Source: Streptomyces sp. NBC_01551
GTDB taxonomy: Bacteria > Actinomycetota > Actinomycetes > Streptomycetales > Streptomycetaceae
Direction: 5' to 3'
NCBI RefSeq assembly: GCF_026339935.1
Contig: NZ_JAPEPX010000001.1
Location: 3,114,001-3,178,000, forward strand
Length of the DNA stretch: 64,000 nucleotides
Below the pieces are notes generated by a model. It did no database searches, was not told the origin of the DNA, and saw only the letters and a list, made by a program, of their open reading frames with translations. A program made the position numbers and the translations under genes. This document shows positions 1 through 64,000 of the stretch, in pieces. Every line of letters starts with the position of its first letter. Within the stretch, counting starts at the first letter, position 1.

Positions 1-2
1 CG

Positions 3-335
3 CTGATCCTCGCCGCGGCCCCGCCCGCGCACCGGGCCGGCCCGGTCGAGAAGACCCTCACCGACGCCCTCGCCTTCCTCGACACCCACGGCTGGGCCAA
101 GCACCGCCTGATCCACCCCGAGGGCGCCCGCTGCTCCATCGGCGCCCTGCGCGCTGCGGCCGGCGACCGCAACGCCGCCTACCGGGACGCCGGAACCCTC
201 CTCCTCGATGAGGCCCGCCGGCAGCACGGCAACCAGTGGGAGTCCATCCCCTCCTGGAACGACTCCCACACCGGAGCCCAGGTCCGCAGCGTGTGGGAGG
301 TCGCCATCCGCCGCGCACACCACCTGAACGTCTGA
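3..335 (+). CDS. Partial hypothetical protein, DUF6197-like
   Basis: The 5' end lies outside the window; 110 codons are visible, in frame from position 3 to the TGA at 333-335. The visible part is rich in Trp, His and Ala and carries the segments WAKHRLIHPEGARCSIGALR and WNDSHTGAQV. This arrangement (an R/G-x-x-C-S/A-I/L-GAL segment, then W-N-D near the C-terminus) resembles the DUF6197 proteins often found on actinobacterial phages and integrative elements. The family assignment is from memory and the function is unknown. It is the first gene of a rightward cluster on the mobile element. The next small gene begins 14 bp after its stop. Confidence 0.6.
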   Translation: MILAAAPPAHRAGPVEKTLTDALAFLDTHGWAKHRLIHPEGARCSIGALRAAAGDRNAAYRDAGTLLLDEARRQHGNQWESIPSWNDSHTGAQVRSVWEVAIRRAHHLNV

Positions 336-349
336 GACCGGAGCTGCCC

Positions 350-517
350 GTGTCGTTCTCGTTCACCGACTCCGAACCGAACAACGAACCGTCCTTCTCC
401 TTCACCGCGCCGGGGGAGGTGGAGGAGAAGCTGCAGGCGATCGCCGACATGGCACACGAAATCCTGCGCCTCGTCGCCGAAGTACGCAGGCAGACCGGCA
501 CCCTCCACAACCGCTGA
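350..517 (+). CDS. Small acidic hypothetical protein (55 aa)
   Basis: The reading frame opens upstream, but the GTG at 350, 14 bp after the previous stop, is the sensible start; GGAG (about 339-343) lies at usable distance. The N-terminal part repeats the pattern SFSFT twice (residues 2-6 and again near 15-19). The C-terminal half is a predicted amphipathic helix (EVEEKLQAIADMAHEILRLV). I do not recognise a family. It sits in a run of small accessory genes on the integrative element and is probably co-transcribed with its neighbours. Coding status is supported by position, helix pattern and third-position GC only. Confidence 0.5.
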   Translation: MSFSFTDSEPNNEPSFSFTAPGEVEEKLQAIADMAHEILRLVAEVRRQTGTLHNR

Positions 518-528
518 AAGGGCATTCC

Positions 529-702
529 GTGTGCCGGAACCTCCTGTCGGAGCGGATCTCCGACGCCGCCGTCCTCATCGCCGGCAAGCACACCGTGCTC
601 TGCCCCTACCCGGCTTGTGACGTCAGCGTCCGCTACCGCCACGTCACCCCCGACGAGGCCAAGCGCCTGATCGAACTCGCCACCGACCACAGCCGCCACT
701 GA
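529..702 (+). CDS. Small hypothetical protein with two Cys (57 aa)
   Basis: GTG start at 529, 11 bp after the previous stop; TGA at 700-702. The protein begins MCRNLLSERISDAAVLIAGK and contains CPYPAC, a possible metal or disulfide pair, then a helical, charged C-terminus. The family is not recognised. A strong hairpin follows directly, so this is the last gene of the short accessory cluster ahead of the methyltransferase-replication operon. Proteins of this size and place are frequent on Streptomyces integrative elements, but nothing in the sequence gives a function. Confidence 0.5.
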   Translation: MCRNLLSERISDAAVLIAGKHTVLCPYPACDVSVRYRHVTPDEAKRLIELATDHSRH

Positions 703-705
703 AAC

Positions 706-748
706 GACGAGAGCGGCCCCGTCTCGGCAAAGTCGGGCCGCTCTCGTC
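706..748 (+). terminator. Perfect 14-bp hairpin after small-gene cluster
   Basis: GACGAGAGCGGCCC (706-719) pairs exactly with GGGCCGCTCTCGTC (735-748) around a 15-base loop. There is no U-tract, as is usual in Streptomyces. It separates the accessory genes from the methyltransferase gene, whose ATG is 34 bp further on. Confidence 0.7.
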
Positions 749-781
749 TCCCAGCACTCTCAAGAACTGGAGACATCCAGC

Positions 782-1834
782 ATGACTCAACCCACCCTTG
801 TCCCGCGAGTGGACGGGCCGAGGATCTTGTCCCTGTGCACCGGCTACGGCGGACTCGACCTGGCCGTCACCGCCGGACTTCCGGACGCGACCGTGGTCGC
901 GCACGCCGAGACCGACCAGGCCGCCGCCCGGATCCTCGCCCACCACCACCCGAGCGTCCCGAATCTCGGCGACATCACGCGCGTGGACTGGGCGGCCGTG
1001 CGGGCCGCGTTCGCGCCGACCGTGATCACCGTCGGGTTCCCCTGCCAGGACATCTCCAACGCCGGTACCCGGGAGGGCATCCGAGGTGAACGCTCCGGAA
1101 TCTGGACCTCCGTCGCCCACGCCGTTCGCGACGTTCGACCCGAGTACGTCTTCCTGGAAAACGTCGCCGCCCTCGTCCGACGCGGCCTCGACGTCGTCGC
1201 AGGCGACCTGGCCACGCTCGGGTACGACCTGTCGTGGACGTGCCTTCGCGCGTCCGACATCGGAGCCCCCCACCGCCGGGACCGCTGGTGGGGACTGGCC
1301 CACCGCGACGATTCCGACCCCGACACGCTCCGACGGGACTGGCGGCCCTGGCAGCAGCCCCCGACGTCGGGGCGGACTCAACCTCCGCACCTGGGTCACC
1401 ACACTCCCGCACCCCCCGCACACCCCGGAGTGAGTCGGGTGCGGATGCTCCCCACCCCGAAGGCCTCCGACGGGCCCAACCAGCGTGACCGGGCCGGGAA
1501 CTACTACCTCCCCGGCCTCGCCCCCCGACTGGACTCCCGCTGGGTCGATCACACCGGCACCGACCACGCTCCCGCCATCCACCGTTGGGCACACGTCCTT
1601 GGCCACCCGGCCCCGGAGCCGACCGAGCCCGCCCAACGTGGTCCGGGACGCCGGTTGGCGCCGGCCTTCGCGGAATGGCTCATGGGGGTCCCCGGCCGCG
1701 TCACCACCGTCCCCGACCTGACCCGCTCCGACCGGCTCCGCGCCATCGGCAACGGCGCCGTCCCCCAACAGGGCCACGCCGGCTACACCCACCTCGTCCA
1801 CGCCCTCGCCGACGGCATGGAGGTGGCCGCATGA
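782..1834 (+). CDS. DNA (cytosine-5-)-methyltransferase of the mobile element
   Basis: A 350-residue C5 cytosine methyltransferase that transfers methyl from S-adenosylmethionine to cytosine in a specific DNA sequence. Motif I (SLCTGYGGLDL, residues 17-27) binds SAM. Motif IV GFPCQDISNAG gives the catalytic Cys88. Motif VI is FLENV (124-128), motif VIII is HRRDRWW (164-170), and motif X is GNGAVPQQ (from about 323). The target-recognition region between about 180 and 300 is rich in Pro and His. ATG 782 follows GGAG. The stop overlaps the next ATG (ATGA, 1831-1834), so it is translationally coupled to the primase-polymerase. No restriction endonuclease is adjacent, so it is an orphan in the visible part. 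It may protect the element from host restriction or mark its origin; the target sequence cannot be read from the protein. Confidence 0.93.
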   Translation: MTQPTLVPRVDGPRILSLCTGYGGLDLAVTAGLPDATVVAHAETDQAAARILAHHHPSVPNLGDITRVDWAAVRAAFAPTVITVGFPCQDISNAGTREGIRGERSGIWTSVAHAVRDVRPEYVFLENVAALVRRGLDVVAGDLATLGYDLSWTCLRASDIGAPHRRDRWWGLAHRDDSDPDTLRRDWRPWQQPPTSGRTQPPHLGHHTPAPPAHPGVSRVRMLPTPKASDGPNQRDRAGNYYLPGLAPRLDSRWVDHTGTDHAPAIHRWAHVLGHPAPEPTEPAQRGPGRRLAPAFAEWLMGVPGRVTTVPDLTRSDRLRAIGNGAVPQQGHAGYTHLVHALADGMEVAA

Positions 1835-2673
1835 TCCACGCGACCGGCCACCTGCGAACCGCCCTGTGGCTCGCCGAACTCGGACTGCCCGCGATGCCCC
1901 TGAGCCGCGCCAAACGACCGGTGGCCAACTGCCCGGCCTGCAAGGACAACGCCTGCGGGGACCGTCCCAACATGCTCGCCGCCGGCCCCTGCGCCTGCCC
2001 CAACCCGTGCCACGGCTGGGCCGCCGCCACCACCGACCTTGAAGTCCTCGCCTCCCCGGCCTGGGCCCCTGCCTGGCGGCAGGCCGATGGCGTCGCCTAC
2101 CACCCCGGCGGTGCCGGCTACACCGTCGTGGACCTCGACCACGACGACGCCGTCGCCTGGGCCCGCCAGAACCTCCCCGCCACCAAGACCGTGCCCACCA
2201 CGCGGGGCGAGCACTGGATCTACCAGGGCACGATGCCCTCGCCCAACGGCGTCCGCGACGGCATCGACATCAAGTCCTGCATGGCCTACGCCCGGTGGCG
2301 CGGCCCCGGCACCGGCACCATGACCGCCCTGCCCGACGCCGTGCGCGCCCTGGCCGTGAAGGAACCCGCCCCGGTACGCGCCGGCGTCGTGACGGTGCCG
2401 GCCCTGGCCGGGGGTGGGGAGTGCCCGCACCGCTCGCCCGCCTACCTGGAGCGGGGCATCGCCATGGCGGAGCAGCGCATCACCGACGCCGCCGACGCCA
2501 TCCACCGGAGCGTCTACCGGGTCTTCCTCGCGGTGCTGTCCGTCCACGGCCGGTGCGGCTGCATCACCGACGCTCACGTCGGCCGGCTGTTCAAGGCCGC
2601 AGGGGACAAGGGCGAGTCGCTGCGGCACTGCGAGATGGCCTGGGCCAACGCCCGCACGAAGCTGGGAGTGTGA
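1831..2673 (+). CDS. Bifunctional primase-polymerase (prim-pol) replication protein
   Basis: A 280-residue protein of the archaeo-eukaryotic-type primase-polymerase family, which can make primers and extend DNA. The acidic pair is in TVVDLDHDDA (Asp101, Asp103). The conserved His is in TTRGEHWIY (His128), and a third acidic position lies in GIDIKS (Asp146). Six cysteines between residues 34 and 60 (CPAC, C, CAC, C) could form a zinc site. The start is ATG 1831, overlapping the methyltransferase stop by 4 bp; its own stop overlaps the next GTG by 4 bp. With the downstream ATPase it forms the replication module of a prim-pol type AICE, one of the known replicator classes of actinomycete integrative elements. 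Confidence 0.88.
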   Translation: MIHATGHLRTALWLAELGLPAMPLSRAKRPVANCPACKDNACGDRPNMLAAGPCACPNPCHGWAAATTDLEVLASPAWAPAWRQADGVAYHPGGAGYTVVDLDHDDAVAWARQNLPATKTVPTTRGEHWIYQGTMPSPNGVRDGIDIKSCMAYARWRGPGTGTMTALPDAVRALAVKEPAPVRAGVVTVPALAGGGECPHRSPAYLERGIAMAEQRITDAADAIHRSVYRVFLAVLSVHGRCGCITDAHVGRLFKAAGDKGESLRHCEMAWANARTKLGV

Positions 2674-4151
2674 CCGTGCCCGACGAGGACAAGAACCCCG
2701 CGCGGCAGGTCATCACCGACTACGCGCAGGACCACTTCCGGTACTTCCGCACCACCGAAGGCACCGTCTACGCGCAGCGCAACGGCCATCCGGTCGCCCG
2801 GCCGATCCGTTCCCAGGGCACGACCGGCAGCCACCGTCAGGAACTCATGGTCGGCCTCTACAACGACGGCGTCGGCTCCTTCAACGGCACGGCTCTCAAG
2901 GAGGCACTGGACTTGATCGAGGCACTCGCGCTCAGCCAGGAAGTACAGCCCACCCACATCCGGGTCGCCCCCGGATTCGACGGCGCGACCTGGCTCGACC
3001 TGGGCCGTGACGACGGCAAGTCCGTCCGCATCCACCCCACCGGCTGGGACATCCGCGTCCCCGACCCGCGCGAGGTCTGCTGGCGGCGCACCCAGCTCAC
3101 CGGCGAACTCCCCCTTCCCGAGAAGGACACCGACGGCAAGGGCATCGACGCCCTGCTACGGCTGTGCAACTTCGCCGGCGCCGAAAGCGAGTGCCTGGCC
3201 GTGGCGTGGGTGATCGGCTGTCTGGAGCCGTCCGTGCCCGTCCCCGCGCCGTTCCTCACCGGCCCCCAGGGCGCGGGGAAGTCCACCGCGGCTCGCATGC
3301 TGATGCGGATCGTGGAAGGCATGACCGGCGACCTGCGCCGTGCCCCGAAGGACGAGGAGAACCTGATCACGGCCGTCGCCGCCGGATGGATCACCGCCCT
3401 CGACAACCTCTCCCACCTGCCCCCGGACCTGTCCGACCTGATGTGCTGCATCGTGACCGGCGCCGAGAGCATCAAGCGGGCCCTGTTCAGCGACGGCGAC
3501 GTCTACCGCTCCCGCTACCGCCGGCCCCTCCTGCTGACCGGCATCGACGTCGGAGTCATCCGCCCCGACCTCGCCGAACGCCTCCTGCCCCTGCGCCTGG
3601 TACGGCCCCGGGTACGGCGGACCGAAGCCGAGCTGTGGACGGAGTACGCGCAGAAACTGCCGGTCATCCTCGGCTCCGTCCTGGACCTCACCGTCAAAGT
3701 CCGGGCTGCCGAGGCTGACACCCCCACCGACCTGCGCATGGCCGACTTCGCGCACCTGTGCGCGCAGCTCGACGCCGCAAGCGGCTTCGGTGCCCTCCAC
3801 GCCTACCGGGCGGGCCTGGACGAGCTGAACGACGACGTGATCGAGGGCGACCTCATGGCGCAGGCCGTCCTCAAGCACGCGGCCGGCGCCGAACCGGGCG
3901 AGGAGGTCCGGATGACGTCGGCGGAGTGGCTGCACGCCGTCACCCAGCTCTACGCCGGTGAGGACTTCCGGCCCCTGCCCAAAGGGTGGCCCACCACCGG
4001 CAAGGTCTTCTCCGACCGCCTCAAGCGCCTCCAGCCCACCCTGGCCGCCCGCGGCGTCCTCGTCGACTGGGGCCGCACCAAAGCGGCCCGCTACATCGCC
4101 ATGACCCGACCGGCCCCCGAACCGCCGGGCCACCAGCAGACGGTGTTCTGA
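2670..4151 (+). CDS. ATP-binding replication protein (helicase-like ATPase)
   Basis: Start is GTG 2670, overlapping the previous stop (GTGA); GTG 2676 is the alternative. The 493-residue protein has a P-loop, GPQGAGKST (residues 198-206), a Walker B-like segment ITALDN (241-246) and an Arg-rich stretch after about 280 that could supply the arginine finger. The C-terminal 120 residues (TSAEWL, then GKVFSDRLKRLQPTL) look like a DNA-binding module. Proteins of this architecture lie next to prim-pol genes on Streptomyces integrative elements and are thought to unwind DNA at the origin. Helicase activity is inferred from the neighbour and the P-loop, not from a full set of helicase motifs. Confidence 0.8.
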   Translation: MTVPDEDKNPARQVITDYAQDHFRYFRTTEGTVYAQRNGHPVARPIRSQGTTGSHRQELMVGLYNDGVGSFNGTALKEALDLIEALALSQEVQPTHIRVAPGFDGATWLDLGRDDGKSVRIHPTGWDIRVPDPREVCWRRTQLTGELPLPEKDTDGKGIDALLRLCNFAGAESECLAVAWVIGCLEPSVPVPAPFLTGPQGAGKSTAARMLMRIVEGMTGDLRRAPKDEENLITAVAAGWITALDNLSHLPPDLSDLMCCIVTGAESIKRALFSDGDVYRSRYRRPLLLTGIDVGVIRPDLAERLLPLRLVRPRVRRTEAELWTEYAQKLPVILGSVLDLTVKVRAAEADTPTDLRMADFAHLCAQLDAASGFGALHAYRAGLDELNDDVIEGDLMAQAVLKHAAGAEPGEEVRMTSAEWLHAVTQLYAGEDFRPLPKGWPTTGKVFSDRLKRLQPTLAARGVLVDWGRTKAARYIAMTRPAPEPPGHQQTVF

Positions 4152-4177
4152 CCCGCGCCCCCAGGGCGCACCTGTAC

Positions 4178-4223
4178 GGGCAAGAAGAGCACGCCCCGCC
4201 GTGACCGGGGTGCTCCTCTTGCC
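4178..4223 (+). terminator. Long hairpin after the replication operon
   Basis: The arms GGCAAGAAGAGCACGCCCCG and CGGGGTGCTCCTCTTGCC (right arm 4206-4223) form an almost continuous stem with one asymmetry and a loop of about 7 bases. It lies 27 bp after the ATPase stop and probably ends the methyltransferase-primpol-ATPase transcript. Confidence 0.7.
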
Positions 4224-4341
4224 TGTCCGGCGGCTCGCCGCCGCCGCAGAGGTCGTGCCGCGAAGCGGCCCCTCACTTCGTCTTGAGCGGAGCGCACCAC
4301 AACAGAAACCACCCCCGTCTTTTCCTAAGAGAGGAAATGCT

Positions 4342-4558
4342 GCGTCACCCGCGTCACCACGGCCCCCGAAACGGTCTATGACCTGCGACTACAGGGGTGA
4401 CGCAGACGGCCAACGGCTGCGTCATCGTGCGTCACCTGCGTCACCACCTCCGACACCCCGATGACGCGGGTGACACAGCCGATGACACACGAACCCCTGC
4501 TGCGTCACCCCAAACCCGCAGGTCAGAACCATAAATGACGCAGATGACGCGGTGACGC
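4342..4558. repeat. Iteron-like array, 11 copies of RTGACGC/GCGTCAY (candidate origin)
   Basis: The gene-free stretch 4224-4630 contains 11 exact heptamers GCGTCAC/T or complement G/ATGACGC, starting at 4342, 4351, 4397, 4419, 4429, 4438, 4461, 4502, 4535, 4544 and 4552. Two GTGACAC/ATGACAC variants lie near 4470 and 4482. Copies occur in both orientations, many spaced 9-10 bp, about one helical turn. The array lies between the replication genes and xis/int. Such density is far above chance, and its place fits an origin bound by the prim-pol/ATPase, or an operator for the element's control. Which protein binds it is inference. Confidence 0.75.
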
Positions 4559-4630
4559 AGAAATCCCAGCCTCGGACAGCACGCCCTACCAACGAAGCCC
4601 CTTGCTCACCGCAAGCTAAGGAGTGGAACG

Positions 4631-4819
4631 ATGGCCCGCCCCAAGATGCTCAAGCTCGCGGAAGTCCTCATCGAGATCAACATGAGCCGCGCTGCCTTCT
4701 ACCGGCAGCGCGCCCGGGGCAACGCGCCCCGCCTCTTCAAGCTCCCGAACGGGCAGCTCCGTATCCGGCAGTCCGACCTGGACGACTGGCTGGCCAAGTG
4801 CGAGGAAACGGCCGCATAG
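4631..4819 (+). CDS. xis: Excisionase / helix-turn-helix DNA-binding protein (Xis)
   Basis: A basic 62-residue protein with a winged helix-turn-helix of the MerR/excisionase kind: KLAEVLIEINMSRAAFYRQR forms the helix-turn-helix and RLFKLPNGQLRIRQSDLDDW the wing and following helix. Proteins of this size directly upstream of a tyrosine integrase act as directionality factors for excision. ATG 4631 follows AAGGAG (4618-4623) at good distance. The gene begins 73 bp after the last heptamer of the repeat array, so that array may also contain its promoter or operator. The integrase starts 65 bp downstream, so the two are probably co-transcribed. Confidence 0.85.
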   Translation: MARPKMLKLAEVLIEINMSRAAFYRQRARGNAPRLFKLPNGQLRIRQSDLDDWLAKCEETAA

Positions 4820-4883
4820 CCAAGTCAGCCCACACGGGCCCCAGCCACTCCGGCTGGGGCCCTTCCCTTTGAACGGAGTCGAC

Positions 4884-6287
4884 TTGTACAGCTATGACGT
4901 GCGGATCTGGGGCATCCGGACCCGCCAGAGCAAGAGTGCCCCCTACCAGCTCCGATGGATCGTCGGGGGCGAGGAGCACCAGGCACCGTTTCTGACCAAG
5001 ACTCTGGCCGATGGTCGACGCGCTCAGCTCATGGAGGCCGTGCGAAAGGGCGAGCAGTTCGATGTGTCGTCCGGGTTGCCCGTTTCCGAACTTCGTCAGC
5101 TCAAGTCGCCCACCTGGTTCGAGCACGCCAGGGCCTATACCTGCATGAAGTGGCCGGACGCTGCGGCCAAGCACCGGGTAGGCATTGCCGAAGCGATGAC
5201 GAACGTGACCATGGCTCTGGTCACGGGCGGAAAGTCGGCTCCCGACCCGAAGGTGCTGCGGCTCGCCTTGCGGTCCTGGGCCTTCCAGATGACGCTGGAC
5301 GATCACGGCAACGCCGTCCCCCGTATGAAGGCCGAACAGCCGCCCGCGCCAGCAGCCCAGGCTCTGGAGTGGATGGCCAGGCATTCCCTTCGCCTGTCCG
5401 AAGTGGCGGAGGCGGAGAACCTGCGCCGTGCGCTGGCTGCCATCTCCCGGCGCCTCAACGGCAAGCGGGCGGCCGACAATACGATCAGGCGCAAGCGCGC
5501 CGTCCTGAGCAACGCGCTTCGGTACGCCGTCGAATGCGACTCGCTGCCCACGAATCCGCTACCCAAGGTCGACTGGGACCCGCCACAGACCGATGACGAA
5601 GTGGACTTCCAGTACGTGCCTGGGCCCGAGCTGGTCCGTCGGCTCCTGGACGCCGTCCGGGCTCAGGGGAGCCGCGGCGAGCACCTCCACGCGTTCTTCG
5701 GGTGCATGTACTACGCCGCGATGCGCCCATCGGAAGTGGCAGCCCTCTCCAAGAACGACTGCAAGCTGCCCCGGACGGGCTGGGGGGAGTTGGTCTTGCG
5801 CCGGAGTCGCCCTGAGGTCGGCGCGGGCTGGACTGATGGCGGAACCCCCTACGACGAGCGGGGGCTCAAGCGGCGGGCGCGCAAGGCCAGCCGGTCGGTA
5901 CCCGTGCCGCCGGCGCTCGTACAGCTCCTCCGGAGCCACCTGGACCGTGAAGGGACCGCTGCCGATGGGCGGCTGTTCCGGGCGGTGGAAGGTGGCCGGG
6001 TCGGCTCCAACGAGTACACCCGTGTCTGGGACGAAGCGCGGGCGAAGGCCCTGCCCGCCGCGGACGTGGATACGCCATTGGCCGAGGTTCCCTACTCGCT
6101 GCGGCATGCGGGTGTCTCGCTCTGGATCAAAGCAGGCGTCGATCCGGTGGAAGTGGCCCGTCGTGCCGGCCACAGCGTGGCTGTCCTCTGGAAGTTCTAC
6201 GCGAAGATCCTGCGCGGCCAGCAGCAGGTGTCGAACCAGCTCATTGATCAGGCCCTGGCAGAGGACGGCGCCCCCGGAGACGCCTGA
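4884..6287 (+). CDS. int: Tyrosine-type site-specific integrase
   Basis: A 467-residue phage-type integrase. The catalytic domain shows Arg281 (AAMRPSEVAAL), Arg407 in YSLRHAGVS, His430 in RRAGHSV and nucleophile Tyr439 in KFYAKIL. The first His of the usual HxxR box is replaced by Tyr, as in many actinobacterial integrases. An N-terminal region (about 1-130) should hold the arm-binding domain, and a core-binding domain follows (KRAADNTIRRKRAVLSNALR). I prefer the TTG at 4884 because GGAG (4875-4878) lies 5 bases ahead; TTG 4869 and GTG 4899 are alternatives. It would integrate and, with Xis, excise the element at the adjacent tRNA-Ser gene. Confidence 0.93.
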   Translation: MYSYDVRIWGIRTRQSKSAPYQLRWIVGGEEHQAPFLTKTLADGRRAQLMEAVRKGEQFDVSSGLPVSELRQLKSPTWFEHARAYTCMKWPDAAAKHRVGIAEAMTNVTMALVTGGKSAPDPKVLRLALRSWAFQMTLDDHGNAVPRMKAEQPPAPAAQALEWMARHSLRLSEVAEAENLRRALAAISRRLNGKRAADNTIRRKRAVLSNALRYAVECDSLPTNPLPKVDWDPPQTDDEVDFQYVPGPELVRRLLDAVRAQGSRGEHLHAFFGCMYYAAMRPSEVAALSKNDCKLPRTGWGELVLRRSRPEVGAGWTDGGTPYDERGLKRRARKASRSVPVPPALVQLLRSHLDREGTAADGRLFRAVEGGRVGSNEYTRVWDEARAKALPAADVDTPLAEVPYSLRHAGVSLWIKAGVDPVEVARRAGHSVAVLWKFYAKILRGQQQVSNQLIDQALAEDGAPGDA

Positions 6288-6292
6288 CGGCC

Positions 6293-6311
6293 TGGCCACA
6301 AGTTGGCCACA
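6293..6311 (+). repeat. Tandem TGGCCACA repeats between int and attachment site
   Basis: TGGCCACA occurs at 6293-6300 and again at 6304-6311, 11 bp apart start to start, 5 bp after the integrase stop and about 110 bp from the tRNA end. Two phased copies in this place could be integrase or Xis arm-type sites. Nothing else supports that role. Confidence 0.35.
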
Positions 6312-6364
6312 CGCGCTGGTCAACAGCGGGATATGGGCGATCCGGGGTGAGACAGGGTGAGCAG

Positions 6365-6399
6365 AGAGGGCGTGACCCCGAAACGGGATCACGCCCTCT
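6365..6399. terminator. Bidirectional hairpin between int and tRNA-Ser
   Basis: AGAGGGCGTGACCCCG pairs with CGGGATCACGCCCTCT around AAA with a single C/A mismatch. It stands between the rightward integrase gene and the leftward tRNA gene and can end both transcripts. Confidence 0.75.
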
Positions 6400-6419
6400 G
6401 ACCTGCTGCTTCTCTGACC

Positions 6420-6466
6420 TGGCGGTGGGTGTGGGATTTGAACCCACGGTGACATCGCTGCCACGA
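6420..6466. other. Predicted attachment-site core (3' half of tRNA-Ser)
   Basis: Actinomycete integrative elements recombine into the 3' part of a tRNA gene, often from the anticodon loop to the end, and rebuild it. Here the integrase lies about 130 bp beyond the 3' end, so one att core should be within this interval. The second copy, at the far left end of the element, is outside the window, so the exact core cannot be defined from this sequence. Confidence 0.45.
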
Positions 6467-6509
6467 CGGTTTTCAAGACCGTTCCCTTAGGCCGCTCGGG
6501 CAACCCACC
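6420..6509 (-). tRNA. tRNA-Ser (anticodon UGA), CCA encoded
   Basis: On the minus strand the gene begins GGTGGGTTGCCC at 6509 and ends ACCCACCGCCA at 6420. The acceptor stem GGTGGGT/ACCCACC is perfect. The anticodon arm ACGGT-CTTGAAA-ACCGT gives anticodon TGA. A long variable arm (about 18 nt) marks a class II tRNA-Ser, and the T arm is GTGGG-TTCAAAT-CCCAC. The discriminator is G and CCA is encoded. It reads UCA codons. Its 3' end faces the integrase gene, the usual geometry for a tRNA used as attB. Confidence 0.96.
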
Positions 6510-6536
6510 TGGCCGGTACAGAGTACCGGCAGGTGG
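6505..6536 (-). terminator. Hairpin overlapping the tRNA 5' end
   Basis: CCACCT (6505-6510) plus GCCGGTAC (6512-6519) pairs with GTACCGGC (6523-6530) plus AGGTGG (6531-6536), with one bulged G and a 3-base loop. It follows the leftward protease gene by 12 bp and should end that transcript. Five bases of one arm are the first bases of mature tRNA-Ser. Confidence 0.6.
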
Positions 6537-6548
6537 GGGGCGGGTGGG

Positions 6549-7499
6549 TCAGGAATTCTGGGCCTTGTCGTAGGCCGCCTTCGCCTCGTTGCCGAAGTAC
6601 GGGCCGTACATCCGGTTGGGCAGGAAGGTGTAGCCGAAGCTGTTCACCGAGACCTGCGTGCCCAAGCCGGTGGCCTCGTTGAAGTCCTGGAACCAGGGGC
6701 CGCCGCTGGAGCCGCCGGTCATGTTGCAGGCCAGGCTGTGGTCCTTGGTCAGCAGGAAGTCCTTGCCGGAGTTCCCGCTGCAGTAGACCAGCTTGGTGCC
6801 GTCGTACGGGGCCGCCGCGGGGAAGCCGAAGGAGTACATCTTCTTGTTGTAGCCGCCGTTGAAGAGGATCCCCTGGGCCCCGACCACCTGGCTGAGCTTC
6901 TGGCCGCCCAGGGGGGCCACGACGGCGAGGCCGACGTCCATGTTCATGTCCTCGCTGGCCGCCCACTGGTCGGTCGCGAAGGTCTTGGTGGCCGACCACT
7001 GGCCGTAGGGCGCGTTGCCGTTGTCGTACGCCGGGACGAAGACCCAGTTGGTGTGCCAGGCGCCCTGGTACTTCACGCAGTGGCCGGCGGTGATCACCGT
7101 GCTGCCGTTGGCGCTGGTGATCGAGTCGCCGGAGCAGGAGGCGGTCCGGTCTCCCATGGTGAAGAAGACCCGGCCGGAGGTCTTCACGACCGCTCCGCCG
7201 CCCGTCCACGCGCCTCCCGCCTGCGGGAACGCGGTGGGGGAGGAGGGCGCTGTGGGGGCGATCGCCGTGGGGCGGTCCGCCGCCGAGACCGCGGTGCGGG
7301 TGGCGCCCGGGGCCGCCGTCACGTCGAGCGGGGTGGCGTTGCGCATCCGCTCGGCGGTCCAGAAGCCCTGGGTGTGCTGCTGCCGGAACGAGGACGTGTC
7401 CGCGGGGGCGGCGGCCGAGGGGGTGGCCGCCGTCAGCGCGCCCGCGATCAGGGCGCCCGCCGCCAGGAGGACCGATGCTGCCGTGTGATGACGATTCAC
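6549..7499 (-). CDS. Secreted trypsin-like serine peptidase
   Basis: A 316-residue extracellular endopeptidase of the chymotrypsin fold. A Sec signal peptide covers about residues 1-32 (start, a hydrophobic run LLAAGALIAGALTAA, then PSAAA). The catalytic triad is His140 (ITAGHCV), Asp188 (MNMDVGLA) and Ser265 (GGSSGGPW). GTG 7499 is chosen because AAGGAG lies 6 bases upstream and the signal peptide begins there; the longer open frame upstream gives Pro/Arg-rich nonsense. The residues between signal and catalytic domain may be a propeptide. It resembles the V8/streptogrisin-like secreted proteases of streptomycetes. It is monocistronic, with hairpins at its 3' end. Confidence 0.9.
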   Translation of the reverse strand: MNRHHTAASVLLAAGALIAGALTAATPSAAAPADTSSFRQQHTQGFWTAERMRNATPLDVTAAPGATRTAVSAADRPTAIAPTAPSSPTAFPQAGGAWTGGGAVVKTSGRVFFTMGDRTASCSGDSITSANGSTVITAGHCVKYQGAWHTNWVFVPAYDNGNAPYGQWSATKTFATDQWAASEDMNMDVGLAVVAPLGGQKLSQVVGAQGILFNGGYNKKMYSFGFPAAAPYDGTKLVYCSGNSGKDFLLTKDHSLACNMTGGSSGGPWFQDFNEATGLGTQVSVNSFGYTFLPNRMYGPYFGNEAKAAYDKAQNS

Positions 7500-7671
7500 G
7501 CATGACTCCTTCTGCCGTGCCCGGTCCGGTCGGTCCCGGGCAGGGTGGGGGTGAAGAGCTGTCGGTGCGGATCGGCTGCAGGGTCGCACGCACGGCACGA
7601 GATGTCAGGGCACGGTCAGAACGTTCGGTCGGTTCCGGCCAGGAATTGGCCAACTCCGTTCCCTGCGCGGC

Positions 7672-8724
7672 TCATACGGTGAGTACAACACCGGCGTACG
7701 AGACCCCGGCCACCACCACCCACGCCCCGAGCCCCAGCACCGCGGCCCGCCCTCCCGTCCGGGCCAGCGTCGGCAGGTGCACCGCGCTCCCCAGGCCGAA
7801 CAGGGCCGCCGCCAGCAGCGCTTCCTGCGCGGTGTGCGCCCACTCCAGCGCCGCGTCCGGCAGGACCCCGGTGGCTCGCAGCGCGGCCGCCGCCAGGAAG
7901 CCGGCCACGAACAGCGGCACCGGGGCCGGCCTGCGGCCCGACGCGGTGCGGACCCCGCGCCGCCGGGCCCGTACGGAGAAGGCGACCGCCGCCACCAGCG
8001 GGGCCAGCAGTGCCACCCGCATCAGCTTGACCAGCACGGCCTCGCCGAGCGCCCCGGGGCCCGCCGTCTGGGCGGTGGCCACCACCTGGCCGACGTCGTG
8101 GACGCTCGCGCCCACCCAGCGCCCGAAGGCCAGGTCGGAGAGGCCCAACGGCCCCTGGAAGAGCGGGAGCACGGCGATGGCCAAGGTTCCGCACAGCGTC
8201 ACCAGCGCCACCGAGGAGGCCACGTCCTCCTCGTCGCTGCCGGACACCTCGCTAACCGCGCCGATCGCCGAGGCCCCGCATATGGAGTACCCGGTGGCGA
8301 TCAGCAGGGGCTGGTCTCCCGGCAGCCCGAGTCTGCGGCCCAGCCAGAGGGTCCCGAGGAAGGTGGCCGCCACGACCCCGACGACCATCGCCACCGTCGC
8401 CCAGCCCAGCCGGAGCACCTGGTCCAGGCCCAGACCGAGGCCCAGCAGGACGATGCCGAGCCGCATCAGCCGCCGCCCGGCCAGGGAGAGCCCCGGACGG
8501 GCGGCTCCGCGCACGAAGGTCCGTATGCGCGGGAGGTGGGCCACCGCGATGCCCAGGACCACCGACGCGGTCAGCATCGGCACCGCCGGGACCAGCCGGT
8601 GGACGCTCCACGCGACGAGCGCGCCCGCGGCCGCCAGTACCAACCCCGGCCAGGAGGTGGATGTTTCACGTGAAACACGGCGCACCCGCACCACCTGGTG
8701 GGTGGGGCGGTTCAGCAGGGCCAT
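7672..8724 (-). CDS. YeiH-family putative sulfate exporter
   Basis: A 350-residue polytopic membrane protein of about ten helices, of the YeiH/UPF0324 family (conserved hypothetical 698 superfamily). Typical segments are RLGIVLLGLGLGLDQVLRLG, GYSICGASAIGAVSEVSGSDEEDVASS split over two helices, and GRWVGASVHDVGQV. Family members are annotated as sulfate or sulfite exporters; transport has hardly been tested. Its ATG overlaps the stop of the cysteine dioxygenase gene by one base (TGATG). This strong coupling suggests it exports sulfite/sulfate made by cysteine oxidation. Residues 17-21 (VSRET) are encoded by a parS site. GTG and ATG starts further inside would cut the first helix. Confidence 0.88.
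   Translation of the reverse strand: MALLNRPTHQVVRVRRVSRETSTSWPGLVLAAAGALVAWSVHRLVPAVPMLTASVVLGIAVAHLPRIRTFVRGAARPGLSLAGRRLMRLGIVLLGLGLGLDQVLRLGWATVAMVVGVVAATFLGTLWLGRRLGLPGDQPLLIATGYSICGASAIGAVSEVSGSDEEDVASSVALVTLCGTLAIAVLPLFQGPLGLSDLAFGRWVGASVHDVGQVVATAQTAGPGALGEAVLVKLMRVALLAPLVAAVAFSVRARRRGVRTASGRRPAPVPLFVAGFLAAAALRATGVLPDAALEWAHTAQEALLAAALFGLGSAVHLPTLARTGGRAAVLGLGAWVVVAGVSYAGVVLTV
8663..8676. promoter_or_regulatory. parS site (ParB binding), exact consensus
   Basis: GTTTCACGTGAAAC, the perfect 14-bp Streptomyces parS palindrome, lies inside the yeiH-like coding sequence, where it is read as Val-Ser-Arg-Glu-Thr at residues 17-21. Confidence 0.95.
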
Positions 8725-9278
8725 CAGTCGGTGGGGAGCGTGTAGACGCGGCGGACGCTGCTGCCGAGGCGGGCGACGTCGGCGCCGTAGACGTGCAGGG
8801 AAATCGCCGTCGTGCGACAGGAGTTGCGGACCTTGTGGATGTCGCCGGGCGGGGCGAACCCGCAGACGTCACCGGGGCCGTTGACCACCTGCTCCGTCGC
8901 CACCAGCCGGGCGCCGCCGGATCCCGTGGCGGGGGCGAGCCGGTAGCGCAGCTCACTCTCCTCGCCCTCGTGGACGCCGGCCACGCACCACGAGACGTGG
9001 TCGTGGATGGCGGTCTCCTGACCGGGCAGCCACACCAGCGCCACCACCGAGAAACTGCCGTCCGCCTCGGCGTGCAGGATGTGCTGCCGGTACCGGTCGG
9101 CATGCCCCACGCGCTGCTCGGGGGTGAGCAGGTCGGGTGTGCCCAGGTGCGGGGCCACGCGTTCACCGACCAGGTAGGCGGTCAGGTCGGGGGCGAGGCC
9201 CCGGTCCACGACCGTGCGGATCTCACTGACGAGTGCGGCCATCCTCGCGGTGGTGCGGGCCTGGGTGCTGGTGGTCAT
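8724..9278 (-). CDS. Cysteine dioxygenase (type I family)
   Basis: A 184-residue cupin that oxidises L-cysteine to cysteine sulfinate with O2 at a mononuclear Fe(II). The 3-His metal site is visible: IHDHVSWC gives His92 and His94, and GDIHKV gives His148. Cys98 and Tyr164 (LHVYG) match the region of the Cys-Tyr cofactor in eukaryotic enzymes, but positions are not strictly aligned. ATG 9278 gives the family length. The open frame upstream to 9371 runs through the regulatory region and is not used. It is the first gene of a two-gene operon with the YeiH exporter, downstream of a LysR gene on the same strand. Confidence 0.9.
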   Translation of the reverse strand: MTTSTQARTTARMAALVSEIRTVVDRGLAPDLTAYLVGERVAPHLGTPDLLTPEQRVGHADRYRQHILHAEADGSFSVVALVWLPGQETAIHDHVSWCVAGVHEGEESELRYRLAPATGSGGARLVATEQVVNGPGDVCGFAPPGDIHKVRNSCRTTAISLHVYGADVARLGSSVRRVYTLPTD

Positions 9279-9333
9279 ATGGGCAGCGTCGAACAGCCCA
9301 TCCATCACGTCCAACGACAGTTCTGACCCGAAA

Positions 9334-9359
9334 TCCCAAGCTCTGCTTATGGGTTGGGA
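9334..9359. promoter_or_regulatory. Candidate LysR operator upstream of the dioxygenase gene
   Basis: TCCCAA (9334-9339) and TTGGGA (9354-9359) form a perfect inverted repeat 56-81 bp upstream of the cysteine dioxygenase ATG. Inside it lies GCTTATG (9345-9351), whose complement CATAAGC recurs at 10292-10298, just upstream of the LysR gene. A shared heptamer before regulator and target is what an autoregulated LysR protein would bind. Confidence 0.5.
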
Positions 9360-9377
9360 CCCGTCTGACAACCGGGC

Positions 9378-10283
9378 TCAGCAGCCGACCCGATTCGACG
9401 CCACCCGCTTCAGCTCGTCCAGCACCACGGCCGTCGCCGGGATCCGCAGGTGGTCGCGGTACACGTACGCGGCGATATGGCGGCGCGCGGCGGGTTGCAG
9501 CGGCCGCCCGCAGACCCGGCTCAGGGAGAGGGAGGGCAGCACCAGCGCGGGCATCATGGCCACGCCGAGGCCCTGGGCGACCAGGCTCTGCACCACCAGG
9601 TTGTCATCGGTGGCGAACCGGATGTCGGGTACGAAGCCCAGCTCGGCGCACTCGTGCAGCAGGTTCGCCCGGCAGCGCGGGCAGCCCGCGATCCAGCGCT
9701 CCTCGGCCAGGTCGGCGAGGTTCACGGCGCGCCGCCGGGCCAGCGGATGGCCGGTCGGCAGGAGCACCGTCAGCTGGTCCTCCAGCAGCCTGACCTCGGT
9801 GACCTCGTCCGGGATCTCCTCGTGCAGCCCCGGGTAGGTGAAGGCCAGGGTGATGTCGCACTCCCCGCGCTCCAGCCGCCGCAGGGACTCCGGGGGCTCC
9901 CCCTCCAGCAGTTCGACCTGGACGCCCGGATGGTCCTTGGCGAGGCCGCTCAGGGCCTCCGGGACGAGCGTGACGTTGGCGCTGGGGAAACCGCAGAGCC
10001 GGACGCGTCCGGTGCGCAGCCGGGCGTACGCCTTCAGCTGGGCCTCGGCGGCGGAGAGGGTGCCGAGGATCGACTCGGCGTGCCGGGCCAGGGATTCGCC
10101 TGCTTCGGTGAGCTGCATCCTGCGGCCCACGCGGGTGAACAGCGGTGTGCCGACAGCGCGTTCGAGCGCCTTCATCTGCTGGGTGATCGCGGGCTGGGTG
10201 TACCCCAGGACGCGGGCGGCCGCCGAGTAGGACCCGGAGGCGACCACCTCGTGGAACGTCCGTATGTGCCGCGAATCGAACAC
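9378..10283 (-). CDS. LysR-family transcriptional regulator
   Basis: A 301-residue LysR-type regulator. The N-terminal helix-turn-helix is in FHEVVASGSYSAAARVLGY and TQPAITQQMKALER (residues 9-45). The effector domain spans about 90-290 and resembles the CysB/YeiE side of the family. GTG 10283 (start VFDSRHIRTF) gives the standard N-terminus; the longer frame adds an unlikely leader. It is transcribed toward the cysteine dioxygenase-YeiH pair with 99 bp between, and probably controls it in response to a sulfur compound. In E. coli yeiH lies beside the LysR gene yeiE, so the association is conserved. The effector is not known from this sequence. Confidence 0.9.
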   Translation of the reverse strand: MFDSRHIRTFHEVVASGSYSAAARVLGYTQPAITQQMKALERAVGTPLFTRVGRRMQLTEAGESLARHAESILGTLSAAEAQLKAYARLRTGRVRLCGFPSANVTLVPEALSGLAKDHPGVQVELLEGEPPESLRRLERGECDITLAFTYPGLHEEIPDEVTEVRLLEDQLTVLLPTGHPLARRRAVNLADLAEERWIAGCPRCRANLLHECAELGFVPDIRFATDDNLVVQSLVAQGLGVAMMPALVLPSLSLSRVCGRPLQPAARRHIAAYVYRDHLRIPATAVVLDELKRVASNRVGC

Positions 10284-10361
10284 ATGTGAAGCATAAGCGG
10301 ACGTTGGGAGGGGCCGTAGGCGAAATCCGCCCACGGCCCCTCACCTTCAAGCCAGGGATCC

Positions 10362-11986
10362 CTACTTGTCGCCGACCCGCGAGCCGAGCGTGATGTCGAC
10401 CGTGGTCGGCTTGCCGTCGCGGACGTAGGTCAGCTTCACGACGTCGCCCGGCTTGTGCGTCCAGATCTCGCTGATCAGGCTCGGGCCGCTGTCGATCTGC
10501 TTGCCGCCGAACTGGGTGATCAGGTCGCCGGGCTTCAGGCCCGCCTTGCCGGCCGGGCCGTTCGGGTCCACGAGGTCGCCCGCGGCGGCCCCGCTCTCGG
10601 AGATCTTGGCGCCCTCCGCCTTGGACTGGATGTCCACGGAGACCGAGATCACCGGGTAGACCGGCTTGCCCGTCTTGATGAGCGACTCGGCGACGTTCTT
10701 CGCCTGGTTGATCGGGATGGCGAAGCCGAGGCCGATGGAGCCGGCCTGGCCGCCGCCGAAGCCGCCGTTGCCGGCGGACTGGATCGCGGAGTTGATGCCG
10801 ATCACCGCGCCGCGGCCGTCGATCAGCGGGCCGCCGGAGTTGCCCGGGTTGATCGAGGCGTCGGTCTGGAGCGCGCTCATGTACGAGTTCTTGCTGCCGG
10901 AGCCGTCGCCGGAGGCCACCGGGCGGTTCTTGGCGCTGACGATGCCGGTCGTGACCGTGTTGGACAGGCCGAACGGCGCGCCGATGGCGATGGTCGGGTC
11001 GCCGACCGCGACCTTGTCGGAGTCGCCCAGCGGCAGCGGCTTGAGGCCGGACGGCGGGTTCTTCAGCTTCAGCACGGCCACGTCGTAGCCCTGGGCGCGG
11101 CCGATGACCTCGGCGTCGTACCTCTTGCCGTCGGAGAAGGTCGCGGAGAGCTTGCCGCCGTTCGCGGCGGAGGCCACCACATGGTTGTTGGTGAGGATGT
11201 GGCCCTGCTGGTCGTAGACGAACCCGGTGCCGGTGCCGCCCTCGCCGTCGCCGGCCGAGGCCTCGATGGTGACCACGCTGGGCAGCGCGCCGGCGGCCAG
11301 GCCCGCGATGGAGCCCGCCTCCCGCTTGAGGTCCTTGGGGGTGTTCCCGGCGGTGATCGTGGTCGAGCCGGTGCCGGTGCCGCCGTTGTCGTTGCGCTCG
11401 GCGGCCCAGTAGCCGATGCCGCCGCCGACGCCGCCCGCGAGCAGGGCCGCCACCAGCACGGCGGCGACGAGACCGCCGCGGCCCTTCGGCTTGGGCGCCG
11501 GCTGGCCGTCGGCGGCGAGGTGCGCGCCCCAGCCGCCGTGGCCGGCTCCGCCATAGGCGGGAACCGCGGGCGGGGGCGGCGGCCAGCCCTCGGCGCCGTA
11601 CGCGGCGGGAGCCGGGCCTGCGGCGCGGGGCCCTGGGGCGGCGGGGCCTGGCCGTAGGCCGGGTTCGGCGGGAACTGCTGGGTGGCCTCGGTCCCGGGCG
11701 CGGGCGTCGGCGGGATCTGCTGGGTCACCGGCTCGGCGGGCGCGGCCGCGGGCGCGGCGACGGGCACCGCGTCAGTGGGCGCGGCGGGTGCAGCGGGTAC
11801 GGCGGGTGCAGCAGGTGCACCCGCAGGCTCCGGCGCGACGGGCCCGGTCCCGGGCGCGGACGCCGGCGCCGCGGGCGTCTCGGCGGTCGGGGCCCCGTCG
11901 GCGTGGGGAGCGGCCACCGGCACGGGGGGTGCGGACGGGGCCGCGGGGGGCGTAGGGGCCGCGGTGCCCTCGTTCTCGGTGCTCAC
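10362..11986 (-). pseudogene. HtrA/DegP-like trypsin-PDZ membrane protease, frameshifted
   Basis: Two frames together give one Streptomyces HtrA-like protease of about 540 residues. Frame one (ATG 11986) encodes a Pro/Ala-rich cytosolic N-terminus to about position 11620. Frame two continues with YGAEGWPPPPPAVPAYGG, a membrane helix (VAAVLVAALLAGGVGGGIGY), the protease domain with His in TNNHVV, Asp in YDVAVLK and Ser in NPGNSGGPL, and a PDZ domain ending at 10362. No usable start precedes frame two before the membrane helix. A one-base deletion in the C/G run near 11615-11621 (GCCCGG for GCCCCGG) would explain the break. Either the gene is truly broken or the base is a sequencing error. It would act at the outer membrane face in envelope quality control. 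Confidence 0.7.
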
Positions 11987-12221
11987 AGCGCTCTCTCCTC
12001 GTCACACGCAACACACACGGCTTCTGCACTATCTGGCGATATCGGTCCGACTGAACGTTCGACATGCCGCACAAGTTCCTGGGCAAAGCCTTTCCCATGA
12101 CCCGTCAGAGCACTGTAAGCCGGACCTGTGCGTCTCCCCCCATCCTTTATCCCCGGCATTTCGGGCGCATCCCCAGGGTTCCCCCCGACGCCGGGCACCC
12201 GCTCGGTGGCACCATGACCCG

Positions 12222-13022
12222 GTGACCCACGCAACGCCGCGCCCCATCCAGGTCGTCGCCCACCGCGGCGCCTCGGAGGATGCCCCCGAGCACACCCTGG
12301 CCGCCTACCGCAAGGCCATCGAGGACGGCGCCGACGCGCTCGAATGCGACGTCCGGCTCACCGCGGACGGCCATCTGGTCCTGGTCCACGACCGCCGGGT
12401 CAACCGCACCTCCAACGGCCGCGGCGCCGTGTCCGCCTTGGAGCTGGCCGAGCTCGCCGCCCTCGACTTCGGCTCCTGGAAGGACCGCGAGGAGTCCCCC
12501 GACTGGGACGCGGACCCGGAGCGCACCTCGGTGCTCACTCTGGAGCGGCTGCTCGGGCTGGTCTCCGACGCCGGCCGCCCGGTGGGCCTCGCGATCGAGA
12601 CGAAGCACCCCACCCGCTGGGCCGGCCAGGTGGAGGAGCGGCTCCTCTTCCTCCTCAAGCGCTTCGGTCTGGACGCCCCGCCCGCCGAGGGCCCGCACCC
12701 GGTCCGGGTCATGAGCTTCTCCGCGCGCTCGCTGCACCGGGTGCGGGCTGCCGCGCCGACGATCCCGACCGTGTACCTGATGCAGTTCATCTCCCCCCGG
12801 ATGCGGGACGGGCGGCTGCCTGCCGGCGTACGGATCGCGGGGCCGGGCATGCGGATCGTGCGCAACCACCCCGGCTACATCCGCAAGCTCCAGGCCGCGG
12901 GCCATTCCGTACACGTCTGGACCGTGAACGAGCCCGAAGACGTTCAGCTCTGCGCTGATCTGGGTGTCGAAGCGATCATCACGAACAGGCCGCGGCAGGT
13001 TCTGTCACAGCTGGGACGCTGA
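12222..13022 (+). CDS. Glycerophosphodiester phosphodiesterase
   Basis: A 266-residue TIM-barrel enzyme that hydrolyses glycerophosphodiesters to glycerol-3-phosphate and an alcohol. The catalytic and metal signature is clear: VAHRGASEDAPEHT (His14, Arg15), ALECDVRL (Glu41, Asp43) and VLVHDRRVNR (His56). The C-terminal barrel strand HVWTVNEPEDV is typical of GlpQ/UgpQ proteins. GTG 12222 puts the catalytic His at the usual distance from the N-terminus; no signal peptide is seen, so the enzyme is probably cytoplasmic. It stands alone, divergent from the HtrA-like gene across a 235-bp spacer. Confidence 0.93.
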   Translation: MTHATPRPIQVVAHRGASEDAPEHTLAAYRKAIEDGADALECDVRLTADGHLVLVHDRRVNRTSNGRGAVSALELAELAALDFGSWKDREESPDWDADPERTSVLTLERLLGLVSDAGRPVGLAIETKHPTRWAGQVEERLLFLLKRFGLDAPPAEGPHPVRVMSFSARSLHRVRAAAPTIPTVYLMQFISPRMRDGRLPAGVRIAGPGMRIVRNHPGYIRKLQAAGHSVHVWTVNEPEDVQLCADLGVEAIITNRPRQVLSQLGR

Positions 13023-13194
13023 CATCCCGGTTTGCGCACCCGCCACCCGCGACCCGTTCGTCACAGGGTGTGCCCCGGCGCATCCGCTCCGCATTCACTG
13101 GTCATGAATGCGTCAGAGCTCTCCGCTTCGGCGGTTTCCGGTCCAGGCCATTGGGGCATCCAGACCATGGCGTGGGGCTAAGGAGGTTCCGGGG

Positions 13195-13710
13195 GTGGCG
13201 TTGGTGGTGGCACAAGAAGTGCCCACGTCGTCGTGCGTGGACGTGACCCATGGTCCTGCGGGCGTGGGCGAGGCGAGACACCGCATGCGTGAGCAACTGC
13301 GCATGAGCGGGGTGTCCGAATCGGTCGTGGACGACGCCGTACTGATCCTTTCCGAACTGCTCAGCAACGCCTGCCGGCACGGCCGGCCGCTGGGCTCGCG
13401 GGAGGTCGGGGACGGGGAGATACGCGCTGCCTGGCGCGTCGACAAAGCGGGGCGGCTGACGGTCGAGGTCACGGACGGGGGCGGTCCCACCCGCCCGGTT
13501 CCGGCCACGCCCTCGGTCACCGCGCGCGGCGGCCGGGGGCTGAACATCATCAGCGCCCTGGCCCAGGACTGGGGTGTCCGGGACGGTGCGGCGGGCGAGG
13601 TCACCGTATGGGTGATTGTCGCGTGCGGGGCCCGGCACGAGGATTTCGCTACGCGCGTTGCGCCCCCGGCGGTCGACTTCAGCACGGCCTTCGACGATCT
13701 GAATCCCTGA
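13195..13710 (+). CDS. HATPase_c regulatory protein (anti-sigma/RsbW-like)
   Basis: A 171-residue stand-alone GHKL ATPase domain of the kind used by Streptomyces as anti-sigma factor or serine kinase. The N box is LSELLSNACRHG, the G1 box VTDGGGP and the G2 box GRGLNIISALA. GTG 13195 follows a perfect AGGAGG (13181-13186) at 8 bases; the longer open frame upstream lacks sense. No sigma factor or anti-anti-sigma gene is next to it, so its partner is unknown. A second protein of this class lies at 20260-20748, and a SpoIIE-like protein between them could belong to the same partner-switching network. Confidence 0.85.
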   Translation: MALVVAQEVPTSSCVDVTHGPAGVGEARHRMREQLRMSGVSESVVDDAVLILSELLSNACRHGRPLGSREVGDGEIRAAWRVDKAGRLTVEVTDGGGPTRPVPATPSVTARGGRGLNIISALAQDWGVRDGAAGEVTVWVIVACGARHEDFATRVAPPAVDFSTAFDDLNP

Positions 13711-13711
13711 C

Positions 13712-13731
13712 CGGATTCCGCTCGGGATCCG
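13712..13731. terminator. Short hairpin after HATPase gene
   Basis: CGGATTCC (13712-13719) pairs with GGGATCCG (13724-13731), one G-U pair, directly after the stop at 13710. A small but well placed terminator candidate. Confidence 0.4.
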
Positions 13732-13936
13732 CACGGACGCCGAGCGCGATTCCACAAGCATGAGACACGCGATCAGACATCCGTCAGACACGCGTTCAGA
13801 CACGTGATCGCACATGCGGCCGACCGGGAGCGCACGCCGACCGTGCTCCCGGCCGCACCCCGCCGGTTCCGGTGGTACGAACGGCTAGGCTCGCGCCCAG
13901 ACACACCCGTACCGCCGCAACCGGGAGACACCCACG

Positions 13937-14911
13937 ATGGCCAAGAAGCGCCCCGCAGCGAAGACTGCAAAGCCGCAGCTCAACAACGGGGAGATCCCGG
14001 TGGTAGGCGCCCGCGAGCCCTGCCCCTGCGGATCCGGTCGCCGCTACAAGGCCTGCCACGGCGCGGCCGCCGCGCACGCCGTCACCGAGCACGTGCAGCG
14101 CCCGTTCGAGGGCCTGCCCGGCGAATGCGACTGGGTGGCGCTGCGCGAGCTCGTCCCGGCGGCCACCATCCCGCTCACCCTCAAGGGCGGACTGCCCGAG
14201 GGCGTCCCGTCCGTCACGCTGGTGACCGTACTCCCCATGGCATGGCCGGCACTGCGCCGCGAGGACGGGTCCGTCCTGCTCGGCCTCCAGAACGACTCGA
14301 CCACCGGGGACCTCTCCCGGGACATGGCCGACACCCTGGAGCGCGCGCTCGCCGCGGAACCGGGAACTCCGGTCCCGGCCCGCCGGGTTCCGGCCGAGGG
14401 TCCGCGACTTCAGGATCTCCTGGACACGGACGGCGCTTTCGAGCCGGTTGTGCACAGCGGCTTCGAATTCTGGATTCCGGAGTCGGAGAGTGCCCAGAAC
14501 TCCTCTCCGGAGATCGCCGCCTCGCTGGAACGCGCCAACGCGGCCGCCATCCCGACGGTCAAGCTGGCCGGCGTGGACGCCGCCTACTGGTGCGAGACCC
14601 CGGACAAGAACCACCTGCGCTGGGTCATGCCGCACCCCGAGGAGAAGCTGCTCGACGCCCTCGCGCGACTGCACTCCGCGGGTACCTCCTCCCTCGGCGA
14701 AGGCACCAAGCTCGTCGGTTCCTTCCGTGCGCACGGCCTGATGGTCCCCGTCTGGGACCTGCCCACCGGGGTCACCGCCGACGACGTGGAGAAGCCCGCC
14801 GCGGAGTTCGCGGAGCGGCTGGTCGCGGCCCTCGCCTCGGACGCTCCGCTCACCACGGAAGAGCGCCGGGCGCGCGGTGGCCTCACCAACCGCCAGGTCA
14901 CGCTGAGCTGA
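13937..14911 (+). CDS. DUF5926 protein with N-terminal SEC-C zinc motif
   Basis: A 324-residue soluble protein. A SEC-C metal-binding motif lies at residues 27-42 ([17 protein letters not shown]), with Cys29, Cys31, Cys40 and His41 as zinc ligands, the motif that in SecA binds SecB and ribosomes. The rest is a single mixed domain, typical of the DUF5926 family conserved in Streptomyces, with no known activity. The N-terminal run [12 protein letters not shown] is strongly basic and could touch RNA or ribosomes. ATG 13937 follows GGGAGA. It is convergent with the next gene across a structured spacer. The function is unknown. Confidence 0.85.
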
Positions 14912-14960
14912 CGACCGCACACGCGCGGGTCCGGTGACTGGGGTCACAACTCCCGCTAAT

Positions 14961-15016
14961 CGCCTGCAAATCGGTGTCTGAATATCAGAGATCGAATTTG
15001 CGAACAGGCGATCTCT
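14961..15016. other. Intergenic region with two mutually exclusive stems
   Basis: CGCCTG-CAAAT (14961-14971) can pair with ATTTG and CAGGCG (14996-15010). AGAGATCG (14987-14994) pairs perfectly with CGATCTCT (15009-15016). The two stems share bases around 15009-15010 and so cannot both form. They lie just before the long hairpin at 15033-15072. This may be a structured transcript or only a complex bidirectional terminator. Confidence 0.4.
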
Positions 15017-15032
15017 TGTTACGGTTCTTGTA

Positions 15033-15072
15033 GCCCGGTCGCTGGTGCATCCCCCGTCGCCAGCGACCGGGC
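15033..15072. terminator. Strong bidirectional terminator
   Basis: GCCCGGTCGCTGG (15033-15045) pairs perfectly over 13 bp with CCAGCGACCGGGC (15060-15072). It lies between the convergent DUF5926 gene and the secreted-protein gene at 15092. Confidence 0.8.
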
Positions 15073-15091
15073 CCTCACATTTCCACGGTGT

Positions 15092-15730
15092 TCAACCGTC
15101 TCGCGGTGCCGGTGAGTTGCTCCCGGACCGCAGCAGCAGCGCTCCCTCATCATCCGGAGCTGCAAACTCCGCTACGGCCGAGTAGTCCTCCGGCGTTCCC
15201 GTCGACGCCTCGCGCGGCGTCTCGCACAGCGCCGGCTCGTCCCCCGCGTCGACCGCGCACCGAATCTGCACCGTGCGTCCCGCCGGCCCCATCACCGTCA
15301 AAACGGCGTCCAGCGGGTGGCCGCTGGTGTTGCGGTAGTAGCTGCGGCCCCAGGTCTGGCCCTCGCCCACCAGCACGCAGGTCTGCGCCTCCACGCCGTG
15401 CGGCGAGGAGAGTTCGGGGCCGCACCGGGAATCCGTACGGGGCTGCTCCGGCGGACCGGGAGATGCCGGATCGGCGGGCCGGGCGTCCGGACCGGCGGAC
15501 TCCGGCCGGCCCTGAGCCCCTGTCGCGCCCGCGCGACCCTGCTGGTCCGGCCGCGCCTGACCCGACGTACGCGAGGTGTCCGCGGGATCGGACAATCCCA
15601 GCGAGGTGAGCAACCCACCGCCCTTTCCGTCGCCCTGACCGGCGAAATCCGGCCCGGCGATCGCTCCCGCGAGGGGAAGCGACAAGATGACCAGCACACC
15701 GGCGCCGATACCGATCAAGCGGAGATTCAT
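15092..15730 (-). CDS. Secreted hypothetical protein
   Basis: A 212-residue protein with an N-terminal signal or anchor segment (MNLRLIGIGAGVLVILSL, then PLAGAIAG). A long disordered Gly/Pro/Ala/Asp linker follows (about 35-105). The C-terminal domain has three or four cysteines (RCGPEL, QTCVLV, IRCAVD, ALCET) that could form disulfides, and the segment WGRSYYRNTSGHPLDAVLTV. ATG 15730 is chosen because the signal peptide starts there. I do not recognise a named family. Similar proteins sit at this locus in other streptomycetes, from memory. It acts outside the membrane; the role is unknown. Confidence 0.75.
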   Translation of the reverse strand: MNLRLIGIGAGVLVILSLPLAGAIAGPDFAGQGDGKGGGLLTSLGLSDPADTSRTSGQARPDQQGRAGATGAQGRPESAGPDARPADPASPGPPEQPRTDSRCGPELSSPHGVEAQTCVLVGEGQTWGRSYYRNTSGHPLDAVLTVMGPAGRTVQIRCAVDAGDEPALCETPREASTGTPEDYSAVAEFAAPDDEGALLLRSGSNSPAPRDG

Positions 15731-15851
15731 TCGCCGAAGATAGCGACGCGGGAATGGGGCACGGAGATCCCCGCGCCCAATTCCCTTGGAAACTCGTCCT
15801 GCTGGCACCCGTACGAGTGATGTGCCGAATGAGCCGTGGCGCCGAAAACGA

Positions 15852-16643
15852 TCAGTACGCGAGCCGGCTGCCGCCACCGGGCGCCCCGCTGCTCGCCTCG
15901 ACCAGCGCGTGCACGACGTCCTCGACCTCCGGCAGCCACGGACCACCCGCTCCGGCCACCGGCTCCCGCTCCCAGTGGACCTGACCGCCGCCCGACGCGG
16001 CGGAGGGCGGCAGCAGCAGATAGCCGCCCTCGCCGTGGAAGCGCAGCGAGGAGGGCACGTGGTCCTTGGAGTAGAGCAGTTCGCCGAGCCGCTCCAGCGA
16101 GTACGGGGCCACCAGCAGCGACCACCGCGTCGGCGTCGCGACGATCGGGCCGAGCCGCATGCCCTGCGCGTCCAGACGCACGACGGCGCGCGCGGCGGCG
16201 ACCGCCGGAAGGCTCACCGCGCACGGAGCGGCCCCGCCCGTGGCCAGCAGCACCGGAGCGGAGGGCCGTCTGGCCCACCACCAGGCCACCATCCGGGCGT
16301 CGGTGGTGGCCGCGAGCAGCCCGGGGTCGAACGGATGCGCGCCGGGCACCACGCAGTCGGGGTCGGGGCAGGCGCACCGGGCGCTGTCGGCGCCGGCCCG
16401 GCCGACACCGGGCAGCACCGGCCACTGCCAGGCGGTGGCGCAGGTCAGCGCCGCGTCGAGGAGGGTGGGGGCAGGTGCCGTGGTACGGGCCGCGCCGCGC
16501 TTCGCCGGGGTACGGGTTGCCGGAGTTCGGGTCGTCGGAGTACGGCCGTCCGCCGCGAGGGAGCCCCGGGCCGGGGCGGCCGGACGCAGGGACTGCAAGC
16601 GATCGCGGAGCCGCTGGAGACGCCTTCCGAGGATCTCGCGCAT
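15852..16643 (-). CDS. Chromosomal primase-polymerase-like protein (probably inactive)
   Basis: A 263-residue protein matching the N-terminal domain of bifunctional primase-polymerases: TAWQWPVLPGV, the Cys cluster CACPDPDCVVPGAHPF, TTDARMVAWWWARRPSAPVLLATG. After that, where active enzymes have an Asp-x-Asp (compare DLD of the element's own enzyme at 1831), this protein has VVRLDAQG, a single acid, so catalysis is doubtful. ATG 16643 follows AAAGGA at about 10 bases. The N-terminal 60 residues are a basic linker rich in Arg and Thr. It is a conserved chromosomal gene in Streptomyces rather than part of the mobile element. The role is unknown. Confidence 0.75.
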   Translation of the reverse strand: MREILGRRLQRLRDRLQSLRPAAPARGSLAADGRTPTTRTPATRTPAKRGAARTTAPAPTLLDAALTCATAWQWPVLPGVGRAGADSARCACPDPDCVVPGAHPFDPGLLAATTDARMVAWWWARRPSAPVLLATGGAAPCAVSLPAVAAARAVVRLDAQGMRLGPIVATPTRWSLLVAPYSLERLGELLYSKDHVPSSLRFHGEGGYLLLPPSAASGGGQVHWEREPVAGAGGPWLPEVEDVVHALVEASSGAPGGGSRLAY

Positions 16644-17012
16644 GAGCGCTCGTTCCTTTCCGTTGAACGCCGAGGGCCACATCACACCATGTAAGCGGTG
16701 TTTCACCGCACGTACACGTTCGTGCAGTTTCTTACGGGTCCGTGAAACGTCCGGCGGGGGCGGAGCGCGACCCACGCCGATGCCCAGACCGGCTGCCGCC
16801 GCTAAGGACGGCGGCCCGCGCCGGGCGGTTCCCGGCGGGTGCCGGATCGCGTCAACTGTCCCTGGGCACCAGGGGTTACGTACCCGGAGCGACTTCGACG
16901 CCCGCTCAGTCGATCGCAAAAACCGCTTGCTTCCGGCTTTTTCCGGCCAAGTTCTAGCCTTGGCTCGACAGTGAGTTGCCGTCCCACGGACACCAGGATT
17001 CCCACTGGGACA
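16644..17012. other. Gene-free divergent promoter region
   Basis: 369 bp between the leftward primpol-like gene and the rightward GAF-SpoIIE gene must hold both promoters. GTTTCAC (16700-16706) and GTGAAAC (16742-16748) form an inverted pair 49 bp across, the two halves of a parS site separated by 35 bases, and GCACG/CGTGC lies between them. No convincing -35/-10 pair was found. Nothing codes here. Confidence 0.5.
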
Positions 17013-18554
17013 ATGCTGGACATCGCTCCTCGTGTGCGTGTAGATGTGGATTCATTGATGGCGGCGCAGCACGATCTGGGGGTTTGCGATGCTATATGGC
17101 GAATCGCACCAGGTGGAAAGGCGGACGCCATGAGCGCCCCGCATCTGCCGAAAGTGGCTGGAATCGATCCGGCAGTTACAGCGTCACCGCACACTGCGGC
17201 GCCCACGCCCGCACGCACGACCCACGCACCGACCCCCACCCCTCCCACCGGCACCCTCATCCAGGACCGGCTGGCGGGCATGGTCTCCGACCTCACCACC
17301 CTCAACGAGCTCACCGAACGCCTGGCCCGCGCGGGCGACCTCGACTCCTCGCTGCACGAGTTCCTGCGCGCCGGAGCCGTCCTGGTCGGCGCCCGCCGCG
17401 GCCTGATCGTCCTCGAACCCTCCGACGGGCTCGGCCCCAGCACCACCATCGGCCTCGGCCTCGGCCGCGCGGATCTCGGGCACATCGAGACCGTGCCGCG
17501 CAGCGCCACCTCGTACGGCCGCATCCTCGACGGACTCCCCGACGCGCAGGGCGGCTCCGAGGTGCTCCCCGAACCCGGCGCGCCCCCCGGCGCCGGGGGG
17601 CCGGGCGCCCCCGTCGACCCCCGCCACCGCGAGGTCGCCGCCCGGCTCGGCTATGCCGCCAGCTACGCGCTTCCGCTGACCGCCGAGGCCACCGGGCGGC
17701 TCGGCGCGGCCGTCTGGCTCTACGACGAGCAGGCCGAGCCCAGCGAACGACAGCGCGACCTCATCGGGCTGTATGTCCGCCACGGCTCTGAACACCTGGC
17801 CCGGATGGTGGAGGTGGAGCGCTCGCGCTCCCGGCTGGCCACCGTCGCCGAGGAGCTGCTGCCCAGCCGGCTCCCCCGGATCCCCGGGGTCCAGCTCGCC
17901 GCCCGCCACCACACCGGCCCGCTCGGCGGTGGCGACTGGTACGACGCGCTGCCGCTCCCTGAGGGGGCGATGGGTCTGGCCGTCGGCTCCGTCACCGGGG
18001 CCGGCCCGAGCGCCGTCGCCGCGATGGGACGGTTGCGGGCGTCGCTGCGCGCGTACGCCGTCATGGAGGGGGAGGACCCCGTCGCGGTCCTGTCCGACCT
18101 GGAGCTGCTGCTGCGCCTGACCGAGCCGGCGCGCTCGGCGACCGCCCTCTTCGCGTACTGCGAGCCCGCCCAGCGGAAGATCATCCTGGCCGGGGCCGGG
18201 CACGCCCCGCCGCTGCTGATCGGCGAGCGCCGCACCGAGTACGTCGAGACCTCGCTCTCCGCGCCGCTCGGGATGCTGGCCTGCTGGGAAGCGCCGAGCG
18301 TGGAGATCGAACCCGCGCCCGGAGAAACGGTGCTGCTGTACACCGACGGGCTGCTGCGGCGCACCGGTGACCCCATGGACCGGGCGTACGCCCGGCTGCA
18401 CGCGGCGGCCGCGGGGGTCCCCCGTAGCGCCCGCGACGACCCGGGCGCCATCTGCGACCACATCCTGCGCAACGTGCTCCCGGAAGGAGACGCCGAGGCG
18501 GCGCTGGAAGACGCCGTCGAGGACATCGTGCTGCTCGCCGCCCGGTTTGACTGA
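17013..18554 (+). CDS. GAF-SpoIIE (PP2C-like) regulatory protein, phosphatase site degenerate
   Basis: A 513-residue protein with an N-terminal leader (MLDIAPRVRVDVDSLMAAQH), a GAF domain (about 85-270) and a SpoIIE/PP2C domain (about 290-513). Such phosphatases dephosphorylate anti-anti-sigma factors. The domain keeps GGGDWYD (Asp308), AGHAPPLLI and LLYTDGLLRR. But the GDxxGHG box that carries a metal-binding Asp is VGSVTGAG (Ser326, Ala in place of His), and the last Asp pair is VEDIVLLA. It may therefore be a pseudophosphatase that binds rather than hydrolyses. ATG 17013 gives the N-terminus common to this Streptomyces family. It is monocistronic. Confidence 0.85.
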   Translation: MLDIAPRVRVDVDSLMAAQHDLGVCDAIWRIAPGGKADAMSAPHLPKVAGIDPAVTASPHTAAPTPARTTHAPTPTPPTGTLIQDRLAGMVSDLTTLNELTERLARAGDLDSSLHEFLRAGAVLVGARRGLIVLEPSDGLGPSTTIGLGLGRADLGHIETVPRSATSYGRILDGLPDAQGGSEVLPEPGAPPGAGGPGAPVDPRHREVAARLGYAASYALPLTAEATGRLGAAVWLYDEQAEPSERQRDLIGLYVRHGSEHLARMVEVERSRSRLATVAEELLPSRLPRIPGVQLAARHHTGPLGGGDWYDALPLPEGAMGLAVGSVTGAGPSAVAAMGRLRASLRAYAVMEGEDPVAVLSDLELLLRLTEPARSATALFAYCEPAQRKIILAGAGHAPPLLIGERRTEYVETSLSAPLGMLACWEAPSVEIEPAPGETVLLYTDGLLRRTGDPMDRAYARLHAAAAGVPRSARDDPGAICDHILRNVLPEGDAEAALEDAVEDIVLLAARFD

Positions 18555-18654
18555 TCAATCACACATCAGCCGGTTTTCTTCCCTCCCCGCCTACGATGGA
18601 CGGGGTCCTCACCCGGACCTCGCTATGCCGTTCCGTCGCAGCTGAGGAGAAGAA

Positions 18655-20121
18655 GTGGCTGACGAGCTCACCCCGGAGACCCCGGAAGAAGAGCAGCCCC
18701 AGAAGAAGCACGAGCAGCGCAAGAACGGGCTGTACCCGGGCGTCAGCGACGAACTCGCGGACAACATGCGCACCGGCTGGGCCGACACCGAGCTGCACGG
18801 CCTGAAGCCGATCGCCCAGGCCGCGCACACGGCCCAGCGTCGCGCCGCGCTGTCCGCGCGCTTCCCCGGCGAGCGGATCGTCGTCCCCGCGGGCCGCCTC
18901 AAGACCCGCTCGAACGACACCGAGTACCCGTTCCGCTCCTCGACCGAGTACGCGTACCTCACCGGCGACCAGACCGAGAACGGCGTTCTGGTGCTGGAGC
19001 CCACGGGCACCGGCGGCCACAGCGCCACCATCTACCTGCTGCCGCGCTCCAACCGTGAGAACGGCGAGTTCTGGCTGTCCGGCCAGGGCGAGCTGTGGGT
19101 CGGCCGCCGCCACTCCCTCGCCGAGGCCGAGCAGCTCCTGGGCATCCCCGCGCAGGACGTCCGCGAGCTCGCCGACGCCCTCGCCGAGGCAAAGGGCCCG
19201 GTCCGCCTGCTGCGCGGCCACGACGCCGTCATCGACAAGGCCCTGACCGACAAGGTCACCGCCGAGCGGGACGAGGAGCTGCGCGTCCACCTCTCCGAGG
19301 CCCGCGTCGTGAAGGACGCGTTCGAGATCGGCGAGCTGCAGAAGGCCGTCGACTCCACCGTGCGCGGCTTCGAGGACGTCGTGAAGGTGCTCGACAAGGC
19401 CGAGGCCACCTCCGAGCGCTACATCGAGGGCACCTTCTTCCTGCGCGCCCGCGTCGAGGGCAACGACGTCGGCTACGGCTCCATCTGCGCCGCCGGCCCG
19501 AACGCCTGCACCCTGCACTGGGTCCGCAACGACGGCCGGGTCCGCCCCGGCGACCTGCTGCTGCTCGACGCCGGCGTGGAGACCCGCGACCTCTACACGG
19601 CCGACGTCACGCGCACGCTGCCGATCAACGGCACGTACAGCGACATCCAGCGCAAGGTCTACGACGCCGTGTACGAGGCCCAGGAGGCGGGCATCGCCGC
19701 CGTCCGGCCCGGCGCGAAGTTCCGCGACTTCCACGACGCCGCGCAGCGCGTGCTCGCCGAGAAGCTCGTCGAGTGGGGTCTGCTGGAGGGCCCGGTCGAG
19801 CGCGTCCTGGAGCTGAGCCTGCAGCGCCGCTGGACCCTGCACGGCACCGGCCACATGCTCGGCATGGACGTCCACGACTGCGCCGTCGCGCGCACCGAGG
19901 CGTACGTGGACGGGACGCTGGAGCCCGGCATGTGCCTCACCGTCGAGCCCGGTCTGTACTTCCAGACCGACGACCTGACCGTGCCCGAGGAGTACCGCGG
20001 CGTCGGTGTCCGGATCGAGGACGACATCCTCGTCACCGAGGACGGCAACCTGAACCTGTCGGCCGGGCTGCCGCGTGCGTCGGCCGAGGTCGAGGCGTGG
20101 ATGGCGCGGCTGAAGAGCTGA
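18655..20121 (+). CDS. pepP: Xaa-Pro aminopeptidase (aminopeptidase P)
   Basis: A 488-residue M24B metallopeptidase that removes the N-terminal residue before proline. All five dinuclear-metal ligands are present: Asp305 (LLDAGVETRD), Asp317 (TADVTRT), His400 (HGTGHMLG), Glu431 (TVEPGLY) and Glu455 (VRIEDDI). An N-terminal non-catalytic domain (about 1-210) precedes the pita-bread domain. The first 30 residues are a Glu/Lys-rich extension (TPEEEQPQKKHEQRK). GTG 18655 follows GAGGAGAA. Cytoplasmic; single gene followed by a hairpin. Confidence 0.94.
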   Translation: MADELTPETPEEEQPQKKHEQRKNGLYPGVSDELADNMRTGWADTELHGLKPIAQAAHTAQRRAALSARFPGERIVVPAGRLKTRSNDTEYPFRSSTEYAYLTGDQTENGVLVLEPTGTGGHSATIYLLPRSNRENGEFWLSGQGELWVGRRHSLAEAEQLLGIPAQDVRELADALAEAKGPVRLLRGHDAVIDKALTDKVTAERDEELRVHLSEARVVKDAFEIGELQKAVDSTVRGFEDVVKVLDKAEATSERYIEGTFFLRARVEGNDVGYGSICAAGPNACTLHWVRNDGRVRPGDLLLLDAGVETRDLYTADVTRTLPINGTYSDIQRKVYDAVYEAQEAGIAAVRPGAKFRDFHDAAQRVLAEKLVEWGLLEGPVERVLELSLQRRWTLHGTGHMLGMDVHDCAVARTEAYVDGTLEPGMCLTVEPGLYFQTDDLTVPEEYRGVGVRIEDDILVTEDGNLNLSAGLPRASAEVEAWMARLKS

Positions 20122-20187
20122 CCTTCGACGCGGCTGAAGGGCTGGCCTCCGGCGCGCCTGGGGGGCGGCCTCCACCGCGACCACTGG

Positions 20188-20227
20188 TGGGCGGGGTTCT
20201 CGTGCTCTCGTACGCGAGTCCCGCCCA
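20188..20227. terminator. Bidirectional hairpin between pepP and HATPase gene
   Basis: TGGGCGGG (20188-20195) pairs with CCCGCCCA (20220-20227), with further pairing possible in the loop (CTCGTGC/TACGCGAG). It lies between two convergent genes. Confidence 0.6.
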
Positions 20228-20259
20228 TCGGCATGTCCGGGAGCCTGCTTCGGCGGGTT

Positions 20260-20748
20260 TCACGACACCTTCAGGAGCGCTCCCTCGCGCCACTTGAGGA
20301 TCTTGTCGAAGCTGACCACCGCGCCCCGCCCGGGCCGGTTGCGGAACAGGGCGTGGTCGGCGAGTTCCGTGATCAGCCCCAGCCCCCGGCCGTGTTCCTT
20401 CTCCGAGGGGCCGGCCGGCCCCGGTCTGTACCCGGACACCGTCGAAGGCGGGAACCCAGGGCCCGAGTCGGTCACCTCGATGCGGCAGCAGTCCCCGTCC
20501 AGGTACGCCGTAACGCGGTACGCCGCGCACGCCTCGGAGACCGGGTCCCCGTCCGGGCCGGAGCCCGCGCCGGCGGCCGGACCACCGTGCTCCACCGCGT
20601 TCGCGCAGGCCTCGCTCAACGCCACCGACAGGTCGAAGGAGATGTCCGGGTCCACCCCCGCGGTCTCCATCGTCCCCAGCAGCAACCGCCGGGCGAGCGG
20701 GACGCTCGCGGCTTCGCGCCGCAAGTGGAGAGACCACCAGATGCTCAT
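20260..20748 (-). CDS. ATP-binding anti-sigma-type regulator (HATPase_c)
   Basis: A 162-residue single-domain GHKL ATPase of the RsbW/SpoIIAB type. It starts with SIWWSLHLRREAASVPLARR, a form seen in many Streptomyces copies. Boxes are ALSEACANAVEHGG (N box), EVTDSGPGFP (G1) and HGRGLGLITELAD (G2). Such proteins sequester a sigma factor or phosphorylate its anti-anti-sigma partner. No partner gene adjoins. ATG 20748 gives the family N-terminus. The neighbours are convergent (pepP) and divergent (the membrane protein at 20966). Confidence 0.87.
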   Translation of the reverse strand: MSIWWSLHLRREAASVPLARRLLLGTMETAGVDPDISFDLSVALSEACANAVEHGGPAAGAGSGPDGDPVSEACAAYRVTAYLDGDCCRIEVTDSGPGFPPSTVSGYRPGPAGPSEKEHGRGLGLITELADHALFRNRPGRGAVVSFDKILKWREGALLKVS

Positions 20749-20965
20749 ACGGTTACCTATTGCCTCATGCGGTCGGCCGTAAGCGCCCGGCGGCCGACAC
20801 AGCCCTCATTCGGCCGATGTGACACTCCCGGGCCGCGGTGTAAGGCCACGGCGCCGTTCCACCACCGCGCGCCGCGGGCGGCACCCGCCCTCCCCGCTGG
20901 GACGCATCGGACGTTCCGGACCTGCCGTATGCGCCGCCCAAGCGCAGTGCGATGATGACCCGGCC

Positions 20966-21775
20966 ATGACTGCCCCCCACACGACGCATGCCGGAGCGGG
21001 CCTCCGGACGATCCGGGCCGCGGTGTTCACCGCGGTCTGCGTCGTGCTGTCCGCGGCCGGGCACGCGGTGGCCTCCTGCGCCACCGTGCCGTGGTGGGTC
21101 CTCGGCATCGCCTTCCTCGCCGTCTTCGCGGTCGCCGTCCCCCTCGCGGGACGCCGCCGCACGCTGCCCGGCATCGCCGCCGGGCTGACCGTCGGCCAGT
21201 TGGGGCTGCACGCGCTGTTCGGCCTCGGCCAGCACGGCGCGGCGGCGGGCAACACCGCCTCGTCGGACACCTCGCTGGCGGCGCTCGCCGCGCAGCTGGT
21301 CTGCGGCGGCAACTCCATTCCGCTCAGCCCGGCCGACGCCCGGCAGATCCTGGAGACCGCCGGACTGGACCCGGCCGCCCTGGCCGCACAGGCCGCCGCG
21401 CAGGGCCACACGGCCCACGCGCACATGGCCCAGAGCGCCACGGCACCCGCGACCGGCCTGTTCAGCCCGGCCATGCTGACCGGCCACCTGCTGGCCGCGC
21501 TCGCCGTCGGCTGGCTCCTCGGGCGCGGCGACGCCGCCCTGTTCCGGCTGGTCGAGCTGTCCCGGCTGTCCTGCGGGGCCGACCCGGTACGTCCGCTGCG
21601 GGCCGCGCTGGCCTTCGCACGCGCCCTCGTGTCCGGGCTTGCCGGCGCTCCGGCCCGTACCCCGCGGGCCACCCGGACCGCGGCCGCCCCGGCGGCGGCG
21701 ACCGGCCGGGAGGCACTCCAGCACACGGTGATCCGGCGCGGGCCGCCCGCGGCCGCGTTCGCCCTCGCAGCCTGA
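20966..21775 (+). CDS. Membrane protein at head of copper cluster
   Basis: A 269-residue protein with four or five hydrophobic segments: residues about 17-37, 43-60 (WWVLGIAFLAVFAVAVPLAG), 67-82 (GLTVGQLGLHALFGLG) and about 170-188 (LLAALAVGWLLGRGD). Between them is a His/Ala-rich loop with the metal-like cluster HTAHAHMAQ. Proteins of this pattern often precede ycnI in actinobacteria, and the His/Met loop together with the 107-bp distance to ycnI suggests a part in copper handling. No catalytic motif is seen. ATG 20966 is chosen over the longer frame, which enters the divergent promoter region. Confidence 0.75.
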   Translation: MTAPHTTHAGAGLRTIRAAVFTAVCVVLSAAGHAVASCATVPWWVLGIAFLAVFAVAVPLAGRRRTLPGIAAGLTVGQLGLHALFGLGQHGAAAGNTASSDTSLAALAAQLVCGGNSIPLSPADARQILETAGLDPAALAAQAAAQGHTAHAHMAQSATAPATGLFSPAMLTGHLLAALAVGWLLGRGDAALFRLVELSRLSCGADPVRPLRAALAFARALVSGLAGAPARTPRATRTAAAPAAATGREALQHTVIRRGPPAAAFALAA

Positions 21776-21882
21776 CGCGGCACCCACTCCCAGGGACATC
21801 CAGCGGGAGCACGGTGCCGCGAACTCCGCGCGCGCCGCGCCCGGAGCCACCGTCATCCCTGCTTCCGTGGAGTGATCCCGCA

Positions 21883-22614
21883 ATGAAGACCTCTCGCGTC
21901 TCCTTCGCCGCCGCCCTTGCCGCCGGTACCGTCCTCGCCCTGTCCGGCACGGCCTTCGCGCACGTCAGCGTGCAGCCCGGCGACGCCGCCAAGGGCGGCT
22001 ACGCGACCATCAACTTCAAGGTCCCGAACGAGCGCGACAACGCGTCGACCACCCAGCTGGAGGTCAACTTCCCGGTCGACCAGCCGCTGACGTCCGTCAT
22101 GCCGCAGGACATCCCCGGCTGGACCGTGAAGGTCGAGAAGAGCAAGCTCGACAAGCCGCTCACCGTGCACGGCAAGCAGGTCAACGAGGCCGTCACCAAG
22201 GTCACGTGGAGCGGCGGCAAGATCGAGCCCGGCAAGTTCCAGCAGTTCCCCGTCTCCGTCGGCAAGCTGCCCGAGGACGCCGACCAGATGGTCTTCAAGG
22301 CGATCCAGACGTACGACAACGACGAGGTCGTCCGCTGGATCGAGGAGGCCAAGGAAGGCGCCGCGGAGCCGCAGAACCCGGCGCCCGTCCTGAAGCTGAC
22401 CGCCGCCAAGGACGACGGCCACCACGGCGCCGGCGACAAGAAGGCCGACGCGGCCGACGGCGGCAAGAACGCCGACAAGGACCACAAGGGCAGCCAGGAC
22501 AAGGCCGCCAAGAGCGGCTCCGACACGACCGCGCGCGCCCTCGGCATCGCCGGCATCGTCGTCGGACTCGGTGGCATCGCCTTCGGCGTCGCCTCGCGCC
22601 GCCGGGCCTCCTGA
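21883..22614 (+). CDS. YcnI-family copper-binding membrane-anchored protein
   Basis: A 243-residue exported protein. The Sec signal ends AFAHVSVQPG, so the mature protein starts with the His that binds Cu(II) in the YcnI (DUF1775) family. The DUF1775 domain spans about 27-175 with a conserved Trp in PGWTVKVEK. A Lys/Asp/His-rich linker (DDGHHGAGDKKAD) and a C-terminal helix (GIAGIVVGLGGIAFG) followed by RRR anchor it to the membrane. GGAG precedes ATG 21883. It is the first gene of the rightward set with Sco, PCuAC, CopCD and DyP, which together move copper outside the membrane. Confidence 0.9.
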   Translation: MKTSRVSFAAALAAGTVLALSGTAFAHVSVQPGDAAKGGYATINFKVPNERDNASTTQLEVNFPVDQPLTSVMPQDIPGWTVKVEKSKLDKPLTVHGKQVNEAVTKVTWSGGKIEPGKFQQFPVSVGKLPEDADQMVFKAIQTYDNDEVVRWIEEAKEGAAEPQNPAPVLKLTAAKDDGHHGAGDKKADAADGGKNADKDHKGSQDKAAKSGSDTTARALGIAGIVVGLGGIAFGVASRRRAS

Positions 22615-22668
22615 CCCGCCGCACCCGTAGAACATCCTCAGCATCCCCGATCCCAGGGACATCTCTTC

Positions 22669-23319
22669 ATGCGCACCACACGTGTGACGGTCGCCGCCCT
22701 CGCGGTGGCGGCCGCCCTCACCCTCACCGCCTGCGGCGGCGAGACGGCCAAGAGCAGCGCGGTCCAGCAGATCAGCGGCCAGACCAAGGTCGGCCCCGCG
22801 ACCGTGCTCGACCGCCCGTTCACCAAGCCGGACCTCGTCCTGACGGACACCACCGGCAAGCCCTGGAACCTGCGCGAGCAGACCAAGGGCAAGCCGACGC
22901 TCATCTACTTCGGCTACACCCGCTGCCCCGACGTGTGCCCCCTGACGATGAGCAACATCGCCGTCGCCAAGAAGGCACTCCCGAAGGCCGACCAGGAAAA
23001 GCTCCAGGTCGTCTTCGTCACCACCGACCCCGAACGGGACACCCCCGAATCCCTCCGCGCGTGGCTCGGGTCCCAGGACACCGCGTTCACCGGCCTGACC
23101 GGGGACTTCGCCACCATCCAGGCCGCCGCGCGCAGCCTCGGCATCGGCATCGAGGCCGCCAAGACGGAGGCCAACGGCGACGTCGTCTCCATGCACGGCG
23201 CGCAGGTCATCGCGTTCTCTCCCAAGACCGACGAGGGCTACGTCCTCTACGGCGAGAGCACGACCGTCGATGACTACACCAAGGACCTGCCGAAGATCGT
23301 CAAGGGGGAGAACCCGTGA
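22669..23319 (+). CDS. Sco1/SenC copper chaperone lipoprotein
   Basis: A 216-residue Sco protein. The lipobox LTLTACGG makes it a lipoprotein on the outer membrane face. The thioredoxin-like fold carries the copper ligands in FGYTRCPDVCPLTM (Cys-x3-Cys) and the distal His in VVSMHGAQV. Sco proteins deliver copper to the CuA site of cytochrome oxidase. In S. lividans the homologue also serves the copper oxidase GlxA, needed for morphological development (established, from memory). The stop overlaps the PCuAC start (GTGA at 23316). Confidence 0.93.
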   Translation: MRTTRVTVAALAVAAALTLTACGGETAKSSAVQQISGQTKVGPATVLDRPFTKPDLVLTDTTGKPWNLREQTKGKPTLIYFGYTRCPDVCPLTMSNIAVAKKALPKADQEKLQVVFVTTDPERDTPESLRAWLGSQDTAFTGLTGDFATIQAAARSLGIGIEAAKTEANGDVVSMHGAQVIAFSPKTDEGYVLYGESTTVDDYTKDLPKIVKGENP

Positions 23320-23840
23320 ACCGCCGCACCACCCGCACCCTCGCCGCCGCCCTCTCCCTGACGGCAGCGCTCGCCATATCCGGCTGCTCCTCCGACTCGG
23401 ACTCCGCTTCCGGCTCGGACTCCGGCTCCAAGAGCTCGGCGGCCAAGCCCGCGATGACGGTCAGCGGCGGCTACATGCCCGAGCCCGTCAACGACAAGAT
23501 GGCCGGCGCCTTCATGGTCATCAAGAACGACTCCAAGACCGCCGACAAGCTCGTCGCCGTCACCAGCCCGCTCTCGGACGATCTGCAGATCCACGAGACC
23601 AAGGACCAGCAGATGCGGCACGTCCAGGCGATGGAGGTACCCGCCAACGGCGAGCTGAAGCTGGAGCGCGGCGGCAACCACGTCATGTTCATGGGCCTGA
23701 AGAACACTCCGAAGGTCGGCGACAAGGTCACCGTCGAGCTGCGCTTCGAGAAGGCCGACCCCGTCAAGGTCGAGCTGGACGTCAAGGAGCGGACGTACAA
23801 CGCGAAGGCTTCGGCACACACCGACGGCACCGCCCACTGA
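23316..23840 (+). CDS. PCuAC-type extracellular copper chaperone (ECuC-like)
   Basis: A 174-residue lipoprotein (lipobox LAISGCSS) with a Ser/Asp-rich linker and the PCuAC cupredoxin-like domain. The copper motif H-x(n)-M-x(n)-H-x-M is visible as IHETKDQQM and NHVMFM. It hands Cu(I) to Sco or directly to oxidases. GTG 23316 overlaps the sco stop by four bases, so synthesis is coupled. It corresponds in place and type to ECuC of S. lividans. Confidence 0.92.
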   Translation: MNRRTTRTLAAALSLTAALAISGCSSDSDSASGSDSGSKSSAAKPAMTVSGGYMPEPVNDKMAGAFMVIKNDSKTADKLVAVTSPLSDDLQIHETKDQQMRHVQAMEVPANGELKLERGGNHVMFMGLKNTPKVGDKVTVELRFEKADPVKVELDVKERTYNAKASAHTDGTAH

Positions 23841-23862
23841 CGGACCGAGGGACTGAGACGCC

Positions 23863-25830
23863 ATGACGGCCACCGCCCCCGCCCCTTCCACGGCCCGCGT
23901 CCGGACCGCGGCACTCCTGCCGCGGCTCGCGCTGGTCCTCGCCGCCCTGCTGGCAACCCTGTTCACCGCGGCCACCCCGGCCACGGCGCACGCCGCACTC
24001 ACCGCGAGCGACCCCAAGGACGGGGCGGTGGTCGCCACGGCCCCCGCCCAGGTCACCCTCTCCTTCTCGGAACAGGTCGCCATGGGCGGCGACTCCATCC
24101 GCGTCCTGGACCCCCAGGGCAAACGCGTCGACACCGGCGAACTGCGCGACATGTGCAGTGGATCAACCATCCGCTACGGCACCGCGCTGCACTCCGGCCT
24201 GCCCAACGGCACCTACACGGTCGCCTGGCAGGCCGTCTCCGCCGACAGCCACCCGGTCTCCGGCGCCTTCACCTTCTCCATCGGCGCCCCTTCGGAGACC
24301 AACGTCAGCCTGCCCGACCGGCAGGCGGGCGGCGGACCCGTCGGCATCGCCTACGACATCGCCCGCTACGCCGCGTACGGGGGCTTCGCCGTCCTCATCG
24401 GCGGCGCCGCCTTCGTGCTGCTGTGCTGGCGCCGGGGCGCGGCCGAGCGGCCCCTGCAGAAGCTCGTCGTACGGGCCTGGGTCACCCTCACCGCCGCCAC
24501 GCTCGTGATGCTGGTGCTGCGCAACCCGTACACCGGCTCCGGGAAGTTCGCCGACGCCCTCGACCTGGACGGGCTGCGAGCCGTCCTGGAGACCAAGACC
24601 GGCGCCTCCCTCGTCTCCCGGCTGCTGCTCCTCGGCGCGGCCGCGCTGTTCATCGCCGTCCTCTTCGGGGCGTACGCGCGCAGCCAGAGCGGCGCCGGCC
24701 CCGCGAAGGGCGCCAAGTCCTCCGACGGCCCGGGCTCCGCGAAGGACTCGAACGACCTCGTCTTCGGCCTCGGGATCGGCGGAGCCGTCGTCGCCGCCGG
24801 CATCGCGGCCACCTGGGCGCTCTCCGAGCACGCCTCCACCGGCATCCAGCCCGGCATCGCCATGCCCGTCGACATCCTGCACCTGCTGGCCGTCGCGGCC
24901 TGGCTCGGCGGGCTCACCGCGCTGCTCGTCGCCCTCCACAAGATTCCCGAGATCGAGCGCGAGGCCGTCCAGCGCTTCTCCAAGGTCGCCTTCATCAGCG
25001 TCCTGGTCCTCGCCGTCACGGGCGTCTACCAGTCGTGGCGCCAGGTCGGCAGCTGGTCCGCACTGACCGGCACCGGCTACGGGCAGCTGCTGCTCGTCAA
25101 GGTCGGTCTGGTCATCGTCCTCGTCGGCATCGCCTACCTCTCCCGGCAATGGACCGCACGGCTCGCCGAAACCCCCGCGGGGCGGAAGACCAAGGTCGTC
25201 TCCCAGCGCGATGTTTCACGTGAAACAGAGCCCGTGACCGTCCCCGCCGACCCCAAGCGCGCCGCTCAGCTCGCCCGGCAGCGCGCCGCCCGGGCGAACG
25301 CGCGCGAGAAGCAGGTCCGTGACGCCGACGCCGACCGGGTCGGCCTGCGCCGCTCCGTCCTCGCCGAGGCGGCGGTGGCCGTCGTGCTGCTCGCCATCAC
25401 CACCATCCTGACCAGCACCGAGCCTGGCCGGACCGCGGAGCTGGAGACCGGCTCCGGCTCCGCCGACGCCGCCACCGCCGTCCCCGACCGCGCCGTCAAG
25501 ATCAGCCTCCCCTTCGACACCGGCGGCCAGGCCGGCAAGGGAACCGTCCGGCTCGAACTCGACCCGGGCCGGGTCGGCGCCAACACCCTCCACCTGTGGG
25601 CGGACACCCCCGACGGCCGGCCGCTGGAGCTGCCCGAGATCAAGGTGGCCTTCACCCTCCCCACCAAGGACATCGGACCCCTGCCCGTCGTCCCCGAGCA
25701 GGCCGCGCCCGGCCACTGGACCGCTTCCGGCGTCCAGCTCCCGCTCGCCGGCGAATGGCGGATCGACGTGACCGTCCGTACCTCCGACATCGACCAGACG
25801 ACCGTCCAGAAGAACGTGAAGATCGGCTGA
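23863..25830 (+). CDS. CopC-CopD fusion copper resistance/import protein (YcnJ-like)
   Basis: A 655-residue fusion. A signal peptide (cleaved near ATAHAALTAS) exposes His43, the CopC N-terminal copper ligand; the CopC domain runs to about residue 145 (SHPVSGAFTFSIG). CopD follows, with about eight helices (150-430). Then come a charged cytosolic stretch (DPKRAAQLARQRAARAN), another helix and a C-terminal FixH/YtkA-like domain (about 540-655) outside. Such proteins bind Cu(II) and bring it across the membrane. A parS site encodes VSRET at residues 451-455 in the cytosolic stretch. Next gene starts 5 bp later. Confidence 0.92.
   Translation: MTATAPAPSTARVRTAALLPRLALVLAALLATLFTAATPATAHAALTASDPKDGAVVATAPAQVTLSFSEQVAMGGDSIRVLDPQGKRVDTGELRDMCSGSTIRYGTALHSGLPNGTYTVAWQAVSADSHPVSGAFTFSIGAPSETNVSLPDRQAGGGPVGIAYDIARYAAYGGFAVLIGGAAFVLLCWRRGAAERPLQKLVVRAWVTLTAATLVMLVLRNPYTGSGKFADALDLDGLRAVLETKTGASLVSRLLLLGAAALFIAVLFGAYARSQSGAGPAKGAKSSDGPGSAKDSNDLVFGLGIGGAVVAAGIAATWALSEHASTGIQPGIAMPVDILHLLAVAAWLGGLTALLVALHKIPEIEREAVQRFSKVAFISVLVLAVTGVYQSWRQVGSWSALTGTGYGQLLLVKVGLVIVLVGIAYLSRQWTARLAETPAGRKTKVVSQRDVSRETEPVTVPADPKRAAQLARQRAARANAREKQVRDADADRVGLRRSVLAEAAVAVVLLAITTILTSTEPGRTAELETGSGSADAATAVPDRAVKISLPFDTGGQAGKGTVRLELDPGRVGANTLHLWADTPDGRPLELPEIKVAFTLPTKDIGPLPVVPEQAAPGHWTASGVQLPLAGEWRIDVTVRTSDIDQTTVQKNVKIG
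25213..25226. promoter_or_regulatory. parS site inside copCD
   Basis: Exact GTTTCACGTGAAAC, in frame with the copCD-type gene and read as Val-Ser-Arg-Glu-Thr (residues 451-455) in a charged cytosolic loop. Confidence 0.95.
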
Positions 25831-25835
25831 CCCGC

Positions 25836-27122
25836 GTGACCGAGAGCAACGAGAGCAACCCCGACATCGAGATCTCACGGCGCCGGCTGCTGGGCACCGT
25901 AGGCGCCGCCGGCGCCGCCGGGCTCGCGCTCGGCGCCACGGGCGGCGCCCTTGTGCGGTCCGCGGCGGACGACCAGGGGACGGCCGCCGCACCCGGCAGC
26001 CGCGGCGCGCTCAGCTCCCTCGGCGCCACCAAGATCGCCTTCAACGGGGACCACCAGGCGGGCATCACCCACCCGCTCCAGGCCAAGGGCCACGTCGTCG
26101 CCTTCGACCTCGCCCCCGGCGCCGGGCGCAAGGAGGCCGCCGCCCTGCTGCGCCGCTGGTCGGACACCGCCCGCCGGCTCATGGCCGGCGAGAGCGCCCC
26201 GACCGCCGACACCGGCATCGCCCTCGACGCCGGGCCGTCCTCGCTGACCGTCACCTTCGGCTTCGGCCACTCCTTCTTCGAGCGCACCGGCCTCATCGAC
26301 CGCCGCCCGACCGCCCTCGACCCGCTGCCCGCCTTCTCGGCCGACCAGCTCGACGCCCAGCGCAGCAACGGCGACCTGTGGATCCAGATCGGCGCCGACG
26401 ACGGGCTCGTCGCCTTCCACGCCCTGCGCTCCCTCCAGAAGGACGCCGGGGACGCCGCCCGCGTGCGCTGGCAGATGAACGGCTTCAACCGCTCGCCCGG
26501 AGCCACCGCCGCCCCGATGACCGCCCGCAACCTGATGGGCCAGATCGACGGCACCGCGAACCCCAAGCCGGCCCAGCCGGACTTCGACAAGCGGATCTTC
26601 GTCCCCGCCGCCGGCCCCGGGCCCGCCGAGCACGCCTGGATGGGCGGCGGCTCGTACGCCGTCGTCCGGCGCATCCGGATGCTCCTCGACGACTGGGACA
26701 AGCGGTCCACCGCCGAGCAGGAGCAGGTCATCGGCCGCACCAAGGCCACGGGTGCGCCGCTGACCGGCGGCACCGAGACCACTGCGATGGACCTCGCCAA
26801 GATCGGCGCCGACGGCAAGCCCGTCATCCCCTCGAACGCCCACGCCCGGATCTCCGCCCCCGAGCAGAACGGCGGGGCCGCCATGCTCCGGCGCCCCTTC
26901 TCCTTCCACGACGGGATCGGCGCGGACGGCACCCCGGACGCCGGACTGCTGTTCATCTGCTGGCAGGCGGACCCCCTGCGCGGCTTCGTCCCCGTCCAGC
27001 GCAAGCTCGACCGGGGCGACGCGCTGTCCGCGTTCATCCGGCACGAGTCCAGCGGGCTGTACGCCGTGCCTCCCGGACCGCGCGCGGGTGAGTACGTGGG
27101 GCAGCGGCTGCTCGAAGGGTGA
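25836..27122 (+). CDS. Tat-exported dye-decolorizing peroxidase (DyP, DtpA-like)
   Basis: A 428-residue heme peroxidase. A twin-arginine signal is clear: SRRRLLGTVGAAGAAGLALG. The DyP signature GQIDGTANP (GxxDG) carries the catalytic Asp. A C-terminal His in the region after PSNAHAR should ligate heme, and ERTGLIDRRPT lies in the first ferredoxin-like lobe. GTG 25836 lies 5 bp after the copCD stop. In S. lividans the corresponding enzyme (DtpA) is exported with the Sco/ECuC copper system and is needed for maturation of GlxA. The pairing of copper chaperones and DyP here matches that. Confidence 0.92.
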   Translation: MTESNESNPDIEISRRRLLGTVGAAGAAGLALGATGGALVRSAADDQGTAAAPGSRGALSSLGATKIAFNGDHQAGITHPLQAKGHVVAFDLAPGAGRKEAAALLRRWSDTARRLMAGESAPTADTGIALDAGPSSLTVTFGFGHSFFERTGLIDRRPTALDPLPAFSADQLDAQRSNGDLWIQIGADDGLVAFHALRSLQKDAGDAARVRWQMNGFNRSPGATAAPMTARNLMGQIDGTANPKPAQPDFDKRIFVPAAGPGPAEHAWMGGGSYAVVRRIRMLLDDWDKRSTAEQEQVIGRTKATGAPLTGGTETTAMDLAKIGADGKPVIPSNAHARISAPEQNGGAAMLRRPFSFHDGIGADGTPDAGLLFICWQADPLRGFVPVQRKLDRGDALSAFIRHESSGLYAVPPGPRAGEYVGQRLLEG

Positions 27123-27164
27123 ACGGACCCGCCCCGGCCGCTGACCCGGCGTTAGGCTGACCGC

Positions 27165-28100
27165 ATGTCGGCCACCCGCTTCACCTATCTCGGTCCCGAG
27201 GGCACCTTCACCGAAGCCGCCCTCCGCACCCTCCCGGAAGCCGCCACGCGGGAGCTCGTCCCGATGGTGTCGGTCCCGGCCGCCCTGGACGCCGTACGCA
27301 ACGGTGAGGCGGCCGCCGCGCTGGTGCCCATCGAGAACTCGGTGGAGGGCGGGGTCACCGCGACCCTCGACGAGCTGGCGTCCGGCGAACCGCTGATGAT
27401 CTACCGCGAGGTGCTGCTGCCCATCGCGTTCGCGCTGCTCGTGCGGCCGGGTACCAAGCTGCCGGACATCAAGACCGTCACCGGGCACCCGGTCGCGCAG
27501 CCGCAGGTACGCAACTGGCTGCGGGCCAACCTGCCCGAGGCGGTGTGGGAGTCGGCCGCCTCCAACGCCGACGGCGCCCGGCTGGTCCAGGAGGGCCGTT
27601 TCGACGCGGCCTTCGCGGGTGAGTTCGCCGCCGCCACCTACGGGCTGGAGGCGCTGGTCACCGAGATCCACGACGCGCAGAACGCCGAGACCCGGTTCGT
27701 GCTCGTCGGCCGGCCCGCCCGGCCGGCCGCGCCGACCGGAGCCGACAAGACCTCCGTGGTGCTGTGGCTCGGCGACGACCACCCCGGTGCGCTGCTGGAA
27801 CTGCTCCAGGAATTCGCCGTGCGCGGGGTCAACCTGATGCTGATCCAGTCCCGGCCGACGGGCGCGGGCATCGGCAACTACTGCTTCGCGGTGGACGCCG
27901 AGGGCCACATCTCCGACCGCCGGGTGAGCGAGGCGCTGATGGGCCTCAAGCGGACCTGTCCGCAGGTCCGTTTCCTCGGCTCCTACCCGAGGGCCGGTGT
28001 CGCTGTGGGTGACGTCCGCGCCACGCGGCCCGGTACGTCGGACGGTGATTTCACGTCCGCCTCCGACTGGCTGGCGCGCTGCCTCGACGGCCGGGCTTAG
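27165..28100 (+). CDS. pheA: Prephenate dehydratase
   Basis: A 311-residue monofunctional enzyme converting prephenate to phenylpyruvate in phenylalanine synthesis. The start RFTYLGPEGTFTEAALR, the substrate loop VPIENSVEGGVTATLD and the Thr-Arg-Phe motif ETRFVLVG are all present. The C-terminal ACT domain (about 205-285) has GALLELLQEFAVRGVNL and the ESRP-like IQSRPTGAG, which binds Phe for feedback control. ATG 27165. It lies 42 bp after the peroxidase stop, upstream of serS as in other Streptomyces. Confidence 0.96.
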   Translation: MSATRFTYLGPEGTFTEAALRTLPEAATRELVPMVSVPAALDAVRNGEAAAALVPIENSVEGGVTATLDELASGEPLMIYREVLLPIAFALLVRPGTKLPDIKTVTGHPVAQPQVRNWLRANLPEAVWESAASNADGARLVQEGRFDAAFAGEFAAATYGLEALVTEIHDAQNAETRFVLVGRPARPAAPTGADKTSVVLWLGDDHPGALLELLQEFAVRGVNLMLIQSRPTGAGIGNYCFAVDAEGHISDRRVSEALMGLKRTCPQVRFLGSYPRAGVAVGDVRATRPGTSDGDFTSASDWLARCLDGRA

Positions 28101-28627
28101 TCGTTCGTCCACTGTCCACAGAGTTATCCACAGGACGAGATGGGGACCTGGGGACAAGTCGACAGAACGGCACGACAAGGTCGACAAATCGGTCGGGGGG
28201 CCCAGGTTTCGCGCTGGGGAGCGGGAGGTGAACGGCGTCACCCCCGCATCACCAGGCAACTCTTTGGGGCGAGTCATTCCCACCCGAATGAGTGTGTGAG
28301 GGCGGTTTGAACCCCGATTCGCCCCGACCCCCCGCCGGCCGCGAATGATCTATTTCCGTGTCCACAGATGCGGCGCACAGCCTGTGGATAAGACAGGGAT
28401 CCTGTGAATTCCTGTGGACAAGGAACGGCCTCCGGCCCTGCTCAGGGGCTGACCGGCGGCCGACGTTCTGCCCCATTTCGGGGAATGGGCCGCTTTTATT
28501 GACTCGCCCTGGAACGATCGCTTCCGGCCAGCGGCCGCTTCTTTTGCATTCACCTCAATTGGGGCATAGCGACACACAGCGTGATATCGGTGTGATCCTC
28601 AGAAGCCCGGCCCGGTAGCCTGGAGGG
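28101..28627. promoter_or_regulatory. pheA-serS spacer with clustered DnaA boxes
   Basis: 527 bp without a gene. Perfect DnaA boxes: TTATCCACA (28124-28132), TGTGGATAA (28383-28391) and TGTGGACAA (28413-28421). One-mismatch copies: CTGTCCACA (28112-28120) and GTGTCCACA (28358-28366). The serS promoter must be in the right part; I could not fix its boxes. Outside oriC such a cluster could titrate DnaA or let DnaA act on serS. The middle (28150-28340) shows nothing recognisable. Confidence 0.7.
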
Positions 28628-29905
28628 GTGATTGACCTCCGGCTGCTCCGTGAAGACCCTGACCGTGTCCGTGCCTCGCAGCGCGCCCGTGGAGAGGACG
28701 TCGGCCTCGTCGACGCATTGCTCTCCGCCGACGAGCGCCGCAGGTCCTCCGGCATGCGTTTCGACGAACTGCGCAATGAGCAGAAGTCGCTCGGCAAGCT
28801 CATCCCGAAGGCCTCCCCGGAGGAGCGGGCGGAGCTCCTGAAGAAGGCCGAGCAGCTCAAGACCGACGTCAAGGCCGCCGAGGCGGAGCAGAACGAGGCC
28901 GACGAGGCTGCCAAGGGGCTCCTCCTCCAGCTCGGGAACATCGTCCACACGGACGTCCCGGTCGGCGGCGAGGAGGACTTCACCGTCCTCGAAACGCACG
29001 GCACCATCCGCGACTTCGCCGCCGAGGGCTTCGAGCCCAAGGACCACCTGGAGCTCGGCGAGTCGCTGGGCGCCATCGACGTCGAGCGCGGCGCCAAGGT
29101 GTCGGGCTCGCGCTTCTACTACCTGACCGGTGTCGGCGCGCTGCTGGAGCTCGCCCTGGTCAACGCCGCGATCACGCAGGCCACCGAGGCCGGCTTCATC
29201 CCGATGCTCACCCCCGCGCTGGTCCGCCCGCGCGCCATGGAGGGCACCGGCTTCCTCGGCCAGGCCGCGGAGAACGTGTACCACCTGGAGAAGGACGACT
29301 ACTACCTCGTCGGCACCTCCGAGGTCCCCCTCGCCGCGTACCACATGGACGAGATCATCGACGCCGAGAAGCTGCCGCTGCGGTACGCCGGCTTCTCGCC
29401 GTGCTTCCGCCGCGAGGCCGGCACGTACGGCAAGGACACCCGCGGCATCTTCCGCGTCCACCAGTTCGACAAGGTCGAGATGTTCTCGTACGTCGCGCCG
29501 GAGGAGGCCGAGGCTGAGCACCAGCGCCTCCTGGAGTGGGAGAAGCAGTGGCTGACCAGCCTGGAGCTGCCGTTCCAGGTGATCGACGTCGCCACCGGTG
29601 ACCTGGGGGCCTCCGCCTCGCGCAAGTTCGACTGCGAGGCGTGGATCCCGACCCAGGGCAAGTACCGCGAGCTGACCTCCGCCTCGAACTGTGACGGCTT
29701 CCAGGCCCGCCGCCTGTCGATCCGCTACCGCGACGGCAAGAAGACCGCGCCGCTCTCGACGCTGAACGGCACGCTGTGCGCCGTACCGCGCACGATCGTC
29801 GCGATCCTGGAGAACCACCAGCAGGCCGACGGTACGGTGCGGGTGCCCGTGGCACTGCGCCCGTTCCTCGGCGGCCGCGAGGTCCTGGAGCCGATCGCCA
29901 AGTGA
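28628..29905 (+). CDS. serS: Seryl-tRNA synthetase
   Basis: A 425-residue class II synthetase charging tRNA-Ser. The N-terminal coiled-coil arm (about 30-100, e.g. [20 protein letters not shown]) grips the long variable arm of the tRNA. Motif 2 is [18 protein letters not shown], and motif 3 lies in [29 protein letters not shown] holds the serine site. GTG 28628 gives the usual start [11 protein letters not shown]. Its last bases overlap the next GTG (GTGA), coupling it to the HAD phosphatase. Confidence 0.98.
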
Positions 29906-30714
29906 GCCCGGTTCCGTTCCCGTACAAGCTCGTCGCGACCGACCTCGACGGCACGCTGCTGCGTGGCGACGACACCGTCTCGGAACGCACCCGTGAAGCG
30001 CTCGTCGCGGCCACCGCGGCGGGCGCGGCCCACATCATCGTCACCGGCCGGGCCGTGCCCTGGACCCGGGGCGTGCTGGACGACCTCGGGTACAAGGGGA
30101 TCGCGGTCTGCGGTCAGGGCGCACAGGTCTACGACGCGGGCGCACACCGGCTGCTGACCTCGGTGACCCTGGACCGGCAGCTGGCCGGGCTGGCGCTGTC
30201 GAAGCTGGAGGCCGAGATCGGCCCGCTGGCGCTGGCGGCCAGCCGCGACGGCGTGGACGGCGAGGTGCTGTTCGGGCCCGGCTACCAGGTGCAGGAGGGC
30301 CTCCCGGCCGTCTACCTGGACGACACCGCCGCAGTGTGGACGGCCCCCCTGAACAAGCTGTACATCCAGCACCCGACGCTGGGCGACGACGAGCTCGTCC
30401 GGGTGGCCCGGCAGACCGTGGGCAGCCTCGTCGACATCGTCATGGCGGGCGCCGGGATAGTGGAGATCCTGCCGCTGGGGCTGACGAAGGCCACCGGCCT
30501 GTCGCTGGCCGCGCGCCGGCTGGGGGTGAAGGCGGCGGAGACGATCGCCTTCGGCGACATGCCCAACGACATCCCGATGTTCGGCTGGGCCGCGCACGGA
30601 GTGGCGATGGCCAACGCCCACGCGGAGCTGAAGGCGGTGGCCGACGAGGTGACGACCTCCAACGAGGAGGACGGCATCGCGGTGGTGCTGGAACGTCTGC
30701 TCGGCGCCGCCTGA
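29902..30714 (+). CDS. Cof-type HAD hydrolase
   Basis: A 270-residue HAD phosphatase of the Cof/class IIB type. Motif [11 protein letters not shown] contains the nucleophile and acid Asp pair. Motif II is [11 protein letters not shown], the motif III Lys is near [10 protein letters not shown], and motif IV is GDMPNDIPM. The cap domain lies between about 85 and 190. Substrates of the family are small phosphates such as sugar phosphates or flavin/pyridoxal phosphates; none can be named here. GTG 29902 overlaps the serS stop by 4 bp. The operon ends in a U-tailed terminator. Confidence 0.9.
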
Positions 30715-30735
30715 CGGCTCCGCCCTGAAACGGGG

Positions 30736-30796
30736 AAAGGTCCGGAACAGCCCGCGCCGCAAGGCGCGCTCGAAGTGGCTGCTCCGGACCTTTTTT
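30736..30796. terminator. Rho-independent terminator with U-tract
   Basis: AAAGGTCCGGA (30736-30746) pairs with TCCGGACCTTT (30783-30793) and is followed by a run of T to 30796. A true U-tailed terminator is uncommon in this genus. It ends the serS-HAD operon and, by its A-run, may also stop the opposing rhomboid-like gene. Confidence 0.85.
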
Positions 30797-30878
30797 GTTG
30801 CTCCCCGCACGGCTCACTCTGCCCGGGCCGCACGTCCCGTACCAGTGATTTTCCGCGCCGCTCCCTGCTCGGCCCCGC

Positions 30879-31526
30879 TCATGTTTCACGTGAAACAGCG
30901 GTCGGCTGCGGATGCCGGGTCAGCGGCCAGGCGAGCAGGCCGACGGCGAGCGCGATGGCGTGGCCGAGGTCGGTGAAGTTGGCCCCGCCGGCGAGCGGGA
31001 TCCCGAAGAAGGCAACGGCCGCGGCGAGATAGAACCAGCGCCAGGGGTTGGGGAGCCGGTACGTCAGAACGCCGACGGCGGCCGCGAGTCCGTAGCTGAC
31101 GCCGATGTCGACGACGTGGACCATGCTGCGCGGGGCGCGGTGGTCCTGGATGGCCATCAGGACGGCCCGCTGGCTGACCAGGGTGGCCGTGATGTGGGCG
31201 GTGGCGATGATGACGAGCCAGCGAAGCGTGCCGAGCCAGCGTTCGACCGGGGCCTGGAAGAACTCGAAGAGCACCACGTACAGGGCGAGGGAGGCCGGGT
31301 TCTCGATCCAGAAGGCGCTGGAGATCAGGGAACGTATGGGGTGCCGGGTCAGCTCGTGGAGGTTGCTGCTGTTGCGGTGGAGCAGGACGTGATCGAGCTG
31401 GTCGGGCGCGATGGCCACGATGACGCTGGTGAGGGCGATGATCAGCAGCCATAGATGGGTGCCCGGCGAGGAGCGTATCCAGGACCTCAGCGGCCTCGAC
31501 AGCTCCGGCTCGGGATGCTCGATCAT
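30879..31526 (-). CDS. Rhomboid-like membrane protein
   Basis: A 215-residue protein with about six membrane helices. Possible rhomboid catalytic residues are the Ser in DIGVSYGLAAAVG (GxS motif) and the His in DLGHAIALAVG in the last helix. The segments PIRSLISSAFW and ERWLGTLRWL also fit the rhomboid-like family of actinobacteria. If active it would cleave membrane proteins within the bilayer, but the GxSx signature ends in Tyr, not Gly. ATG 31526 is the only sensible start. The last five residues VSRET are encoded by a parS site directly before the stop. Monocistronic. Confidence 0.8.
   Translation of the reverse strand: MIEHPEPELSRPLRSWIRSSPGTHLWLLIIALTSVIVAIAPDQLDHVLLHRNSSNLHELTRHPIRSLISSAFWIENPASLALYVVLFEFFQAPVERWLGTLRWLVIIATAHITATLVSQRAVLMAIQDHRAPRSMVHVVDIGVSYGLAAAVGVLTYRLPNPWRWFYLAAAVAFFGIPLAGGANFTDLGHAIALAVGLLAWPLTRHPQPTAVSRET
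30883..30896. promoter_or_regulatory. parS site at the 3' end of the rhomboid-like gene
   Basis: Exact GTTTCACGTGAAAC. It encodes the last five residues (VSRET) of the rhomboid-like protein, with the TGA following at once. Confidence 0.95.
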
Positions 31527-31600
31527 GCACTGATGATGGCCCGCGCGGCTGTGCCCCGCCTGGCCGGTGGGCCGGGCGGGGCACAGTGCGGGCAGCGGTC

Positions 31601-32320
31601 CTACTCCTCGCCCGCCAGGGTGAGGCGGCGCAGCTTCTGGCCGGCGTAGGCGGTGGCGCCGACGGTGACCACGGCGAGCAGGACGGCCGCCGTGGGCAGG
31701 CCCACGGTGGCGTCGACGTAGCCTTCGCCCGCGACCTTCTCGGCGAGGGCCAGGGCCCACTGCTGGACGCTGAGCGTCTTGGCGCCCGAGACCAGGCTGC
31801 CGAAGAGCGACTCCCAGATCAGGGCGTAGACGAGGCCGAAGACGACCGCGTGCCGGCTGACGGTGCCCAGCAGCAGGAACAGCGCGCTGTAGGCGATCGA
31901 GGCGACGAGGGCGGCGACGGTGTAGGCGACGGCGATCTGCTGGCCGTTGCCGTTGAGGATGAACCCGGCGATCAGGGTGGGGATCGCGGAGAAGGCCATG
32001 GTGACGGCGATCGCGACGATCAGCTTGGTCATGATGATCGTCGGGCGCTTCACGGGCTTGGAGAGCAGGTAGACGATCGAGCCGTCGTCGATCTCCGGGC
32101 CGATGGCTCCGGTACCGGCGATGACGCCGATCAGCGGGACCATCGTGGCGAGGGCGAACCCGCCGAGCAGGTCGGCGGCGACCTTGTCGTCCACGCCGGT
32201 GAAGGCGCGGACGGCGACGGCGATGACGATCAGCAGGGCAGGCAGCGCGAAGAGGATCAGCGCGCGGCGGCGGCCGAGCAGGGCCCGGTAGGTGAGCCGG
32301 GCGACGGTGGGGTTGTACAT
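31601..32320 (-). CDS. ABC transporter permease (ABC-2 type)
   Basis: A 239-residue membrane protein with six helices and the pattern of ABC-2/NosY-like permeases: EIDDGSIVYLLSKPVKRPTI is the conserved cytosolic segment after the second helix. It is the last gene of a four-gene leftward set (ATPase-permease-ATPase-permease). It starts 13 bp after the stop of the ATPase at 32334 and probably pairs with it. The substrate is unknown. Confidence 0.88.
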   Translation of the reverse strand: MYNPTVARLTYRALLGRRRALILFALPALLIVIAVAVRAFTGVDDKVAADLLGGFALATMVPLIGVIAGTGAIGPEIDDGSIVYLLSKPVKRPTIIMTKLIVAIAVTMAFSAIPTLIAGFILNGNGQQIAVAYTVAALVASIAYSALFLLLGTVSRHAVVFGLVYALIWESLFGSLVSGAKTLSVQQWALALAEKVAGEGYVDATVGLPTAAVLLAVVTVGATAYAGQKLRRLTLAGEE

Positions 32321-32333
32321 GGTGCCAGCTCCT

Positions 32334-33245
32334 TCAGGCCGCGACGAGGTAGGAGAAGACCGACTCGAGGGACTCGTCGGAGGGCGAGACCGTCAGCAGC
32401 CGGATGCCGTGATCGCGGGCGACCTGCGGCAGCAGCTCGGTGAAGCGTCCGAAGTCGACGGCCTGGATGCGCAGGGCGCCTTCCTTGTGGTCGACCTCGA
32501 TGCCGGCGGTGGACGGGTCGGCGATCAGGGCCGCGGCGAGGGCCCGGTCGTCGGAGGAGCGGACGAGGTAGCGGTGCGGGCGGTCCGTCATCAGGCGGCG
32601 GATCTTGCGGAAGTCGCCGGAGGCGGCGTGCCGGCCGGCGACGACCACCTCGATGTGGGAGGCGAGCTGCTCGACCTCCTCCAGGATGTGGGAGGAGAAC
32701 AGGACGGTGCGTCCCGAGTCGCCCATCCGCCGCAACAGGTCCATGAGCTGCATGCGCTGGCGCGGGTCCATGCCGTTGAACGGCTCGTCGAGGAGCAGCA
32801 CGGACGGGTCGTGCACGAGGGCGGAGGCCATCTTCACACGCTGGCGCATGCCCTTGGAGTACGTGGAGATCTTGCGGTCCTGGGCGTACTCCATCTCGAC
32901 GGTGGCGAGGGCCCGCTGGGCGGCCGCGTCGTCGAGCCCGTGGAGTTCGGCGTTGGCGACGACGAACTCGCGGCCGGTGAGGAAGTCGTACATGGCCTCG
33001 CGCTCGGGCACGACGCCGATCTGCTTGTAGACCTGCTCGTTCTGCCAGATCGGCGCGCCGTCGAGGGTGACGGTGCCGGTGGAGGGGGCGAGGAAGCCGC
33101 CCATCATGTTGATGAGGGTGGACTTGCCGGCGCCGTTGGGACCCAGCAGCCCGGTGACACCGGGGCCGATGCGCATGGAGACGTCGTTGACGGCCACGAC
33201 GTTTCCGAACCAGCGGGAGGTGTGGTCGATGTCGATGAAGGTCAC
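32334..33245 (-). CDS. ABC transporter ATP-binding protein
   Basis: A 303-residue ABC ATPase. Walker A is GPNGAGKST, the signature YSKGMRQRVKMA, Walker B LLLDEPFNGMD and the H-loop FSSHILEE. The C-terminal domain (about 220-303) is of the kind seen in exporters of the CcmA/DrrA group. GTG 33245 overlaps the stop of the preceding permease (GTGA). It energises export by one of the two permeases in this operon. Confidence 0.93.
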   Translation of the reverse strand: MTFIDIDHTSRWFGNVVAVNDVSMRIGPGVTGLLGPNGAGKSTLINMMGGFLAPSTGTVTLDGAPIWQNEQVYKQIGVVPEREAMYDFLTGREFVVANAELHGLDDAAAQRALATVEMEYAQDRKISTYSKGMRQRVKMASALVHDPSVLLLDEPFNGMDPRQRMQLMDLLRRMGDSGRTVLFSSHILEEVEQLASHIEVVVAGRHAASGDFRKIRRLMTDRPHRYLVRSSDDRALAAALIADPSTAGIEVDHKEGALRIQAVDFGRFTELLPQVARDHGIRLLTVSPSDESLESVFSYLVAA

Positions 33246-34129
33246 AGCCCGGCCTTCCGGTAGCGGGCCATCAGGACGGCGTAGGAGCCGGCGATGAGGC
33301 CGAGGACGACGAGCAGGTAGACGACGCCGACACCGGTCGACGGGGCCTCCTGGCCGGGGAAGGCGGAGGTGGCGCCGAGGAACGAGGCCTGGACGCCGTC
33401 GATCAGGCTGATCGGGGAGAAGAGGCCCATCCACTCGATGGCTCCGGTGGAACCCGTGGAGTAGGCGACGGCCTGCACGGTGGAGACGGCGCCGTAGGGG
33501 ATGAGCAGCAGGGCGATGACGGCGGCGACGCCGAACCCGCGGCGTGGGGTGAGCGCGGCCATGACCAGGCCGAGGCCGGCGAAGAGCAGCGACAGCAGCA
33601 GTACGGACACGAGGCCCTGCCCGAATCCCTTGGTCTGGTGGGCGAAGTCGAACTTCGCCAGGAGCGAGCCGATGTACATGATCAGCAGCGGCGTGGCGGT
33701 GAGCATGAACAGCGCCGAGGCCATGGCCGCGTATTTGGCCAGGACGTAGTCGGCGCGCTCGATGGGCCGCGAGAAGTACAGCGGCACGGTCTTGAAGCGC
33801 AGGTCTCGGGAGACCGACTGCGGCGCCTGGGAGGCGAGGTAGAGGCCGATGACCACCTGGGTGGTCAGGGCGTACGTCGTGTACTTGAGCGGCAGGTCGG
33901 TGGAACCGGGGACCGCGATGGCCACCGCGACGATGATCAGTGCGGGCACGCACATCACCGCGAAGAGGATCATCGGGAGGACCTTGGACTTTGCGGAGCG
34001 ACCCAGACCGTAGGCGCCGCGCAGGGACTGCGAGAACAGCGACTTGCGGGCGTAGGCGCGGCCGAGGCGGGAGCCTTCGTAGGACCGGTATCCGATGTTG
34101 TGGATCTGGGTGGAGGTGTCAGGCGCCAT
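33242..34129 (-). CDS. ABC transporter permease
   Basis: A 295-residue permease with six or seven helices; the cytosolic N-terminus IGYRSYEGSRLGRAYARKS is typical of the family. The segment RDLRFKTVPLYFSRPIERAD corresponds to the ABC-2 coupling region. The start overlaps the end of the first ATPase gene by 11 bp and the stop overlaps the next ATPase start by 4 bp. All four genes are thus co-translated; the substrate is not evident. Confidence 0.9.
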   Translation of the reverse strand: MAPDTSTQIHNIGYRSYEGSRLGRAYARKSLFSQSLRGAYGLGRSAKSKVLPMILFAVMCVPALIIVAVAIAVPGSTDLPLKYTTYALTTQVVIGLYLASQAPQSVSRDLRFKTVPLYFSRPIERADYVLAKYAAMASALFMLTATPLLIMYIGSLLAKFDFAHQTKGFGQGLVSVLLLSLLFAGLGLVMAALTPRRGFGVAAVIALLLIPYGAVSTVQAVAYSTGSTGAIEWMGLFSPISLIDGVQASFLGATSAFPGQEAPSTGVGVVYLLVVLGLIAGSYAVLMARYRKAGL

Positions 34130-35102
34130 CGGTACCGGCTCCCTTCCGGACGAGCTGCTGCTGGTCGTTGTCGCGGAAGACCTCCGCGATGTGGTGGCGG
34201 CGCTGCTCCATGCGGACCAGGCCGAGGCCGAGGTCGGCGACGGTGTCGCGGACCCGGTCGTACGTCTCTTCCCCGGTGGCCTCGACCAGCAGGATGTGGC
34301 CGGCGCCGGGCAGGCCCTGCTCCTCGCCCGCGTGCAGGGTGATGCCCGCGTCGGTGAGCGCCTTGCGCAGGGCGGCGGTGCCGTCCGGGTGGGTGTCGGA
34401 GTCGGTGACCTCGACCGCGAGGGTCGTGGTGATCTGGGTGAAGTCGCTGGTGGAGCTGGAGCGCAGCAGCTTGCCGCCGTCGACGACCACGACGTGGTCG
34501 CAGGTCCGCTCCAGCTCTCCGAGGAGGTGGGAGGTGACCAGGACCGAGATCCCGAAGTCGGTGTAGACGCGGCGGATCAGGCCGAGCATCTCGTCGCGGC
34601 CGACGGGGTCGAGGCCGTTGGTGGGCTCGTCGAGGAGGACCAGCTGGGGGTCGTGGACGAGCGCCTGGGCCAGCTTGACGCGCTGCTTCATGCCGGTGGA
34701 GTAGCCGCCGATGGGGCGGTAGCGCTCCTCGTACAGCCCCACGTGGCGCAGGGTGTCGGCGGTCCGCTCGCGGGCGGCGGTCGGCGGCAGTCCGGACATG
34801 CGCGCCATGTGCACGACGAACTCGGTGGCCGACACGTCGGGTGGCAGGCAGTCGTGCTCGGGCATGTAGCCGACGCGCTCACGGATGGCGCTGCCGTGAG
34901 TGGCGACGTCGAGTCCGAGCACGGCGGCGCGTCCCTCGGTGGCGGGGGACAGTCCCAGCAGGATCTTGATCAGCGTGGACTTGCCGGCTCCGTTGGCACC
35001 CACGAGCCCGGTAACGCCGGGTCCGATGTCCAGGGAGAGCCGGTCGAGGGCGGTCACTCGGGGGTACCGCTTGCTCAGGCTTTCGGTCGCGATGACAGTC
35101 AC
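34119..35102 (-). CDS. ABC transporter ATP-binding protein (first gene of the module)
   Basis: A 327-residue ABC ATPase: Walker A GANGAGKST, signature YSTGMKQRVKLA, Walker B LVLLDEPTNGLD, H-loop TSHLLGEL, with a C-terminal regulatory extension. GTG 35102 (start TVIATESLSKRYPRVTALD) is preferred over the longer frame, which runs into the promoter region. With the second ATPase (32334) it may form a heterodimer, or each may serve its own permease. The 224-bp region upstream carries the promoter and a DnaA box. Confidence 0.93.
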   Translation of the reverse strand: MTVIATESLSKRYPRVTALDRLSLDIGPGVTGLVGANGAGKSTLIKILLGLSPATEGRAAVLGLDVATHGSAIRERVGYMPEHDCLPPDVSATEFVVHMARMSGLPPTAARERTADTLRHVGLYEERYRPIGGYSTGMKQRVKLAQALVHDPQLVLLDEPTNGLDPVGRDEMLGLIRRVYTDFGISVLVTSHLLGELERTCDHVVVVDGGKLLRSSSTSDFTQITTTLAVEVTDSDTHPDGTAALRKALTDAGITLHAGEEQGLPGAGHILLVEATGEETYDRVRDTVADLGLGLVRMEQRRHHIAEVFRDNDQQQLVRKGAGTDGA

Positions 35103-35222
35103 GAGTGAGACGTTATCGGCGGGGCTCCTGTGAGACGTCAGACCTGGAGCTGGATCCCGTCTCCGCCTTCCGGCGTACACACCCGTACTGGAGGCTGATG
35201 GTCCGGTGCGGAACCGGCCGAC

Positions 35223-35231
35223 TTATCCACA
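35223..35231 (+). promoter_or_regulatory. DnaA box
   Basis: TTATCCACA, a perfect DnaA box, in the divergent spacer between the ABC operon and the M24 peptidase gene. A weak TTGACG element (35248-35253) for the rightward promoter follows. Confidence 0.6.
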
Positions 35232-35326
35232 GGTGCGTGCACGACCCTTGACGTGATCTCCAGTCATTGTCACATTCATCAGTGTCAACTTACGGGCGCG
35301 TACGGCTACACGGACGGACGGCTGGC

Positions 35327-36184
35327 ATGGCTGGGGACACCAAGCAACACACGAGGCAACTCTCGGCCGACCTCATCGGGTTCAGGGAGGTCCAGCGCCT
35401 CTCCTACGCGTGCGCGGAGGCCGTCGCGGCGCAGCTGCGGCCCGGCGTCACCGAGCGCGAGGCGGCCCGGATGCAGCGCGAGTGGCTGCGCGAGCGCGGG
35501 GTGCGGGACTGGTTCCACCTGCCGTTCGCCTGGTTCGGGGACCGCACCGCCTTCGCGAACTTCAAGATCCCCCTCCAGTTCTTCCCCACCAACCGGAAGC
35601 TGGAGCCGGGGATGCCGTTCATCCTCGACATGGCACCCGTCCACAAGGGGTACGCGGCCGACATCGGCTACTCCGGCAGCCTCGGGCTCAACCCGGTGCA
35701 GGACCGGCTCATGTCCGATCTGCGCGAGCACCGCACGCTGATCCTGGAGCAGGTGCGCGAGCGCCGCACCCTGCGCGAGATCTACGAGAACGTCGAGCGG
35801 CTGATGACCCGGCAGGGCTATGCCAACCGGCACCGCGCGTACCCCTTCGGCGTGATCGCGCACAAGATAGACCGGGTCAAGGAGCGGCGCTGGTCCCCGA
35901 CCGCGTTCGGTTTCGGCACGCAGTCCCTGAAGGGCCTGGCCGGCGACGTCCTGCACGGGCACCGCGAGGGCTGGTCCCCGCTGTGGAGCCCGTACCGCTT
36001 CTCCGACCACCCGCCGCAGCCCGGACTGTGGGCGGTGGAACCGCACCTGGGCTTCCGGGGCACCGGCGCGAAGTTCGAGGAGATCCTGGTCGTCACCGAC
36101 TCCCGGGACCCCGAGGAGAGCGCCTTCTGGCTGGACGAGGATCTGCCGCACGTGCGGCGCTGGGCTGAGGAGAAGACGGCATGA
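35327..36184 (+). CDS. M24-family metallopeptidase
   Basis: A 285-residue pita-bread fold protein, shorter than aminopeptidase P because it has no N-terminal domain. Metal-ligand candidates: Asp in FILDMAPVHKG, Asp in AADIGYSG, Glu in WAVEPHLG and Glu in KFEEILVV; the His is probably in the DVLHGHREG loop, an unusual form. It could be a peptidase or, as in several M24 members, a creatinase-like or non-peptidase hydrolase. ATG 35327 is chosen because the frame upstream enters the promoter. The stop overlaps the next ATG (ATGA, 36181). Confidence 0.85.
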   Translation: MAGDTKQHTRQLSADLIGFREVQRLSYACAEAVAAQLRPGVTEREAARMQREWLRERGVRDWFHLPFAWFGDRTAFANFKIPLQFFPTNRKLEPGMPFILDMAPVHKGYAADIGYSGSLGLNPVQDRLMSDLREHRTLILEQVRERRTLREIYENVERLMTRQGYANRHRAYPFGVIAHKIDRVKERRWSPTAFGFGTQSLKGLAGDVLHGHREGWSPLWSPYRFSDHPPQPGLWAVEPHLGFRGTGAKFEEILVVTDSRDPEESAFWLDEDLPHVRRWAEEKTA

Positions 36185-37956
36185 GCGGGACGGCTGCATT
36201 CGCGGGGGCGCGCGAGCGCCGGGTGAGCACCGGCGGGATCGAGCTGTGCGTCATCGAGCTCGGCGAGACGGACCGGCCCACCGTCGTACTGGTGCACGGC
36301 TACCCGGACAGCAAGGAAGTCTGGTCGGAGGTCGCCGAGCGGCTCGCGGCCCGCTTCCACGTGGTGCTGTACGACGTACGCGGCCACGGGCGCTCCACGG
36401 CTCCGGTGCCCCTGCGCGGCGGCTTCACCCTGGAGAAGCTGACCGACGACTTCCTGGCCGTGGCGGACGCGGTCAGCCCGGACCGGCCGGTGCACCTCGT
36501 CGGCCACGACTGGGGCTCCGTACAGGGCTGGGAGTTCGCCACGACCGCCCGCACCGAGGGCCGGATCGCCTCCTTCACCTCCATGTCGGGACCCTCCCTC
36601 GACCACTTCGGGCACTGGATCAAGAAGCGGATGGCGCGGCCGACCCCGCGCCGGGCCGCGCAGCTGCTGAACCAGGGCGCGAAGTCCTGGTACGTCTACA
36701 TGCTGCACACGCCCGTGCTGCCGGAACTCGCCTGGCGCGGTCCGCTCGGCAAGCGGTGGCCGCGGATGCTGGAACGCGTGGAGAAGATCCCGGCCGGCTC
36801 CTACCCCACGGCCTCGCTGCCCTCGGACGCGGCGAACGGGGCCTGGCTCTACCGCGACAACATCCGGCCCCGGCTGCGCCGACCGCGCGCCGACGCGTAC
36901 GCGCACGTTCCGGTCCAGCTGATCACCCCGACCGAGGACGCCTTCCTGTCCGAGCGGCTCTACGACGAGCTGGAGCTGTGGGCTCCGGATCTGCTGCGCC
37001 GCACGCTGCCCGCCAAGCACTGGGTGCCCCGGACCCGGCCCGACCAGCTGGCCGCGTGGATCACCGACTTCGTCACCGCGCGGGAGGAGCCCGCCACGCG
37101 CGCGCCCGAGCGGAAGGCGCCGGGCAAGTACGCCGACCGGTTCGGCGGCCGACTGGTCCTGGTCACCGGCGCCGCCAGCGGGATCGGGCGGGCCACCGCG
37201 TTCGCCTTCGCCGAGGCCGGCGCCCGGGTGGTGTGCGTGGACCGGGACGCCGAGGGCGCGGCGCGCACCGCGGACATGGCCCGCCTCGTCGGGGCGTCCG
37301 AGGCCTGGGACGAGTGCGTCGACGTCAGCGACGAGCAGGCCATGGAGAAGCTCGCGGCGAAGGTCGCCGCCGAGTACGGCATCGTGGACGTGCTGGTGAA
37401 CAACGCCGGGATCGGGCTGTCGGGGCCGTTCCTGGAGACCACCTCGGAGGACTGGAAGAAGGTCCTCGACGTCAACCTGTGGGGCGTCATCCACGGCTGC
37501 CGGATCTTCGGCAGGCAGATGGCCGAGCGCGGCCAGGGCGGCCACATCGTCAACACCGCCTCCGCCGCCGCCTATCTGCCGTCCCGGACCCTGCCCGCGT
37601 ACAGCACCTCCAAGGCGGCGGTGCTGATGCTGTCCGAGTGCCTGCGCGCCGAGCTCGCGTCGCAGTCGATCGGGGTCTCGGCGATCTGCCCGGGCATCGT
37701 CAACACCAACATCACCGCCACCTCCCGGTTCGCAGGGGTGGACGCGGCCGAGGAGAAGCGCCGCCAGGAGCGTTCGTCGCGGCTGTACGGGCTGCGCAAC
37801 TTCCCGCCGGAGAAGGTCGCCGACGCGATCGTGCTCGCGGTGGTGCGGAACCAGGCCGTGGTGCCGGTGACGCCCGAGTCCAAGGGCGCGCTGTGGATGT
37901 CGCGCTTCGCGCCGAGGACGCTGCGGCGGCTCGCGAGGCTGGAACCGAAACTGTGA
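36181..37956 (+). CDS. Alpha/beta-hydrolase (epoxide-hydrolase type) fused to short-chain dehydrogenase
   Basis: A 591-residue two-domain enzyme. Residues 1 to about 300 are an alpha/beta hydrolase with VVLVHGYPDSKEVW and the nucleophile elbow VGHDWGS, where Asp replaces Ser as in epoxide hydrolases and haloalkane dehalogenases. The region FGHWIKKRM belongs to the cap. Residues about 320-591 are an SDR with LVTGAASGIGRA (NAD(P) site), NNAGIG, the Ser in NTASAAAYL and YSTSKAAV (Tyr-x3-Lys). One chain may open an epoxide or ester and oxidise the alcohol. The 4-base overlaps at both ends couple it to the M24 and ExxH proteins. Confidence 0.93.
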   Translation: MSGTAAFAGARERRVSTGGIELCVIELGETDRPTVVLVHGYPDSKEVWSEVAERLAARFHVVLYDVRGHGRSTAPVPLRGGFTLEKLTDDFLAVADAVSPDRPVHLVGHDWGSVQGWEFATTARTEGRIASFTSMSGPSLDHFGHWIKKRMARPTPRRAAQLLNQGAKSWYVYMLHTPVLPELAWRGPLGKRWPRMLERVEKIPAGSYPTASLPSDAANGAWLYRDNIRPRLRRPRADAYAHVPVQLITPTEDAFLSERLYDELELWAPDLLRRTLPAKHWVPRTRPDQLAAWITDFVTAREEPATRAPERKAPGKYADRFGGRLVLVTGAASGIGRATAFAFAEAGARVVCVDRDAEGAARTADMARLVGASEAWDECVDVSDEQAMEKLAAKVAAEYGIVDVLVNNAGIGLSGPFLETTSEDWKKVLDVNLWGVIHGCRIFGRQMAERGQGGHIVNTASAAAYLPSRTLPAYSTSKAAVLMLSECLRAELASQSIGVSAICPGIVNTNITATSRFAGVDAAEEKRRQERSSRLYGLRNFPPEKVADAIVLAVVRNQAVVPVTPESKGALWMSRFAPRTLRRLARLEPKL

Positions 37957-38948
37957 GCGGGGCGGCGGAGGGGGTCGCGGACGCGGCTGGTGCGGAGGGG
38001 GGAGGAGTGGGCGCGGCTGGTGCGGGTTCGGCTGGTGCGGGCGTGCGCGGGGCTTCGTACGAGATCGGTCCGCGTCGAGTGGCCTTCGACTGGAAGGCCA
38101 CCCCGCTGCACTGGATACCGGGCGAGCCCACCGCCACCCATGTGATCAACGTGCTGCACCTGCTGCTGCCCGCCGGGGAGCGGTGGTTCGTGAAGGTCCT
38201 CAAGGAGGCCCTTCCACTGGTCACCGACCCCCGGCTGCGCATGGACGTCAAGGGGTTCATGGGCCAGGAGGCCACGCACAGCGTGCAGCACGCCTACGTC
38301 CTGGACCACCTCGCCGAACAGCGGCTGCCGACCGAGGCGTACACGAAGTACGTGGACCTCCTCTTCGACCGGCTGCTGGGGGAGACCCCGCCCTTCGGCG
38401 CTCCGGTCAACGCGCGGGAGTGGCTGCGTTTCCGGCTCGCCGTGATCGCCGCGATCGAGCAGTTCACGGCGGTCCTCGGGGACTGGGTGCTGCGCGCCGA
38501 CGGGCTCGACCGGGCCGGCGCCGACGAGATCATGCTGGACCTGCTGCGCTGGCACGGCGCCGAGGAGGTGGAGCACCGCTCCGTCGCCTTCGACATGTAC
38601 CAGCACTGCGGGGGCTCGGGCCTGCCCCGCTACGCGCGGCGCGTCGAGGGCATGGTCGTCGTCGCACCGGTGCTGGCCTGGCTGTGGGTGTGGGGAACCT
38701 CGTACCTCCTGCGCCACGATCCCCAACTGGCCGCGCCGCAGCGCTATTCGCTGCGCGCGCACAACCGAGCCGTGGCCAAGGGGCTGCTCCCTCCGTGGAG
38801 AGAGCTAGGCACGGCCATACCCCGCTACTTCCGGCGGTCGTACCATCCCTCGCAGGAGGGCTCGCTGCGCAAGGCTGTCGAGTACCTGGCGGCTTCACCT
38901 GCCGCCCGGGCCGCGGCGGGCGCGGTCGGCCGAGCCGCCATGTCGTAG
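37953..38948 (+). CDS. Putative metal-dependent hydrolase (PF10118 family, ExxH di-metal motifs)
   Basis: A 331-residue mostly helical protein. An Ala/Gly-rich N-terminal 40 residues may be disordered. QEATHSVQH and EEVEHRSVAFD give two ExxH motifs in long helices, the pattern of ferritin-like di-iron proteins. PF10118 is annotated as metal-dependent hydrolase, but these motifs also fit an oxygenase or deformylase. GTG 37953 overlaps the previous stop (GTGA). With the hydrolase-SDR fusion it could act on an aliphatic or lipid-derived substrate. Function is not established. Confidence 0.87.
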   Translation: MSGAAEGVADAAGAEGGGVGAAGAGSAGAGVRGASYEIGPRRVAFDWKATPLHWIPGEPTATHVINVLHLLLPAGERWFVKVLKEALPLVTDPRLRMDVKGFMGQEATHSVQHAYVLDHLAEQRLPTEAYTKYVDLLFDRLLGETPPFGAPVNAREWLRFRLAVIAAIEQFTAVLGDWVLRADGLDRAGADEIMLDLLRWHGAEEVEHRSVAFDMYQHCGGSGLPRYARRVEGMVVVAPVLAWLWVWGTSYLLRHDPQLAAPQRYSLRAHNRAVAKGLLPPWRELGTAIPRYFRRSYHPSQEGSLRKAVEYLAASPAARAAAGAVGRAAMS

Positions 38949-38958
38949 GGAGCCGGGA

Positions 38959-39873
38959 TTGTCCGATCAGGCGGTAGCCGAGTACCGGATCGAGGATCTG
39001 GCCCACCACAGTGGGGCGACGGTGCGCACGATCCGGGCGTACCAGGACCGCGGCCTGCTGCCGAAGCCGGAGCGGCGCGGCCGGTCCAATGTCTACCGGG
39101 CCACGCACCTGGCGCGGCTGCGCCAGATCGCGGACCTGCTCGACCGCGGCTACACCCTGGCCTCCATCAAGGAGCTGCTGGAGGCGTGGGACGCCGGGCG
39201 CGGGCTGGGCGGCGTACTGGGGCTGGTCGCCGAGGTGCACGGGCCGTGGACCGACGAGGAGGCGGCCCGGATCAGCCGGGACGAGCTGAACGAGCGGTTC
39301 GGCGGCAAGCCCGACGACGACGCGGTGGGCGAGGCGTGCGAACTGGGGGTGCTGGAGCGGATCCCGGGGCGCCCGGACGAGTTCCTGGTGCCCTCGCCGC
39401 AGGAGCTGGCGGTGGCCGCCGAGCTGTACGCGGCCGGGGTGCCGCTGGCCGCGATCACCGGGCACCTGCGGGAGCTGCGCGGGCAGGTGGAGCACATCGC
39501 CTCGCGCTTCCTGGAGTTCACCACCGAGCACGTCTTCGCCCGCTACCTCGGGCACGTGCCGCCGACGGACGCCGACGCGGCGGAGGCGGCGACGATGGTA
39601 CGCAGACTGCGGCCGCTGGCGCAGCAGACGGTGGACGCCGAGCTGGCGCGGGCGATGCGGCTGTTCGCCACCCGGCATCTGCAGCGGCACCTGGGGGCCG
39701 CCGGGTCCACGCAGCCGTCCGGTCCGTCGCCGGTGGCGCTGCCGGCCGAGACGGTGCGGGCGGTGCAGGAGCTGGTGGGCCCCGATCATGTGGCGGAGTT
39801 CGTCCGGGCCGCGACGGAGCGGGAGCTTCAGGCCCGGACGATGAATGACCTGGCGCGCCGGGGCGGCCGGTAA
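38959..39873 (+). CDS. MerR-family transcriptional regulator
   Basis: A 304-residue regulator. The MerR helix-turn-helix and wing are at residues 9-75: YRIEDLAHHSGATVRTIRAY, then LARLRQIADLLDRGYTLASI. A long C-terminal region (about 120-304) binds the effector and is not of the Cys-rich metal type. The start is TTG 38959, preceded by AGGGAG; no ATG or GTG near it fits better. It is the last gene of the operon with M24, hydrolase-SDR and ExxH genes, starting 10 bp after the previous stop, and so is its likely regulator. Confidence 0.9.
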   Translation: MSDQAVAEYRIEDLAHHSGATVRTIRAYQDRGLLPKPERRGRSNVYRATHLARLRQIADLLDRGYTLASIKELLEAWDAGRGLGGVLGLVAEVHGPWTDEEAARISRDELNERFGGKPDDDAVGEACELGVLERIPGRPDEFLVPSPQELAVAAELYAAGVPLAAITGHLRELRGQVEHIASRFLEFTTEHVFARYLGHVPPTDADAAEAATMVRRLRPLAQQTVDAELARAMRLFATRHLQRHLGAAGSTQPSGPSPVALPAETVRAVQELVGPDHVAEFVRAATERELQARTMNDLARRGGR

Positions 39874-39894
39874 GGCTCGCTCGGGCTCGCTCAG

Positions 39895-39974
39895 TAGTCC
39901 ACAGGGCGGATCACGCGTTTGGCAGTAAAACCGGGCCAAACGGTTGTGGACAACTCGGGTGTTCTTGTGGGCAA
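39895..39974. promoter_or_regulatory. Small DnaA-box group between merR and aquaporin genes
   Basis: TGTGGACAA (39945-39953) is a perfect DnaA box. TAGTCCACA (39895-39903) and TGTGGGCAA (39966-39974) each differ by one base. All three lie in the 114-bp convergent spacer, where no promoter is expected. Confidence 0.5.
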
Positions 39975-39987
39975 CACCGAGCTCGTC

Positions 39988-40815
39988 TCAAACGATGGGC
40001 TCGTACGCCTGCTTGGTGCGCGGTATTTCGGCCACCGGACCGGAGCCGGCGGCGGTGCCGGAGTCGGCATCGGCGTGGGCGTCAGAGCCGGAGCCGGAGC
40101 CGGGGTCGGAGCCTGCGTCGGATGCCGCCCGGCCCGTGTTCCCGTAGAGCAGGCTCGCGAGGACCAGTCCGACGGCTCCGCCGACCAGCTGGGCGGCGAC
40201 GAACCCGGGCAGCGACTGCGGGGCGATCCCGGCGAAGGAGTCGCTGAAGGCGCGCCCGATGGTGCCGGCCGGGTTGGCGAACGAGCCGGAGGACGTGAAC
40301 CAGATCGCGGCGGCGATGTACGCGGCGACCGCGGCCGGGATCAGCCTCGGCCGGCCGATGCGGCCGAGCCCCTGGATGACCAGGACGAGTCCGGCGGTGG
40401 CGACGACCTCGCCGACCAGCAGGTGGCCGCCGCCGCGGACCTGGGTGGCGAAGGTTCCGGGGACGCGCCCGAACATGACCTCGGCGAGAACGGCCCCGCC
40501 GACGGCCCCGGCGGTCTGGGCGGCGGCGTAGACGAGCGCCTCCGGGCCGCTGACCCCCTCGCCGCCGCTCCGCCGCCCCCACCAGGAGGTGAGGGTGACC
40601 ACGGGGTTGAGGTGGGCGCCGGAGAGCGGCCCGAACAGGGTGATGATCAGGCCGAGGCCGATCGCGGAGGCGAGCGAGTTGGCGACGAGGGCGACACCGG
40701 TGTCACGGCTGAGGGCCGCGGCCTGGATTCCGGATCCGATCACCACCACGAGCAGGCCGGCGGTGCCGATGAGTTCGGCGGCCGCGCGGCGCGGCAGAGA
40801 TGCGTCGACTGGCAT
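39988..40815 (-). CDS. MIP/aquaporin-family channel
   Basis: A 275-residue membrane channel with six helices and the two half-helices: GAHLNPVVTL (NPV in place of the first NPA) and SFANPAGTIGRAF (second NPA followed by Gly, not Arg). These departures suggest a pore for small neutral solutes rather than strict water selectivity. The C-terminal 40 residues are a low-complexity Ser/Gly/Ala/Asp tail (GSDPGSGSGSDAHADADSG). ATG 40815 follows GGGAG. It is divergent from the kptA gene. Confidence 0.9.
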   Translation of the reverse strand: MPVDASLPRRAAAELIGTAGLLVVVIGSGIQAAALSRDTGVALVANSLASAIGLGLIITLFGPLSGAHLNPVVTLTSWWGRRSGGEGVSGPEALVYAAAQTAGAVGGAVLAEVMFGRVPGTFATQVRGGGHLLVGEVVATAGLVLVIQGLGRIGRPRLIPAAVAAYIAAAIWFTSSGSFANPAGTIGRAFSDSFAGIAPQSLPGFVAAQLVGGAVGLVLASLLYGNTGRAASDAGSDPGSGSGSDAHADADSGTAAGSGPVAEIPRTKQAYEPIV

Positions 40816-40947
40816 GTTTTCTCCCTCGGGGCAGCAGTTCAGCGGAAAATGTATTCCGTATCTTGGAAGTGCGATAGGGGCGGTCCAGTCCTCGGTGACG
40901 GCGGAAATTCCCTGCCGGAACCGCCCGCGACGCGGCACCCTGGGGCC

Positions 40948-41487
40948 ATGGACGACAGACGCACCGTGAAGGTGTCCAAATACGTCTCGAAACACCTGCG
41001 GCATCAGCCGGAACGCATCGGACTGGTGCTCGACCCCCAGGGCTGGGTGGAGATCGACGACCTGCTGCGGGCGGCCGCCGCCCACGGCTTCCCTTTCAGC
41101 CGCGCCGAGCTCGACCACGTCGTCGCCCACAACGACAAGAAGCGCTTCGCCGTCGACGGCACCCGCATCCGGGCCAGCCAGGGCCACACCGTCGCCGTGG
41201 ACCTGGACCTGCCGGAGGCCGAACCGCCCGCGTACCTGTACCACGGCACCGTGGCCACCGCCCTGGACGCGATCCGCGCCGAGGGCCTGCGCCCGATGGC
41301 CCGCCACCACGTGCACCTGTCCCCCGACCGGGAGACCGCGACCCGGGTGGGCGCGCGGCGCGGCCGGCCGGTGGTGCTCAGCGTGGACGCGGGAGCGATG
41401 CGGGCGGCCGGGCACGTCTTCCGGGTCAGCGCCAACGGCGTCTGGCTGGCCGACGCGGTACCGCCGGAATTCCTGCGGCTCCCCTAA
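40948..41487 (+). CDS. kptA: RNA 2'-phosphotransferase (Tpt1/KptA)
   Basis: A 179-residue enzyme that moves an internal 2'-phosphate from RNA to NAD+, forming ADP-ribose 1'',2''-cyclic phosphate. The family signature is complete: VSKYVSKHLRHQP, IRASQGHT, YLYHGT and HHVHLSPD supply the Arg-His-Arg-Arg set and NAD contacts. The N-terminal winged helix (residues 1-90) precedes the ART-like domain. In yeast it finishes tRNA splicing; in bacteria, without such introns, its substrate is unresolved (it may serve RNA repair or ADP-ribosylation). ATG 40948; single gene. Confidence 0.95.
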   Translation: MDDRRTVKVSKYVSKHLRHQPERIGLVLDPQGWVEIDDLLRAAAAHGFPFSRAELDHVVAHNDKKRFAVDGTRIRASQGHTVAVDLDLPEAEPPAYLYHGTVATALDAIRAEGLRPMARHHVHLSPDRETATRVGARRGRPVVLSVDAGAMRAAGHVFRVSANGVWLADAVPPEFLRLP

Positions 41488-41614
41488 TCGGCGCGGCCGA
41501 ATTCACGGGGAGATTGTCAGCTCATCGCCCTACCCTGTTGCTCACTCCGGGATCTGTGAGGGGGGTACCTCGCGATCGCCGAACCTTCCAAGCGAGCACG
41601 CGAGGTGACGCCCC

Positions 41615-43486
41615 ATGACGTCCTCATCCCCGAACCAGACAGCCGAGAACGAGATACCCGAAGCCTCCAACAGCTTCCAGGTCGATCTGCGCGGGCTCGT
41701 CGACCTGCTCTCCCACCACCTCTACTCCAGCCCGCGCGTCTACGTCCGCGAGCTCTTGCAGAACGCCGTGGACGCCGTCACCGCCCGCAGCGCGCACGAG
41801 CCCGGGGCGCGGATCCGCATCCGCCTGTCCGCCTCCGCCGGGCGCGTCACCATCGAGGACTCCGGCATCGGCCTGACCGCCGCCGAGACGCACTCCTTCC
41901 TCGCCACCATCGGCCGCAGCTCCAAGCGCGGCGGCGACCACGATTTGGAGAGCGCCCGCCGGCAGTTCCTCGGGCAGTTCGGCATCGGCCTGCTCGCCTG
42001 CTTCGTCGTCGCCCGCCAGATCCGCGTCGTCACCCGCTCCGCCCGCGACCCGCAGGCCGCGCCCGTCGAATGGCTTGCTTCGGACGACGGCTCGTACACC
42101 GTCCGCGAACTGCCCCACGAGGCCCGCCCGGAGCCCGGCACCACCGTCATCCTGGAGGCCCGCGCCGGCGCCGAGGAGTGGACCACCCCGGCCAAGGTCG
42201 AGCAGCTGGCCCGCGACTACGGCTCCCTGCTGCCCTACGACATCACCTTCGACGACGGCGAGGGCGGCGAGCCCCGCCCCGTCACCGACCGGCCCGCCGT
42301 GTGGGACCGCCCCTACCCCACCCCCGCCGCCCGCCGGGTCGCGCTCGCCGGGCACTGCGCGCAGCTGTTCGGCTTCACCCCGCTCGACAGCATCGACCTC
42401 GACCTGCCGGTCGCCGGGGTGCGCGGCGTGGCGTACGTCCTGCCGGAGCCGACCAGCCCCGCCCACCGGGCCGGACACCGCGTCCACCTCAAGGGCATGC
42501 TGCTGACCGACCAGGCCGACAACCTGCTGCCCGACTGGGCGTTCTTCGTCCGCGCCGTCCTCGACACCGACACGCTGCGGCCCACCGCCTCCCGCGAGAA
42601 CCTGTACGACGACGAGACCCTGGCCGCCGTACGGGAGGCCCTCGGCGCCCGCGTCCGCGGCTGGCTCGCCGAACTCGCGGCAAGCGAACCGGAGCGCCTG
42701 GCCGCGTTCCTGAGCGTCCACCACCTCGGCGTGAAGTCGCTGGCCCGGCACGACGCGGAGCTGCTCGGCCTGATGCTGCCCTGGCTGCCGTTCGAGACCA
42801 GCGACGGCTCGATGAGCCTGCAGGAGTTCGCGGCCGCCCACACCGAGATCCACTTCACGCGCACCGTCGAGGAGTTCCGCCAGATCGCCCCGATCGCGGC
42901 GGCCCACGGCCTCGGCGTCATCAACGCCGGCTACACCTACGACGCGGACCTGCTGGCCCTGCTGCCCTCCGTACGGCCCGACCTCAAGGTCGCCGAGCTG
43001 GATGCGGGAGCCGTCACCGAGCGGCTCGACCCCGTTCCCAGCTCCGCCGAACTGGCCCTCGCCGCCTTCCTGTCCACCGCGCGCACCCGCCTGGAGCCGC
43101 AGGGCTGCGACGTGGTGCTGCGCGCGTTCCAGCCCGTCTCCGTCCCCGCCCTCTACCTGGACGACCGCCAGGCCCGGCAGGAGCGCGACCGGACCACCGC
43201 GCTGGAGAGCGCCGACTCGCTGTGGACCGGCATCCTCGGCGCACTGCGCGGTTCGGCGCCGCGCGCCCGCCTGGTCCTCAACCACAACAACCCGCTGATC
43301 CGGCGGATCGCTTCGCTGCCCGACGAGACGCTGACCGGCACGGCCGTCGAATCGCTGTACGGGCAGGCGCTGCTGATGTCCCAGCGGCCGCTGCGCCCCG
43401 CCGACTCCACGCTGCTCAACCGGGCCTTCCTCGGGCTCCTGGAATGGGCGACCCACCCCGTCGAGACCCAGGAGGACCCGAAGTGA
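41615..43486 (+). CDS. HSP90-family ATPase (divergent HtpG)
   Basis: A 623-residue HSP90-like protein. The GHKL ATPase domain shows ELLQNAVDA (Glu46, Asn50), EDSGIGL (81-87), ATIGRSSKRGG (lid) and GQFGIGLLACF (120-130). The middle domain keeps the catalytic Arg in TASRENLYDD (about Arg327), in the segment FFVRAVLDTDTL typical of HtpG. The C-terminal part (LVLNHNNPLIRRIASLPDE) is also HSP90-like. It is shorter and more divergent than a housekeeping HtpG. ATG 41615. The stop overlaps the GTG of a large TPR gene, so chaperone and TPR partner are made together. Clients are unknown. Confidence 0.9.
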   Translation: MTSSSPNQTAENEIPEASNSFQVDLRGLVDLLSHHLYSSPRVYVRELLQNAVDAVTARSAHEPGARIRIRLSASAGRVTIEDSGIGLTAAETHSFLATIGRSSKRGGDHDLESARRQFLGQFGIGLLACFVVARQIRVVTRSARDPQAAPVEWLASDDGSYTVRELPHEARPEPGTTVILEARAGAEEWTTPAKVEQLARDYGSLLPYDITFDDGEGGEPRPVTDRPAVWDRPYPTPAARRVALAGHCAQLFGFTPLDSIDLDLPVAGVRGVAYVLPEPTSPAHRAGHRVHLKGMLLTDQADNLLPDWAFFVRAVLDTDTLRPTASRENLYDDETLAAVREALGARVRGWLAELAASEPERLAAFLSVHHLGVKSLARHDAELLGLMLPWLPFETSDGSMSLQEFAAAHTEIHFTRTVEEFRQIAPIAAAHGLGVINAGYTYDADLLALLPSVRPDLKVAELDAGAVTERLDPVPSSAELALAAFLSTARTRLEPQGCDVVLRAFQPVSVPALYLDDRQARQERDRTTALESADSLWTGILGALRGSAPRARLVLNHNNPLIRRIASLPDETLTGTAVESLYGQALLMSQRPLRPADSTLLNRAFLGLLEWATHPVETQEDPK

Positions 43487-46400
43487 CGACGATGACGCGC
43501 GAGGAGATCGAGCGGGGCCTCGAAGAGAACCGCCGCTCGCCCGGCGGCGCCGCCCGCAACGCGCACGCGGAGGCGCTGTCCGCCGCCGCCGAGGCGAGCG
43601 GCGACCGCGCGCTGTTCCGCGAAACGCTCGACAACCAGATCAACGCCTACCTCTACAGCTCGGAGTCGACGAAGCTGCTGGTGCCCTTCGCGCGGCTGCT
43701 CCAGGAGTACGACAAGGACGCCGGCGCGTTCTCCGAGTGGGAGGCTCACTCGCTGTTCTGGCAGTTCAAGTGGGTGGCCTCGTCGATCGCCGATTCCCCC
43801 GAGATCCCGGTGGAGTCCGCCGCCGGGTGGCTGGACGAGATGGAGCGCCGCTACCGGATCGCCGGCTACGGCGAGCGTCCCGTACGCAAGTCGGAGCTGT
43901 GGTTCGCCGACGCGATCGGCGACGACGACCGGGCCGAGCGGGCGTACCGGCGCTGGCAGGAGGCCGAACGCGACGACATGAGCGACTGCCACGCCTGCGA
44001 GCTCAACGGCCAGGGCCACTACGCGGTCCTGCGCGGTGACGACGCCCGCGCCCTGGAGGTCTGGCAGCCGGTGCTGGCGGGCGAGGAGACCTGCGCCGAG
44101 GAACCGCACCGGGTCATGGCGGCCGCGCTGCTGCCGCTGCTGCGGCTCGGGCGCTTCGAGGAGGCCCGCGCCCAGCACCTGCGCGGCTACCGGCTGGCCC
44201 GGGGCAAGGAGAGCCTGCTGCCCTCGGTCGGCCGGCACATCGAGTTCTGCGCGCTCACCGGGAACGAGCCGCGCGGCCTGGAGATCCTGGCCGAGCACGC
44301 CGCCCTGGTGGCGCCACTGGCCAACGTCGACGACCGGCTGTCCTTCCACGGCGGCATCCTCGTCCTGCTGCGCCGGCTGCGTGAACTGGGGCACGGCCAC
44401 CTCCCGGCCGTCCCCTACGAGGGCGTGCCGCGCACCGTGTCCGAGCTGTACGAGGTGCTGCGCGCGGGCGCGCTCGACATCGCCCGGCGGTTCGACGCGC
44501 GCAACGGCACCACCCGGGTCTCAGAGCGGTTCCTCACCCGCATCGACCGGGCGCCGCTGGTCGGCGCACTTCCGCTCGGGGTACGCAGCGCGGCCCTGCC
44601 ACAGCCGGTTCCCGCCGCGCCGGTGGCTGCGCCGGTGCCGGTCGCCGCTCCGGACGGGGCCGCGTTCGCCGAGCTGGTGGAGCGCGCCCGGGCGGCGCGT
44701 GACGTGGGGCATCCGGCTTCGGACGCGCTCTGGGCCGAGGTGGCCGGGCGTGCGTACGCGCTCGGGGACGCTGTGGATCCGCTGGTCCGTGCCGATGTGG
44801 CGGACCAGCGGGCCCTGGCCGCCGCGCGGGGCGGGGCCGCGGACGCGGCGCTGCTGGTGGCGGCGGCCCGTGACGGCTACCGGGCGCTGGGCCGGCAGGA
44901 GCGGGCCGCGCTGGCGGAGCTGCGGCTGGCGAGCGTGGCCGCGCAGTCGGGGGCCGCGCCGGGGGAGATCCGGGAGCTGCTGGCGGTGGCCCTGCGGGCC
45001 GCCGAGGCGCTGGACGCGGCCGAACCGCTGCGGGTCCGCCGGATCGCGCTCGCGGAACTGTCCGCGATCCGCCTGGAGTCGCACCTGCGCTCGGTCGAGG
45101 CCGCCGACGGACACGGGCACGGTCCCGGCCAGGAGCACGGACACGTACACGGGCACGGACAAGACCACGGGCACGGGCGCGGCGAGCTGGCCGCGGAACT
45201 CGGCGCCTTCGTCGCCTCCTACGCGCGGACGCTGCCCGATCTGGTGGCGGATGCCGAGGAGATGCTCGGCCGGGTGGCCCTGTCCGAGGGTGACCCGGAG
45301 CGGGCCGTGCCGCTGCTGGCCTCCTCCGCCGACCGGGCGGTCGCGGCGGGCCGGCCCTGGCAGGCGGTGGACCCGCTGGTGCTGCGCGCCGGTGTGCTGA
45401 TGTCGCTCGACCGGCCCGAGGAGGCCGAGGAGGCGGCGCGCTCCGCGCTGGCGCATGCAGGAGAGCTGACCGACGCCGAGCTGCAGGCCGTCGTACGGCT
45501 CACCCTGGCGGACATCCTTCTGGGGCGGGCCGACGGGGCCGAGGAGGTGGCCGAGCTCGCGCTCACGGCGTCGCACTGGTTCGACCAGGCCGGCCTCAGT
45601 GCCGACGGCGGGGCCCAGGCCCGGCTGCTGCTGGCGCGGGCGTACGCACGCCAGGCCCGCCACGCCGACGCGGCCGAGGTGCTGCGGTCGACGCTGCCGG
45701 ACCTGCTGGAGCACGGTGAGCAGCAGGCCGTGGCCGTACGGGAGTTCCTCGGGGATCTCCTGCGGGAGTCGCGGGAAGCGCGCGAGGCGGCGGAGCAGTA
45801 CCTGCTGGCGGCGGAGCTCGTGAAGGACTGGGAGGACCCGCGTCCGCAGGCGGGCTTCGCGCAGGCAGCCGCCGATCAGCTGAGCGAGGCGCGGCTGTCG
45901 CGGGAGGCGGTCGCGGCGTACGAGCGGGCCCTGGAGCTGCACCGGCTGGCGGGGGACGCGCCGGTCGCCGAGGTCCGCGTCCTGCGGTCCCTGGCCTGGC
46001 TGGCGATCCGCGACGAGGTCAGCGCGGCGGGGGTGGCACGTGCCCGGGCCCTGATGGCCGAGGCGGCCGGGGTGCTGGAGAAGGCGCTGACGGGCGATCC
46101 GGACGTACCGGAGCTGCGGTCGGAACTCGCCCAGACCTGGCATCAGCTGGCGCAGGTGCTGGACCGGTGGGTCGGCGTCCACGACCCGCAGGACGGCGAC
46201 GGCGGGGACCAGAACCAGGACAGCGAGGGCTCCGGCCACGCCGAGCCGCTGAGCGACGCGGAGCTGGAGGCGCTGCGCCAGGAGGAGATCCTGCTGTGGG
46301 ACCGGGCGGCCGGCGTCTACGCCGGCCTCGGCCCCGAGTACCTGCGCGATCGCTTCCAGTGCCTGAACGGCGCGGCCTGGACGGAGCGGGAACTCGGCCG

Positions 46401-46524
46401 CCCCGAGGAGGGCGCCGCCCGGATCTCGGCTCTGGTCGAGGAACTCCGCACCTGGCCCGAGGGCGCGGCGGCGGAGTGGATCCTGCCCCACGCGGAGCGG
46501 ACCGTCGAGCATCTGACGGCCTGA
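43483..46524 (+). CDS. Large tetratricopeptide-repeat protein coupled to HSP90-like gene
   Basis: A 1013-residue helical-repeat protein. GTG 43483 follows GGAGG (43471-43475) and overlaps the HSP90 stop; ATG 43492 is an alternative. Repeats with TPR spacing occur in the N-terminal third (HYAVLRGDDARALEVWQPVL, LLPLLRLGRFEEARAQHLRG) and the C-terminal third (LLLARAYARQARHADAAEVL, AAEQYLLAAELVK, EAVAAYERALELHRLA). Between them at about 541-570 is a His/Gly-rich stretch (HGHGPGQEHGHVHGHGQDHG) that could bind Zn, Ni or Cu. No signal or membrane segment. A TPR protein beside an HSP90 recalls eukaryotic HSP90-TPR co-chaperones; the usual MEEVD anchor is not seen at the HSP90 C-terminus. Confidence 0.88.
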   Translation: MTTMTREEIERGLEENRRSPGGAARNAHAEALSAAAEASGDRALFRETLDNQINAYLYSSESTKLLVPFARLLQEYDKDAGAFSEWEAHSLFWQFKWVASSIADSPEIPVESAAGWLDEMERRYRIAGYGERPVRKSELWFADAIGDDDRAERAYRRWQEAERDDMSDCHACELNGQGHYAVLRGDDARALEVWQPVLAGEETCAEEPHRVMAAALLPLLRLGRFEEARAQHLRGYRLARGKESLLPSVGRHIEFCALTGNEPRGLEILAEHAALVAPLANVDDRLSFHGGILVLLRRLRELGHGHLPAVPYEGVPRTVSELYEVLRAGALDIARRFDARNGTTRVSERFLTRIDRAPLVGALPLGVRSAALPQPVPAAPVAAPVPVAAPDGAAFAELVERARAARDVGHPASDALWAEVAGRAYALGDAVDPLVRADVADQRALAAARGGAADAALLVAAARDGYRALGRQERAALAELRLASVAAQSGAAPGEIRELLAVALRAAEALDAAEPLRVRRIALAELSAIRLESHLRSVEAADGHGHGPGQEHGHVHGHGQDHGHGRGELAAELGAFVASYARTLPDLVADAEEMLGRVALSEGDPERAVPLLASSADRAVAAGRPWQAVDPLVLRAGVLMSLDRPEEAEEAARSALAHAGELTDAELQAVVRLTLADILLGRADGAEEVAELALTASHWFDQAGLSADGGAQARLLLARAYARQARHADAAEVLRSTLPDLLEHGEQQAVAVREFLGDLLRESREAREAAEQYLLAAELVKDWEDPRPQAGFAQAAADQLSEARLSREAVAAYERALELHRLAGDAPVAEVRVLRSLAWLAIRDEVSAAGVARARALMAEAAGVLEKALTGDPDVPELRSELAQTWHQLAQVLDRWVGVHDPQDGDGGDQNQDSEGSGHAEPLSDAELEALRQEEILLWDRAAGVYAGLGPEYLRDRFQCLNGAAWTERELGRPEEGAARISALVEELRTWPEGAAAEWILPHAERTVEHLTA

Positions 46525-46540
46525 TCCGGGGAGACGGGTC

Positions 46541-46573
46541 CGGCCCCCACCACCGCAGGGGTGGCGGGGGCCG
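46541..46573. terminator. Bidirectional hairpin between TPR and LLM genes
   Basis: CGGCCCCC (46541-46548) pairs with GGGGGCCG (46566-46573) and CCACC (46550-46554) with GGTGG (46560-46564), one mismatch between. It lies 17 bp after the TPR stop and 5 bp before the end of the opposing gene. Confidence 0.75.
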
Positions 46574-46577
46574 ACCG

Positions 46578-47480
46578 TCAGCCCAGCTGGGCGAGCCCCT
46601 CGGTGGCGATCTTCTCGAAGACGTCCTCGTCGGCGGCGAAGTCGGAGTCCGGGATGGGCGCGTGGATTGCCAGCTCGGTGAAGCCGAGCTCGCGGTGCCG
46701 TCCCGCGAAGTCGACGAAGGCGTCCACCGAATCCAGCATGGTGTTGCGCTCCGGGGTGAACCCGGTCAGCAGGATCTTCTCGATGGACTCGGAGTTCCGT
46801 CCGGCGTCCGCGAGGGCCTTGTCGAGCTTGGCGAGCTGGCCGCGGATGGCTTCCAGGGAATCCGCGGGCGTGCCGTTCTCGAAGACCTTCGGGTCGCCGG
46901 TGGTCACCCAGGCCTGGCCGTGCTGGGCGGCGAGCTTGAGCCCGCGCGGTCCGTTGCCGGCGACCGCGAACGGCAGGCGCGGTGTCTGCACGCAGCCGGG
47001 GATGGTGCGGGCTTCGTCGGCGGAGTAGAAGGTGCCCTGGTGGGTGACCGCGCCTTCGGTCAGCAGCCGGTCCAGCAGCGGCACGAACTCGGCGAAGCGG
47101 TCGGCGCGCTCACGCGGGGTCCACGCCTCCTGGCCCAGCACGGTCGCGTCGAAGCCGTCACCACCGGCACCGATACCGAGGGTGACACGCCCGCCGGAGA
47201 TGTCGTCGAGGGAGATGAGCTCCTTCGCGAGGGTCACCGGGTGGCGGAAGTTCGGCGAGGTGACCAGCGTGCCCAGGCGCATCCGCTCGGTGGCGGCGGC
47301 CGCGGCGGTGAGGGTCGGCAGCGCCCCGAACCACGGGCCGTCACGGAAGGTCCGCCAGGAGAGGTGGTCGTAGGTGTAGGCGGTGTGGAACCCGAGCCGC
47401 TCGGCCCGGAGCCACTGGTCGCGGCCCCCTTCGCGCCACGGACGTACCGGGAGGATCACAGTGCTCAGACGCAGACTCAT
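46578..47480 (-). CDS. LLM-class (luciferase-like) flavin/F420-dependent oxidoreductase
   Basis: A 300-residue TIM-barrel oxidoreductase. It has HTAYTYDHLSWR, ERMRLGTLVTSPNFRHPVTL, the loop ISGGRVTLGIGAGG and FAVAGNGPRGLKLAAQHGQAW, all typical of the bacterial-luciferase superfamily. The cofactor (FMN or F420) cannot be told from the chain alone; F420 is common in actinobacteria. ATG 47480 is chosen over the longer frame, which begins with Arg-rich residues in the parS-bearing spacer. Monocistronic; substrate unknown. Confidence 0.9.
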   Translation of the reverse strand: MSLRLSTVILPVRPWREGGRDQWLRAERLGFHTAYTYDHLSWRTFRDGPWFGALPTLTAAAAATERMRLGTLVTSPNFRHPVTLAKELISLDDISGGRVTLGIGAGGDGFDATVLGQEAWTPRERADRFAEFVPLLDRLLTEGAVTHQGTFYSADEARTIPGCVQTPRLPFAVAGNGPRGLKLAAQHGQAWVTTGDPKVFENGTPADSLEAIRGQLAKLDKALADAGRNSESIEKILLTGFTPERNTMLDSVDAFVDFAGRHRELGFTELAIHAPIPDSDFAADEDVFEKIATEGLAQLG

Positions 47481-47531
47481 GCCGTCGAGCCTACGGCGCG
47501 TCCCGCACGAACCTCGTCTCACACCGGCGAT

Positions 47532-47578
47532 GTTTCACGTGAAACACGCGTCGGGGCAGCGACTGTTTCACGTGAAAC
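47532..47578. promoter_or_regulatory. Two parS sites 33 bp apart
   Basis: Exact GTTTCACGTGAAAC at 47532-47545 and again at 47565-47578, about three helical turns apart start to start. They lie in the divergent spacer between the LLM oxidoreductase and HAD genes and are the only doublet in the window. Confidence 0.95.
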
Positions 47579-47648
47579 ATCGGCCGCCGGGAAGGGATCT
47601 TCCCGACACTGGTCCGGGTGGTCGGGGGCCATGGGCGAAGATGGAGCC

Positions 47649-48512
47649 GTGACCTCGGCTCCCCAGCGCCCGGACGGGCAGACCCCCGCGCCCCGGCTCA
47701 TCGCCACCGACCTCGACGGCACCCTGCTCCGCGACGACAAATCCGTCTCGCCCCGCACGGTCGCCGCGCTCGCCGCAGCCGAGGAGGCCGGGATCGAGGT
47801 CTTCTTCGTCACCGGCCGCCCGGCCCGCTGGATGGACGTGGTCGCCGACCATGTGCACGGGCACGGCCTGGCGATCTGCGCGAACGGCGCCGCCGTCGTC
47901 GATCTGCACGCCGGCCGGGAATTCGTGCAGGTCCGGGAGCTGCCCCGGGACACCGCGCTGACCGTCGTGGACGCCCTGCGGGCCGCCGCACCCGGTACGT
48001 CCTTCGCCGTGGAACGGACCGACGGCATCAACTACGAGCCGACGTATCCGCCCTTCTTCCAGGATCCGGGCGCCACCGTCGCGACCGTCGAAAAGCTGCT
48101 GCGCGAGGAGCCCGACGCCTCCGCACCCGTGCTGAAGCTGCTCGCGCACCACGCCGAGCTGTCCCCGGACGAGTTTCTGATCCTGGCCCGGTCCGCCGCC
48201 GGCGCGTACGCCTCCATCACCCGGTCCAGCCCGACCGCCCTGCTGGAGATCAGCGGGCTCGGGGTGTCGAAGGCCAGCACCCTGGAGCTGTGCTGCGCCG
48301 AGCGCGGTATCTCCCCGGCGGAGGTCGTGGCCTTCGGGGACATGCCGAACGACGTGGAGATGCTCCGCTGGGCGGGCACCTCGTACGCGATGGGCAACGC
48401 CCATCCGGATGTGATCGCGGCCGCGTCCGGCCGTACCGTCGCGAACAACGAGGACGGTGTCGCCGTCGTCATCGAGCGCATCATCGCCGAGCGGACCGCG
48501 GCCCGGCCGTAA
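47649..48512 (+). CDS. Cof-type HAD hydrolase
   Basis: A 287-residue class IIB HAD phosphatase: [13 protein letters not shown] (motif I), FFVTGRPARW (II), LGVSKASTLELC (Lys of III) and [12 protein letters not shown] (IV). It is a paralogue of the protein at 29902. Start GTG 47649 gives TSAPQRPDGQTPAPRLIATD; ATG 47631, 18 bp upstream, is nearly as likely, since neither has a strong ribosome site. It is convergent with the histidine kinase gene. Substrate not known. Confidence 0.87.
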   Translation: MTSAPQRPDGQTPAPRLIATDLDGTLLRDDKSVSPRTVAALAAAEEAGIEVFFVTGRPARWMDVVADHVHGHGLAICANGAAVVDLHAGREFVQVRELPRDTALTVVDALRAAAPGTSFAVERTDGINYEPTYPPFFQDPGATVATVEKLLREEPDASAPVLKLLAHHAELSPDEFLILARSAAGAYASITRSSPTALLEISGLGVSKASTLELCCAERGISPAEVVAFGDMPNDVEMLRWAGTSYAMGNAHPDVIAAASGRTVANNEDGVAVVIERIIAERTAARP

Positions 48513-48547
48513 CGGCGTCCGCCGCGGGCCTACGGCGACGACAGGGC

Positions 48548-50338
48548 CTAGAGCGGGGCCTCCCAGACCAGGGTGGTCCCGCCGCCGTCCTCGCCGATGC
48601 CGGGGCCGTACGAGCTCGAACCGCCCAGCGATTCCGCCCGGCGGCGCAGGTTCCGCAGTCCGCTGCGCCGGCCGCCCTCCTCGATGCCCACGCCGTCGTC
48701 GGCGACCTCCAGCCGCACTCCGGGCCGGCCGTCGGGCAAGGTGACCGTGGAGTCCAGGACCACCTCGATGCGGGACGCCTCGGAGTGCCGGAACGCGTTC
48801 GAGAGGGCCTCGCGCAGCGCGGCGATCAGGTTCTTGCCGACCAGCTCGCCGACGGCGGCGTCGATCGGGCCGAGGAACCGGTGCGCGGGCTTGAAGCCCA
48901 GCGGCACGGCAGCCATGTTGATCTCCCGTAGCACCCGGGTGCGCAGCCCCGACGGGGCTTCCGCCGGGCCCTGCTGGAGCGCGAAGATCGCCGTTCGGAT
49001 CTCCTGGATCGTCACGTCCAGCTCGTCCACCGCCTTGCCGACCCCGTCCACCACCTCGGGGACGATGGACCGGCGCTGGGCGCCCTCCAGCATCATCCCG
49101 GTGGCGAACAGCCGCTGGATGACCAGGTCGTGCAGGTCGCGGGCGATCCGGTCACGGTCCTCGAACACCGCGAGCCGCTCCCGGTCGCGCTGCGCCTCGG
49201 CCATCATCAGCGCGAGCGCCGCCTGCGAGGCGAACTGGGTGGCCAGGGTCCGCTCGGCCTCGCTGAACGGCCGCGCGCCGCGGGCCCGGGGCGTGACGAG
49301 CGCACCCAGCACCCGCCCCCCGCTCTGCAGCGGGAGCATCATGCAGGGCCCGTACCGGTGGGTCAGCCGGCCCATCATCCGGGGGTCCGAGGCGGCGTCG
49401 TCCACGAAGATCGGCTCGCCCTGGAGCAGCTTCCCCACGACCGGGCTCTCGGCCGGAATCACCACCCCCAGCGAGGTGGCAGGGTCCTCGGAGGAGACGG
49501 CCACGATCTCCATCCCGCCCTCTTCAGCGGGCAGCATCACGATCCCGGCGGAGGAATCGGCCAGATGGCGGGCCTGCTCGGCCACGACCGCGAGCGCGTC
49601 GTCCGCGTCCCCGCCCGACAGCAGGGCGGTGGTGACGGCCACCGAGCCGTCGATCCAGCGCTCGCGCTGGGTGGCGGCCTCGTACAGCCGGGCGTTGCCG
49701 ATGGCGATGCCGGCCTCGGTGGCCAGCACCCGCACCATGTGGACGTCGTAGTCGTTGAACTCGCCGCCGCCGTTCTTCTCCGCCAGGTAGAGGTTCCCGA
49801 AGATTTCCCCCTGCACCCGGATGGGGACGCCGACGAACGTCTTCATGGGCGGGTGGTGCGCCGGGAAGCCCGCCGAGCGCGGGTCCTTCGTCAGGTCGGC
49901 CAGCCGCACCGTGTCGGGGTGGGAGATCAGGGCGCCGAGCAGACCCCGCTTGCCGTCGGGGCGGTGCCCGATCTGGCGGGCCAGCTCGGGGCTGATGCCG
50001 TGGGTGACGAAGTCGGAGAGTCCGCGGCCCTCCGTGTCGACGACGCCGATCGCCGCGTAGCGGGCGTCCGCCAGCTCGGCCGCGGTTTCGCAGATGCGGT
50101 CCAGGGTGGAGTGCAGTTCGAGGCCGGTGCCGACCGATCGCATGGCCTCCAGCAGCTGGGGCACCCGGGCGGTGAGTTCGGTGGACAGCCCCTGAAGGCT
50201 CCGGGTGGCCTGAGTGGCGGCGTCCAGTGCACCCTGCGTCCCCACCACATCCGAAGTGCGCCCCGCCACCAACGCACCCGGCGAATCCGGTGAGCCCGGT
50301 GAAGGCTCCGGTGATTCCTGCGACTCCTGCACTGACAT
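48548..50338 (-). CDS. DevS/DosT-like sensor histidine kinase with two GAF domains
   Basis: A 596-residue soluble kinase. GAF-A is at about 70-215, with AHHPPMKTFVGVP (His161/162) at the place where DevS/DosT bind heme; GAF-B is at about 230-380. The HisKA_3 domain has phospho-acceptor His403 in RDRIARDLHDLVIQRL, and the ATPase domain REALSNAFRHSEA and ADDGVGIEE. Such kinases sense O2, NO or redox state. No response regulator adjoins, so it is an orphan kinase. It is next to cydDC with the same orientation, 25 bp after the cydDC stop, which fits a link to respiration and oxygen. Confidence 0.9.
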   Translation of the reverse strand: MSVQESQESPEPSPGSPDSPGALVAGRTSDVVGTQGALDAATQATRSLQGLSTELTARVPQLLEAMRSVGTGLELHSTLDRICETAAELADARYAAIGVVDTEGRGLSDFVTHGISPELARQIGHRPDGKRGLLGALISHPDTVRLADLTKDPRSAGFPAHHPPMKTFVGVPIRVQGEIFGNLYLAEKNGGGEFNDYDVHMVRVLATEAGIAIGNARLYEAATQRERWIDGSVAVTTALLSGGDADDALAVVAEQARHLADSSAGIVMLPAEEGGMEIVAVSSEDPATSLGVVIPAESPVVGKLLQGEPIFVDDAASDPRMMGRLTHRYGPCMMLPLQSGGRVLGALVTPRARGARPFSEAERTLATQFASQAALALMMAEAQRDRERLAVFEDRDRIARDLHDLVIQRLFATGMMLEGAQRRSIVPEVVDGVGKAVDELDVTIQEIRTAIFALQQGPAEAPSGLRTRVLREINMAAVPLGFKPAHRFLGPIDAAVGELVGKNLIAALREALSNAFRHSEASRIEVVLDSTVTLPDGRPGVRLEVADDGVGIEEGGRRSGLRNLRRRAESLGGSSSYGPGIGEDGGGTTLVWEAPL

Positions 50339-50362
50339 GCCCTTGAGCGTAGTTAGTCCCTT

Positions 50363-53965
<3,603 letters not shown>

Positions 53966-54002
53966 CCCCCGAAGCTGGGTGAGGCAGAAGGGTCAGGCGG
54001 TC

Positions 54003-55004
54003 TCAGTGCGCGTCGGCGATGTGCTGCGTGCCGATCCGCTTGCGGAACACCCAGTACGTCCAGCCCTGGTAGAGCAGGACGACCGGGGTCGCCACGCCCG
54101 CGCACCAGGTCATGATCTTCAGGGTGTACGGGCTGGACGAGGCGTTGGTGACGGTGAGGTTCCAGGCGTCGTTCAGCGAGGACGGCATGACGTTCGGGAA
54201 GAGCGTCAGGAACAGCATCGCGACGGAGGCCGCGATCGTGAGCCCGGACAGGGCGAACGACCAGCCCTCACGGCCCGCCAGGTTGCAGCCGAGGGCGCCG
54301 AGCAGGGCCGCCACGGCGACGATCATCGCGATCAGGCTCCAGCCGTCACCGCGCGAGACCTGGGTCCAGACGAGGAAGCCGAGGGCCAGCACCGCGGTGA
54401 CCACGCCCAGCCGGGTGGCCAGGGCGCGCGAGCGGTCCCGGATGTCACCGACCGTCTTGAGCGAGGTGAACACCGCGCCGTGGAAGGTGAACAGGGTGAG
54501 GGTGACCAGCCCGCCGAGGAGCGCGTACGGGTTCAGCAGGTCGAAGAGACTGCCGACGTACTCCTTGTCCGCGTCGATCTTCACCCCGCGCGTGATGTTG
54601 GCGAAGGCCACGCCCCACATGAACGCGGGGATCAGGGAGGTCCAGAAGATCGCGTGTTCCCAGTTGGTCTGCCACTTGTCCTCGGGCCTCTTGTGCCGGT
54701 ACTCGAAGGCGACGCCGCGGATGATCAGGCAGACCAGGATGAGCAGCAGCGGCAGGTAGAAGCCGGAGAAGAGGGTGGCGTACCACTCGGGGAAGGCGGC
54801 GAAGGTCGCGCCGCCCGCGGTGAGCAGCCAGACCTCGTTGCCGTCCCACACGGGTCCGATGGTGTTGATCAGGACCCGCTTCTCCTTACGGTCGCGGGCC
54901 AGCAGCTTGGTCAGGACGCCGACTCCGAAGTCGAAGCCCTCAAGGAAGAAGTAGCCGGTCCACAGGACGGCGATGAGTACGAACCAGACGTCGTGGAGTT
55001 GCAT
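54003..55004 (-). CDS. cydB: Cytochrome bd ubiquinol/menaquinol oxidase subunit II
   Basis: A 333-residue integral membrane subunit with about nine helices. FFLEGFDFGVGVL near the N-terminus, the conserved GPVWDGNEVWLLTAGG (residues about 51-66) and RGVAFEYRHK are diagnostic of CydB. With CydA it forms the high-affinity terminal oxidase that reduces O2 at low tension without proton pumping. It starts 18 bp after cydA. Confidence 0.97.
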   Translation of the reverse strand: MQLHDVWFVLIAVLWTGYFFLEGFDFGVGVLTKLLARDRKEKRVLINTIGPVWDGNEVWLLTAGGATFAAFPEWYATLFSGFYLPLLLILVCLIIRGVAFEYRHKRPEDKWQTNWEHAIFWTSLIPAFMWGVAFANITRGVKIDADKEYVGSLFDLLNPYALLGGLVTLTLFTFHGAVFTSLKTVGDIRDRSRALATRLGVVTAVLALGFLVWTQVSRGDGWSLIAMIVAVAALLGALGCNLAGREGWSFALSGLTIAASVAMLFLTLFPNVMPSSLNDAWNLTVTNASSSPYTLKIMTWCAGVATPVVLLYQGWTYWVFRKRIGTQHIADAH

Positions 55005-55022
55005 GGTGTGGTCTCCTCAGCC

Positions 55023-56528
55023 TCAGTACGAGAAGGCCATCGGCCTGTCGGCGGTGTTGTCGTCGCCGCCGATCTTGGTGGGCGGGTTGAGGTCGGCCTC
55101 CGTGAGCTCCGGCGGGCCGGCCTTGACGTACTTCACGAGGAGCCGGACCTCGATCACCGCGAGCACGGCGTACAGCAGGGTGAAGACGACCATCGAGGTG
55201 ATGACCTCGGCCTGGGAGACGCCGGGCGAGACCGCGTCCCGGGTGCGCAGGACCCCGTAGACGACCCACGGCTGGCGGCCCATCTCGGTGAAGATCCAGC
55301 CCCAGGAATTGGCGATCAGCGGGAAGCCGAGGGTCCAGATCGCGGTGAGCCAGTACAGCCGGGTCAGACGCGGGCTGAGGGCCTTGCGGAAGGGGACCAG
55401 GTGCGGCCGCTCGTCCTCACCGGTGCGCAGCGCCGGCGGCAGCAGGAACTTGCGCCGGGTCAGCCACAGCCCCACGGCCCCGATGGTGAAGGAGGCCATG
55501 CCGAAGCCGATCATCCACCGGAAGCCCCAATACGCGACGGGGATGTTGGGCCGGTAGTCGCCGGGGCCGTACTTCTCCTGCTCGGCCTTGTTGACGTCGT
55601 TGATGCCGGGCACGAACGAGTCGAAGGTGCTGTCCGCCAGGAAGGACAGCAGACCGGGCACCTCTATGGCGACCTTGTTGTGGCCCTTGTCCACGTCCCC
55701 GTAGGCGAAGACCGAGAAGGGCGCGCTCTTCTCGCCGTCCCACAAGGCCTCGGCTGCGGCCATCTTCATCGGCTGCTGCTTGAACATGACCTTGGCGAGG
55801 GTGTCGCCGCTGATCGCGGTGAGCAGGCCGCCGATGACCACGGCGACGAGGCCGAGCCGCAGCGAGGTGCGCATCACCGGGATGTGCTTCTTGCGCAGCA
55901 GGTGGTAGGAGGCGATGCCGACCATGAAGGCGCCGCCGGTCAGGACGGCCGCGGTCAGGGTGTGGAACACCTGCGCGAGAGCGGTGTTCTGGGTGAGCAC
56001 GTGCCAGAAGTCGGTCAGCTCGGCGCGTCCGGTCTCCTTGTTGATGCGGTACCCGACGGGGTGCTGCATCCAGGAGTTCGCCGCGAGGATGAAGTACGCG
56101 GACAGGACGGTGCCGATGGAGACCATCCAGATGCAGGCCAGGTGGATCTTCTTCGGCAGCTTGTCCCAGCCGAAGATCCACAGCCCGATGAAGGTCGATT
56201 CGAAGAAGAACGCGATCAGCGCCTCGAAGGCCAGCGGCGCCCCGAAGATGTCACCGACGAACCGCGAATAGTCGGACCAGTTCATGCCGAACTGGAACTC
56301 CTGGACGATGCCGGTGACGACACCCATCGCGATGTTGATCAGGAAAAGCTTGCCCCAGAACTTCGTCGCCTTGAGGTACTTCTCCTTCTCCGTCCGCACC
56401 CACGCGGTCTGCAAGATCGCGACCAGCGCGGCGAGCGAGATCGTCAGAGGAACGAAGAGGAAGTGATAGACGGTCGTAATGCCGAACTGCCATCGCGCCA
56501 GGGTCTCCGGCGCCAAAGCCAGATCCAC
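55023..56528 (-). CDS. cydA: Cytochrome bd oxidase subunit I
   Basis: A 501-residue subunit holding the three hemes. The N-terminal WQFGITTVYHFLFVPLT carries the heme b595 His. TGIVQEFQFGMNWSDYSRFV and EALIAFFFESTFIGLW are typical. The quinol loop has KQQPMKMAAAEAL (Lys and Glu), and GRQPWVVYG is the conserved C-terminal motif. The Q-loop is of the short type. ATG 56528 follows GGAG. A Rex operator 86 bp upstream places the operon under NADH/NAD+ control. Confidence 0.97.
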   Translation of the reverse strand: MDLALAPETLARWQFGITTVYHFLFVPLTISLAALVAILQTAWVRTEKEKYLKATKFWGKLFLINIAMGVVTGIVQEFQFGMNWSDYSRFVGDIFGAPLAFEALIAFFFESTFIGLWIFGWDKLPKKIHLACIWMVSIGTVLSAYFILAANSWMQHPVGYRINKETGRAELTDFWHVLTQNTALAQVFHTLTAAVLTGGAFMVGIASYHLLRKKHIPVMRTSLRLGLVAVVIGGLLTAISGDTLAKVMFKQQPMKMAAAEALWDGEKSAPFSVFAYGDVDKGHNKVAIEVPGLLSFLADSTFDSFVPGINDVNKAEQEKYGPGDYRPNIPVAYWGFRWMIGFGMASFTIGAVGLWLTRRKFLLPPALRTGEDERPHLVPFRKALSPRLTRLYWLTAIWTLGFPLIANSWGWIFTEMGRQPWVVYGVLRTRDAVSPGVSQAEVITSMVVFTLLYAVLAVIEVRLLVKYVKAGPPELTEADLNPPTKIGGDDNTADRPMAFSY

Positions 56529-56613
56529 GTCGTCGTCTCCTTCAGGTCGCCACGGTCACAGCCGAAGTTTGCCTGTGATGTCCTGCCCGATACGGCACAA
56601 AACAGGACACGCT

Positions 56614-56629
56614 TGTGAACGCGTTCACA
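56614..56629. promoter_or_regulatory. Rex operator (ROP) of the cyd operon
   Basis: TGTGAACGCGTTCACA (56614-56629) is a perfect 16-bp palindrome matching the Rex site TTGTGAAnnnnTTCACAA, with one more TTCACAAGC half-site directly to its right (56631-56639). In S. coelicolor the NADH-sensing repressor Rex binds such a site upstream of cydA (established). It lies 86 bp before the cydA ATG. Confidence 0.92.
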
Positions 56630-56716
56630 TTCACAAGCATTATGGCGCACAGCGTTTTCGATCTTTTGGGCGGGGGGGGGTCCCCAAGGGCAGGCCAGGG
56701 CCCTCTAGCCAAGAAT

Positions 56717-56733
56717 TTCAACAGATTGTTGAA
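56717..56733. promoter_or_regulatory. Inverted repeat before the cyclophilin-like gene
   Basis: TTCAACA-GAT-TGTTGAA, a perfect 7+7 inverted repeat, ends 7 bp before ATG 56741 and covers the ribosome-binding position (no other Shine-Dalgarno is visible). It looks like an operator or a translation-masking hairpin. A run of nine G at 56672-56680 lies further upstream. Confidence 0.5.
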
Positions 56734-56740
56734 TGAAGCC

Positions 56741-57109
56741 ATGCAGATACGAATCTCCTGGCCCTCCGGCCAGCTCACCGCGACCCTCGACGAGACTCCG
56801 ACCAGCAAGGCCCTGGCCGCCGTCCTCCCTCTCTCCGCCTCCGCCAATACCTGGGGCGAGGAGGTCTACTTCGACACCGGCGTCTCCGTGGCGCTGGAGC
56901 ACGACGCCCGCCAGGTCGTCGACCCGGGCACGGTCGCGTTCTGGACCGAAGGGGACGCCCTCGCGCTCCCCTACGGCCCGACGCCCATCTCGCGCGGAGG
57001 CGAGAGCCGCCTGGCGAGCCCGTGCAATGTGCTCGGCTCGTTCGACGGCGACCCCCGCCTGCTGGCCACCGTCCGCGACGGCGACCCCATCCGCGTGGAG
57101 CTGGCGTAA
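56741..57109 (+). CDS. Cyclophilin-like fold protein (DUF3830/TM1367 type)
   Basis: A 122-residue protein of the small cyclophilin-like family: QIRISWPSGQLTATLDETPT at the start, TWGEEVYFDTGV, the loop GTVAFWTEGDALALPYGPTP and ASPCNVLGSFDGDPRLL. Members have the cyclophilin barrel but generally lack the prolyl isomerase residues; their role is unknown. ATG 56741 gives the full domain; the frame upstream passes through the Rex operator region. Divergent from cydA and convergent with the aminotransferase. Confidence 0.85.
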   Translation: MQIRISWPSGQLTATLDETPTSKALAAVLPLSASANTWGEEVYFDTGVSVALEHDARQVVDPGTVAFWTEGDALALPYGPTPISRGGESRLASPCNVLGSFDGDPRLLATVRDGDPIRVELA

Positions 57110-57126
57110 CAACCAGCCCCTGAAAA

Positions 57127-57139
57127 GCCCCTCCGGGGC
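57127..57139. terminator. Short hairpin between convergent genes
   Basis: GCCCC (57127-57131) and GGGGC (57135-57139) flank TCC, 17 bp after the cyclophilin-like gene and 10 bp before the end of the aminotransferase gene. Confidence 0.4.
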
Positions 57140-57148
57140 CTGGAGCTC

Positions 57149-58231
57149 CTACAGCTCCTTGAAGAACGCCGCTGCCGTGTGCAGGAAGAGGTCGTTCGCC
57201 TCGGTCTCACCGATCGTGACCCGCAGGCCCTCACCCGCGAACGGCCGGACCACCACGCCGGCCTTCTCGCAGGCCGCCGCGAACTCGGCGGTCCGCTCCC
57301 CCAGCCGCATCCACACGAAGTTCGCCTGCGTCTCGGGGACCACCGTCCAGCCCTGGGCGAGCAGCGTCGCGTGAACCCGCGCGCGCTCGCCCACCAGCGA
57401 CCCGACCCGGCCCATCAGCTCGTCCTCGGCACGCAGCGAGGCGACCGCCGCGTCCTGCGCGAGCTGGCTGACGCCGAAGGGCACCGCCGTCTTGCGCAGC
57501 GCCGCGGCCACCGGCTCGTGCGCCACCGCGAAGCCGACGCGCAGGCCGGCCAGCCCGTACGCCTTGGAGAACGTGCGCAGCACGCAGACGTTCGGGCGGT
57601 CGCGGTAGAGCTCGATGCCGTCCGGCACGTCGGTGTCGCGGACGAACTCGCGGTAGGCCTCGTCCAGCACGACCAGGATGTCCGACGGGACCCGGTCCAG
57701 GAACCGCTCCAGCTCGGCCCGGCGGACCGCGGTGCCGGTGGGGTTGTTGGGGTTGCAGACGAAGATCAGCCGGGTCCGGTCGGTGATGGCGGCGGCCATC
57801 GCGTCCAGGTCGTGCACATCGCCGTCGGTCAGCGGGACCTGTACGGACGTCGCACCCGAGATCTGCGTGATGATCGGATAAGCCTCGAAAGACCGCCAGG
57901 CGTACATGACCTCGTCGCCCGGGCCGGCCGTCGACTGGATCAGCGACTGCGCCACACCCACCGAACCGGTGCCGGTGGCGATGTGCTCGACCGGCACGCC
58001 GAACCGCTCGGCGAGCTCGTTCACGAGGCCGGTGCAGGCCATGTCGGGGTAGCGGTTGAACTGGCCGGCCGCGGTGACCGCGGTCTCCAGCACCCCCGGC
58101 AGCGGCGGGTAGGGGTTCTCGTTCGAGGACAACTTGTACGCCACGGCCCCGCCCGCGGCCGCGGGCTTGCCCGGCTTGTAGGTGGGGATGCCGTCCAGCT
58201 CGGCGCGCAGCTTCGGGCTCTTCTCGCTCAC
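57149..58231 (-). CDS. Histidinol-phosphate / aromatic aminotransferase (HisC family)
   Basis: A 360-residue PLP enzyme of fold type I. It has [13 protein letters not shown], the phosphate-binding [19 protein letters not shown], the lysine in [14 protein letters not shown] and the Arg near EGLRVTIG. It is outside a his operon, so it is more likely the aromatic aminotransferase (pat, phenylpyruvate to phenylalanine) than the main HisC; either reaction is possible. That would fit with pheA in the same window, though 29 kb away. ATG 58231. Confidence 0.88.
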
Positions 58232-58593
58232 CGCAGGTCCTCCTCGACCGTCCCGTCCGACGTCGCCGTCGACTCAATACTGCTCACCTTATGAGGATTC
58301 CGCCGTTCGGAGAATGGAGGGCGCCAGGAATGCGGGGGAGCGCACGCATATATGCGCGCGCCGGTGGCCCGCGCCGTGGCGCGCATCCCTCGTGCAGGTG
58401 AGTTGAGACCGGCCCGAAACCGCTCCGTTTTGGCATGCTCGGACCCGCCGACAAGCCCCCCGATCACCCTGGGCAACGAAAAGCCTTTGTTTCCAAGGTC
58501 ATTGGGGGTGGCGAACCATGCAGAAACGTGCCTGTCAACGCGTGCATATGCACCCGGACCACCCACCCCACCGAGCCCTACTATCGGCTCGCC
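58232..58593. promoter_or_regulatory. Divergent spacer with palindromes ahead of the LacI gene
   Basis: 362 bp without a gene. GCATATATGC (58346-58355) and GTGCATATGCAC (58542-58553) are perfect palindromes sharing GCATATGC-like cores; the second ends 40 bp before the LacI-family ATG. These could be operators of that regulator. A GC-poor run CGAAAAGCCTTTGTTTCC (about 58479-58496) may hold the promoter. Confidence 0.5.
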
Positions 58594-59709
58594 ATGACAG
58601 CAGCAGGGAAGCATCAGGTGAGCCGGACCGAGACCACCCGGCGGGCCGCCGGCCGACAGGGCCGGGCAGGCATCAGGGACGTGGCCGCCGCAGCGGGCGT
58701 CTCGATCACAACCGTCTCCGACGCGCTCAATGGCAAGGGGCGGCTGCCGGACGCCACCCGCCGCCACGTTCGCGAGGTCGCCGACCGACTGGGCTACCGC
58801 CCGTCCGCGGCGGCCCGCACCCTCCGTACCGGCAAGTCCGGCCTCATCGGCCTGACCGTGACCACGTACGGGGATGAACCTTTCACCTTCACCGAATTCG
58901 CGTACTTCGCCGAGATGGCCAGGGCGGCCACCTCCGCGGCGCTCGCCCGCGGCTACGCCCTCGTCATCCTCCCCGCCACCTCCCGACACGACGTCTGGTC
59001 CAACGTGGCCCTCGACGGCACCGTCGTCATCGACCCCTCCGACCACGATCCCGTCGTCACCGAGCTGGTCCGCCAGGGCCTGCCGGTGGTGTCCGACGGC
59101 CGACCGGCCGGCTCCCTCCCCGTCACCGCCTGGGTCGACAACGACCACGAGGCCGCCGTCCTCAACCTGCTCGACCACCTCGCCGCTGCCGGCGCCCGCC
59201 GTATCGGGCTGCTGACCGGCACCACCACCGACACCTACACCCGGCTCTCCACCACCGCGTACCTCAGCTGGTGCGAGCGCGTCGGCCAGGACCCCGTGTA
59301 CGAGTCCTACCCCGCCCACGACCCGTGCGCGGGCGCCGTCGCGGCCGACCGGCTGCTCGCCCGCCCCGACCGGCCCGACGCCGTGTACGGGCTCTTCGAC
59401 CCCAACGGCACCGATCTGCTCGCCGCCGCCCGGCGCTACGGCCTGCGCGTCCCCGAGGACCTGCTGCTCGTCTGCTGCAGCGAGTCCACCGTGTACGCCA
59501 ACACCGAACCGCCCATCACCACCCTGTCCCTCAAGCCCCGTCGCATCGGAACCGCCGTCGTGCAGCTGCTGATCGACGCCATCGAGGGAGTCGACACCGG
59601 ACGGCCCGTCGAACAGGTCGTCCCGACCGAACTGATCATCCGTACCTCCTCCCAGCGCAGGCAGCCCCGTACGACCGTCAGCCCACCGCGCTCCCCGGCG
59701 CAGGACTGA
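58594..59709 (+). CDS. LacI-family transcriptional regulator
   Basis: A 371-residue repressor. The helix-turn-helix and hinge are at about 25-80: GIRDVAAAAGVSITTVSDAL, LPDATRRHVREVADRLGYRP and SAAARTLRTG (hinge helix). The periplasmic-binding-like effector domain follows (about 85-345). ATG 58594; the N-terminal 23 residues before the DNA-binding domain are basic. No metabolic operon adjoins, so it may be global or act on its own promoter. The palindromes 40 bp upstream fit autoregulation. A hairpin ends the gene. Confidence 0.93.
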   Translation: MTAAGKHQVSRTETTRRAAGRQGRAGIRDVAAAAGVSITTVSDALNGKGRLPDATRRHVREVADRLGYRPSAAARTLRTGKSGLIGLTVTTYGDEPFTFTEFAYFAEMARAATSAALARGYALVILPATSRHDVWSNVALDGTVVIDPSDHDPVVTELVRQGLPVVSDGRPAGSLPVTAWVDNDHEAAVLNLLDHLAAAGARRIGLLTGTTTDTYTRLSTTAYLSWCERVGQDPVYESYPAHDPCAGAVAADRLLARPDRPDAVYGLFDPNGTDLLAAARRYGLRVPEDLLLVCCSESTVYANTEPPITTLSLKPRRIGTAVVQLLIDAIEGVDTGRPVEQVVPTELIIRTSSQRRQPRTTVSPPRSPAQD

Positions 59710-59742
59710 TCACCCTCACCGACCCGGATTTGGGCACCACAA

Positions 59743-59765
59743 CGGCGGGGCCGACGGCCCCGCCG
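59743..59765 (+). terminator. Perfect hairpin after the LacI gene
   Basis: CGGCGGGGCC (59743-59752) pairs exactly with GGCCCCGCCG (59756-59765) around GAC, 34 bp after the stop. Confidence 0.8.
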
Positions 59766-59955
59766 AGATTTCCGCAGGGCCGATATCGGGAGAAATCGGC
59801 AGGAACGATCGGCTCCGGCCAGGATTCACCACCCCTGGTGCGTCACAGAGCGCGAGCCGCATTCCTATGATGGGCGCACGACATCACGGACCCTCCGACC
59901 CGGAGGTCAGGAGGGTCCGCAGGTGTACGGCAGCGCGACGGTGGTGGAGGGGTCG

Positions 59956-61206
59956 ATGACTCAGGGGGCCGGTCAGGGACCCGCGATGCGGACGGAGACG
60001 CTGCGGGACTTCCGGGTTCCGGTCACCGAACCCGCCCCGTACGCCGTGCCCGTCGGCCTGGACGGGGAGACCCCCGGCTACGGCGAGTACCCCGCGTACT
60101 ACGAGGAGGGCGCCGTCGTGCCCCCGCGACCCGCCTACGCCGCAGGCGTGGTGCCCCAGCAGCCCGCGCCCGCGCGGGCGGTACCCCCGCAAGCCGTACC
60201 CGCGCAGGCCGTGCCCCCGCAGCCCGACCACGCGCCGCCGACGCCCGGTCCGGAGCCCGAGGACGACAACCTCGACCAGGGCTACACCCCCACCCAGCGC
60301 GACCTCCCGATCATCGGCCGCGGCGGACCAGGGGACACCGTCCAGGTCCAGTACGTCCCCCAGGAGACCGTCGCCGCCGGCCCCGGGCCGCTCTACGTCG
60401 TCGGCGACGTGCACGGCTACCTGGACGAACTCGTCACCGAGCTCCGGGCTCAGAACCTCATCGACGCCGACGGCCACTGGTCGGCCGGCAACGCCCGGCT
60501 CTGGTTCCTCGGCGACTTCACCGACCGCGGCCCCGACGGCATCGGCGTCATCGATCTCGTCATGCGGCTGTCCGCCGAGGCCGCCGCCTCGGGCGGCTAC
60601 TGCAAGGCCCTCATGGGCAACCACGAGCTGCTCCTCATCGGTGCCAAGCGGTTCGGCGACACCCCCGTGGTCTCCGGTGCCGGCACCGCCACGTTCCAGG
60701 CCGCCTGGCTCCTCAACGGCGGCCAGCGCACCGACATGGAGCGCCTGGAGGACGTCCACCTCCAGTGGATGTCCCGGCTCGACGCGGCCGTCCTGGAGGA
60801 CGGGCACCTGCTGCTGCACTCCGACACCACGGCCTACCTCGACTACGGCGACTCCATCGAGGACGTCAACGACACCATCCACGAGCTGCTCAACCGCAAC
60901 GACGCCGACATCACCTGGGACCTGTTCCGCAAGTTCACCAAGCGGTTCGCCTTCCGCGACGAGGAGAGCGGCCCGCAGGCCGTACGGGAACTCCTCGACA
61001 CCTACGGCGGCGGCCGTGTCGTGCACGGGCACAGCCCCATCCCCTACCTGCTCGGCGAGGTCGGCACCGAGGACGGCGACGAGCCGCGCGGCCCGGAGGC
61101 CGTGGACGGCCCCCACGTGTACGCGCAGGGCCTCGCCATCGCGATGGACGGTGGTGTGACGATGGCCGGGAAGCTGCTCGTCGTACAACTCCCCCTCAAC
61201 GACTGA
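59956..61206 (+). CDS. Metallophosphoesterase (PP1/PP2A-type Ser/Thr phosphatase fold)
   Basis: A 416-residue protein. The N-terminal 110 residues are Pro/Ala/Gln-rich with the repeat AVPPQAVPAQAVPPQP and look disordered. The phosphoesterase core has VVGDVHGY (GDxHG), FLGDFTDRGPDG (GDxxDRG), LMGNHELL (GNHE) and VVHGHSPIPY, giving a complete dimetal site. It could dephosphorylate proteins or nucleotides such as ApnA. ATG 59956 follows GGAGG at 5 bases; GTG 59923, also behind GGAGG, would add 11 residues. Confidence 0.9.
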   Translation: MTQGAGQGPAMRTETLRDFRVPVTEPAPYAVPVGLDGETPGYGEYPAYYEEGAVVPPRPAYAAGVVPQQPAPARAVPPQAVPAQAVPPQPDHAPPTPGPEPEDDNLDQGYTPTQRDLPIIGRGGPGDTVQVQYVPQETVAAGPGPLYVVGDVHGYLDELVTELRAQNLIDADGHWSAGNARLWFLGDFTDRGPDGIGVIDLVMRLSAEAAASGGYCKALMGNHELLLIGAKRFGDTPVVSGAGTATFQAAWLLNGGQRTDMERLEDVHLQWMSRLDAAVLEDGHLLLHSDTTAYLDYGDSIEDVNDTIHELLNRNDADITWDLFRKFTKRFAFRDEESGPQAVRELLDTYGGGRVVHGHSPIPYLLGEVGTEDGDEPRGPEAVDGPHVYAQGLAIAMDGGVTMAGKLLVVQLPLND

Positions 61207-61355
61207 GCGTCACCAGAGCGGGCTATTTCCGGAAAGCCCCTGTCACCGCGTGGCAAGGTCGCTCTACCATCGCTCTATCCGTAGCAGGCTCTCCTCCGTT
61301 TGTGCCGGTGCCCGGGTTCTACGCGGGAATACCGGCTCGTACGGAGCATCGGGGG

Positions 61356-62174
61356 ATGCACATGACCAGCGCTCCGCACCTGCTGTCCGAAGACCGACCG
61401 GAGTTCGATCGGCTCCTCGAAGAGGCGCTGCGCACCGCGCACGACCGGCCCGAGCTCGCCACGCTCGGCGAACGTCTGAACGCCGAACAGCTGCGCACCA
61501 TGGCCCTGGGGGCCCGCGCCCTGCTGACCGCCGCCGCGGCGGCCGAGTACGACCACTACGTGAAGGTCCGTGAGGACCTGCGCGATGAGGCCCTCTCAGC
61601 CCCCCGCACGGCGGGGGACGAGGACAGCGGCCAGGACACGGGCGGTGGAGCGGGCGCCGGCGCCGTCGTCGCGGTCCTCGCACCGGTTCTCGCCGGCACC
61701 GCGATGCTGATCTTCCTGCTGATCGGCTACAGCCTGAAGATGATCGAGCCCGAACCCGCCTTCGCCGAGACGATGCTGACGGCGGGTTGGCTCTTCGGCG
61801 CGCTCACCGTGGCCGGACTGCTCTTCGCGGTGATCGGGCTGCTGGTGACGGCCGTCCGCAACGGCGCCACCGAGGTGGCGGCGGACGAGACGGTGTCCAT
61901 ACCCGAAGAGCTCTCGCGGGCCCGCGAGGCCTGGCGCAACGCCCTGCTGGAGCGCGGCATCATGCCGTTCCTGCGGGACGCGCTGGCCGACCCGAGCGCG
62001 GGGCCGGGCTACCCGGTGCCGCGTACGCCGAGGGCCGGGCGCATCCCCGATCTGGGATACACCCGGCCCGACTTCACCAGTCCGGGATCCGCCTCGCAGG
62101 GACCCCGGACCGGCTATACCCCGCCGGACTTCACGAGCCCGGACTTCGGCGGCCCGGAGCACCACCCGGAGTAG
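61356..62174 (+). CDS. Membrane protein with two helices
   Basis: A 272-residue protein. The cytosolic N-terminal part is helical (HLLSEDRPEFDRLLEEAL, ERLNAEQLRTMALGARALLT). Two membrane helices (AVVAVLAPVLAGTAMLIFLL and about 145-168) form a hairpin. The C-terminal 60 residues are Pro-rich with PDFTSP repeated twice, separated by about 20 residues. Family not recognised. ATG 61356 or ATG 61362 (both after GGGGG or GGAG) are possible. 150 bp after the phosphoesterase gene, so it has its own promoter or is read through. Confidence 0.75.
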   Translation: MHMTSAPHLLSEDRPEFDRLLEEALRTAHDRPELATLGERLNAEQLRTMALGARALLTAAAAAEYDHYVKVREDLRDEALSAPRTAGDEDSGQDTGGGAGAGAVVAVLAPVLAGTAMLIFLLIGYSLKMIEPEPAFAETMLTAGWLFGALTVAGLLFAVIGLLVTAVRNGATEVAADETVSIPEELSRAREAWRNALLERGIMPFLRDALADPSAGPGYPVPRTPRAGRIPDLGYTRPDFTSPGSASQGPRTGYTPPDFTSPDFGGPEHHPE

Positions 62175-62208
62175 GTCCTCGGGTTGTCGGCCGGTCGCCA
62201 CCGTCCCT

Positions 62209-62222
62209 GTTTCACGTGAAAC
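62209..62222. promoter_or_regulatory. parS site
   Basis: Exact GTTTCACGTGAAAC in the convergent 82-bp spacer between the two-helix membrane protein and the aldo-keto reductase gene. Confidence 0.95.
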
Positions 62223-62256
62223 ATCGAAGCGGCAGCTCCCCAGGAGGGCGCGACCC

Positions 62257-63321
62257 CTAGGCCGCCGGGCCGGCCGATCGGTCCCCGAGCGGCCTGCGCC
62301 TCTGCGCGGGGTCCGTCAGGGACTGCGGCCGCCAGACGCCATCAGGGCGGTAGAGGTTCGTGCCCGGAGGCACGATCTCGTCGATCCGGTCGAGAACCGC
62401 GTCGTCGAGGACCAGATCGGCGCCCTTGAGCAGTGATTCCAGCTGCTCCATGGTCCGCGGGCCGATGATCACCGAGGTGACGGCGGGGTGCGCCACCGGG
62501 AACGCGACGGCCAGCTCCGGCAGCGTACGGCCGATGGACTCGGCGAGTTCGACCAGCCGCTCCGCCGCTTCCAGCTTCGCGACGTTGCCCGGGATCGCCG
62601 GGTCGAAGCGCGCCGGCGTCAACGCTGCCCGCCCCGAGGTCAGGTCAACGGGGCCGCCGAGCCGGTACTTGCCGCTGAGGAACCCGGAGGCGAGCGGACT
62701 CCAGGTCATCACGCCCATCCCGTAGCGGCGGGCGACCGGGAGCACGTCGGCTTCGATACCGCGCGCGAGGATCGAGTACGGAGGCTGCTCGGTCCGAAAC
62801 CGCGCGAGCGCCCGCCGCTCGGCGACGTGGTGCGCCTCGACGATCTCCTCCGCGGGGAACGTCGAGCACCCGAAGGCACGGATCTTCCCGGCCCGCACCA
62901 GATCGCCCAGGACGGACAGGGTCTCCTCGACGTCGGTCGAGTGGTCCGGCCGGTGCACCTGGTAGAGGTCGATCCAGTCGGTGTCCAGCCGGCGCAGGCT
63001 GTCCTCGACGGCGCGCGTGATCCAACGCCGCGAGTTCCCGCTGCGGTTGCGTCCCTCCCCCATCTGGAAGTGGACCTTGGTCGCGAGGACGACGTCGTCC
63101 CGGCGCCCCTTGAGCGCCTTCCCGACGATCTCCTCGGACTCCCCGGCGGAGTACATGTCCGCGGTGTCGACGAAGTTGATGCCCCGGTCGAGCGCGGTGT
63201 GGATGATCCGGGCGCACTCCGCATGGTCCGGGTTCCCCACCGCCCCGAACATCATCGTGCCCAGGCAGTGGGCGCTCACCTCTATGCCGGTGCCGCCCAG
63301 ACTTCTGTATCGCATGGTCAT
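62257..63321 (-). CDS. Aldo/keto reductase
   Basis: A 354-residue NADPH-dependent TIM-barrel reductase. The catalytic tetrad is visible: Asp and Tyr in NFVDTADMYSAGES, Lys in VLATKVHF and His in YQVHRPDHS. The NADP-binding end is VTSVIIGPRTMEQLE. It is of the YajO/voltage-channel beta-like group (AKR with IEVSAHCLGTMMFG). ATG 63321 (start TMRYRSLG) or ATG 63315. Single gene; the substrate is probably a small aldehyde or ketone. Confidence 0.93.
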   Translation of the reverse strand: MTMRYRSLGGTGIEVSAHCLGTMMFGAVGNPDHAECARIIHTALDRGINFVDTADMYSAGESEEIVGKALKGRRDDVVLATKVHFQMGEGRNRSGNSRRWITRAVEDSLRRLDTDWIDLYQVHRPDHSTDVEETLSVLGDLVRAGKIRAFGCSTFPAEEIVEAHHVAERRALARFRTEQPPYSILARGIEADVLPVARRYGMGVMTWSPLASGFLSGKYRLGGPVDLTSGRAALTPARFDPAIPGNVAKLEAAERLVELAESIGRTLPELAVAFPVAHPAVTSVIIGPRTMEQLESLLKGADLVLDDAVLDRIDEIVPPGTNLYRPDGVWRPQSLTDPAQRRRPLGDRSAGPAA

Positions 63322-63442
63322 GGGCCCGCACTGTAGGAGTTGGAGCACACTCCAGCGCAAGGGATTACTCGCACCGCGCCGCACCGCACCGCACTGCATC
63401 CCGCCGACCCGCGCGCCGCACCCCACCCCCGCGCATGCGGAA

Positions 63443-63484
63443 GCGCCGCTCTGGGGAACCCCCTCCTCCTCCCCAGAGCGGCGC
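63443..63484 (-). terminator. 15-bp perfect terminator of thiC
   Basis: GCGCCGCTCTGGGGA (63443-63457) pairs exactly with TCCCCAGAGCGGCGC (63470-63484). It follows the leftward thiC stop by 22 bp. Confidence 0.85.
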
Positions 63485-63506
63485 GACCGCGAGACGGCCG
63501 GCCGGG

Positions 63507-64000
<494 letters not shown>

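Follow-up and report, generated by a model that had tools for sequence, protein, structure and literature searches.

Eukaryotic Hsp90, working with HOP/Sti1, Cpr6 or FKBP51, combines an ATP-driven clamp with a TPR helper, and the carboxylate-clamp pattern of TPR proteins reads KxxxN...N...KxxxR. What is known of bacterial Hsp90 comes largely from the HtpG of E. coli, which excerpts of PMC4428384 present as a stand-alone machine, while a helper of HtpG elsewhere is named in the title of a 2023 paper, which gives an association with DnaJ2 in M. tuberculosis (PMC10269695). Chen et al. 2006, in excerpts of that paper, distinguish three HTPG groups and report two copies in S. coelicolor, the second of 615 aa (PMC1525184); the term "TPR" occurs zero times in its main text, and its Group C is probably the family NF010683. 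Among the matches listed from the CC-licensed PMC literature, with subscription papers outside its scope, no report of a co-encoded bacterial Hsp90-TPR pair was present, and excerpts of PMC3710099, PMC11687934 and PMC11090510 do not describe one. The NF010683 family is already known; relative to the matches listed from that literature, its co-encoded TPR pairing is new.

The pair studied here lies in the window, the complete 64,000-nucleotide stretch of Streptomyces sp. NBC_01551 DNA that was analysed. It shares the clamp-plus-TPR plan of the eukaryotic systems, but it lacks an MEEVD-like tail and, judged by a crude pattern in the window TPR protein, the carboxylate clamp, its partner gene overlaps the Hsp90 gene, and the partner core carries a cysteine triad and an RFDARNG motif. 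Canonical HtpG (NF003555) belongs to the same Hsp90 family and has the same ATPase residues, whereas the window Hsp90 falls below the HtpG cut-off and into a separate tree cluster, and HtpG is accompanied by no TPR protein in ten downstream ORFs.

Architecture of the Hsp90-TPR locus

The Hsp90 gene (41615-43486, forward strand) encodes a 623-aa protein of the NF010683 type and is preceded by a likely ribosome-binding site, GAGGTGA (41602-41608, forward strand). The protein scores 825.8 bits against NF010683 (NCBIfam, curated cut-off 455), matching profile positions 4-601 of 604 and thus nearly end to end, and 184.9 bits against NF003555, below that model's cut-off of 371. The catalytic Glu, the N-box Asn, the GQFG motif and the middle-domain Arg are all present and are identical in 60 of 60 aligned Hsp90s. 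Residues key to ATP binding and hydrolysis are retained in the Hsp90s with few exceptions, and because they are kept, the window Hsp90 is taken as a presumably active clamp. The absence of a C-terminal MEEVD, mentioned in the preliminary description, extends to the whole set, with none of 171 Hsp90 locus hits ending in EVD and (M)EEVD thus absent. Many close Streptomyces relatives carry endings such as QEDQK, and this acidic "(E)ED" tail may exist because the AGGAGG ribosome-binding site of the TPR gene sits there. An acidic tail as a stand-in for MEEVD was rejected, since the stretch encodes the AGGAGG of the next gene and is absent from other lineages.

The leader 5' of the Hsp90 gene (41500-41612) is conserved in close Streptomyces and contains neither HAIR nor CIRCE. 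Heat-shock control was considered and set aside, the motifs of both operators having zero matches anywhere in the window even when three mismatches were allowed. Just 5' of the Hsp90 gene, an RNA 2'-phosphotransferase gene occupies 40990-41487; its product, which we take to be KptA-like, is a rare neighbour in the class sample.

The TPR gene (43483-46524, forward strand, 1013 aa) begins with GTG, its GTGA sharing 4 nt with the TGA stop of the Hsp90 gene, which confirms the initial account of a complete divergent Hsp90 followed by an overlapping TPR gene. Its likely ribosome-binding site, AGGAGG (43470-43475), lies inside the 3' end of the Hsp90 gene; this and the following features are all on the forward strand. 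The conserved core, a predicted TPR superhelix of approximately residues 1-356 (43483-44550), is common to planctomycetes and Bacillota and includes DCHAC (43984-43998) with triad cysteines C169 and C172, TCAEE (44089-44103) with the third cysteine, C204, and the motif RFDARNG (44488-44508). The triad is CCC in 277 of 292 aligned core rows; the remaining 15 comprise the unrelated P0180, the orphan L003 (C204 only) and 13 rows without a triad cysteine, one of them gapped at C204. Residues 392-1012 (about 620 aa, 44656-46518) are predicted to form a C-terminal TPR superhelix with an LGN-like fold. AlphaFold2 models of the partner, with pLDDT values of 94.0 and 95.5, have TPR matches in the PDB, and the modelled superhelix resembles those of LGN/Pins, MalT domain III and Rap/NprR, a likeness that appears to be of common fold only. 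The superhelix is missing from planctomycete and Bacillota cores and is lineage-specific, so the term "giant TPR", applied at the outset, describes a lineage feature, planctomycete and Bacillota partners being mostly core only (about 320-395 aa). A crude carboxylate-clamp pattern matches 1 of 180 proteins and does not match the window TPR protein (P0002). Within the C-terminal part, a loop of low pLDDT at 45106-45183 contains 8 His in 26 residues, making metal binding possible.

Distribution and neighbourhood of the pair

Pairing was surveyed in 345 genomes of the class, with Hsp90 defined by NF010683 over its cut-off and the TPR core by E up to 1e-10. Hsp90 occurs in 40 genomes and the core in 42, both being present in 39 and neither in 302 (Fisher 9e-47, uncorrected for kinship); G325 has Hsp90 only, and G171, G204 and G653 have the core only. 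The class contains 45 Hsp90 places including that of the window, and at 43 of the other 44, all examined for neighbours, the next gene downstream, on the same strand, encodes the core. At the 44th, in G325, the gene that follows encodes a different TPR protein with Pfam TPR_2/TPR_8 matches just above the cut-off. The proposal of a dedicated pair is strongly supported by these counts, and where the genes might have been found apart in most relatives, the opposite was observed, the two being together in nearly all.

Among 55 named loci, the core is downstream in 53, with a gap of about 1 kb at L054/L173, and no core is near L055 or L058. The exact 4-nt overlap recurs at 74 of the 100 loci with a downstream core, a count drawn from 108 examined loci that are mostly close relatives, at least three of them counted twice. 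It is found in actinomycetes and in the planctomycete loci L056 and L057, and by coordinates it is also present in Paenibacillus (L196), where Hsp90 ends at 6767 and the core starts at 6764. Across 42 actinomycete pairs, the matrix of Hsp90 distances and that of core distances have a correlation of 0.94 (0 of 2000 permutations). Five Streptomyces genomes carry two pairs, with Hsp90s 61-64% and cores 41-42% identical within a genome; between genomes, the same pair type averages 91 and 94% identity for Hsp90 and 85 and 86% for the core. Judged by sequence identity, each partner in the two-pair genomes groups with its own type.

In planctomycetes, NF010683 exceeds the cut-off in 8 of 246 genomes and the core occurs in exactly those 8, two of which (G703 and G707) had been search seeds. 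The core is directly downstream in four and directly upstream in one (G786), and it is apart from Hsp90 in three, about 8 kb off in G814 and on other contigs in G707 and G871. Since the same 8 genomes carry both genes although three have them apart, the association cannot be put down to gene order alone. A further planctomycete, G898, has an Hsp90 cut at contig ends that scores under the cut-off, with no core match. Matches in a plasmid collection add two Bacillota, namely Listeria monocytogenes, whose Hsp90 scores 799.4 bits to NF010683 and has two tandem core genes behind it (324 and 320 aa), and Paenibacillus, with an Hsp90 (NF010683 score not computed) and a 353-aa core. These cores retain DCxAC, the third Cys and FDxRN. 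The pairing is widespread, occurring in three bacterial phyla. The Listeria partner genes are annotated as hypothetical proteins, and we take the pair to be lmo0942 and lmo0941. In excerpts of the respective papers, lmo0942 adjoins fri (PMC3534079), fitting the annotation of the Listeria locus, and is grouped with heat shock protein genes (PMC10393277), while the function of lmo0941 is called unknown (PMC6901971).

Clustering of the neighbour ORFs of 36 loci revealed no recurring third gene. Three large clusters were obtained, consisting of the TPR proteins, the Hsp90s and mixed ORFs on the strand opposite to these genes, and no other cluster exceeded three ORFs. Among the Hsp90 neighbourhoods inspected, no natural fusion of Hsp90 and TPR protein was apparent. 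Seven plasmid records contain at least 80% of the Hsp90, six of them with an adjoining TPR match; four of these six exceed 1 Mb, which leaves plasmid carriage with little weight. Phage records matching Hsp90 number 29, and of the two inspected one was a fecal and the other a Salmonella contig.

TPR cores that lack a neighbouring Hsp90 occur in L003, G171, G204, G653 and as a second copy in G554, with additional such copies in G751 and G814. L003/L146, on contig C3 of the window's own genome, is an orphan TPR paralogue of 974 aa with no Hsp90 near; it has lost the CxxC of the triad and keeps the third Cys and FDRRNG. A plasmid record of Actinomyces oris (L198) encodes a 1011-aa protein with the core and has no Hsp90 annotated within 5 kb. 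The cores of L187 (G554) and L186 (G204) reside in ORFs of 550-584 aa with no adjoining Hsp90, and each has a similar ORF nearby, 815-822 aa long and encoded on the opposite strand (MAGRTSQASRRRG...). Two tandem core genes follow one Hsp90 at L155 (G912), L157 (G754) and L194 (Listeria), the second copy in G912 being devoid of all three cysteines. The Hsp90 of L144 (G659) is split across two reading frames, and that of L162 (G786) has an internal stop, with the TPR core upstream.

HtpG and other divergent Hsp90s

Eighteen HtpG-type loci (L072-L089) of the actinomycete phylum sample, each with about 0.7-0.9 kb downstream, served as the control. No TPR family was detected behind HtpG-type genes in the 10 ORFs scanned at E up to 0.1; the control ORFs were picked mechanically, some perhaps not being genes, and three lay outside the scan. 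Five of the 18 loci have no 80-aa ORF within 200 nt downstream. In trees of 60 and 52 Hsp90s, the second dropping 16 rows of the first and adding 8, the HtpG-type rows fall into a cluster of their own with support of 100/100, and NF010683 together with other divergent Hsp90s makes up the remaining clusters. Both trees were rooted at the midpoint, and long branches converge on HtpG, so coupling may be ancestral, may have been lost in HtpG or may have been gained twice. Their neighbour labels include "otherTPR" for L167, despite no Pfam TPR match, and for L168 and L169, assigned by 38% identity to the L164 partner, as well as "none" for L141, based on 15 nt downstream, and for L170 and L171, set without a Pfam scan of the neighbours.

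Twelve planctomycete Hsp90 loci outside NF010683 score about 240-322 bits (G898 pieces aside), and nine of them, at 266-322 bits, were examined. A clear TPR protein follows the Hsp90 in L165 (two such proteins), L166 and L172, and a weak TPR match lies downstream in L164. Relatives of the L164 partner, without a Pfam match, follow in L168 and L169, the ORF behind Hsp90 in L167 gives no TPR match in Pfam, and nothing TPR-like was recognised downstream in L170 and L171, which had no Pfam scan. In Gammaproteobacteria, an Hsp90 that reaches 277-293 bits against NF010683 in the two of three sequences scored precedes a partner of 764-774 aa, annotated as TPR in Xanthomonas vasicola, with the Pseudomonas aeruginosa partner 62% and the Salmonella partner about 40% identical. 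Over 137 residues, the partner in planctomycete locus L166 is similar to that of Xanthomonas (E 3e-6, from a comparison of nine sequences). In most cases the gene behind a divergent Hsp90 of planctomycetes, Pseudomonas, Xanthomonas or Salmonella encodes another TPR or TPR-like protein.

That Hsp90s outside the HtpG cluster are coupled to TPR proteins as a rule, each branch with its own co-encoded TPR co-chaperone, is a tentative generalization to which we give rather less than an even chance. If true, the co-chaperone would be the Cys-triad core in branches from Actinomycetota, Planctomycetota and Bacillota, and a member of other TPR families in further branches from planctomycetes and Gammaproteobacteria; cooperation between Hsp90 and TPR proteins would be ancient or would have arisen several times in bacteria, independently of MEEVD, and the solitary HtpG would be the exception.

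On the Pseudanabaena plasmid ABRG53a (L197), an 877-aa Hsp90-like ATPase carries a C-terminal extension whose match to a CAP12/Pycsar TIR domain is weak and does not reach the cut-off (E 0.001). A TIR protein adjoins it and a TPR protein lies two genes downstream, giving this relative an immune-like setting.

Proposed mechanism and rival explanations

We consider it more likely than not that the gene pair constitutes a conserved two-part machine, an Hsp90 ATPase clamp with its own TPR co-chaperone. The TPR protein is best read as a co-chaperone or client adaptor dedicated to this Hsp90, an analogue and not a homologue of the eukaryotic TPR co-chaperones. Inherited with its TPR partner in several phyla, this little-studied branch of Hsp90 suggests that bacteria possess Hsp90-partner machines of their own. 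Both chains would be made together from one mRNA through the overlapping genes. The core, being the part that tracks Hsp90, most likely carries the docking site, and as the MEEVD tail is missing, this segment of about 356 aa would most likely dock on the middle or C-terminal domain of the Hsp90 body. With neither an EEVD tail nor the clamp pattern in the window protein, docking is probably unlike that of HOP/FKBP-type co-chaperones; the contact of another kind proposed in the preliminary description fits both absences, the pattern being a crude test. The docking surfaces may include the RFDARNG motif and the three-cysteine, probably metal-binding, site. In Streptomyces, the long second superhelix (residues 392-1012) probably binds clients, which it would capture and hand over to the clamp for folding, remodelling or release in the course of the ATP cycle. 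Against this reading count the cores that have no Hsp90 beside them, the G325 Hsp90 with its different TPR protein, the upstream core of G786, the gap of about 1 kb at L054/L173, and L055 and L058 with no core near.

The TPR protein could instead be a dedicated client, its long superhelix being folded or solubilised by Hsp90 while the TPR protein itself does the cellular job. We regard this as unlikely. Paralogous pairs that differ more in the core (identity about 0.42) than in Hsp90 (about 0.62), a lineage-specific C-terminal part and cores occurring without Hsp90 would suit such a client, and a constrained operon is compatible with it; however, the small core of planctomycetes and Bacillota (about 320-395 aa) makes a poor obligate client, and the various TPR families beside related Hsp90s fit TPR proteins better as a class of helpers. 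The co-chaperone reading also faces a scenario of coincidence, in which operon neighbours arose by chance or through shared regulation and do not act jointly. Gene order common to close relatives by descent would agree with it, but the pair is kept in three phyla, the same 8 of 246 planctomycetes have both genes even with 3 of the 8 apart, co-divergence follows pair type, and TPR genes of other kinds lie behind the other divergent Hsp90s; this scenario is already largely refuted and seems very improbable.

Low probability is likewise assigned to a sensor switch for stress or defence, in which the TPR protein senses peptide, metal or redox state (Cys triad) and the Hsp90-like ATPase acts as switch or effector. 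The immune-like cyanobacterial relative accords with this idea, but the Hsp90 fits its family profile nearly whole (4-601 of 604), TPR folds generally look alike, and no neighbour of any type recurs. The site is moreover stable in close Streptomyces, where 31 of 44 full loci have KptA no more than 800 nt upstream and 35 of 44 have an LLM oxidoreductase neighbour. In PADLOC-DB 2023, the TPR protein has zero matches and the Hsp90 matches only by its N-terminal GHKL domain (REase_II and TmtA models). The defence-sensor function suggested earlier accordingly finds little support, and a defence island at the locus is likewise unsupported, given these GHKL-only matches and the lack of a recurring neighbour in 36 loci.

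A second widespread kind of Hsp90 with a dedicated TPR partner would offer a minimal, purifiable Hsp90-co-chaperone pair and would open the question of how Hsp90-TPR cooperation arose to testing. It also bears on actinomycetes that have an NF010683-type Hsp90 and no HtpG over the cut-off, as is the case in 29 of 40 such genomes, that of the window included. Across the class, HtpG exceeds its cut-off in 63 of 345 genomes, and 11 carry HtpG together with an NF010683-type Hsp90.
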